Assembly (NCBI GenBank): GCA_035574915.1 | Contig: DATLYJ010000107.1 | Span: forward strand, 1 to 35,298 | DNA length: 35,298 bases | From: Dehalococcoidia bacterium | GTDB lineage: Bacteria; Chloroflexota; Dehalococcoidia; DSTF01; WHTK01 | Direction: 5' to 3' | In this document: one piece after another, positions 1 through 35,298 of the stretch | Layout of the letters: every line of letters begins with the position of its first letter | Position numbering within the stretch: the first letter of the stretch is position 1 | The notes under the pieces: generated by a model | The model's database searches: none | Seen by the model: the letters and a program-made list of their open reading frames with translations, nothing else | What the model was told of the DNA's origin: nothing | Program-made: the position numbers and the translations under genes

Positions 1-84
1 GGGCGGGCGCTGCGCGTGAACGAGGCCCGCGAGCGACCGCGCTTCGGCGGTGGTGGCGGCGGCGGAGGCTACGGCCGGCGCTAG
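1..84 (+). CDS. RNA-binding protein (RRM type), C-terminal end only
   Basis: This is the last 27 codons of a gene that begins before the window and ends at the TAG at 82-84. The readable peptide starts GRALRVNEARER and finishes with a run of eight glycines followed by YGRR. The first part matches the end of an RNA recognition motif as found in small bacterial glycine-rich RNA-binding proteins of the cyanobacterial Rbp type. The Gly-rich tail is the usual C-terminus of that family. Such proteins bind single-stranded RNA in the cytoplasm and are often cold-induced. The identification rests only on this short tail, but the combination is characteristic. The next gene is convergent and its stop codon lies four bases away. 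Confidence 0.7.
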   Translation, partial: GRALRVNEARERPRFGGGGGGGGYGRR

Positions 85-87
85 ACG

Positions 88-372
88 CTAATCCCGGCGC
101 TCGGTCAGTGGCACGAACGGCGTGAGGGCCAGGGCGGCGAGGAGACCGCCCGGCGCGATCGCGAGCGCATACTCCGGGTAGACGACAAGCAGCGCGAAGA
201 CCGTGACGTAGAGGGGTATCGAGACGATGGCCCAGCGCCAGAACGTCACGGTCAGGATGCGGCCGCAGACCTTGCACTCGTGGTCGACAAGGGGGCCCAT
301 GGAAAGCCGGCGCGCCAGCGTCATCGCCCGCGCGCCGCAGCCGGGGCAGGTTACGCTCGGCAACACCGTCAT
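88..372 (-). CDS. Small zinc-ribbon membrane protein, unknown function
   Basis: This is a 94-residue protein of unknown function. It opens with two cysteine pairs, CPGC at residues 9-12 and CKVC at about 33-36, spaced as in a zinc ribbon. Two hydrophobic segments follow, at about residues 45-66 and 68-88, and the protein ends in a short charged tail. The layout suggests a cytoplasmic metal-binding knuckle tethered to the membrane by a hairpin of two helices. The gene lies on the same strand as the VWA gene upstream, whose stop is 39 bases away, so the two are probably co-transcribed. I recognise no specific family beyond this architecture. Confidence 0.65.
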   Translation of the reverse strand: MTVLPSVTCPGCGARAMTLARRLSMGPLVDHECKVCGRILTVTFWRWAIVSIPLYVTVFALLVVYPEYALAIAPGGLLAALALTPFVPLTERRD

Positions 373-411
373 CGCTGTCTCACCAGCGCCGCGGGCGGCC
401 CTGCAGCACCC

Positions 412-1848
412 CTATTCCGATTCCACCACCAGCGCATGCGGCCCCACCTCAAGCGAGTCGCCCGGGCCGAGACTGAGCCAGGCGCCGCCTCCGTGGACGC
501 GTCCGTCTAGGCGGTGGAACATCAGCTTGCCGTCACGGTACCAGACGCGGGCGTACTCATCCGCGATCCCTTCGAGCCGGATGTGGCAGCCCTCCCGCGC
601 GCCGAGGGTCAGCGGCTCATCGCCGATCGGGTAGCGCTGCCCTTTGCTCGGGCCCCCGGCGACGACGAGGCTCAGGCGCGGGAAGGCGCCGTCGACTCGC
701 GGGCCCTCCGGCGCCGTCTTCAGCTCTGAAGCGGCACGGGCGGCGAGCACGGCGAGTTCGGCGGCGAGCTTCCGGTCCCTCACCTTCGCTTGCACATACC
801 GCCCGGAGACGGCTGTCACGCCCACGACCAGGATCGCCGCCAGGACGATGGCGATGAGCTGAGAGTTGTCGCTTTTGTCCGGCGGGGGCGGTAGCGGGGC
901 CACCTCCGCCGGCACGGCGGTCGGGTCGGGGATGGTGCGGCGGGTCGTGTAGTCGGCGCGAACCTCGAGGGTTCCCGAGCCAGTGTTTATGCGGAGGAAC
1001 AGCGAGCGCTGGCGGACGTCCGCGGGCGCCGAGGATTCGATGGTCAGGACGTACTGGCTGCGGAGCAGTTCCGCGAGCTGCTGATAGATACCTGGTATGG
1101 CGGCCGGCGTCGGGGCGGCGAAGAACGCGCCGCCGGTCTGGCCGGCCAGTTGCTCGAGATAGGCGCGGTCGATGCTCGGGCCCAGGCCGATCGCGTACAC
1201 CGGGACGCCAGCCTCGGCGGCGAGGCGCAGCGATTCGTCGCGGGAGACGGTCGATACACCGCCGAAGTCCTGCCCGTCCGAGAGCAGGATAATTGCCCGG
1301 CGGGCAAGGCTCGCCGAGCGGGCGACCTCGACGGAGCGCGCAACGCCGGTATAGAGGGCCGTGTTCCCGACTGCCTGAAGGCGGTCCACCTCCTGCAGGG
1401 CAGGCGTGCGGTCAAGGGCGAGCGCGGTAAGGACGTTGACGTTGTCGCTGAAGCTTATCAGGGCAGCCTGGTCGACGGGCTGGAGGCTGCGCAGAAAGGT
1501 CCCGGCCGCCGCCTTCGCCTGGGTGATGGCGTTGCCCGCCATGCTGCCGCTGGTGTCGATCGTGAGGACGACGGCGACGCCGATGCGCTGGTCGACGACG
1601 GACTGCACGCTGGCGACGTTGGCGGCCGCGCCGGTCTCTTCGGCCTGGAAGGCCCCGGCGCCGAGGCCGGTCACCGGCCGGCCGCCGACCTCCGCCACGC
1701 TGAGGACGACGCGCACGCGGGGGAAGTCCGAGTCGTCGACTTCGATGATGCGGGCGGTCTGGTGATTGTCGGCGCGGACGGGGGCGGCGGCAAAGACGGC
1801 GCTAATGAGGAGCGCGACGAGTACCGATAACTCCATGAGGCGTGACAC
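412..1848 (-). CDS. Secreted/membrane VWA-domain protein with C-terminal FHA-like domain
   Basis: Start: I choose the GTG at 1848, preceded at seven bases by GGGGAG. An ATG at 1836 is the alternative, and the open frame reaches 2193 without a better start. The 478-residue product has an N-terminal signal peptide (hydrophobic to about residue 22, cut near PVRA). A von Willebrand A domain follows at about 88-270 with a complete metal-ion site: DTSGSM at 98-103, the Thr in GNTALY, and SDGQD at 190-194. After a Pro-rich linker there is one membrane helix at about 330-348, then a basic segment and a C-terminal forkhead-associated-like domain at about 390-478. The topology places VWA outside and FHA inside. 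The FHA core is atypical: the usual GR reads GA, and the Ser-x-x-His pair is absent. VWA domains bind ligands through a metal ion; the partner here is unknown. Confidence 0.85.
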   Translation of the reverse strand: MSRLMELSVLVALLISAVFAAAPVRADNHQTARIIEVDDSDFPRVRVVLSVAEVGGRPVTGLGAGAFQAEETGAAANVASVQSVVDQRIGVAVVLTIDTSGSMAGNAITQAKAAAGTFLRSLQPVDQAALISFSDNVNVLTALALDRTPALQEVDRLQAVGNTALYTGVARSVEVARSASLARRAIILLSDGQDFGGVSTVSRDESLRLAAEAGVPVYAIGLGPSIDRAYLEQLAGQTGGAFFAAPTPAAIPGIYQQLAELLRSQYVLTIESSAPADVRQRSLFLRINTGSGTLEVRADYTTRRTIPDPTAVPAEVAPLPPPPDKSDNSQLIAIVLAAILVVGVTAVSGRYVQAKVRDRKLAAELAVLAARAASELKTAPEGPRVDGAFPRLSLVVAGGPSKGQRYPIGDEPLTLGAREGCHIRLEGIADEYARVWYRDGKLMFHRLDGRVHGGGAWLSLGPGDSLEVGPHALVVESE

Positions 1849-1914
1849 TAGTCGTCTCCCCGGCAGGGTGTCTCCAGTATGACAGACGGCGACGCCTACG
1901 AAAGGAAGCGGAAG

Positions 1915-2091
1915 ATGGCCGAGCAACCCCCGGCGAACTCCACCCCCGTGATTGACTTTGCACTGCGCGTGGAGTCCATCCGGCGCCGGCGGGCGCTGAC
2001 GCGCCTGCGGGAGGCCGTGCTCTCGCAATCGCCGGGGCTCCGCCGCGTCCATCGCGCGGTGCGGGCCCGGATCCTGGCCCGCGTGGCCTGA
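1915..2091 (+). CDS. Small basic hypothetical protein
   Basis: This is a 58-residue reading frame between the divergent VWA gene and the minus-strand peptide gene. I take the ATG at 1915 as start because AAGGAAGCGGAAG lies directly before it. An in-frame ATG at 1879 would add twelve residues. The product is Arg-rich in its second half, with repeated RxRR-type segments and a predicted amphipathic helix around LTRLREAVLSQSP. I recognise no family. It could be spurious, since long frames are frequent in DNA of this GC content. The absence of any other gene on either strand here and the purine-rich leader argue mildly for it. Confidence 0.35.
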   Translation: MAEQPPANSTPVIDFALRVESIRRRRALTRLREAVLSQSPGLRRVHRAVRARILARVA

Positions 2092-2116
2092 GCCGGGTGT
2101 TAAACGCATCACACTA

Positions 2117-2218
2117 TTAGGGTTTTTGCCTAATTGACAACCCGAGGATTTGGCCCAGAATGTCGCTAAGCGATCGTAGGGCGGGGACGACAATCTGGGG
2201 CAACTTCAGGGCCTTCAT
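2117..2218 (-). CDS. 33-residue peptide with very strong ribosome binding site
   Basis: On the minus strand, TGAGGAGGCAGCG precedes the ATG at 2218. This gives a near-perfect Shine-Dalgarno (GAGGAGG) with six-base spacing. The reading frame runs 33 codons to the TAA at 2117. The peptide starts MKALKLPQIVV, continues with a leucine/isoleucine-rich amphipathic stretch and ends in SIRQKP. It carries several Lys/Arg and could associate with a membrane. The same frame is open upstream to about 2458, but the start signal fits this ATG. It lies divergent from the ECF sigma gene at 2349. No family is recognised. Possible roles include a leader or regulatory peptide, a type I toxin-like peptide, or chance. 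Confidence 0.45.
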   Translation of the reverse strand: MKALKLPQIVVPALRSLSDILGQILGLSIRQKP

Positions 2219-2348
2219 TCGCTGCCTCCTCAGATAATCTGTAACGCTGGACAGCCCCACTCGTTCTGCCTGATAGATCACCCCTTTATGGCGCAGGGCG
2301 CACGCTCGGGGGATCGCGGTCGCAGTTGGGACCGCCAGGGAGGGCGAT

Positions 2349-2900
2349 GTGGCGGCGACAGTATCAGTCGCACTGCCGGCTACAGCGGCGACCGGGGCGC
2401 GCGAAACCACTGCAGCACCTCTAGATGAAGCGACCTGGTCGAAAATCTTCGACGACAACTACGCCCTGATATATCGCTACGCCCACGCGCGCCTAGGCTG
2501 CCGCGAGGACGCCGAGGAACTGGCCTCGCAGGTGTTCCTGGAGGCGCTGCGCAGCATCCACCTCTACAAACCCACCGACAAGCCTATCCTTGCCTGGCTC
2601 TACGGCATCGCCCGGAATCTGGTCGCGAACCACGTCCGGCGCAAGCAGCGAGCGAAGGCGGCGTACGACACGTTCGCGCAGAAGCTGTCGCTCCCTGCCG
2701 GGGACTTCATCGTCGACCGGCTGGCACTATCGCAGGCGCTGGGCAAGCTCACGCCGGAGCAGCGGGACGTAATCGTGATGCGCTTCATATCCGGCCTGTC
2801 GACGCCGGAGATCGCCGCGGCCATGGGCCGCAAAGAGGGGGCGATCTATTCGCTCCAGGTGCGCGCCCTTGCGTCACTGAGGAAAGTTCTTTCATCTTAA
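2349..2900 (+). CDS. ECF-type RNA polymerase sigma factor
   Basis: This is a 183-residue sigma-70 family protein of the extracytoplasmic-function group, which directs RNA polymerase to a specific promoter set. An Ala/Thr-rich N-terminal extension covers about residues 1-28. Region 2 follows at about 35-100, including the AEELASQVFLEAL core-binding helix and the WLYGIARNLVANHVRR promoter-melting segment. Region 4 is at about 128-180, with TPEQRDVIVMRFISGLS and the helix-turn-helix TPEIAAAMGRKEGAIYSL. The GTG start at 2349 has GGGAGGG four bases upstream. The next gene, 60 bases downstream, encodes a short protein resembling the start of anti-sigma-like DUF5667 proteins, an arrangement common for ECF factors in Chloroflexota. 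The target regulon cannot be read from this window. Confidence 0.93.
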   Translation: MAATVSVALPATAATGARETTAAPLDEATWSKIFDDNYALIYRYAHARLGCREDAEELASQVFLEALRSIHLYKPTDKPILAWLYGIARNLVANHVRRKQRAKAAYDTFAQKLSLPAGDFIVDRLALSQALGKLTPEQRDVIVMRFISGLSTPEIAAAMGRKEGAIYSLQVRALASLRKVLSS

Positions 2901-2960
2901 ACCGCTAGGCTGCCGACAGAACGCGCGCGTTCTGACCATGTATATGCCAGAAAAGCCGCC

Positions 2961-3206
2961 ATGCGGAGACGAGACCTGCGCGCTCTTGCCGAGTGCTACA
3001 AGATAATCGAGGCCACGGGCGACCTTGCCCTCTGCCGCAAGCTGTACCCGGAGGTCATGGACCGCCTGGTGAAGGACGTGAAGCTCCAGACGCGCCTCGC
3101 CGCCTTCAAGGCGCCGGAACCCGAAGCCAGCGCGTCCGCGCGCGCGGCCCTGCTGGAGGCGCTGAAGGCCGCCCAGCGGGGCGGGAATGGCGCCGGCGCC
3201 AAGTAA
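2961..3206 (+). CDS. Short DUF5667-like protein, possible anti-sigma partner
   Basis: This is an 81-residue soluble protein encoded 60 bases after the ECF sigma gene on the same strand. Its pattern is LRALAECYKIIEATGDLALC, then RKLYPEVMDRL, then a Pro/Glu segment, then an Ala-rich helix ARAALLEALKAA. This resembles the N-terminus of DUF5667-type proteins that accompany ECF sigma factors (a helix, a gap, a CxxxYPE-like motif, a second helix, and a PEPxxxARxRLL motif). The long periplasmic part and membrane helix of those proteins are missing. If the resemblance is real, it may bind the sigma factor or be a remnant. The similarity is my pattern reading and is not verified by a search. Confidence 0.6.
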   Translation: MRRRDLRALAECYKIIEATGDLALCRKLYPEVMDRLVKDVKLQTRLAAFKAPEPEASASARAALLEALKAAQRGGNGAGAK

Positions 3207-3288
3207 GCTGCACTCCGTCACGCCACCCTAATTCTCTCGACGCAGCCAGCCGATAATCTTGTTAGACTCGGCACGAGAGGATGGCGGC

Positions 3289-3486
3289 GTGAGCATCAAC
3301 CCTTGGCTCCTGGGCCTCGTGGTGGCGATAGGCTCGTACGCTGGCTGCGAGTTGGCGAACGTACGCGAAGTCGCAGTCGCCATCGGGCTCTTTTCGTTTA
3401 TGAACGGTTTCGGCGCCTGGCTGCTGGTCACGGTTACGAAGAACCTGATCGCGGTACTCAAAGGCGGCCACATTCGCTTCTACTAG
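3289..3486 (+). CDS. Small two-helix membrane protein, unknown function
   Basis: This is a 65-residue protein starting at the GTG at 3289, which has GAGAGG eight bases upstream. An ATG at 3259 in the same frame is possible but has no ribosome binding site and would add a charged leader. The product has two hydrophobic helices, at about residues 5-22 and 30-50, joined by a short loop with Cys and Glu, and a basic C-terminus ending in HIRFY. No family is recognised. It follows the sigma/DUF5667-like pair by about 80 bases and could belong to the same transcript. Confidence 0.6.
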   Translation: MSINPWLLGLVVAIGSYAGCELANVREVAVAIGLFSFMNGFGAWLLVTVTKNLIAVLKGGHIRFY

Positions 3487-3655
3487 TTAGCCGGGCGGGT
3501 TAGATACCTGCTGAAAGACCTAGGCCCGGCGAAAACGGCGCGGCCTCGACCATCTAGGAGTGATGGGTCGACGCAGCGCTGGTTCGTCTAGGCATTTGGC
3601 CCTCGCCTGTTGGCTGTTGGCGCCTTTGCCGGTGCCTGGGACTCGGTAACCCGGA
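3487..3655 (+). other. Leader region upstream of the membrane sugar-transfer genes, with inverted repeats
   Basis: This 169-base gap has no credible gene. It contains a 7-base inverted repeat, GCCGGGC at 3490-3496 and GCCCGGC at 3534-3540. A second potential hairpin around 3547-3573 pairs CGACCATC with GATGGGTCG with one bulged base. It could be a structured 5' leader for the gene at 3656. I could not match it to a known riboswitch class, and no clear -35/-10 pair is visible. Confidence 0.3.
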
Positions 3656-5251
3656 ATGTCCGCGCTCGAATCTCAGGTGCAGGCCTCCGCGCCAGCTGTG
3701 CCAGTTCCTGGGTCCCTGGACCTCGTTGTTGCCCGCACCGGGCTTGACGCCCGTCGCTTTGCCTTCATCTCGCTTTGCCTGGCGTTCTTGTCGATGGGCC
3801 TGGTCGGTTATACCGACCTTGACTACTGGTGGCATCTGAGCACCGGGCAGTACATATTCGAGACTCAGTCAATCCCTCAAACCGACCCATTCTCGTTCAC
3901 TGCCGCCGGCAAGGACTGGGTCGCCCATGAGTGGCTTTCTGAGCTGGCCATCTATGTGGTGCAGGCCATCGGCGGCTATGCCGCGAACGTGGCCGTCTTT
4001 ACTGCCGCGGGACTGACAGCGCTGGTCGTTGGATACCGCACGGTCCTTTCGTTTGGCGTTTCCCGGCGGCTTGGGGTCGGGCTCTTCTTCTGGGCAGGGC
4101 TCCTCTTTGCAGGCTTCTGGACCGTACGGCCGCAGCTCTTTACGTTTGCGCTCTTCTCTGTATTCTTGGCCGTTCTGTTTGCCCACAGGAGGGGTAAGAA
4201 CCGCCTTTGGCTGCTCCCTCCACTGATGGTGTTATGGGCAAACCTTCACCTTGGATTTACATATGGGCTCGCTCTGGTCGGGCTGTACGCCGTCGCGACC
4301 ACCTTCGAGCGCGTCCGCTGGTCAGAGGCGCGCGACCTAAAGGCAATCTACCTTACGCTCGCAGGCTGCGTACTGGCCACGTTCCTGACTCCGTATCCGG
4401 GGGAGCTTCTACTGTATCCGCTCGGCTACTTCGAGTCCGGTACGGCCACGTCCCAGATTGCGGAGTGGCGATCGCCCGACTTCCACCAGCCGTTCATGAT
4501 CCCCCTGGCGATTTCCATTCTCACATTTGCTGCGATTGGGTTGTTCAAGCGGCCGCATGACGCCTTTGTGCCATTGCTGGGCCTTGTCTTCACGTTTCTG
4601 GCTCTGTCGTCCGTCCGCAACCAGCCGCTGTTCGCGCTTGTCTTTATCGTTGTGATTGCAGCGCTGCGCGAAGGGGAGTCACTGCGCGAGGCGGGGGTGA
4701 CGCCGCTGCGGCGGATGAGGCTCCACCTGGCCGGGCTCGTTCTCGTAGCGGCAGCCCTGACCATTGTCTTCCTGATGAGGCCGCAGTATTCGCAGCTCCG
4801 CGAGACAGCGAATCTAGATGGGCTCATCAAGTACCCCGTCGCTGGGGCCGATTTCATCCGAGAGCGATACCCTGACGCGCGCCTATTCAACGAGTACGCG
4901 TGGGGAGGATTCCTGATCCACCGGCTCTATCCACAAAAGGTCTTCATCGACGGTCGTAACGACTTCTACGGCCCGACAATCATGAGCGACTACCGAAAGG
5001 TCGTAGGCGGCAGGCCGGAATGGCAGTCCATCCTGGACAAATATGGCGTTGACGTAGCCATCGTCCTGAAGGACTCGGCCCTTGCTCAACTCCTTCGAGA
5101 GAGTGACGAGGTGTGGCGGCTGGAGTTTACAGGAGAAAGGGAGGCTGTCTTCGTCCGATCCGGACGCTCGCTGCGTGACGACGCGGGCCGTTGCATGTGG
5201 CCTGGCGAGGGCAGCTCATTCGTATCCTCAGGGTGCCCTAATGGCGGCTGA
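3656..5251 (+). CDS. Polytopic membrane protein, GT-C-like glycosyltransferase candidate
   Basis: This is a 531-residue protein with about ten to twelve hydrophobic segments. The first external loop carries DLDYWWHLSTG (Asp54 and Asp56) and then IPQTDPFSF and AHEWLSE. This signature is frequent in large uncharacterised membrane proteins of Chloroflexota and actinobacteria that resemble GT-C glycosyltransferases. In GT-C enzymes, acidic residues in the first loop bind the metal and lipid-phosphate sugar donor. After the last membrane segment (near residue 375), a soluble C-terminal domain contains NEYAWGGFLIHRLYPQ and FIDGRNDFYG, also typical of this group. Its end overlaps the next gene by 11 bases. 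Transfer of a sugar from a polyprenyl-phosphate donor outside the membrane is inferred from architecture only. Confidence 0.75.
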   Translation: MSALESQVQASAPAVPVPGSLDLVVARTGLDARRFAFISLCLAFLSMGLVGYTDLDYWWHLSTGQYIFETQSIPQTDPFSFTAAGKDWVAHEWLSELAIYVVQAIGGYAANVAVFTAAGLTALVVGYRTVLSFGVSRRLGVGLFFWAGLLFAGFWTVRPQLFTFALFSVFLAVLFAHRRGKNRLWLLPPLMVLWANLHLGFTYGLALVGLYAVATTFERVRWSEARDLKAIYLTLAGCVLATFLTPYPGELLLYPLGYFESGTATSQIAEWRSPDFHQPFMIPLAISILTFAAIGLFKRPHDAFVPLLGLVFTFLALSSVRNQPLFALVFIVVIAALREGESLREAGVTPLRRMRLHLAGLVLVAAALTIVFLMRPQYSQLRETANLDGLIKYPVAGADFIRERYPDARLFNEYAWGGFLIHRLYPQKVFIDGRNDFYGPTIMSDYRKVVGGRPEWQSILDKYGVDVAIVLKDSALAQLLRESDEVWRLEFTGEREAVFVRSGRSLRDDAGRCMWPGEGSSFVSSGCPNGG

Positions 5252-5729
5252 TCCTGCGGCGGGGGCCCGGATCGGCCGCGTAGGGTATGCGCTCCCGATC
5301 CTGCCATCCCTGGCCGATGCTGCCATCGGCCGCCATCAGGGCCTCCTTGCGAAGGTCCTGAGATACATGGTCATCGGCCTGGCGGTAACGGCGGTCTATG
5401 ACCTGGCCGTGGTCATATTGACGCACTGGCAGGGGGTTGCTGCGCTGGAGTCGGCGGTCATTGCGTATTGCCTGGCGGCCCCGTTCTCGTACCTTGGGCA
5501 CCGCTTCTATACGTTTTGCTCCGATGCGAAGGTCCGGCCGGAGCTCACGAGGTTCTTACTTGCCGCTCCTTGGAGTTTTGCGGCCTCTCTTGCAGGGATG
5601 TTTGTCATGACCTCGTTGCTCGGGCTGCCGGCAATAGCTGGAGCGCTCGCGGCAACAGTGCTGGTCCCTCTGGGGAACTTTCTGATCTTGAGCTACAGGG
5701 TCTTCCTTCCGAGTCCTGCGGGGTCCTGA
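5241..5729 (+). CDS. GtrA-like membrane protein
   Basis: This is a 162-residue protein starting at the ATG at 5241, inside the end of the preceding gene. The longer open frame back to 5082 would overlap that gene by 170 bases and is unlikely. Four membrane helices run from about residue 40 to 155, with VLRYMVIGLAVTAVYDLAVV as the first. A conserved-looking SYLGHRFYTF segment sits in the middle, where GtrA-family proteins carry their N-x-R-x-F/Y-x-F motif. GtrA-like proteins assist translocation or transfer of polyprenyl-phosphate-linked sugars across the membrane. The position between two GT-C-like genes, with an 11-base overlap on one side and immediate adjacency on the other, supports a joint role in surface glycan assembly. 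Confidence 0.8.
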   Translation: MAADPAAGARIGRVGYALPILPSLADAAIGRHQGLLAKVLRYMVIGLAVTAVYDLAVVILTHWQGVAALESAVIAYCLAAPFSYLGHRFYTFCSDAKVRPELTRFLLAAPWSFAASLAGMFVMTSLLGLPAIAGALAATVLVPLGNFLILSYRVFLPSPAGS

Positions 5730-7301
5730 TTGTCCGGCTCCGCGTTCAGCCGCCGAGCACGGTTGCCACGCCCAGGCGGTCGGCGATGGGTCCTCCCGGC
5801 GGCGTGGCCGAGCTCGTTGGACTTCGCCACCCCGGTGGCGGTCGCCGTCATCACCCTAGCGGCTTTGCTCGCGAGGCTGGCGCTGGTGACCAGTACAGAC
5901 TTTCCACTCGGCGACGGTGGGCTCTTCTACGCAATGGTGGAGGACCTTCGGGCTAACCGTTTTTCGCTGCCGGCGTTCACATCCTATAACGACAGCGAGA
6001 TCCCGTTCGCTTACTCCCCACTGTCTTTCTATGTCGCCGCAGCAATGGGAAGCATTGGTGTTTCCACGCTTGATTCGCTCAGGTTCCTGCCGCTTACGGT
6101 AGGCGCGGCGGCAATCCCGGCTTTCTACCTTTTCGCGAAAGCAGTGCACATGAAGGGCTCTACAGCCCTTATTGCGACCTCTTTGTTCGCGTTTGCGACC
6201 TCCTTCGGGTGGACGATTCTAGGCGGTGGCCTCACGCGTACATTTGGCATCTTCTTTGGGTTACTCGCCATGTATCACCTATACGTGCTGACCTCGCGAG
6301 ATGGGTCGCTGAAGCGAGTAATGCTAGCCGGTGCGTTCGTGGCACTGACTCTACTTTCGCATCAGCAATTGGCATGGACGGTTAGCGTTGCCTTTGGCCT
6401 CATGCTTGTCGCACTCACTCCGCGCTTCTCCTGGCGCTCTCTTGGTCCTCCGTTCGCAGTCACGATCATCGTATTGGCACTTACGGCGCCCTGGTGGCTG
6501 TCAGTAATCAGTACACATGGCACAGGTCCCTTTCGTGCGGAGTTCGCCGCCGGCAGTTTCTCGCCGCTGCGCGCCGTCGTAGGAATAGTCTCACTCGTCG
6601 TCGCAAGGAGGTCATTTCCCCTGGCCTTTTTGATCGCGCTCCTGTACCTGGAGGGGCGCAGTCTCGAGTACGCCTGGATCTTCGGCCTGAGTTTGGTGAC
6701 GGGCTCCCTACTGGCGGACACGTGGGCTCTGGCTTCTCGGCGCCGGGGTCCGGGAGGCGGGGGCCTGAGGGGCCGCCCTGCCGCAATGGCAGGGCTAGCG
6801 ATGCTAACCATCGTCTGGCTGATACCCGCCTGGAGCGCCGTGGAGATTTCCCACAGCCGTGCAGGGGCTCACAGGCCGGCATTCGAATGGGTCTCAGCCA
6901 ACACGCCCGATGGTAGCCGCTTCATCGTCATTGGCGACGGACGTCACTGGTCCGTCGACTTCGCCGGCGAATGGTTTCCCGTTCTCGCGCGGCGCGAGAA
7001 CGTCGCCACGGTCCAGGGCAGCGAGTGGCTGCGCGGCTCCGAGGGGTTCCATAGCCGAGTCGACCGCCACCGAGAGATGCAGCGCTGTAAGGTGCTCTCG
7101 GTGGAGTGCCTGGACGAGTGGCAGAGGTCCGCGCCCGCAAGCTTCAGTCACGTTCTGATTGACACCGGCTCCTGCTGCCTCCGTCTGCGGAAGTCACTTG
7201 AGACGTCTGGCAAATACAGGCTCGTCTACGAGGGCAAGCATGAGCAAATTTACGAAGTGGCGAGCGACCAAAATCCTCGTCTCCGGGCCATATCTGAGTG
7301 A
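5730..7301 (+). CDS. Polytopic GT-C-like glycosyltransferase
   Basis: This is a 523-residue membrane protein that begins directly after the GtrA-like stop. The first available start is the TTG at 5730, preceded by GGGG, which gives an Arg-rich N-terminus before the first helix at about residue 35. The first external loop contains FPLGDGGLFYAMVEDL (Asp62, Glu71, Asp72), the acidic motif of GT-C enzymes related to family 39 and arabinosyl/mannosyltransferases. About ten further helices follow. The soluble C-terminal part from about residue 385 contains FEWVSANTPDGSRFIVIG, a segment seen in archaeal and bacterial oligosaccharyl-transferase-like proteins. Sugar and acceptor are unknown. The flp pilin gene starts 128 bases downstream, so pilin or surface glycosylation is a reasonable guess. 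Confidence 0.78.
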   Translation: MSGSAFSRRARLPRPGGRRWVLPAAWPSSLDFATPVAVAVITLAALLARLALVTSTDFPLGDGGLFYAMVEDLRANRFSLPAFTSYNDSEIPFAYSPLSFYVAAAMGSIGVSTLDSLRFLPLTVGAAAIPAFYLFAKAVHMKGSTALIATSLFAFATSFGWTILGGGLTRTFGIFFGLLAMYHLYVLTSRDGSLKRVMLAGAFVALTLLSHQQLAWTVSVAFGLMLVALTPRFSWRSLGPPFAVTIIVLALTAPWWLSVISTHGTGPFRAEFAAGSFSPLRAVVGIVSLVVARRSFPLAFLIALLYLEGRSLEYAWIFGLSLVTGSLLADTWALASRRRGPGGGGLRGRPAAMAGLAMLTIVWLIPAWSAVEISHSRAGAHRPAFEWVSANTPDGSRFIVIGDGRHWSVDFAGEWFPVLARRENVATVQGSEWLRGSEGFHSRVDRHREMQRCKVLSVECLDEWQRSAPASFSHVLIDTGSCCLRLRKSLETSGKYRLVYEGKHEQIYEVASDQNPRLRAISE

Positions 7302-7429
7302 CACTGACCGCCATGGTGACAGGCGGGGGCACCGGAGGTGAAACCGAGAGGAAAGCACTTCAGCGGAAAGCCAGAAGCGCCGGTCCGGACAGGGCCGGAG
7401 CACAAAGTTCAGGGAGGAACGAACTCTAC
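7302..7429 (+). promoter_or_regulatory. Probable leader of the Tad/Flp pilus operon
   Basis: This 128-base gap lies between the last sugar-transfer gene and the first pilin gene. It is purine-rich and ends with AGGGAGG at 7411-7417, a good ribosome binding site about a dozen bases before the pilin ATG. It contains short potential stems (CGGTCC/GGCC-type around 7380-7398). No sigma-A promoter is evident, so either the operon is read through from upstream or an alternative sigma factor is used. Confidence 0.3.
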
Positions 7430-7636
7430 ATGCAGGTCTTGACGTACATTTTCGACCGGATCGCCGCGCTACTCCACGAGGAAGAAGCCCAGGACGGCTT
7501 CGAGTACATGCTCGTCGTAGGTGGCGTTTCGGTGGCCGTGATCATTGCCATCCTGGCGATCGGGCCGAACTCGCTGGCGAATGCAGTTTGTGACGCGATC
7601 AACAACATCAGCGTCTTCAGCACCTTCGACTGCTAG
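7430..7636 (+). CDS. flp: Flp-type type IVb pilin, probable major pilin
   Basis: This is a 68-residue prepilin starting at the ATG at 7430. The longer frame back to 7298 lacks a ribosome binding site and overlaps the upstream gene. A charged leader (LLHEEEA) precedes QDGFEYMLVVGGV and a hydrophobic helix, the layout of Flp pilins with the Glu-Tyr pair at positions +5 and +6 after the peptidase site. The residue before the cut would be Ala20 rather than the usual Gly. The short C-terminal part has two Cys (residues 54 and 68) that could form a disulfide. Flp subunits polymerise into the Tad pilus used for surface attachment. It is the first gene of the pilus operon, as major pilins usually are. 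Confidence 0.88.
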   Translation: MQVLTYIFDRIAALLHEEEAQDGFEYMLVVGGVSVAVIIAILAIGPNSLANAVCDAINNISVFSTFDC

Positions 7637-7651
7637 AGCCGTGACGAGAGT

Positions 7652-7682
7652 GAAGGTGGCCTCGATGCTCGGGGCCACCTTC
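7652..7682 (+). promoter_or_regulatory. Stem-loop between the two pilin genes, enclosing the next start codon
   Basis: GAAGGTGGCC (7652-7661) and GGCCACCTTC (7673-7682) form a perfect 10-bp stem with an 11-base loop. The loop contains the ATG at 7665, and the AAGGTGG ribosome binding site lies in the left arm. It begins 16 bases after the flp stop. There is no U-run after it, so it is not a classic terminator. It would limit translation of the second pilin or protect the flp transcript end. Confidence 0.6.
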
Positions 7683-7880
7683 GCCCGTTTCCTCGCGCTG
7701 CGGCGGGAGGAGCGCGCGCAGGTGGGCATCGAATGGCTGCTGGCGACGGGCGCGATGACCGTCGTGTTCGCTGCCCTGCTAATCGGCCTCTATGAGGCCT
7801 TCGTGCCTTGGGCGCTCCGGTCGATCTGCAGCATCGTGGACCCTCTTGGTGATGGAACTAACTGCATCACAATCATCTGA
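7665..7880 (+). CDS. Second Flp/pseudopilin-like protein
   Basis: This is a 71-residue protein read from the ATG at 7665, which has AAGGTGG five to six bases upstream. A GTG at 7641 is a weaker alternative. The N-terminus is basic and hydrophilic (LRREERA), followed by QVGIEWLLATGAMTVVF and a membrane helix. The glutamate sits at +5 after Ala18 as in Flp prepilins, but the next residue is Trp instead of Tyr and the preceding Gly is Ala. The C-terminus has two Cys (residues 54 and 67), like the first pilin. A minor pilin or pseudopilin of the Tad system is the likely role. The start codon lies in the loop of a stem-loop, so it is probably made in lower amount than the first pilin. Confidence 0.75.
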   Translation: MLGATFARFLALRREERAQVGIEWLLATGAMTVVFAALLIGLYEAFVPWALRSICSIVDPLGDGTNCITII

Positions 7881-7904
7881 TCAGGCAGACTGACAAGAAC
7901 TCCT

Positions 7905-8384
7905 GTGAACATCTTCGATGACCCCAACAGGCGCTCCGTCCCCGGCCCCCGTGACGAACGCGGCCAGGCCGGTATGGAGCTCCTTCTGGTCTTCCCAGTC
8001 TTCTTCGTCGTTGTCTTGCTCGCGGTGGAGTTCGGGGTGTGGATGTATCAGAACGTGACAATCAGCAACGCCGTCCGGGACGCAGCGCGGTTCGGGTCGG
8101 TGAACTGCGGCGACGGCAGCTGCACTGTCGACGAGATCAAGCAGCGCGTTGTGGACCGCTCGAACGGGGCAGTAGCCCTGGGCGATGTCACCGTCACCTG
8201 GGTGACGCGCGGCACGGCCACGGCGGGACAGAAGGGCAGCTCGGTGGCGGTGAACGCGCGGCGCAATTACGCGCCCATCTTCCTGCCAGCGGGCGTGGGC
8301 TTCACCTGGCCGATCGGGTCCTGCTCTGAGATGCGGCTGGAAAGGAACGACACGGGAACGATCGTGTCGGGGTCGGGCTGCTGA
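7905..8384 (+). CDS. tadE: TadE-like pseudopilin
   Basis: This is a 159-residue protein with a GTG start at 7905. The ribosome binding site is weak, but no other in-frame start precedes the membrane helix. The N-terminus ends in DERG, then QAGMELLLVFPVFFVVVLLAVEFG. This is a class III prepilin-type signal with Gly20 before the cut and Glu25 at +5, as in TadE. The sequence QNVTISNAVRDAARFGSV after the helix is the TadE-like domain. The extracellular C-terminal part has several Cys (CGDGSC, then SCSEM and a terminal Cys). TadE and TadF pseudopilins help start or anchor the Flp fibre. The gene fits between the pilins and TadG. Confidence 0.88.
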   Translation: MNIFDDPNRRSVPGPRDERGQAGMELLLVFPVFFVVVLLAVEFGVWMYQNVTISNAVRDAARFGSVNCGDGSCTVDEIKQRVVDRSNGAVALGDVTVTWVTRGTATAGQKGSSVAVNARRNYAPIFLPAGVGFTWPIGSCSEMRLERNDTGTIVSGSGC

Positions 8385-8386
8385 CT

Positions 8387-9787
8387 ATGGTCACTCTTCC
8401 CATGGGCCTACGCGCCCGGATGTCGGACGAGCGGGGGCAGACCGCGCTATCGATCCTGCTCATGACACTCGGTGTCTTCATTTTCGCGGCCCTCGCACTC
8501 GATGCCGGTCTCTGGTACTTCCACCACCGTACAGTGCAGAACCAGGCAGACGCGGCTGCACACGCTGCAGTCCTGAACTTGCCGGAGTCGACCGCGGAGG
8601 CGACAGCGTCGGCGATCGCCTGGCTGAAGCAAAATGGCGTGCCCGATCCAGTTGCAGACGCCGCGGAAGTCGGCACCGGGACTGACTGCGGGGACATGGC
8701 GATAGCCAGCGGACAAGATGGACGGGCCAAGATTCTTTTCAGTGATGCCAACAATGCAGTGAAGGTTTGTCTGCGAATGAGGTCAGGCGTCTTCCTCAGT
8801 GGCCTTGCCGGCATCACTGAAGCCATCGTAAGCGCATCTGCGAAGGCGCGCGTCCAGGTCATTCCTTCGCCTTACTCGCTTATGTCCATGTATCCCGGCG
8901 GCTGTCTTCCCCAGGCAGAGTTCTGGGCGACTGGCAGCGGGGCTGGCGTGCGGGTGACCGGTGGCGGGTCCACCTACACCGATTCGTCGTGCTGTCCTAA
9001 CGCTCTCTCCGCGACCGGTGGAGGAGTGATTGAGTCGGGAGGCAACGACGTCCCGAACGGCTGCGGACAAGGTTCCGGCATCACACCGCCACCCAATACC
9101 GAGGCCGAGGACCTCGATGATCCATTTGCTCAACTTCAGGACCCTCCGGTCTCTGGCATCAACTCCATGCCGTGCCGGACGCAAGACGCATCCGGGCAGC
9201 CCATTCCGAACACGATTAACAGCGGAACCTGGGAGCTGCTTCCTGGCAGGTACTGCACGGGTTTGAAGGCCTCGAACAACCCGACCATCAGGCTGCGCCC
9301 TGGGATTTACATAATGCAGGGCGACCTGGAGTTGGGGTCGAACGTTAACTTCACGAGTGACCTCAATTCCAACGGCACGCTTGAGAGCACGGAAGAGGTC
9401 CTGATTTACGCGACGTGCAACCCGCATCCCTGCGGCACGGCCGTCTGCAGTCCGAGCGGGTCGGTGGCGCCTCGGCTGCAATTCCCCGGCCAGGCGATGC
9501 TCTGGTTGAGAGGTCACTCAAGCTACGAGAGGATACTCATCTGGGTAGACCGCACAAGCAGGTACTTCTCGACCGTGTCCCTCTCGGGTGGCGCCACAGG
9601 CCGCCTGGATGGCCGCCTCTACGCACTCTGTTCTTTCGTGGACTTCACTGGCAGCTCGACTGGCAATCTCACGGTGAACATGAGCATGGTGGCGGGGACA
9701 TTCAAGTTCAGTGGTAACGGGCTCGTGTCAATCCCATACGACCCGATTCTCGCACCGCCTCTGCGCATCATCGCACTGGTGGAATAG
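8387..9787 (+). CDS. tadG: TadG-like pilus protein with large extracellular domain
   Basis: This is a 466-residue protein that starts two bases after the tadE stop. The N-terminus MSDERGQTALSILLMTLGVFIFAALALDAGLWY is the TadG-like (TadE/G) membrane anchor. It is followed by the QNQADAAAHAAVL helix characteristic of the family. From about residue 165 there is a long extracellular region with many Gly, Ser and Cys, including SCCPNALSATGGGV, PGRYCTGL, and RLRPGIYIMQGDLELGSNV. This last repeat-like part resembles the beta-helix-like passenger of other TadG proteins. It may act at the pilus base or tip or as an adhesin. About eleven Cys in this part suggest disulfides. The protein has no separate VWA domain that I can see, in contrast to some TadG proteins. 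Confidence 0.8.
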   Translation: MVTLPMGLRARMSDERGQTALSILLMTLGVFIFAALALDAGLWYFHHRTVQNQADAAAHAAVLNLPESTAEATASAIAWLKQNGVPDPVADAAEVGTGTDCGDMAIASGQDGRAKILFSDANNAVKVCLRMRSGVFLSGLAGITEAIVSASAKARVQVIPSPYSLMSMYPGGCLPQAEFWATGSGAGVRVTGGGSTYTDSSCCPNALSATGGGVIESGGNDVPNGCGQGSGITPPPNTEAEDLDDPFAQLQDPPVSGINSMPCRTQDASGQPIPNTINSGTWELLPGRYCTGLKASNNPTIRLRPGIYIMQGDLELGSNVNFTSDLNSNGTLESTEEVLIYATCNPHPCGTAVCSPSGSVAPRLQFPGQAMLWLRGHSSYERILIWVDRTSRYFSTVSLSGGATGRLDGRLYALCSFVDFTGSSTGNLTVNMSMVAGTFKFSGNGLVSIPYDPILAPPLRIIALVE

Positions 9788-9836
9788 GGTTGATCCCTAA
9801 GCGACTCAGTAACGTTGGGACCCCGGGGGAGGGAGA

Positions 9837-10646
9837 ATGAGCAGCATTAGCCAAGCACAGCCGAAGCCGGGAGCGGACAGGAGGCAACTCCTGATCGCGG
9901 GCATCCTGGGCCTCATCGCCGCCGTCCTCGTGATCATGTTCCTTAACAGCGCCGAGGACGACAAGCCGGGGGCCGCGGTCGAGACGGGCACCGTGGTGAC
10001 GGCGGCCGCGCGAATCGAGGCAGGGGTGAAGATAACGGACCAGATGATCGCGACACGGGAGCTGCCGGTCTCGGCCATCCCCGCGGACGCGATCCGCGAG
10101 CGCGGGCTAGTCGTGGGGCAGGTCGCGCGCTATCCGATCGAACGGGGCGAGACGATCAGCGCCGCGCGCCTGGTGGAGGCGCCGAAGGTGCAGGCGATCT
10201 CGTTCCAGATACCGCCGGGCCTGCGCGGGATGACCATCCCGGTCTCGATCACCAACACGCCCGCGGCGCTGATCGCCCCCGGGGACTTCGTGGACGTGAT
10301 CGTGAGCGTGGAGGCCGTAGTCCTCACGGGCCGGGTGCCGCCGACGCCGGTGGCCGGAGGGAACCGGGAGTTCAAGGGCGCGGCCACGCTGCTGCAGAAC
10401 GTCCAGGTGCTCTCGGTCGACCGGACTTATATCGATACCGGTGTCGTCTACGAGCCGTCGTTGCGGGGCAGTCCCCGGGCCGATAACCAGGGGGTATCCT
10501 TTGTTACGCTGGCTGTGACGCCGGAGCAGGCGCAACTCCTGTGGCTCGCCCAGGAGCAGGGCAAGTTGACGCTGGTGTTACGTCCCTTCGGCGACGACAG
10601 CATTGCGCCACTGACGCCGCGCCTGGAGCCGCTGCTGCTGCCGTAA
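9837..10646 (+). CDS. cpaB: Flp pilus assembly protein CpaB/RcpC
   Basis: This is a 269-residue protein starting at an ATG with GGGGGAGGGAGA just upstream. One membrane helix at about residues 17-36 (LLIAGILGLIAAVLVIMFL) is followed by an extracytoplasmic SAF domain at about 52-115, with VVTAAARIEAGVKIT and ARYPIERGETISAARL. The RcpC/CpaB-specific domain at about 120-265 contains GMTIPVSITNTPAALIAPGDFVDVI and a C-terminal LTLVLRP strand. CpaB supports pilus assembly next to the inner machinery. In diderms it works with the secretin, but no secretin gene is found here, so it may contact peptidoglycan or the pilins instead. Confidence 0.9.
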   Translation: MSSISQAQPKPGADRRQLLIAGILGLIAAVLVIMFLNSAEDDKPGAAVETGTVVTAAARIEAGVKITDQMIATRELPVSAIPADAIRERGLVVGQVARYPIERGETISAARLVEAPKVQAISFQIPPGLRGMTIPVSITNTPAALIAPGDFVDVIVSVEAVVLTGRVPPTPVAGGNREFKGAATLLQNVQVLSVDRTYIDTGVVYEPSLRGSPRADNQGVSFVTLAVTPEQAQLLWLAQEQGKLTLVLRPFGDDSIAPLTPRLEPLLLP

Positions 10647-10668
10647 ACCGACCCACACGAGGGAGCTC

Positions 10669-11898
10669 ATGCCCGCCACTACCAAAGTCCTGATCCTGGA
10701 CGATGACCTCGACAGCCGCGTCGAGGCGCGCAAGGCCCTGCAGCGTGCGCGCCTCGAGCTCGCGGGCGAGGTCGGCTTCGGGACCGAGGCGCTGATCGTC
10801 GCCACGGAGACGCGGCCAGACGTCATCCTGATCGCAGTCGAAGAGCCTGTCACGCGCCCTCTGGAGACGGCGGAGCGTCTGGCGAATGTGCTCCCCAGGA
10901 CGCCCGTGATCTTCTACTCCTCCCTCAACGACCCGGACGCGGTGAGGCGGGCGGTGCACTTCGGCGCCCGGGACTACCTGGTCAAACCGCTGCAGGCCTC
11001 GGCCGTAGCGCAGGCGATCGCACGGGCACTGGAGTACGAAGAGAAGCGCCAGATGCGCCAGGCGGGGCAGCTTTCGAGCCCCACAGTCCGCGGCACCGTA
11101 ATCACGGTCGCGGGCGCCAAGGGCGGCATCGGCAAGTCCATCATCGCGGTAAACCTGGCGCTGGCATTGCGGGAGCGCACGCACGGCAAGGTAGCGATTA
11201 TTGACGGCGATACCCAGTTCGGCGATGTCGCGACGATGTTCGACGTGACGCCGGCCAGGGCGCTGGAGGACCTCATCCGCGACCTGGACCGGCTGGACAG
11301 GAACTCGATCCTGGAGTATCTGACGATGTTCGGCGACAAGCTGAGCATCGTGCCAGGCCCGACGGTGCAGAACGCCTGGGACGACGCCGGGCCCGAAGCC
11401 GCGCGCAAGGTCGTCGAGTTGCTGGCGCAGACTCACGACTTCGTGGTCGTAGACACGTCCGGGGCCGTCGACAGGTTCGTACGGGCCTTCATCGACTCCT
11501 CTACGCTCGTCCTCATGGTCACGACGGGTGAGGTCTCCAGCGTGAGGGATACAAAAGCGGCGCTGGCACGTTTAGAGGGCTGGGAGGTCCCGCCCGACAA
11601 GGTGAAGGTAGTACTGAACCGGGGCGCCCGCGCCGAGGGCTTTCGCGTCACCGACCTGGAGCAAAGCCTGGCGAGACCGGTGTTCTGGGAGCTACCGAAG
11701 GACAACCGGGTCGGCAGGTCGGTGCAGGTCGGCCGCCCGGTAGTGATCGACAGCCCGAACGCGACCGCGTCGAAGCACATCATGGCCCTGGCGGCGGCGA
11801 TCGGCGGGAACGCGGTGGAGAACGGAGTGCACGGGCCGGTGTCCGCGGGCCTCATCGGCCTGCTGAAGGGCCGCGAAGCTAAGAAGGTGGCGTCATGA
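10669..11898 (+). CDS. cpaE: CpaE/TadZ-type ATPase with pseudo-receiver domain
   Basis: This is a 409-residue protein of two domains. Residues 5-125 form a response-regulator receiver fold. The acidic pair is present (LILDDD) and so is the conserved Lys in YLVKPL (Lys106), but the phosphoacceptor Asp is replaced by Ala56 in DVILIAVEEP, so it is unlikely to be phosphorylated there. Residues 140-385 are a ParA/MinD-type ATPase with a deviant Walker A, AKGGIGKS (150-157), and the Walker A' motif IIDGDTQFGD. TadZ/CpaE proteins place the Tad machinery at a cell pole or site. The stop overlaps the cpaF start by four bases (ATGA), indicating translational coupling. Confidence 0.92.
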   Translation: MPATTKVLILDDDLDSRVEARKALQRARLELAGEVGFGTEALIVATETRPDVILIAVEEPVTRPLETAERLANVLPRTPVIFYSSLNDPDAVRRAVHFGARDYLVKPLQASAVAQAIARALEYEEKRQMRQAGQLSSPTVRGTVITVAGAKGGIGKSIIAVNLALALRERTHGKVAIIDGDTQFGDVATMFDVTPARALEDLIRDLDRLDRNSILEYLTMFGDKLSIVPGPTVQNAWDDAGPEAARKVVELLAQTHDFVVVDTSGAVDRFVRAFIDSSTLVLMVTTGEVSSVRDTKAALARLEGWEVPPDKVKVVLNRGARAEGFRVTDLEQSLARPVFWELPKDNRVGRSVQVGRPVVIDSPNATASKHIMALAAAIGGNAVENGVHGPVSAGLIGLLKGREAKKVAS

Positions 11899-13205
11899 GC
11901 CTGTGGCAGTCAGTCGCTCCGGCCCAGAGGGCCCGCGACGAAGACGACGAAATTCTGGAAACGCTGCACCAACGCATAATCCGCGCCGTCCACGAGTCGA
12001 ACATGCAGGGCGTGGACAAGGCGCAGGCCCGCTCGCTGGTGGAGCAAGCCACACGGCGCCTGCTCTCGGACGAGTTCCCGGGCGTCGTCGGAGACCGCAA
12101 GGAAGACATCATCGCCGCGGTCGTCGACGAAGTAACCGGGCTGGGGCCGATCGAGAAGCTTGTCCGTGATTCGTCCGTGTCCGAGGTGATGGTCAACGGC
12201 CCGGACGAGGTCTACTTCGAGCGCGATGGCATCATCTACGAATCCGACGTCCGGTTCCGCGACACCAACCACGTGATGCGGGTCATCGAGCGCATCATCA
12301 CGGCCATCGGGCGGCACATCGATGAGGCTTCGCCCATGGTGGACGCTCGTCTCGAGGACGGCTCGCGCGTCAACGTGATCATCCCTCCCCTGGTACCGCG
12401 AAGTCCCGTCCTGACCATCCGGAAGTTCCGCCAGGACCGCTTCTCCATGGAGGAGCTGATCCAGGCCGGGACGCTCTCGGCGGACATGGCGACCTTCCTC
12501 GAAGGATGCGTGAGGGCGAAGCTAAACCTCGTGGTCTCCGGTGGCACGGGCACCGGCAAGACAACGCTCCTGAATGCCCTTTCGAGGTACATCCCCGGTC
12601 GCGAGCGCATTGTCACCATCGAGGACCCGCTCGAGATGCGGCTCCAGCAAAGGCACGTCATCTCGATGGAGGCGCGGCCGCCTTCGGTCGAGGGTACCGG
12701 CGAGGTGACGCAGCGCATGCTCCTGCGCAACGCGCTGCGCATGCGCCCGGACCGGATCATCATCGGCGAGGTGCGCGGGCCGGAAGCCTTCGACATGATG
12801 CAGGCCATGAACACGGGCCACGAGGGCTCAATGACCACCGTCCACGCCAACTCGCCGCGCGACGCCCTGGCGCGAATCGAGAACATGGTGCTCATGGCCG
12901 GGTTCGAATTGCCGGTGCTGGTAATCCGCGAGCAGATGGCTTCAGCACTACACCTGATCATCCATTTGAGCCGCCTCTTCGACGGCACGCGCCGGATCAC
13001 CCACGTGACGGAAGTCTCCGGCATGGAAGGCAACATCATCACCCTGCAGGACATCTTCGTCTTCCAGCAGGAGGGCATTACGCCGGACGGCCGGGTAATC
13101 GGCGAACTGAAGCCTACCGGACTGCGACCGCACTTCACTGACCGCCTCAAGGCGTTCGGTGTGGACCTTGTCGACAACGTCTTCGGCGTGGAGCGCTGGG
13201 CGTAA
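11895..13205 (+). CDS. cpaF: Pilus assembly/retraction ATPase CpaF/TadA
   Basis: This 436-residue protein is the secretion ATPase of the type II/IV family that powers Flp pilus assembly in the cytoplasm. The N-terminal domain at about residues 20-200 includes VTGLGPIEKLVRD and VMVNGPDEVYFER. The Walker A motif is SGGTGTGKTT (215-224). The Asp box is TIEDPLEM (241-248), the Walker B is IIIGEVRG (288-295), and the His box is TGHEGSMTTVHANS (307-320). All catalytic parts are present and the length is normal for TadA. The start overlaps cpaE by four bases and the end overlaps tadB by one base (TAATG). Confidence 0.97.
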   Translation: MSLWQSVAPAQRARDEDDEILETLHQRIIRAVHESNMQGVDKAQARSLVEQATRRLLSDEFPGVVGDRKEDIIAAVVDEVTGLGPIEKLVRDSSVSEVMVNGPDEVYFERDGIIYESDVRFRDTNHVMRVIERIITAIGRHIDEASPMVDARLEDGSRVNVIIPPLVPRSPVLTIRKFRQDRFSMEELIQAGTLSADMATFLEGCVRAKLNLVVSGGTGTGKTTLLNALSRYIPGRERIVTIEDPLEMRLQQRHVISMEARPPSVEGTGEVTQRMLLRNALRMRPDRIIIGEVRGPEAFDMMQAMNTGHEGSMTTVHANSPRDALARIENMVLMAGFELPVLVIREQMASALHLIIHLSRLFDGTRRITHVTEVSGMEGNIITLQDIFVFQQEGITPDGRVIGELKPTGLRPHFTDRLKAFGVDLVDNVFGVERWA

Positions 13206-14155
13206 TGGACGGCTTGATGCTCTTCACCGCCCTGGCGGTGGCCCTCGCGGTCTTCGCTGGTGTGAACGCGCTGCAAAGCCTCATGAGCTCGACGCGGACG
13301 GCGGTGCAGGCGCGAGTGGTCGGCGCAGCGGACAAACTGGAACATGGCCCATCGTTGCATGTGCCGAGGCTCCAGGTCCTGTCCGAACGATCGCGCCGCA
13401 TGGCCTTCGACCTCGAGCGCGCCGGCCTTGCTTTCACGGTAACGGAGTATCTGCTCATCCGAGTCGCATGCGGCGTTGCGGTCGCGTTCCTATCCGCGCT
13501 TGTGGTCGCGAGGCTGGCGGTGGAAGCTACGCCCGGCCTGCTGGTGGCGGTCATCGCATTTTTCGTCGGCTACCAGCTACCCACGCTCTACTTAGGCCAG
13601 AGAAGGGCGGCGCGGCAGCGTCGCATCGAGGACCAACTTCTCGATGCCCTGGTCTCAATGGCGAAGTCGATGCGGGCGGGCGTGGGTCTCACACAGGCGC
13701 TTGAGTATGCTGCCAGAGAGACCGATGCGCCGCTCGGCCCGGAATTGATACGCGTGGTGCGCGAGTTGCAGCTAGGGGCTGACCTCGAGCTCATATTCGA
13801 GGAGCTAAACAATCGCGTAGGCAGCCCGGACCTCGAAATCGCCTCCACGGCCATCATCATCCAGCGGAGAGTTGGCGGGAACCTCTCGGAGATCCTGACG
13901 AACGTAGCCAATACTATCCGCGAGCGGAAGGCGATCCGCTCGGAGCTGCATGCCCTCAGCGCGAAGCAGCGGCTTCAGGGTAACCTTTCGGCGCTAATCC
14001 CGGTTGGCGTGGCAATACTCTTTTTCCTGGCTAACCCTGAGCTAGCGGGCAAGCTGGTAAACACCACGACAGGGTTGATCGCCCTCGCCGTCGGCATCTT
14101 CTTCGAGATCCTGGGCCTGTGGTTGGTGCGGAAGTTCGCGCAGATCGAGGTATAG
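13205..14155 (+). CDS. tadB: Tad pilus inner-membrane platform protein TadB
   Basis: This is a 316-residue type II secretion F-family protein. It has an N-terminal helix at about residues 4-24, two helices around 78-125, a cytoplasmic T2SSF domain at about 140-265 and C-terminal helices to the end. The T2SSF domain contains LLDALVSMAKSMRAGVGLTQAL and later ERKAIRSELHALSAKQRLQG, the two signature segments of TadB. The protein forms, with TadC, the membrane platform on which the CpaF ATPase acts to push pilins out. The gene is coupled to cpaF by a one-base overlap, and tadC follows after one base. Confidence 0.94.
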   Translation: MDGLMLFTALAVALAVFAGVNALQSLMSSTRTAVQARVVGAADKLEHGPSLHVPRLQVLSERSRRMAFDLERAGLAFTVTEYLLIRVACGVAVAFLSALVVARLAVEATPGLLVAVIAFFVGYQLPTLYLGQRRAARQRRIEDQLLDALVSMAKSMRAGVGLTQALEYAARETDAPLGPELIRVVRELQLGADLELIFEELNNRVGSPDLEIASTAIIIQRRVGGNLSEILTNVANTIRERKAIRSELHALSAKQRLQGNLSALIPVGVAILFFLANPELAGKLVNTTTGLIALAVGIFFEILGLWLVRKFAQIEV

Positions 14156-14156
14156 C

Positions 14157-15071
14157 GTGATACCGCTCATTTCGCTCACAACCTTCCTGGCTGTCGCCAT
14201 GCTGGTCCTCTACCTGGGGCAGCAGCGCAGTCCGGACGTGGTCCGCCGGCGCATCCTCGAAGCCAACATGTCCGGGGACCCGCGCCGGAGGAGCGTCGAA
14301 GGCGGGCCGGGGCGCCGGCTCATCCGGCCGGCGGTGCAGCGCATCGGCTCGATCCTGAGCCAGCTCTTGCCGCAGAACTTCATCCACAACCTGGAACGGC
14401 TCCTGGTCCGTGCTGGTGGCAGGATGACCCTCGCGACCTTCCTGACCATCTGGCTCGTCGTGTCCGGTACTGCCGTACTGCTGGCGTTCACCCTGGTGCA
14501 GCGCTACCCGGACCTAGGCTGGATCCGCTACTTCCTCGCCGGGGCAATCGTGTTCTACGGCGTGCCCACGCCCTACATCCTGCTCCGGCGAAGGGCGGCT
14601 TCGCGCGCCAAGAAGATCGAGCGGGCGCTGCCCGATGCCCTGGACCTGATGCTGACCTGCGTCGAGGCAGGCCTCGGTGTCGATGCGGCCTTTGCCCTCG
14701 TGGCGCAGCGCACCAAGGGCCCGTTGGCGGAGGCGCTGACGGACTACCTCAGGCAGGTCGGGCTCGGGCGCTTGCGCCGTGAGGCCCTGGAAGACATCGC
14801 CGAGAGAACGGGCTCGGAGGGTCTCATGCGGCTTGCGGCGACGGTCGCGCAGTCGACGGCGGTCGGCACGAGCATGGGCGACGTGCTCCGCTTGCAGGCC
14901 GCGGAGTTACGCGAGATGCGCATGCTAAAGGCCAAAGAGGCGGCAGCCCGTGCGCCAATTCTCATGACGATCCCGCTGGCCCTGTGCTTCCTACCGGCGA
15001 TGGTGGCGGTAATCGTCGTGCCCTCGATCCTCAACATCATCGACTTCGTCGGAGGGACACTGGGACAGTGA
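14157..15071 (+). CDS. tadC: Tad pilus inner-membrane platform protein TadC
   Basis: This is a 304-residue protein with a GTG start one base after tadB. The membrane helices and order are the same as in TadB: an N-terminal helix, a pair at about residues 100-140, a T2SSF domain at about 150-270, and C-terminal helices. The T2SSF domain contains ALPDALDLMLTCVEAGLGVDAAF and the closing segment ELREMRMLKAKEAAARAPI, which is diagnostic of TadC rather than TadB. It partners TadB in the pilus platform. The TGA stop overlaps the GTG of the prepilin peptidase gene (GTGA). Confidence 0.94.
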   Translation: MIPLISLTTFLAVAMLVLYLGQQRSPDVVRRRILEANMSGDPRRRSVEGGPGRRLIRPAVQRIGSILSQLLPQNFIHNLERLLVRAGGRMTLATFLTIWLVVSGTAVLLAFTLVQRYPDLGWIRYFLAGAIVFYGVPTPYILLRRRAASRAKKIERALPDALDLMLTCVEAGLGVDAAFALVAQRTKGPLAEALTDYLRQVGLGRLRREALEDIAERTGSEGLMRLAATVAQSTAVGTSMGDVLRLQAAELREMRMLKAKEAAARAPILMTIPLALCFLPAMVAVIVVPSILNIIDFVGGTLGQ

Positions 15072-15625
15072 CTACTGAAGCAATCGTCGAAAGGCGGCCT
15101 TCGCCGGAGCGCCTGGTCTACCTGGGCGTGGCGCTCCTGCTCGGAGTAAGCCTGGGCATCACGCCGGCTCTGGAGCGCGAGGCAGCCGCGGCCATGGTGT
15201 CGCAGGTTGTCCTGGCCGTGATGCTGCTGCTCAGCTGGCTGGACCTCACGACTCTGCGAGTGCCGAACGCCATCGTCTATCCAGCGCTGGCCTTCGCCCT
15301 GGCAGGCACTGCTCTCGTAGATGTGAGCCTGCTGGACGAGGCTGCCATGGGGGCGGGCGCGAACCTGGGGATCATGTTCCTCGTTGCCCTTTTTGGACGC
15401 GGCTCCATGGGTATGGGAGACGTGAAATTCGCGGCCCTGGCGGGCAGCATCCTCGGCTGGAAGGGCGGCATTGGCGCTCTGCTCCTGGGCTTTTCGTCGG
15501 GCGCAGCCCTGGCGCTTGTCCTGCTCGTCCTCAGGGTGAGGAGTCTGAAGGACTCGCTGCCGCTGACGCCCTTCCTCGCCGGTGGCTCGATTGCCTCGAG
15601 CTTCCTCTTCGGCTTCGTCCTCTAG
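15068..15625 (+). CDS. cpaA: Prepilin peptidase, short A24 family (CpaA/TadV)
   Basis: This is a 185-residue membrane protease that removes the leader of the Flp pilins and pseudopilins. I take the GTG at 15068, which overlaps the tadC stop; the open frame upstream to 14984 lies inside tadC. About six membrane helices are present. The two catalytic Asp of the family are seen at Asp59 (LSWLDLTTLRVPN) and Asp118 (GMGDVKF). It lacks the N-terminal methyltransferase domain of PilD-type enzymes, as expected for TadV. It closes the pilus cluster, so the operon brings its own processing enzyme. Confidence 0.92.
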   Translation: MTTEAIVERRPSPERLVYLGVALLLGVSLGITPALEREAAAAMVSQVVLAVMLLLSWLDLTTLRVPNAIVYPALAFALAGTALVDVSLLDEAAMGAGANLGIMFLVALFGRGSMGMGDVKFAALAGSILGWKGGIGALLLGFSSGAALALVLLVLRVRSLKDSLPLTPFLAGGSIASSFLFGFVL

Positions 15626-15632
15626 ACAGGCT

Positions 15633-16007
15633 TTGCCGGAATACGAGATCTCGGTCGAGCGGACGGGCGCGAAGGTCGCGACACGCGCTCAGCTTGCCGA
15701 CGGCCCCCTGACGCGCATGAAAGGCTTGCTCGGCCGGCGGTCCCTCGACCGTGGGGAAGCGCTGATCCTGCGGCCCTGCTGGTCAGTCCATACATGGTTT
15801 ATGCGCTTTGCCCTTGACGTGGTCTTCGTGGACAAGACTGGCCGCGTCCTGAAGATCGCGCGTCGCATCGGCCCATGGCGCTTCACGGCAGCTCGCGGCG
15901 CCGCCGACGCCATCGAATTCCAGGGAGGCTCGCTCGATAGTGAGGACCTCGCCGAAGGAGACCGGTTGTTGATCGCGCCGGCGACCACCACTCCTGACCG
16001 AGCCTGA
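15633..16007 (+). CDS. DUF192 family protein
   Basis: This is a protein of about 124 residues. The start is uncertain: the TTG at 15633 is just after the preceding stop, while a GTG at 15582 would overlap the peptidase gene by 44 bases. The core has TRMKGLLGRRSL, then EALILRPCWSVHTWFMRFALDVVFVD and the closing DAIEFQGGS, which are the conserved pieces of DUF192 (a small beta-barrel domain, often secreted or cytoplasmic, of unknown function). DUF192 genes are repeatedly found beside Tad and pilus genes, so a pilus-related role is plausible but not shown. No signal peptide is visible with this start. Confidence 0.85.
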   Translation: MPEYEISVERTGAKVATRAQLADGPLTRMKGLLGRRSLDRGEALILRPCWSVHTWFMRFALDVVFVDKTGRVLKIARRIGPWRFTAARGAADAIEFQGGSLDSEDLAEGDRLLIAPATTTPDRA

Positions 16008-16115
16008 CCGTACCTCGCGCCTCCGCGACCTCGCGAAACTCACAACCCCCTACCTGATCGGGTGAAGTCCATGGACCCGGGCAAGACCGCCGAAACGGGC
16101 GGGGCGTCCGTCTGA

Positions 16116-16154
16116 CCTGTACGCGACCATTCGGTTGCTACCTCGACGTACAGG
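16116..16154 (+). promoter_or_regulatory. Inverted repeat overlapping the ribosome binding site of the acyltransferase gene
   Basis: CCTGTACG (16116-16123) and CGTACAGG (16147-16154) are a perfect 8-base inverted repeat with a 23-base spacer. The right arm overlaps the AGGAG ribosome binding site for the ATG at 16164. It could be a regulator operator or an RNA hairpin that masks the site. The rest of the 156-base gap (16008-16163) shows no gene. Confidence 0.4.
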
Positions 16155-16163
16155 AGACGCCAC

Positions 16164-18110
16164 ATGCGGGGTGACACGGACACGAGGGCACGGGGCGCAA
16201 GTGGGGGCTACCTGCCCGGGCTGGATGGGCTCCGAGGCATCGCGGTCATCGCGGTGCTCGTTTTCCACGCAAACGCGTCGTGGCTACCGGCCGGATTTCT
16301 TGGTGTCGAGGCCTTCTTCGCAATAAGCGGCTACATCATCACCCGCGGCCTTCTCGCCGAGCATGCTCGCACGGGACGCATTGACCTTCGCGGTTTCTGG
16401 ATCCGCCGCGCCCGGCGGCTACTTCCGGCCGTTGCCCTCCTGCTTGTCGCTCTGCTGTCGGCGGCTGCCGTCGCCGACCCCGCGGCTTTGCCGCGCCTGC
16501 GCGCGGACGCGCTCGCGGCGGCCGGATATGTCACGAACTGGAGGCTGGTCCTCGCAGGCGAGTCCTACTTCGACTCGTGGTCACGCCCCTCGCTGCTCAA
16601 GCACCTCTGGTCGCTCGCCGTGGAAGAGCAGTTCTACATCGCCTGGCCGCTGGCGCTCGCGGTGCTCCTCCGCCGGGGCCGCGGCTTCGCCTTGGCGGCC
16701 GTGGTCCTCGGGGCGCTCGGGTCCACGGGGCTTATGGCACTGATGTACGAGCCCGGGTCCGACGTCTCGCGCCTTTACTACGGGACTGACACGCGGGCAG
16801 CCGGCTTCCTCGCCGGCGCCGGGGCGGCAATCGCGCTGCCGGCGCTCGCGGGCGCAGGGCGTCGCGCGGCGCTGGCGGCGACCATCTCGGGCGCGGCAGC
16901 GCTGGCGCTCATCGGCGTTTGGTCCGCTGTGCTCAACGACAGCAGCCCCTTTCTGTACCGCGGAGGCTTCCTGGGGGTGAGCGGGGCGACGGCACTGGTC
17001 ATCGCAGCAGTCTCCCGCAGCGACTGGCCGCTGTCGCGGGTCCTGGGAGTGGCCCCCCTGCGCTGGGTTGGAGCGCGCTCCTACGGCATCTACCTCTGGC
17101 ACTGCCCTCTTTACCTCCTCGCGTGGCCGGAAGGACCATCGCTCGTGCAGGCAGCCGGCCTTGCGGCGCTTGCGGTCGCGATCGCCGCTGCCTCTTACGC
17201 CTTCCTCGAGGAGCCTGTCCGAAAAGGGGCGCTGGACGGAATTTGGGCCTCCTGGCGCTCGAAGCCAGGAGTTGCCGTGCATCGGCGGTTCGCAAAAGGC
17301 CTCGTCCTGGCAGGTTTCGCGCCGCTACTCGTCGGCGCCACGGCATCGCTTTCCACGCCTTCGGCGACAGGCGTGCCCGAGGAGTTGCGAGCCGGCGGCG
17401 TACGGATCATGTCGCCGGCCACCGACGACCTGTTCGGCCCTGCAGTCCGCGAACCGGCGGCGCCGACTCCCGTGCCGGTCCTGCCCGACCGCAACGACTG
17501 CGCATCGATTCGGTCGACGGAGTACAGGTCGGAGACCGAGCGCGCCTGGTATCTGTCGAACTGCATTGCCGCGCCCGCCGTCGTGACGGCATCGCCGGCT
17601 GCCGTCCTCTCGGCGCCCGGCGCGCGGACTGCCGGCTCGCGGCCCGCCGGCATAATCACCGCCATCGGCGACTCCGTCATGCTTGGCGCTGCCCGGGAGC
17701 TGGCAGCGGCCGTCCCGGGAATCGATGTCGACGCGGCGGTGTCGCGACAGGCCTCGGCCGCCATAGCGTTGCTCCGCGAGCGGCGCGATGCCGGTCAGCT
17801 CGGAAGTACGGTCCTGCTGCACATCGGGCACAACGGCGTCTTCACAGACTCCCACTTCGAGGAGGCGATGCGAATCGCTGGCCCGGACAGGCTCGTGGTG
17901 TTCGTGAACCTGAAGCTGCCACGGTCCTGGGAGGCCTCGAACAACCGGGTCATCGCCGCAGGCGTCTCAAGGCACGCCAACGCCGTGCTGGTCGACTGGC
18001 ACAGCGCGACTTCGGTCCGGCCGGGCCTCTTCTGGGACGACGGTGTCCATTTGCGCCCCGAAGGCGCGGTCTACTACGCGGCGCTGATTGCCTCCGCGCT
18101 CGGAAGGTAG
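16164..18110 (+). CDS. Acyltransferase-3 / SGNH fusion (OafA-like O-acetyltransferase)
   Basis: This is a 648-residue protein with ACAGGAG seven bases before the ATG. Residues 17-375 form an acyltransferase-3 domain of about ten helices. It begins PGLDGLRGIAVIAVLVFHANA with catalytic-type His35, then FLGVEAFFAISGYII and FWIRRARRLLPA. A linker leads to an extracellular SGNH hydrolase-like domain at about 490-648. This carries GDSVMLGA (Asp503, Ser504), GHNG in block III, and DDGVHLRPEG (Asp626, His629). The fusion is typical of enzymes that O-acetylate cell-surface polysaccharide or peptidoglycan: the membrane part passes an acyl group outward and the SGNH part transfers it. The substrate is not known. 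It follows the pilus operon and precedes two small membrane-tailed proteins. Confidence 0.93.
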   Translation: MRGDTDTRARGASGGYLPGLDGLRGIAVIAVLVFHANASWLPAGFLGVEAFFAISGYIITRGLLAEHARTGRIDLRGFWIRRARRLLPAVALLLVALLSAAAVADPAALPRLRADALAAAGYVTNWRLVLAGESYFDSWSRPSLLKHLWSLAVEEQFYIAWPLALAVLLRRGRGFALAAVVLGALGSTGLMALMYEPGSDVSRLYYGTDTRAAGFLAGAGAAIALPALAGAGRRAALAATISGAAALALIGVWSAVLNDSSPFLYRGGFLGVSGATALVIAAVSRSDWPLSRVLGVAPLRWVGARSYGIYLWHCPLYLLAWPEGPSLVQAAGLAALAVAIAAASYAFLEEPVRKGALDGIWASWRSKPGVAVHRRFAKGLVLAGFAPLLVGATASLSTPSATGVPEELRAGGVRIMSPATDDLFGPAVREPAAPTPVPVLPDRNDCASIRSTEYRSETERAWYLSNCIAAPAVVTASPAAVLSAPGARTAGSRPAGIITAIGDSVMLGAARELAAAVPGIDVDAAVSRQASAAIALLRERRDAGQLGSTVLLHIGHNGVFTDSHFEEAMRIAGPDRLVVFVNLKLPRSWEASNNRVIAAGVSRHANAVLVDWHSATSVRPGLFWDDGVHLRPEGAVYYAALIASALGR

Positions 18111-18233
18111 CCACCCACCCGGTCGGGTAGTTGCGGCGGCCAGGTTGAAGACCACCCGAAGGTACGGGGCGAGGCCCGGTTACTGGATCGATTATCAGGA
18201 CACGGCGGCAAGGGTCCGTCAGGGAGGTTGGAC

Positions 18234-18650
18234 ATGACGGCAGCAGTGACATCGATGAGCACGCGGAGTCTGGGCACGAGTCGAGGTCGGGTCCGGGCAG
18301 CGTCCCGGGGCGACCGTCGCGTCGCCCGCGGTGACGCGCTTGCGGAGGCCATGGACGGCCTCATCGCGGAGGTGTACGGGCAGGCTTTGCGGCACACCGC
18401 CAGCATTACGGACGCGGAGCGCGTCACCAGGGAGGCCCTGATGAAGGCGGAGGCGGCGCTGCGACGCGGCGCGTCGATAGCAGAGGTGCGGCAGGCCGCA
18501 CTCACGGCAACGGCACGCCGGCTCCGGGCTTGGCGCCTGGCGCAAACCCGGGGGAGCGCGCTGGCGTCGGCGCGCGGAGCGCTGCGGCGAGCGTTCCTGC
18601 TCGGACTCACGACGGTGGCATCGGCGCAGGTCGGCTTCTTTCTCATCTGA
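18234..18650 (+). CDS. Sigma region 2-like protein with C-terminal membrane tail
   Basis: This is a 138-residue protein whose ATG at 18234 has GGGAGG six bases upstream. The middle (about residues 36-102) reads LIAEVYGQALRHTASITDAERVTREALMKAEAAL and continues into ATARRLRAWRLAQ. This resembles region 2 of ECF sigma factors, in line with the true sigma at 2349 (IYRYAHARLGCREDAEELASQVFLEAL). Region 4 is missing. Instead an Arg-rich stretch runs into a hydrophobic C-terminal segment at 119-138 (FLLGLTTVASAQVGFFLI). This looks like a tail-anchored, degenerate sigma-like protein. It may bind RNA polymerase or a sigma partner at the membrane, or be a decayed gene. The similarity is my own alignment by eye. 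Confidence 0.55.
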   Translation: MTAAVTSMSTRSLGTSRGRVRAASRGDRRVARGDALAEAMDGLIAEVYGQALRHTASITDAERVTREALMKAEAALRRGASIAEVRQAALTATARRLRAWRLAQTRGSALASARGALRRAFLLGLTTVASAQVGFFLI

Positions 18651-18677
18651 TCGGCCGAAAGGCCGGGGAGGACAGCA

Positions 18678-18860
18678 ATGCAAGCTACAAGGGGTATCTC
18701 AGGAGAAGGCCTGCGCAGCCCGGCCGGGGCTCGCCGGCAGGTCGGCGGCCGGCCGGACGAATTCGAGGCCCTGGTGCCGGCGTGGTGGCTGCGGGTAAAG
18801 CCGGTGATTTCCGCGCTCTCCGCGGCGGGCCTGCTGGCGCTGCTTTTGGTTGGCCTGTAG
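18678..18860 (+). CDS. Small protein with C-terminal membrane tail
   Basis: This is a 60-residue protein with a strong ribosome binding site (GGGGAGG, six bases before the ATG at 18678). It has a basic, Gly/Arg-rich first half, a WWLRVKP segment and one hydrophobic helix at the very C-terminus (residues 42-60). It lies 27 bases after the sigma-like gene and shares its pattern of a soluble head with a terminal membrane tail. The two are likely co-transcribed and may act together. No family is recognised. The ribosome binding site makes it a credible gene despite its size. Confidence 0.6.
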   Translation: MQATRGISGEGLRSPAGARRQVGGRPDEFEALVPAWWLRVKPVISALSAAGLLALLLVGL

Positions 18861-18911
18861 TGAGCGCGGCAGAGAGGGGACGATGAGACGTAGCCAGAGG
18901 AGGGCACTGAC

Positions 18912-20186
18912 GTGGAGGCAGCATCGCTGCTGGCCCGCGCGGCGAGGGTGATCCCTGGTGGCGCCTCGGCTGCAGGACGGCGGGTGTTCAGGGAGGTCAT
19001 CGTCAAGACCCGCGGCGCCTACCTGTGGAATAGCGAGGGCAAGCGCTACATCGACTATCTCCTGGACTACGGGCCGATAGTGGTCGGCCACAGCGACGCG
19101 CGCGTCAACGCGGCGGCCCTGCGGGCAGCCGAGGAATGCGACCTGAACTGGGTTGGGCCCCACCCCCTGGAGGTCGAGCTCGCGGAGAAGATCGTCGCGT
19201 TGAGCCCTTCGGCGGAGAAGGTGGTCTTCGTGACCTCGGGGTCGGATGCGCTCCTTCACGCCGTACACGTGGCCCGGGCGGCAACGGGCAGGCGCCGGCT
19301 TTTGAAGTTCCACGGCAGCTTCGTGGGCTGGCACGACCCACTGGCACGGGGCGCGAACTTCGATGTGCGGCCCGGGGAAGTGCCCTCCCCCTCAGACCCG
19401 AACGCTGGCGGCATCGACCCGCGCGCGATCGAGGACGTCATCGTCCTCGATTGGAACGACGCCGGCGCGGTCCGCGAGGCCTTCGAGGCCTACGGCGGCG
19501 AGATAGCCGCCGTAGTCTGTGAGCCTTACGTCCTGAGCTACGGCTGCGTGCCGCCCGCGGCAGGGTTCCTGGAGCTCTTGCGCGAGCTCACGGTGCGCAA
19601 CGGCGCCTTGCTTGTCTTCGACGAGGTCAAGACGGGCTTTCGTTTCCACCTTGGAGGCTACCAGGTGGTGGCCGGCGTAACGCCTGACCTGACGGCCTTT
19701 GGCAAGGCGTTGGGCAACGGCTACACCATCGCCGCTCTCGCGGGCAGACGCGACCTCATGGACCTCCTTGGCGTCGCGGTTGCGCTCGACGGGACGCACT
19801 ATGCGAACCCCTATGCGTTGGCCGCTGCCCTGGAGACCATCTGCATCCTCGAGGACGGTGGCATCGAGCGTCTTGCCGTGCTCGGAGAACGCCTCCGGGA
19901 AGGCCTGGCGCGCGTCTTCCACGACGCCGGCGCTGAGGCCGTCGTCACAGGCTTCGGCTCCGGCTTCATGGTCAACTGGCGCCGCGAGCCGCCGGTGACC
20001 TTTCGCGAGGCTGCCCAAGCCGATTTCGAGCGCGCCGAGGCCTTTCGGCTGGGGATGCTGGAGCGCGGTGTGCTGCTTCCGCCCCTCGTCATCACGGACA
20101 GCCGTCTGTGCCTGGCCACCAGCGAGGCCGACATCGACGAGACGGTCGAGGCGGCGGCCGCGGTCTTGAGAGACCTGCGGCTGTAG
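18912..20186 (+). CDS. Class III aminotransferase, glutamate-1-semialdehyde 2,1-aminomutase-like
   Basis: This is a 424-residue PLP enzyme with a GTG start preceded by GAGGAGGG at seven bases. Motifs, in order, are IPGGASAAGRRVF at the N-terminus, VTSGSDALLHAVHVARAATG (phosphate-binding), FHGSFVGWHD, VFDEVKTGFRF with the PLP-nitrogen Asp237, and TAFGKALGNGYTIAAL with the PLP-binding Lys265. The order and spacing match HemL-type aminomutases. In the pathway sense HemL makes 5-aminolevulinate. However, many HemL-like paralogues act on other substrates, and no other haem gene is near. With a CaiB-like CoA-transferase following, it could belong to a catabolic set. I therefore give the family but not the substrate. 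Confidence 0.85.
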   Translation: MEAASLLARAARVIPGGASAAGRRVFREVIVKTRGAYLWNSEGKRYIDYLLDYGPIVVGHSDARVNAAALRAAEECDLNWVGPHPLEVELAEKIVALSPSAEKVVFVTSGSDALLHAVHVARAATGRRRLLKFHGSFVGWHDPLARGANFDVRPGEVPSPSDPNAGGIDPRAIEDVIVLDWNDAGAVREAFEAYGGEIAAVVCEPYVLSYGCVPPAAGFLELLRELTVRNGALLVFDEVKTGFRFHLGGYQVVAGVTPDLTAFGKALGNGYTIAALAGRRDLMDLLGVAVALDGTHYANPYALAAALETICILEDGGIERLAVLGERLREGLARVFHDAGAEAVVTGFGSGFMVNWRREPPVTFREAAQADFERAEAFRLGMLERGVLLPPLVITDSRLCLATSEADIDETVEAAAAVLRDLRL

Positions 20187-20300
20187 GGCGGGCGCGTCGC
20201 TGCCAACGAGCCAGCGATGTGAGCCTGATCGATTCCGTGGGCGATGCTATCCTGCGGCCGTCAGCTCCGAGGAGGTGGAGCCCCTGACGGATAGCGCTTC

Positions 20301-22619
20301 ATGAGTCCCATCCTCGACGGAGTGCGTGTCCTGGAAGCCGGCGGCCGCGCGGCTGCCGTCTGCGGTCTTCTCTTCGCGCAGTTAGGTGCGGACGTGGTCG
20401 TGGTACCTACGCCGCCGGCCCGAAGAGAGCCGGGGGACCCCGCCGAGGCCGGCGCCCTCAGCGCCAACAAGCGCGTCCTCGGCGTCGACACGTCGGCGGA
20501 GGAACGCGCCGGCGCGCTGGCCAGGCTCCTCGAGTCGGCTGACCTCGCGGTGTTTGATATGCCGCCGTCCATGCTCGAGAGCCTGGGATTGGCGCCGGCC
20601 TGGCTAGCCAGCCAGTATCCGCGGCTGGTCGTCGCGGCCATAACGCCCTTCGGGCTTGAGGGCCCGAAGCGCGACTATCGCGGGGGAGACCTGATCTCCT
20701 TCCATGCCAGCGGGATTGCCCGCCTGCTTGTCGGTCACGTGGAGGACCCGGAGGCGGAGCCACCGGTCCGCGCCGCGGGCGAGCAGGCGGCCTTCATCGC
20801 CGGCCTGACGGCGGCCTGCGCCGCCATGCACGCCCTGTACCACCGCCGCCGCGGCGGGGCGCCCGAGCTAATCGACGTCTCCTGGCAGGAGGCCCTCGCA
20901 CTCATGGCGCCGCGTGAGCTGGCGATGCCGGCCTTTGGCGGCCAGCCGGCGCCTCGAGAGGGCCGAGTCCGAGGCGGCAGCGCCGTGATTCCGGTGCTCC
21001 CTACGAGGGATGGTTATGTCGCCGTCTCGCCGCGCGAGCCGCACCAATGGCGGAACTGGCTGAAAGTTCTCGGCGAACCGGAATGGGGCGCTGAACCCCG
21101 CTTCGCCACCCGGGCGTTGCGTACCTCGAACTACGAGGACCTGTTCGAGCACATGGCCTCCTGGACCAGGGAGCGCACGTCGAACGAGATCTTCGAGGCC
21201 TGTCAGGCCGCCCACGTGCCCTGCTTTCCCTTCGGCACGCCCGCCTTGATGCTGGACGAACCGCAGCTCCAACACCGGCGCTTCTTCACTCCGCTCCTGG
21301 GCGGCGATGGCCCCGCTGTGGTTGTGCCCAGGCCGCCGTTCGGCCTGCCGCCGGACGACTATGCGGCGGAAGCCCGCGCCGCGGGCGCCGGCAGTGACTG
21401 GCTGCCACGTGAAGAGCCGCCGGGTATCAGCCCAGGGCCGCGGCAGGCACCGCCGCTCCCCTTGTCGGGCATCCGGGTCGTGGACTTCTCCTGGGTGATC
21501 GCTGGCCCCACCTGCACCCGCTACCTTGCTCTCATGGGCGCCGAGGTGATCAAGGTAGAGTCGCCGCAACGCCCGGACACGGGCCGAGCTTCCGAACTGC
21601 ACGACGTGCTCGGCCAGTCAAAGCTCGGGCTCTCTCTTGACCTCAAGGCGCCGGGCGCCCTGGACGCGGTCCGCCGCCTGCTACGGGACACCGACGTCGT
21701 GGTCGAGAACTTCGCTACCGGCGTCATGGACAGGCTGGGGCTCGGCTACGACAGCCTCAGGGCCCTGAATCCCGACATCATCCTCCTGTCCGCATCCGGG
21801 CTGGGCCGCACCGGCCCGGGAGCCGAGTGGGTCGCCTACGGCAACCTGCTCAGCGCTTATTCCGGCTTCGCGACGCTGAACGGCTTTCCCGGGCGGGAGC
21901 CGCGCACGGGCCTCGCCTGGGCGGACCCGCTCTGCGGGCTCCTCATGGCTTTCGGCGTGGTCGCGGCGCTCCACAACCGCGACCGGGGAGGAGGCGGGCG
22001 GCATATCGACTTCTCGATGCTGGAGGGCCTCCTGTGGACGATGCCGGGGCCCCTGATCCGCGCCCAGTTGGGCGTACCGGAGGCCGCGCCGGCCGGAAAC
22101 GACCATGCCTTCCTGTCGCCTCACGGTGTCTACCGCTGCAGGGGCGAAGACAGCTGGCTAGCTGTGGCGGTCGAAGATGAGCGGCAGTGGCAGGCTCTCT
22201 GCGGCCTTGTGCCCTCCCTTGCCGGAATGTGGCGCCTCTCGGAGGCCGAACGACGCATGGCGCGGGCCGAAATCGATGCGCGCATCGCGGCCTGGGCGCG
22301 AGACCAGGAAGCCATTGCCGTAATGGAGACGCTGCAGGCCGCGGGAGTGCCCGCGTCCGCCTCCCTGACTACGAACGACCTCTTCGGCGACTCCCACCTC
22401 TGGGACCGCGGCTTCTACAAGCCGGTGCCTTCGCGCGATGGAGCGCCGCACTTCCTGCCGGGACTGCCCTGGCGTTGGGGCAACGGCGCGCTCATCGAGC
22501 CGCGGCAGGCGCCTGGCCTCGGCGAGCACAACTTCTACGTCCTCAGGAACCTTGGCGGTCTCTCCGAGGAGGATTATCAGGCGCTTGTCGCGGCCGGTGC
22601 CTTTGGGAAGGCGGGTTGA
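20301..22619 (+). CDS. Tandem CaiB/BaiF (family III) CoA-transferase
   Basis: This is a 772-residue protein made of two family III CoA-transferase units, at about residues 1-350 and 388-770. The usual length is about 400 for one unit. Each unit has the N-terminal Rossmann-like start (ILDGVRVLEAGG; LSGIRVVDFSWVIAGP), the GADVV/GAEVIKVE strand and the segment before the R-rich GRH/GAP loop. In the second unit the catalytic Asp is present (AWADPLCG, Asp542). At the aligned place the first unit has Glu161 (AAGEQAAF), so its activity is doubtful. The ATG at 20301 is the only start downstream of an in-frame TAG. A GAGGAGG lies about 20 bases farther upstream. The substrate is unknown. The stop overlaps the next gene (TTGA). 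Confidence 0.9.
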   Translation: MSPILDGVRVLEAGGRAAAVCGLLFAQLGADVVVVPTPPARREPGDPAEAGALSANKRVLGVDTSAEERAGALARLLESADLAVFDMPPSMLESLGLAPAWLASQYPRLVVAAITPFGLEGPKRDYRGGDLISFHASGIARLLVGHVEDPEAEPPVRAAGEQAAFIAGLTAACAAMHALYHRRRGGAPELIDVSWQEALALMAPRELAMPAFGGQPAPREGRVRGGSAVIPVLPTRDGYVAVSPREPHQWRNWLKVLGEPEWGAEPRFATRALRTSNYEDLFEHMASWTRERTSNEIFEACQAAHVPCFPFGTPALMLDEPQLQHRRFFTPLLGGDGPAVVVPRPPFGLPPDDYAAEARAAGAGSDWLPREEPPGISPGPRQAPPLPLSGIRVVDFSWVIAGPTCTRYLALMGAEVIKVESPQRPDTGRASELHDVLGQSKLGLSLDLKAPGALDAVRRLLRDTDVVVENFATGVMDRLGLGYDSLRALNPDIILLSASGLGRTGPGAEWVAYGNLLSAYSGFATLNGFPGREPRTGLAWADPLCGLLMAFGVVAALHNRDRGGGGRHIDFSMLEGLLWTMPGPLIRAQLGVPEAAPAGNDHAFLSPHGVYRCRGEDSWLAVAVEDERQWQALCGLVPSLAGMWRLSEAERRMARAEIDARIAAWARDQEAIAVMETLQAAGVPASASLTTNDLFGDSHLWDRGFYKPVPSRDGAPHFLPGLPWRWGNGALIEPRQAPGLGEHNFYVLRNLGGLSEEDYQALVAAGAFGKAG

Positions 22620-23299
22620 ACCAGCCGCCAGAAGGGGACTCGCTGGAGCGCGTTACCGCGGAGGTCATCGAGTGCCGTCGCTGCCCCAGGCTGGTCGCCT
22701 GGCGAGAGCAGGTGGCGCGGGAGAAGCGTGCCGCCTTCCGCGACTGGGAGTACTGGGGCCGGCCGCTTCCGGGCTTCGGCGACCCAGCGGCGCGCCTCCT
22801 CGTCGTCGGGCTTGCTCCGGCGGCGCACGGCGGCAACCGCACCGGGCGCATCTTCACCGGAGACCGCTCAGGCGACTGGCTCTTCGCCGCCATGTACCGG
22901 GCAGGGTTCGCAAACCAGGCCGTCAGCGTGAGTCGCGACGATGGCCTGCGGTTGATCGACGCCTACGTCGCGGCCGTAGTGCGGTGCGCGCCGCCCGCGA
23001 ACAGGCCCCTGCCGGAAGAGCGCGATAACTGCCTTCCCTATCTGGAACGCGAGGTGCGGCTCCTGACCCGCCTTCGAGTCGTCGTTTGTCTCGGCTCCTT
23101 CGCCTACGACGGCGCGGCGCGCGCCCTGGGCATGACCTCCCGGCCGCGGTTTGGCCATGGCGTCGAGGCGACGCTGAGCGATGGGCGGGTCGTGATCTGT
23201 TCCTACCACCCGAGCCAGCAGAACACGTTCACGGGACGCCTCACAGAGGAGATGCTGGACCGCGTCTTCCTGCGCGCCAGGGCCCTCCTCGACCACTGA
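22616..23299 (+). CDS. Uracil-DNA glycosylase, family 5 (UDGb)
   Basis: This is a 227-residue enzyme that removes uracil and some other deaminated bases from DNA. The TTG at 22616 overlaps the CoA-transferase stop. The iron-sulfur cluster Cys are visible at residues 20 and 23 (CRRC) and at 124 and 139. Motif A is GLAPAAHGGNRTGR, followed by FTGDRSGDWLF. It lacks the Asp or Glu of families 1 and 4, as is typical of family 5 UDGb. Motif B is SYHPSQQNT near residue 200. The length is normal for the family. The overlap suggests joint transcription with the upstream gene, though I see no functional link. Confidence 0.92.
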   Translation: MNQPPEGDSLERVTAEVIECRRCPRLVAWREQVAREKRAAFRDWEYWGRPLPGFGDPAARLLVVGLAPAAHGGNRTGRIFTGDRSGDWLFAAMYRAGFANQAVSVSRDDGLRLIDAYVAAVVRCAPPANRPLPEERDNCLPYLEREVRLLTRLRVVVCLGSFAYDGAARALGMTSRPRFGHGVEATLSDGRVVICSYHPSQQNTFTGRLTEEMLDRVFLRARALLDH

Positions 23300-23335
23300 G
23301 CGCAAGGGCACCTCATCTCGTAAGATCGCGTCGAG

Positions 23336-23554
23336 ATGGCCGAGGAGAGCGAGAAGCAGCGCGAGCCGTTGGTGCTGTGGTGGATGCCGCTGGTGGCCCT
23401 GCTTGCCCCGCTCATCTGGGCAGCGTGGACGGCGGCCAGCGCGGACGGAGACGCTTTCGGCGAAGCGCTCGAAGCTCTGCTCTGGCCGGGCGCGGCTCTC
23501 TACCTGGGTGCCCTTGCGGTGCTCTGGGCCGGCTGGAAGATCGAGCTCGAGTAG
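23336..23554 (+). CDS. Small two-helix membrane protein, unknown function
   Basis: This is a 72-residue protein. After a charged start (EESEKQRE) there are two hydrophobic helices, at about residues 12-34 and 48-68, separated by an acidic loop (ADGDAFGEALE). Its stop overlaps the GTG of the DNA polymerase delta gene by one base (TAGTG), which indicates translational coupling and supports it being real. No family is recognised. The ribosome binding site is weak. Confidence 0.6.
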   Translation: MAEESEKQREPLVLWWMPLVALLAPLIWAAWTAASADGDAFGEALEALLWPGAALYLGALAVLWAGWKIELE

Positions 23555-24591
23555 TGGCGGCGGCGCAACGGCTGCACATCTTTCACGGCCCTGATGGCTT
23601 CTCGGCCCGCGAAGCCGTGCGCGAGCTCCGCTCTCGGCTCGGGGTCGCCGACGCGAACGTGGTCCGGCTGGAGGGGACTGCACCCGTCAGCGAGATCGCG
23701 TCGGCGGCGCACACGGCCACCTTCTTCGCCGAGCCGCGTTTGGTGATCATCGACTCGCTCTCGAAGCGGCTCGAAGGCCGCCGTCGGGGCGGCCGCCCGC
23801 GCCGTGGCGGGAGCTCGGGGGCGGCCTCGGAGCTAGACCAGCTTGTCGAACTGCTGTCCAACCTACCGGAAACGACGACCGTGGTCTTGCTGGAGGAGGC
23901 CCCTTCGGCCGGCTTTATCGACACTTTCAAGGGCATTGCCTCGGTCAGGCACTTCCCCATCAAGCGCGGGCAGGAGATGCGCCGCTGGGCGGAGGCGCGG
24001 GTTGAGGCGCAGGGCGGGAAGATATCGGCCGCCGCTCTCGACCGCCTGTGTGAGCTCGTCGACGGCGCTCACCTCGGGGAGCTGGCTCAGGAGGTCGACA
24101 AGCTCCTGGCCTACGTTGGCGGCCGGCGTATAGAGGTAGAGGACGTGGAGGAGGTGGGGAGCGGGGCTGTCAGCCACCAGACCTGGGACCTGACCGACGC
24201 CGTCGTCGCCGGCCAGGCGGACAGTGCCCTGCGCGTCCTGCGGCGGATGGACGAGAAGCAGCACCCGCCGCAGTTGCTCCTGAGCATGCTCGTGCGCCAG
24301 TACCGCCAGATACTGCTTGCCCAGGAACTGCTCAGGGAGGGATTGAGCGCACCCCAGATTGGCGAGCGCCTGGGCATAGCGCACGCTTTCCCGCTGGGCA
24401 AAGTCATCGACCAGGCAAGCCGCTATCCGGCGGAGAACCTGGAGCGAGCCTTTCGGCGCCTCCTGGAGGCCGACGTGGCCGTGAAGACAGGGGTCATGGA
24501 CATCGAAACGGCCCTCGATCTCTTGATCGTAGACCTGGCGCAGATCGCGGGCGCGGGCCGTCGCGGCTTCGGCAGCAGGCGGCCAGGATAG
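23554..24591 (+). CDS. holA: DNA polymerase III subunit delta (HolA)
   Basis: This is a 345-residue clamp-loader subunit that opens the sliding clamp during replication. The GTG at 23554 overlaps the preceding stop; the frame is open far upstream but only inside other genes. The start is LHIFHGPDGFSAREAVREL, followed by FFAEPRLVIIDSLS. The middle and C-terminal parts have RWAEARVEAQGGKISAAAL, LGELAQEVDKLLAY, and the C-terminal PPQLLLSMLVRQYRQILLA and YPAENLERAFRRLLEADVAVKTG helices that are typical of HolA. An Arg/Gly-rich stretch at about residues 72-92 (RRRGGRPRRGG) is inserted in the N-terminal domain after the IDSLS strand. This is a credible identification from several conserved segments. 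Confidence 0.93.
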   Translation: MAAAQRLHIFHGPDGFSAREAVRELRSRLGVADANVVRLEGTAPVSEIASAAHTATFFAEPRLVIIDSLSKRLEGRRRGGRPRRGGSSGAASELDQLVELLSNLPETTTVVLLEEAPSAGFIDTFKGIASVRHFPIKRGQEMRRWAEARVEAQGGKISAAALDRLCELVDGAHLGELAQEVDKLLAYVGGRRIEVEDVEEVGSGAVSHQTWDLTDAVVAGQADSALRVLRRMDEKQHPPQLLLSMLVRQYRQILLAQELLREGLSAPQIGERLGIAHAFPLGKVIDQASRYPAENLERAFRRLLEADVAVKTGVMDIETALDLLIVDLAQIAGAGRRGFGSRRPG

Positions 24592-24601
24592 CGTAGGCCG
24601 T

Positions 24602-24615
24602 CCAGTTCCGACTGG
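24602..24615. terminator. Weak hairpin between convergent holA and ABC genes
   Basis: CCAGT-TCCG-ACTGG lies in the 46-base gap between convergent genes. The stem is only five pairs and no T-run follows on either strand. It may be part of a bidirectional terminator, but the support is weak. Confidence 0.25.
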
Positions 24616-24637
24616 CCGCCAGTCACTCGGCCGGCGT

Positions 24638-25651
24638 TCAGTCCTCGAGGTCGTCGGCGATTTCGCCCTGGTCTTCTTCGGCGTGGTACATGGGGTTGTA
24701 GCAGGCGACCCAGTGTCCCTCTTCGATGAGTTCGAGGGGCGGCGTGATTAGCTGGCGGCACTCGTTTCGCACTTTCGGGCAGCGAGGGACGAAGGCGCAC
24801 TGGTCAGGCAATTTCGTCATGTCTGGCGGGCGGCCGCGTACATGCCGCAGGCGGCCCACGGTCTCGTCGATGCGCGGCAGGGCCGCGAGGAGCGACCAGG
24901 TGTAAGGGTGCCGCGGGCGGCGGAAGATCGACTCCACTGTGCCCTCTTCGGCGATGCGGCCGGCGTACATTACGGCAACGTTGTCCGCCATTTGGGCTAT
25001 CACGCCGAGGTCGTGGGTTATGAGGATGATGGACACGCCGCTACGCTGGAGCCGCCGCAACTCCTCGAGGATCTGGGCTTGGACTGTCATGTCCAGGGCG
25101 GAAGTCGGCTCGTCGGCGATCAGGACCGACGGCTTCAGGGCTGTGGCGATGGCGATCATCACGCGCTGGGCCATGCCCCCGGAGAGCTGAAAAGGATAGC
25201 GGTCGGCGATGCGCGCCGGGTCGGGCAGGCCCATGCTGGCCAGGAGTTCCAGCGCCATGCGCCGGGCTTCGCCGTGGCTGATGCCCGTGTGGGTCGTGAT
25301 GATCTCTTCCACCTGCTGTCCGACGGAGAGCACCGGGTTAAGGCCGGCGACGGGGTCCTGGAAGATCATCGAGATCTTGCGGCCGCGGAGGCTTCGCAGT
25401 TCGCTGGCGGACATCTCGAATATGTTCCGCCCCTCGAACAGCACCCGGCCGCCGTTGATGTGGCCGGGGTGGGGGACGAGGTTGAGTATCGAAAGGGCGA
25501 GGGTCGACTTGCCGCAGCCGCTCTCGCCGACGACGCCGAGAACGGACCCCCGCTCGAGCTTCAGGCTGACGCCGTCGACGGCCTTTAGCACCGTCTTACG
25601 GTCATGGTAGTAGGTGCGCAGGTCTTCGATCTCGAGGATAACGTCGGCCAT
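24638..25651 (-). CDS. Peptide/nickel-type ABC transporter ATPase (DppD/OppD)
   Basis: This is a 337-residue ATP-binding subunit starting at the ATG at 25651 (MADVILEIEDLRTYY). The longer frame to 25702 adds an unlikely Cys/Pro-rich leader. Walker A is GESGCGKST (42-50), the Q-loop is IFQDP, the signature is LSGGMAQR (156-163), Walker B is VLIADEPTSALD (176-187) and the switch His is in ITHDLG. The C-terminal oligopeptide extension has four Cys (CAFVPRCPKVRNEC and later HWVACYNP), a conserved set in this family. It would energise peptide or metal uptake with two permeases, a second ATPase and a binding protein. None of these is adjacent, so it acts with partners elsewhere. The acidic tail (EEDQGEIADDLED) is ordinary. 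Confidence 0.93.
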   Translation of the reverse strand: MADVILEIEDLRTYYHDRKTVLKAVDGVSLKLERGSVLGVVGESGCGKSTLALSILNLVPHPGHINGGRVLFEGRNIFEMSASELRSLRGRKISMIFQDPVAGLNPVLSVGQQVEEIITTHTGISHGEARRMALELLASMGLPDPARIADRYPFQLSGGMAQRVMIAIATALKPSVLIADEPTSALDMTVQAQILEELRRLQRSGVSIILITHDLGVIAQMADNVAVMYAGRIAEEGTVESIFRRPRHPYTWSLLAALPRIDETVGRLRHVRGRPPDMTKLPDQCAFVPRCPKVRNECRQLITPPLELIEEGHWVACYNPMYHAEEDQGEIADDLED

Positions 25652-25720
25652 AGGGTTCTCGAGGGGAAAGACGTGGATAGGCGCCGCGCAGCGCTGGCGC
25701 ACACATGGTAGCAGCTTTCG

Positions 25721-25746
25721 CGGGCCCGCCGGCGCGGGCGGGTCCG
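25721..25746 (-). terminator. Possible GC-rich terminator stem after lexA
   Basis: About ten pairs form between 25721-25730 and 25737-25746 with a six-base loop and one mismatch in the lexA transcript (G-U on the other strand). It lies directly after the lexA stop codon. No T-run follows, so a Rho-independent terminator is only possible. Confidence 0.3.
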
Positions 25747-25750
25747 GGAG

Positions 25751-26401
25751 CTAGCGGCCGAGGCGGTAAAGGACCCTGCCCTGGACCTCCACGTCCTCGG
25801 GCTTCACGTAGATCGGCGCCATCGTGACGTTCGCCGGTTGCAGGCGCACGCGGTCGCCCTCGAAGTAGATCTTCTTCAGTGTGGTTTCCTGCCGGTCCTT
25901 GAGCCAGACGGCGACCATGTCGCCGTCGTCAGCGGACTGCGTGGCCTCCATGAGGACGAGGTCACCGTCGTTGACCAGGGCGTCGATCATGGACGTCCCC
26001 TTCACGCGCAGGGCGAATACGTTCTCCCGCCCGCGCGTCATCTCGTCCGTGACCTCGATGCTGTCTTCGAAGTCCTGCTGTGCCCAGGTGTCCGGCGCTG
26101 GCACTGGTATCGGCTGGCCGGCGGCGATCTGCCCGATCACCGGCACGAGACGCGAACGCGGCCGGCGGGAGCCTCGGTCCAGCAGCTCGATAGCCCGCGA
26201 TACCTCTCGGTCGCGGCGGATGTATCCCAGGCGCTCGAGCGCCTTGAGGTTGTAGTCGACCACGGACGTGGAGCTGATGTCGCAGCCTTCCTGGATGTCC
26301 CGGATGCTGGGCGGGTAGTCCTTCTCCATGAGGAAGTTGCGGATGAAGCGCAGGATTGCCTGCTGCTTCGCTGATAGCGACTTGCGGGTGTCGATCGCCA
26401 T
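25751..26401 (-). CDS. lexA: LexA repressor of the SOS response
   Basis: This is a 216-residue protein from the ATG at 26401 (MAIDTRKSLS); an upstream ATG at 26443 lies in the promoter and is unlikely. The N-terminal winged helix-turn-helix at residues 8-70 contains YPPSIRDIQEGCDISSTSVVDYNL. The autocleavage site is Ala94-Gly95 (IGQIAAGQPI). The Ser-Lys pair is Ser137 (KGTSMIDALVNDGD) and Lys176 (ETTLKKI). It represses DNA-damage genes and cuts itself when RecA is activated. A perfect -35/-10 pair and an SOS-box-like palindrome lie directly upstream, showing autoregulation. The gene is followed by the ABC ATPase gene on the same strand after about 100 bases. Confidence 0.96.
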   Translation of the reverse strand: MAIDTRKSLSAKQQAILRFIRNFLMEKDYPPSIRDIQEGCDISSTSVVDYNLKALERLGYIRRDREVSRAIELLDRGSRRPRSRLVPVIGQIAAGQPIPVPAPDTWAQQDFEDSIEVTDEMTRGRENVFALRVKGTSMIDALVNDGDLVLMEATQSADDGDMVAVWLKDRQETTLKKIYFEGDRVRLQPANVTMAPIYVKPEDVEVQGRVLYRLGR

Positions 26402-26420
26402 GCCGGACCGTCCTTGCTTG

Positions 26421-26434
26421 CAAACGTACGTTCT
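26421..26434 (-). promoter_or_regulatory. LexA operator (SOS box)
   Basis: On the minus strand the site reads AGAACGTACGTTTG, with the perfect palindrome AACGTACGTT at 26423-26432. It matches the Gram-positive SOS box CGAACnnnnGTTCG at most positions. It lies just downstream of the -10 box of lexA, where bound LexA would block transcription. Confidence 0.75.
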
Positions 26435-26442
26435 GACGCACA

Positions 26443-26471
26443 AGTGTACGAATCGTCATAACAACTGTCAA
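26443..26471 (-). promoter_or_regulatory. lexA promoter (sigma-A type)
   Basis: On the minus strand there is a consensus -35 TTGACA (26466-26471) and a -10 TACACT (26443-26448) separated by 17 bases. The start codon is about 40 bases downstream. This is the best promoter in the window along with that of hrcA. Confidence 0.8.
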
Positions 26472-26531
26472 CAGAGACTTCAGCGTCGCTGCCAGAAGCG
26501 CCCTCGTGAGCGGCGGGCGCTGCGTGGCGCT

Positions 26532-27878
26532 CTAGAGGGGTGGGTCCCGCTCGAGGCCGAGGATGTGGGCGCGCGCCTCGCCCGCTAGAGCCACGGACCC
26601 GAGGACGACGATGGCGTCCGAAGGCGTCGAGAGCCGCGTCGCGGCGTCGACGGCGGCCGGGACTGCACTCTCCCAGAACGTCTCGATCCCCATGCCCTGA
26701 AAGACGCGCGCTACCGCCTCCGGGTCGAGCGCCCGCGGATGGTCCGCCCGCGTTGCGATGACCCTGCGGGCAATGGGCTCGATCGCCATAGCCAGGCCCT
26801 CCAGGTCCTTGTCCCCCATCACGCCCACGACGAGCGTTGCACCGTCGATGTGCAGATACTCCGCGGCGGCGTCCCGCAGGCGGCGCGCCGAATCCGCCGT
26901 GTGCGCCGCGTCGACGACGATCAAGGGTCGCCGCTTTACGATCTCGATGCGCCCTGGCCATTTCACGGCCTCGAGGCCCTTCTTCACGCTCTCCTCGCTC
27001 AGGGAAATACCGGCGGCAGATGCCAGCTTCTCCACTGCGACCACGGACGTCGCCGCGTTATCCAGCTGATGCCTCCCGATCAGCGGCAGCTTCGCCTGAT
27101 AGCCGCCGCCGGGGGTCCGCAGCCGGAATGACTGGGCGTCGGAGCTGGCGCTATCCCGCCGCATGTGGCAGGCGAGCGCGACCTCGGTGAGGTCAGAGTC
27201 CTGGTCCCGGGCCACTTCCCGGATGACGTCTGCCGCCGATTCCCGCTGCGGCGCCATCACGGTAGGGCGGCCGCGGACGATGATGCCGGCTTTCTGCCGC
27301 GCGATCTCGGGTATGGTGTCGCCCAGGACCTCGCGGTGCTCCAGTCCAATGTTCGTGATCACGGCCACATGGGCCGGGTGCGCCGCTGCCTGAAAGACGT
27401 TCGTGGAGTCAAGCAGGCCGCCCAGGCCGACTTCGATGACCTGGGCCTTGACGCCGCGCTCTCGAAAAATGAGGAAGCCCAGGGCCGTGAGGATGTCGAA
27501 GGTGACAAGAGCGCGTCCTGGCATCCTCGCGCGCACCCGCTCCGCTGCCGCCTTCACCCTCGCGACGCCGGCGGCGAATTCCGCGGAGCTCACCGGCTCG
27601 CCCGCGACCTGTATGCGCTCCGTGAACCTGTTGAGGTGCGGGCTCGTGTAGAGACCGGTCTCCAGGCCGGCGGCCTGAAGGATCGACGCGGCCATAGCGG
27701 CCACGCTGCCTTTACCCTTGCTCCCCGCGATGTGCAGCGTTGGGCGCCCCAGGTGCGGGTCGCCAAGCTCCGCGAGGAGCGCCAGCACGGGCGCGACATC
27801 GGGCCGGTCCGCGAAGCGCCCCGAGCGCTCGAAGTCGGCCAGGGAATAGAGGTAACGGAGGGCGTCCAGGTAGTCCAC
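26532..27878 (-). CDS. folC: Folylpolyglutamate synthase / dihydrofolate synthase (FolC)
   Basis: This is a 448-residue Mur-ligase-type enzyme that adds glutamate to folates in the cytoplasm (and in bifunctional versions to dihydropteroate). A GTG at 27878 is the start; no good ribosome binding site is seen. The P-loop is AGSKGKGSVA (51-60), followed by LYTSPHLNRFTERI. Next come FDILTALGF, the GLGGLLDSTN motif and NIGLEHREVLGDT. The C-terminal domain has KWPGRIEIVKRRPLIVVDAAH and VGVMGDKD. The length is normal. It lies about 130 bases from the lexA 5' end, on the same strand and downstream of the ketosynthase-like gene. Confidence 0.95.
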   Translation of the reverse strand: MDYLDALRYLYSLADFERSGRFADRPDVAPVLALLAELGDPHLGRPTLHIAGSKGKGSVAAMAASILQAAGLETGLYTSPHLNRFTERIQVAGEPVSSAEFAAGVARVKAAAERVRARMPGRALVTFDILTALGFLIFRERGVKAQVIEVGLGGLLDSTNVFQAAAHPAHVAVITNIGLEHREVLGDTIPEIARQKAGIIVRGRPTVMAPQRESAADVIREVARDQDSDLTEVALACHMRRDSASSDAQSFRLRTPGGGYQAKLPLIGRHQLDNAATSVVAVEKLASAAGISLSEESVKKGLEAVKWPGRIEIVKRRPLIVVDAAHTADSARRLRDAAAEYLHIDGATLVVGVMGDKDLEGLAMAIEPIARRVIATRADHPRALDPEAVARVFQGMGIETFWESAVPAAVDAATRLSTPSDAIVVLGSVALAGEARAHILGLERDPPL

Positions 27879-27929
27879 GTGGCGGATGGTAGCGGATTGG
27901 GCGCGGGAAGCGGGAGGAGTATGCCGGGC

Positions 27930-29009
27930 CTATGCTCTCCGGAGGATGACGGAGACGTTGTTGGCTTCAGAGATGGCGTTGACCATGACCGTGTTGTAGC
28001 GCCAGGCGCGGGCGGAGGTGGTTACGATGTCCAGCGGGGCGAAGGGCTCATCGGCCTTGTCGCAGCCTGCGGTGGGCGGCACGATGCCCGTCTCGAGCGA
28101 CCTGAGGGCTGTCACGAGCGACAGGAGTCCGGAAGCGGCCGGGGCGAAACCAGTGGCGCCCTGCACCGAAGTCACAGTGAGGCGGTCCGCGTTCGGCCCC
28201 CAGAGGTCTCTGATGGCTCGACCTTCGGCTTCGTCGGCCAGCCTGTCGCCCCACGCCCCTGCGAACACGGTCTCCACCTCCCCCTGGAACACCTCGGCGC
28301 TGATGAGCGCGGCTCGCATGGCGCGCGCGGCGTCTACGTAGTTGGGCGAGGGGTCCATTACGGTGGCCCGGCTGAAGGCCATGCCGCCGCCGAGCACTTC
28401 GGCGTAGACGCGCGCCTCCCGCGCCTCTACGATCTCCGCGTCCTCGAGCACGACCGCGCAGGCTGCCTCGACGAGGGAATAGCCGCTGCGACCGGCGGCG
28501 AAGGGCCGGCCCGGCGCGACGGCGGCCTCAGGCACGGCAACGGTGTCGATGGCGCCCACGACGACGACGGGCGTCGCCGCGCGCTTCAACATCTCGAAGC
28601 CCTCGAGCAGGGCCGTGAGGCCGGAGCCAGGGCCCTCGAGGGACAGGAGAGGCCCCGCCACTCCGAGGACGCGGGCTACCGATGACGCTGGGGCGCCGGG
28701 CACAGGCTTCTCGCGCTCTCCTTCCATGGTGCCGAAGGCGACCCCGATCAAGGGCGCCGTCTGCGCGGTAAAGGGCAAACCGGCGTCCTCCACCGCCTGG
28801 ATCGCGACGTCGACCGCGAGGAGCGAAGCCCGGCCGAGGCCGGCCCGCGCCGCGGGGTCCAGATTCGAGGGCGGCGCGTAGTCTTCCAGGCGCGCCGCCG
28901 GCACTTCTTTGCCCTCGCGGACGGCCGCCCAGAGGGCGTCGAGGCCACGTCCGAAGGGCGTGACCGTACCGGCCCCGGTGATGAGGACACGCCGATCGGA
29001 GGCTGTCAT
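27930..29009 (-). CDS. Catalytically degenerate beta-ketoacyl synthase (FabF-like)
   Basis: This is a 359-residue thiolase-fold protein, shorter than FabF (about 410). It begins RRVLITGAGTVTPFGRGLDALW, the usual KAS II start. The nucleophile region reads GPLLSLEGPGSG in place of the TAC(T/S)SG motif, so the active Cys is missing. The first His region (NxHGTxT in the family) reads FAGAWGDRLA. The Lys/His motif (STKSMTGH) reads SVQGATGF. Thus Cys, both His and Lys are all absent. It may be a non-catalytic partner, like a chain-length factor, or have another role. It sits 47 bases after fabH on the same strand. Loss by decay is less likely, since the frame is intact. Confidence 0.85.
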   Translation of the reverse strand: MTASDRRVLITGAGTVTPFGRGLDALWAAVREGKEVPAARLEDYAPPSNLDPAARAGLGRASLLAVDVAIQAVEDAGLPFTAQTAPLIGVAFGTMEGEREKPVPGAPASSVARVLGVAGPLLSLEGPGSGLTALLEGFEMLKRAATPVVVVGAIDTVAVPEAAVAPGRPFAAGRSGYSLVEAACAVVLEDAEIVEAREARVYAEVLGGGMAFSRATVMDPSPNYVDAARAMRAALISAEVFQGEVETVFAGAWGDRLADEAEGRAIRDLWGPNADRLTVTSVQGATGFAPAASGLLSLVTALRSLETGIVPPTAGCDKADEPFAPLDIVTTSARAWRYNTVMVNAISEANNVSVILRRA

Positions 29010-29056
29010 GCGCTAAGCGTACCAGCGCGGGCGGTACGACGGCAGCGGTCAGAGCC

Positions 29057-30076
29057 TCAGGCGCTGGTGGCCATGGATGCCGGTTCGGCCTGCGCCGCCG
29101 GCCGGCCCAGGCCCGTCCATTCGATAACTGTCGCGCCCCAGGCCAGGCCGCCGCCGAAGGCGACCAGGACGAGGTTGTCGCCGGGTTTGAGCCTCCCCTG
29201 CTCCCAGGCCTCGCAGAGGGCAAGGGGGATCGACGCCGAAGAAGTGTTCCCGTAGCGGTTGAGGTTGACGATTACCCTGTCGGAAGCCACGCCCAGGCTC
29301 TTGGCGACGGAGGAGATGATGCGCGCGTTGGCCTGGTGTGGGACCACGTAATCGATGTCGTCCAGGGAGAGGCCGGCGTCGCTTATCGCCTGGCGCGCCG
29401 CTTCCTCCATTGCCCGCACAGCCACTCTGAAGACTTCGCGGCCGTCCATGACGATGCAGAACCCTTCGGCGTCGATGGCAGAAGGTGGTGTAGCGGGTCC
29501 GCGGGCGTAGAGGATGCGCTCCAGGGAACCGTCACTGCGCAGGACGACGGAGCCGGGCCCTCCGCGTTCGCTTGCCTCGAGCATGATCGCGCCGGCGCCG
29601 TCGCCGAAGAGTACACACGTGCCGCGGTCCTCCCAGTTGACGATGCGCGAGAGCGTCTCGGCGCCGACGACGAGGATGCGCCTGTACATCCCCGAGTTGA
29701 TCAGGCCGGCTGCCGTCGCATAGGCGGACAGAAAGCCGACGCAAGCCGCGTTCACGTCGAAGGCGCCGGCCCGGCGGGCGCCGATCATGTCCTGGATCAG
29801 CGAGGCCGTCGAGGGGAACTGCAACGCAGGCGTGACCGTGCCGCAGATGACGAGATCGACGTCCGAAGGGTCGAGTTCCGCAGTCTGGAGCGCTCCCCGC
29901 GCGGCCTCTGCACCGAGCGTCGCGGTAGTCTCCCCCTCGGAGGCGATGCGCCGTTCCTTGATCCCGGTGCGTTCGGTGATCCACTCGTCGGAGGTTTCCA
30001 CCATCTTCTCGAGGTCGGCGTTGGTCAGGATGCGAGCGGGGAGGGCCTTGCCGATCCCGGAGATGCGTGCGCCCAT
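29057..30076 (-). CDS. fabH: 3-oxoacyl-ACP synthase III (FabH)
   Basis: This is a 339-residue enzyme that condenses acetyl-CoA (or a branched or longer acyl-CoA) with malonyl-ACP to start fatty acid synthesis. The ATG at 30076 has GGAGGA close upstream. The catalytic triad is complete: Cys112 in VNAACVGF, His247 in VPHQANARI, and Asn277 in NRYGNTSSAS. Other family segments are SDEWITERTGIKERR, GDGAGA and a C-terminal AFGGGLAWGATVI. There is a slightly long tail rich in Ala. The gene is divergent from hrcA and has its own back-to-back promoter. The next gene downstream is the ketosynthase without catalytic residues. Confidence 0.97.
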   Translation of the reverse strand: MGARISGIGKALPARILTNADLEKMVETSDEWITERTGIKERRIASEGETTATLGAEAARGALQTAELDPSDVDLVICGTVTPALQFPSTASLIQDMIGARRAGAFDVNAACVGFLSAYATAAGLINSGMYRRILVVGAETLSRIVNWEDRGTCVLFGDGAGAIMLEASERGGPGSVVLRSDGSLERILYARGPATPPSAIDAEGFCIVMDGREVFRVAVRAMEEAARQAISDAGLSLDDIDYVVPHQANARIISSVAKSLGVASDRVIVNLNRYGNTSSASIPLALCEAWEQGRLKPGDNLVLVAFGGGLAWGATVIEWTGLGRPAAQAEPASMATSA

Positions 30077-30114
30077 GAGTCCTCCGATGCAACAGCGTTG
30101 CGCGGGCCTGCGTC

Positions 30115-30144
30115 AGTCTAAGAGCGGCCTCGCCGGGGGGTCAA
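30115..30144 (-). promoter_or_regulatory. fabH promoter (sigma-A type)
   Basis: On the minus strand the -35 is TTGACC (30139-30144) and the -10 is TAGACT (30115-30120) with 18 bases between them. The distance to the fabH start is about 40 bases. The -35 box lies five bases from the -35 of the divergent hrcA promoter. Confidence 0.6.
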
Positions 30145-30149
30145 CAACC

Positions 30150-30179
30150 TTGACAGGGAACCCCCCCCTTTGCTAGATT
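30150..30179 (+). promoter_or_regulatory. hrcA-grpE-dnaK operon promoter
   Basis: There is a consensus -35 TTGACA (30150-30155) and a -10 TAGATT (30174-30179) with an 18-base spacer that contains a run of eight C. The expected start of transcription falls at or just before the CIRCE element, so bound HrcA would block the promoter. Confidence 0.8.
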
Positions 30180-30186
30180 CAGCTTG

Positions 30187-30213
30187 TTAGCACTCACGGC
30201 CTGAGAGTGCTAA
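30187..30213 (+). promoter_or_regulatory. CIRCE element, HrcA operator
   Basis: TTAGCACTC, nine bases, GAGTGCTAA: a perfect 9-9-9 CIRCE palindrome. It lies between the promoter and hrcA. HrcA binds it and releases it on heat stress when GroEL is busy, so the operon is heat-inducible and autoregulated. No second copy was seen in the window. Confidence 0.97.
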
Positions 30214-30237
30214 CGACTGAAGGACCAGCACGAAACG

Positions 30238-31245
30238 ATGCTTACCGAGCGCCGCTCGACGTTGCTCAACTTGATCGTCCAGGACTACGTGGAGACCGCG
30301 GTCCCGATCGGCTCCGAGTACATCGTGCGCAAGCACCAGTTGCCGTACTCCTCGGCGACAATCCGGAACGAGATGGCCCGCCTGGAGGAGGCAGGCTTCA
30401 TTACCCAGCCCCACACCTCCGCCGGCAGAGTACCCTCCGACCGCGGCTACCGCTACTATGTCGAGGCGCTGATGTCGGAGGAGCAGCTCGGCTCGCAGGA
30501 GCGCGAGACTATCCGCCACCAGTTCCACCAGGCTGAACGTGACCTGGAGCAGTGGTTTCAGCTTGCTGCCGCTGTCCTTGCGCATCACCTGCGCAACTTC
30601 GCCGTGGTCACGGCTCCGCGTAGCCGCGAGACCAGGCTCAAGCATGTCCAGCTCGTCTCCCTGCAGGACTTCAGCGCCCTGCTCGTGGTCGTCTTGCAGG
30701 AGGCTCGCATCCGCCAGCAGGTCATCGGGCATCGCGAGCCGATGGACCAGGCTCAGCTCACGGTGGTCGCCGGTCGCATAAACGAACGCTACGGCGGCCT
30801 GGACGTCGCCGACATCCGCGCGAAGCCGCCACCAGCTTCCGAGTTTGAGGAGCAGGTCCTCGAGGCAGTCATCGACCTCATGGAGCAGGAGTCGCTCGCC
30901 CTCGGCGAGGTCTATCGCGACGGCGTCCGTGAGGTACTCTCGCAGCCGGAGTTCGCCCGGTCGGACCGGATGCTGGACCTGGTGGACGCCCTCGAGGAAC
31001 GCACCCTGGTGAGCGCGATCCCGATACGCCAACTGCAGGACGAGGGCATCAGCGTGCTCATCGGGTCGGAAAATTCGCTAGAGACGATGCGCGATTGCAG
31101 CATCGTGTTCGCTCGTTACGGGAGTGAGAGCGGGGCATCGGGCGTCGTAGCCGTTATCGGCCCGACCCGTATGCGCTACGCGCGTACAATCCCCACCGTC
31201 CGCTACCTTGCGGCCGTCCTGGGCGAGCTGGTCACGCAGATCTAG
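30238..31245 (+). CDS. hrcA: Heat-inducible transcription repressor HrcA
   Basis: This is a 335-residue repressor. The N-terminal winged helix-turn-helix (about residues 1-75) has LTERRSTLLNLIVQDYVETAVPIGSE and SSATIRNEMARLEEAGFITQPHTSAGRVPSDRGYRYYV. These are characteristic of HrcA. The GAF-like middle and dimerisation region follow to the end, closing with VIGPTRMRYARTIPTVRYLAAVL. It binds the CIRCE site located 25 bases before its own start. It is the first gene of the heat-shock operon. Confidence 0.97.
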   Translation: MLTERRSTLLNLIVQDYVETAVPIGSEYIVRKHQLPYSSATIRNEMARLEEAGFITQPHTSAGRVPSDRGYRYYVEALMSEEQLGSQERETIRHQFHQAERDLEQWFQLAAAVLAHHLRNFAVVTAPRSRETRLKHVQLVSLQDFSALLVVVLQEARIRQQVIGHREPMDQAQLTVVAGRINERYGGLDVADIRAKPPPASEFEEQVLEAVIDLMEQESLALGEVYRDGVREVLSQPEFARSDRMLDLVDALEERTLVSAIPIRQLQDEGISVLIGSENSLETMRDCSIVFARYGSESGASGVVAVIGPTRMRYARTIPTVRYLAAVLGELVTQI

Positions 31246-31292
31246 GCCGTCGTCCGGCCTCAACGCTGCTAAATATGGGTGATGAGGACACT

Positions 31293-31868
31293 ATGTCTGA
31301 AAGGCAAGAAGACGAAGCGCGAATAGTTGACCGCAGGGCGTCGACCCTCCCAGACCGCAGCCAGGAGCAGAATGACCCCTCGGGGCAGGGCAGCAGCGCG
31401 GAGGCCCTTGCCAGGCAGCTGGCGGAGGAGACCGAGAAGGCCCAGGCCTACCTCGCGAACTGGCAGCGCGCCGCGGCCGACTATCAGAACTACAAACGCC
31501 GCGTGGAGCAGGAGCGCGAGGAGATGGGCCGCCTTGCTACGGCCGCGCTCATCATCAATATCCTGCCCATCCTCGACGATTTGGAGCGCGCCCTCCAGAG
31601 CATCGATTCGCACCTCGCCGGGTTGACCTGGGTGGACGGCATTCGCCTTATCTACCGCAAGTTCCAGGCGGTGCTCGAGATGAACGGGGTCAGGGAGATC
31701 CAGGCCGAGGGCGCCGACTTCGACCCCAATTACCACGAGGCCGTGGCTTTCGCCGAGGGCGAGGACGGCAAAGTGCTGAGCGTGGTGCAGAAGGGCTACA
31801 CCCTGAACAACCGGGTCCTGCGCCCGGCGATGGTTGTCGTTGGCAAGCCGAAGGACGCAGCCGGGTAG
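31293..31868 (+). CDS. grpE: Nucleotide exchange factor GrpE
   Basis: This is a 191-residue co-chaperone that releases ADP from DnaK. I choose the ATG at 31293, which has TGAGGA five bases upstream; an ATG at 31275 is possible but lacks a site. After a charged, disordered start there is the long coiled-coil helix (AEETEKAQAYLANWQRAAADYQNYKRR). The four-helix and beta-wing domain follows, including DLERAL and the closing RPAMVVVGKP. The region with YHEAVAF is conserved in GrpE. It lies between hrcA and the TPR-like gene. Confidence 0.95.
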   Translation: MSERQEDEARIVDRRASTLPDRSQEQNDPSGQGSSAEALARQLAEETEKAQAYLANWQRAAADYQNYKRRVEQEREEMGRLATAALIINILPILDDLERALQSIDSHLAGLTWVDGIRLIYRKFQAVLEMNGVREIQAEGADFDPNYHEAVAFAEGEDGKVLSVVQKGYTLNNRVLRPAMVVVGKPKDAAG

Positions 31869-31923
31869 GCTGCATTTTGCGCCACTGCCGCGGGCATGGG
31901 GCGCGGCACGAGGGGACAGGGAC

Positions 31924-32451
31924 ATGCCGTTGTTCGGCGGTAAGACTCGGCCGAAGCTGGACGGATTGACGAAGGAGGAAGAGAAGCAGCGGGACGCGCT
32001 GAACCCGGAAGTGCTGCGACGCGCCGGCGAGAAGGGCGTTGCCGGACAGATGCCGGCCGCGGCAGCCGTGCTGCGCGAGAAGATGGAGGCGGAGAAGGAC
32101 AACTATCTCTGGCCCCTCTTGCTCGGATGGCAGATGCGGGCGATGACTCGCTTCGACCAGTCCGTCGAGGCCTTCAAGGAGGCTTCGCGCAGGGCCCCCT
32201 CCGAAATCAGGGCGTACTTTGGCGCCGGCAATGCCTACTGGGACGCGGCGCAGGCGCGTATCAACGCCCCTTCAGACGCGCCCATCACCGGCGCGATGAC
32301 GGAGATGACGATCGAGAACCTCCTGCACGAGTCGAAGCGCAATTTCGCCCGGGCGCTCGAACTTGCGCAGGACAAGGAGGAGCGAGAGCGCCTGCGTAAT
32401 GCGATCAGCAATGTAGACGCGGTGCTCGCCAAACGCGCCGGCAGGCTCTAG
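31924..32451 (+). CDS. TPR-like protein within the heat-shock operon
   Basis: This is a 175-residue soluble protein from the ATG at 31924, with GAGGGGACAGGG upstream; the longer frame to 31834 overlaps grpE. It starts MPLFGGKTRPKLDGLTKEEE. From about residue 57 it has helix pairs that look like tetratricopeptide units: WPLLLGWQMRAMTRFDQSVEAFKEASRRAPSEIRAYFGAGNAYWDAA and later SKRNFARALELAQDKEERERL. No signal peptide or membrane helix is seen. Its place between grpE and dnaK suggests a chaperone-related or co-regulated role. It occupies the slot that in other bacteria may hold dnaJ-type genes. The function is unknown. Confidence 0.75.
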   Translation: MPLFGGKTRPKLDGLTKEEEKQRDALNPEVLRRAGEKGVAGQMPAAAAVLREKMEAEKDNYLWPLLLGWQMRAMTRFDQSVEAFKEASRRAPSEIRAYFGAGNAYWDAAQARINAPSDAPITGAMTEMTIENLLHESKRNFARALELAQDKEERERLRNAISNVDAVLAKRAGRL

Positions 32452-32531
32452 GACCAGCCTGGACTCCGCCAGCGCCCGCCGGAACAGGGCGAAGGCTATC
32501 GACGACAACTGAGTGATTTGGAGATAACGCA

Positions 32532-34412
<1,881 letters not shown>

Positions 34413-34441
34413 GCGGGCCGCCGTCCGCCAGTTGTGAATCG

Positions 34442-34474
34442 AGAGGGCCGGCTTACCGCCGGCCCTCTGTGTTT
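34442..34474 (+). terminator. Terminator after dnaK
   Basis: AGAGGGCCGGC (34442-34452) and GCCGGCCCTCT (34458-34468) form a perfect 11-bp stem with a five-base loop. GTGTTT follows. It is 30 bases after the dnaK stop and ends the heat-shock operon. The U-run is short, so it is a strong stem with a weak tail. Confidence 0.75.
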
Positions 34475-34758
34475 GCTGGCGGCTTTGTGCTCGAGCGGAA
34501 GAGCGAACCGTGCCTGCCCTCCCGACAGCGTCAGGTCGACAACGCCGTGGAAGTCGTCACCATCGATGAAACCAGGGCTTCGAGTCCAGCCGGCGGCTAT
34601 GCCGGACGCCATCCTGCGGGTCCGGTCGTGTTCGGGCTGGCGCGCGGCATGCGTCAAAGCAGCCGCGACGCGGACAATCGCCTCGGACCTCAGGCGGCTC
34701 GAACTTCACGGCGTCCACACTGATATGCTGATCTCACTCGCGTACAACGGGGCAAGGC
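34475..34758. other. Gap between the heat-shock operon and the DUF58 gene
   Basis: This stretch of 284 bases contains no gene that I trust. Open frames on both strands here look like chance at this GC content. A promoter for the DUF58 gene is expected but I see no convincing -35/-10 pair. GGGGCAAGG directly before the ATG at 34759 can serve as a ribosome binding site. Confidence 0.4.
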
Positions 34759-35298
34759 ATGACTGCGGCCACCACGGAGCTGGCGCCGGGACTCACGCCG
34801 GAAGAGATGCTGGCGCGCGTGCGGCGGCTGCAGATCAAGGCGCGACGCCTGGTGCGCATGCTGTTCTTCGGCGAGTATCACTCGGTCTTCCGCGGCAAAG
34901 GCATCGAGTTCAGCGAGGTGCGCGAATACCTCCCGGGCGACGAAGTCCGCACGATCGACTGGAATGTCACGGCCCGAATGGGCTCGCCCTATGTGAAGAA
35001 GTTCGTCGAGGAGCGCGAGCTCACCGTCTATCTGCTCGTCGACCTCAGCGCCTCGGCCGCCTTCAGCACGACTAACATCACCAAGCGCGACCTTGCGGCC
35101 GAGGTGTCAACGCTACTGGCCTTCGCCGCCGAGGCCAACAATGACAAGGTCGGCCTCATTGCCTTCACGGACCGCGTGGAGCTGTACCTGCGCCCGCGCA
35201 AAGGACAGCACCACGTCCTGCGCATGGCGCGAGACCTGATCTACCACCGGACCAGGGGCACCGGCACCAGCATCGAGGCGGCGACAGATTTCCTGATG
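34759..35298 (+). CDS. DUF58 domain protein, truncated at the window end
   Basis: This is the first 180 codons of a gene that continues beyond the window. The protein starts MTAATTELAPGLTPEE and has MLARVRRLQIKARRLVRMLFFGEYHSVFRGKG. The DUF58 signature follows, EFSEVREYLPGDEVRTIDWNVTARMG at about residues 51-76. Next is a von Willebrand A-like part, VYLLVDLSASAAF and DKVGLIAFTD. DUF58 proteins usually stand beside a MoxR-type AAA ATPase and VWA/transglutaminase genes and are linked to membrane or cell-surface processes. Such partners are presumably outside the window. It lacks the membrane helices seen at the N-terminus of some DUF58 proteins, so it is the soluble type. Confidence 0.9.
   Translation, partial: MTAATTELAPGLTPEEMLARVRRLQIKARRLVRMLFFGEYHSVFRGKGIEFSEVREYLPGDEVRTIDWNVTARMGSPYVKKFVEERELTVYLLVDLSASAAFSTTNITKRDLAAEVSTLLAFAAEANNDKVGLIAFTDRVELYLRPRKGQHHVLRMARDLIYHRTRGTGTSIEAATDFLM

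Follow-up and report, generated by a model that had tools for sequence, protein, structure and literature searches.

Does a short bacterial gene that resembles region 2 of an ECF sigma factor, lacks region 4 and ends in a hydrophobic helix encode a membrane-held regulator, or is it what remains of a sigma factor? The question is raised by two tandem + strand genes, here termed p138 and p60, which are separated by an intergenic gap of 27 bases in the window (the whole stretch of 35,298 nucleotides analysed). The open reading frames, the Shine-Dalgarno sites and their six-base spacings agree with those described in an earlier note on this DNA:

18222..18227, + strand: Shine-Dalgarno sequence GGGAGG of p138, read from the sequence, with the ATG six bases further on.
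18234 (ATG) to 18650 (stop), + strand: p138, 138 aa, ECF sigma region-2-like with a hydrophobic C-terminal tail and without region 4 (open reading frame, codon log-odds, profile ranking, AlphaFold2 and Foldseek).
18665..18671, + strand: Shine-Dalgarno sequence GGGGAGG of p60, read from the sequence, with the ATG six bases further on.
18678 (ATG) to 18860 (stop), + strand: p60, a 60-aa orphan with a basic soluble head and a C-terminal membrane helix (open reading frame, codon log-odds and relatives search).

Codon log-odds trained on 18 other genes of the window reach +0.217 bits per codon in the annotated frame of p138 (other frames -0.47 to -0.08) and +0.195 bits per codon in that of p60 (other frames -0.49 to -0.05). 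GC content by codon position (0.72/0.63/0.81 for p138 and 0.75/0.56/0.79 for p60) resembles that of the flanking genes. Both are real or recently real coding sequences.

The proposal that p138 resembles ECF sigma region 2 was originally made by eye, with a search against sigma region 2 models suggested as a check. Curated libraries give a weak answer or none. At relaxed thresholds Pfam returns no family for p138, and the best NCBIfam match, TIGR02947 SigH (E=0.03, residues 43-77), is not significant. SigH is also the best match in a PDB sequence search (E=0.19, residues 43-78). As the curated models were inconclusive, ECF profiles, single-sequence searches and structure prediction were applied. 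The part of p138 aligned by the ECF profiles is as follows:

18333..18467, + strand: sigma 2.1-2.2-like segment of p138, residues 34-78.

These purpose-built profiles are positive. Built from eight ECF factors of its own genome, the first gives p138 11.2 bits against 10.0 bits for the best of 2,000 shuffles and places it above every non-sigma open reading frame among 4,108. An order-level profile that combines 30 ECF region 2 segments of the order with 8 of the own genome (38 in all, p138 left out) gives 16.2 bits (E=0.0038), above all non-sigma open reading frames among 9,310, with a small bias in that the order loci were collected using an alignment in which p138 was one of 11 rows. All 71 open reading frames that outscore p138 are sigma-like by region 2, and just beneath it come a fragment of a sigma-factor locus (L041, 11.7 bits) and then a score of 7.9 bits. 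Single-sequence searches with p138 covered 393 class and 400 phylum genomes, partly overlapping draws that together represent about 790 Chloroflexota-type genomes. With the own genome excluded, 15 matches without in-frame stops were found at E<=0.003, nine of which are ECF sigma factors matched in region 2 and in the same register (L053, L056, L057, L185, L186, L187, L188, L194 and L225). The remaining six (L048, L049, L050, L051, L193 and L226) are apparent shadow frames or belong to no family, the Pfam scan having been run on L193 only. Because ECF genes make up well under one percent of genes, this is a strong enrichment, in which two of the matches (L187 and L225) share one genus; about ten ECF genes were found in the genome of p138. 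Profile ranking, shuffles and same-register matches therefore place the resemblance beyond chance and, judged from its sequence, p138 consists of an ECF sigma region 2 that has diverged and lies below Pfam detection.

A three-helix layout, in line with the bundle that the earlier note had proposed looking for, appears in the predicted structure. AlphaFold2 run on the lone p138 sequence gives helices at residues 14-54, 58-77 and 82-137 with a mean pLDDT of 79.6 and a pTM of 0.54. The first three Foldseek matches in the PDB are Mycobacterium tuberculosis SigH complexes (probabilities 0.93, 0.92 and 0.80), with E-values from 0.11 that are not significant when taken alone. Further ECF factors, among them SigL, SigW, AlgU and region 2 of E. 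coli sigmaE, follow lower down, intermixed with unrelated helical proteins. The model supports a three-helix region 2 layout for p138.

Several sigma features are lost in p138. Region 4, said to be missing when the gene was originally described, is indeed absent; the region 4 profile scores -1.4 bits on p138 and no region 4 was found in any of the six frames of 18100-19500, which rules out a frameshift as the origin of its absence. Within region 2 two segments depart from the ECF pattern:

18411..18422, + strand: DAER, residues 60-63, replacing the DAED motif of sigma 2.2 (alignments).
18474..18542, + strand: degenerate 2.3/2.4-like segment, residues 81-103, with L..TAR kept and the W, N and D signature residues replaced (alignments).

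The acidic residues of DAED touch the polymerase beta' subunit (PMC8999054), and the charge reversal to DAER should therefore weaken polymerase binding, which makes sequestration of RNA polymerase by p138 less likely. With region 4 missing, DAER in place of DAED and the 2.3/2.4 signatures largely lost, we infer that p138 probably has no sigma activity on its own. It retains region 2 and is not classed as an ECF sigma factor because region 4 and DAED are both absent.

Both proteins end in a hydrophobic stretch, as had been described, and it is in the strength of the two that the original picture needs adjustment:

18591..18647, + strand: hydrophobic C-terminal helix of p138, residues 120-138 (AFLLGLTTVASAQVGFFLI), a marginal membrane anchor by hydropathy, lying in AlphaFold2 helix 82-137.
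18801..18857, + strand: transmembrane segment of p60, residues 42-60, by hydropathy.

The p138 tail has a Kyte-Doolittle value of 1.86, and a C-terminus of equal strength arises in 86 of 20,000 shuffles. Its unweighted biological-scale sum of +1.6 to +1.9 is unfavourable for insertion. The p60 segment has a Kyte-Doolittle value of 2.25 and a biological-scale sum of -1.5 over 18 residues. Anchoring is thus clear for p60, which is convincingly predicted to be a membrane protein, and marginal for p138, which is probably membrane-anchored.

Nearest to p138 is a group of ECF factors from Chloroflexota-type genomes (L187, L225 and L227, in G616, G547 and G610), of which L187 and L227 share 31-36% identity with it over ~80 residues. 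Region 2 aligns with single-residue gaps, and DAE..T, MKA, R.GA and L.ATAR are common to both sides. Unlike p138, these proteins have region 4, an intact DAED motif and no hydrophobic tail, and in the case of L187 a Rieske protein follows. At this locus (1456-2641, + strand) the ECF sigma gene overlaps the downstream gene, whose membrane protein product carries the Rieske [2Fe-2S] domain and may possibly be a redox-sensing anti-sigma factor; a literature search on the pairing of ECF sigma factors with Rieske proteins found no describing paper. The closest class-level relatives, from an alignment that includes p138, are likewise ECF genes, with region 4 present in nearly all that do not end at a contig edge.

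Several candidates for a short cousin of p138 were rejected. G001:C4 is in fact a split full ECF and G001:C2 a compact full ECF, the short ECF frames of G236, G345 and G382 sit at contig ends, and the 165-aa frame of L232/L262 seems to be lost in region 4. The split ECF of G001 (L169:5835-6466, - strand) consists of overlapping open reading frames with region 2 at 6062-6466 and region 4 at 5835-6107, and can be read as a frameshift, a sequencing error or a split gene. Long ECF proteins with membrane helices at the C-terminus and anti-sigma-like segments rich in cysteine are numerous in several genomes of the order (L172-L184), including that of p138 (L046/L184), and in some of them (for example L175, L178, L183 and L184) regions 2 and 4 are strongly degenerate.

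Among described systems, ECF48, ECF52 and ECF53 (e.g. SCO4117) fuse a sigma factor to a membrane anti-sigma part (PMC8999054). They join a sigma region to a C-terminal membrane part, as p138 probably does, and similar fusions occur in the order and in p138's own genome (L046/L184). However, both regions 2 and 4 are retained in them, along with a zinc finger and a long extension, whereas p138 consists of region 2 and a terminal helix only; it falls outside a type whose single chain combines regions 2 and 4 with a zinc finger and a transmembrane helix. ECF43 proteins (EcfP/EcfK) also lack DAED and are active sigma factors switched by Thr phosphorylation in the motif (PMC8999054). The 2.2 motif is altered in ECF43 and p138 alike, but p138 has Arg there and is without region 4. 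No kinase was recognised among the inspected genes beside p138.

The explanation we prefer, held with confidence near the midpoint, is that p138 derives from an ECF sigma factor, has kept region 2 only and is probably tethered to the membrane; if functional, it would be a sigma2 mimic with p60 as its partner. An ECF sigma ancestor would have retained its 2.1-2.2 helices while region 4 and most of the promoter-melting signatures of 2.3/2.4 disappeared, the charge of DAED was reversed and a hydrophobic C-terminal helix was acquired. In that case p138 would most likely lie at the inner membrane face with its sigma2 surface available to a sigma partner, the best candidate being the anti-sigma factor helix that normally docks on regions 2.1-2.2, and p60 may be its co-translated small membrane partner. 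Class I anti-sigma factors contact sigma 2.1-2.2 with their helix 4 and sigma4 with their helix 1 (PMC7406223). Three zinc-finger anti-sigma genes are present in the genome of p138, on contigs that also bear ECF genes. The most likely functional reading would be a membrane-held sigma2 mimic that titrates an anti-sigma factor, a parallel to the mimicry of PhyR. The more specific proposal, that a sigma2-only mimic titrates an anti-sigma factor (or a polymerase clamp) at the membrane together with a co-encoded small membrane partner, is doubtful. PhyR is a soluble protein with sigma2 and sigma4 parts and a receiver domain; its degenerate ECF sigma domain no longer directs transcription and titrates an anti-sigma factor by sigma mimicry. 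PhyR and p138 are thus both degenerate sigma domains, with p138 reduced to sigma2 only. Several points weigh against the tethered mimic. No curated family model is significant for p138, the structure and profile evidence all concerns one orphan sequence with a Foldseek E-value of only 0.11, and the insertion sum of the tail is unfavourable. Moreover, anti-sigma factors normally grip both sigma2 and sigma4, and a decoy with sigma2 only may bind weakly. The search for orthologues of p138, too, came back empty.

A real though less probable alternative treats p138 as a relic: an ECF gene whose region 4 was removed by deletion or recombination, whose hydrophobic tail arose by chance and which is now decaying with no function. 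It is nearly as likely as a functional mimic because p138 is found in one genome only. Conservation of the pair in relatives, where the earlier note had suggested looking for it, is not supported; searches of the own genome, of 18 genomes of the order, 393 of the class and 400 of the phylum, and of GTDB contigs gave no p138 orthologue other than p138 itself, and a search of 60 relatives recovered p60 from its own genome alone. For the downstream class-III aminotransferase gene (window 18912-20186, + strand) the class holds no match of ortholog level at E<=1e-100. The relatives closest to it come from scattered sources (a Rhizobiaceae MAG at 74%, a Chloroflexi MAG at 65% and Geodermatophilus at 64%), and their spread over Rhizobiaceae, Actinobacteria, Chloroflexi and Gemmatimonadota suggests horizontal transfer. 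No homologue of p138, p60, the acyltransferase or the CoA-transferase was found at E<=0.01 near its 80 best relatives elsewhere. Given the missing orthologues and the scattered aminotransferase relatives, the pair is set in lineage-specific DNA. The kinds of genomes found among the relatives suggest that the bacterium belongs to Chloroflexota, probably to Dehalococcoidia. The upstream gene encodes an ordinary Acyl_transf_3 protein, and the link once drawn from p138 to a surface acyltransferase reduces to adjacency, with no evidence of a shared operon or function; a sigma-70-type promoter scan of 1.2 kb gave no match. Elsewhere in the window lie a 772-aa chain with two CoA-transferase family III matches (20301-22619, + strand) and a complete ECF sigma factor with regions 2 and 4 (2349-2900, + strand), on the same contig and with no obvious kinship to p138.

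Restriction to a single genome, the loss of key sigma residues and a lineage-specific region in which the next gene also lacks close orthologues in the class would all suit a relic, and the split ECF of G001, a genome of the same family, indicates that such breakage occurs. Yet 138 codons have stayed open with gene-like codon usage and both genes have good Shine-Dalgarno sequences. The identity of p138 to any ECF found is ~40% or less, and its frame and codon pattern have nevertheless been kept.

It is improbable that p138 belongs to some unrelated group of helical membrane proteins and resembles region 2 by coincidence; the lack of a significant curated-family match would fit, and an Ala/Arg-rich helical sequence easily yields spurious matches, as the other weak matches illustrate, but the same-register ECF enrichment, the profile ranking and the structure search largely contradict it. 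Least probable of all is a split sigma factor with p138 as one of its two parts. Its possession of region 2 without region 4 has an exact counterpart in RsoA, the separate small region 2 protein of the SigO-RsoA sigma factor, described in a source that also names the PhyR sigma-like domain (PMC8103513). However, RsoA has a gene for a region-4 partner, SigO, whereas no region-4-only gene lies next to p138 in the six frames of 18100-19500, and p138 is therefore not classed as RsoA-like; weak matches to region 4 do occur in short open frames elsewhere in its genome. In addition, p60 is not a region 4, DAER together with the lost 2.3 aromatic speaks against promoter melting, and RsoA is not known to be membrane-tailed.

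Sigma mimicry, as by the sigma-like domain of PhyR, and split sigma factors such as SigO-RsoA are already known. If p138 works as a tethered mimic, a sigma2 surface standing alone at the membrane would mean that no more than half a sigma factor is needed to make a regulator, and would indicate a protein class that Pfam models overlook. If it is a relic, p138 would exemplify ECF turnover in a sigma-rich lineage.
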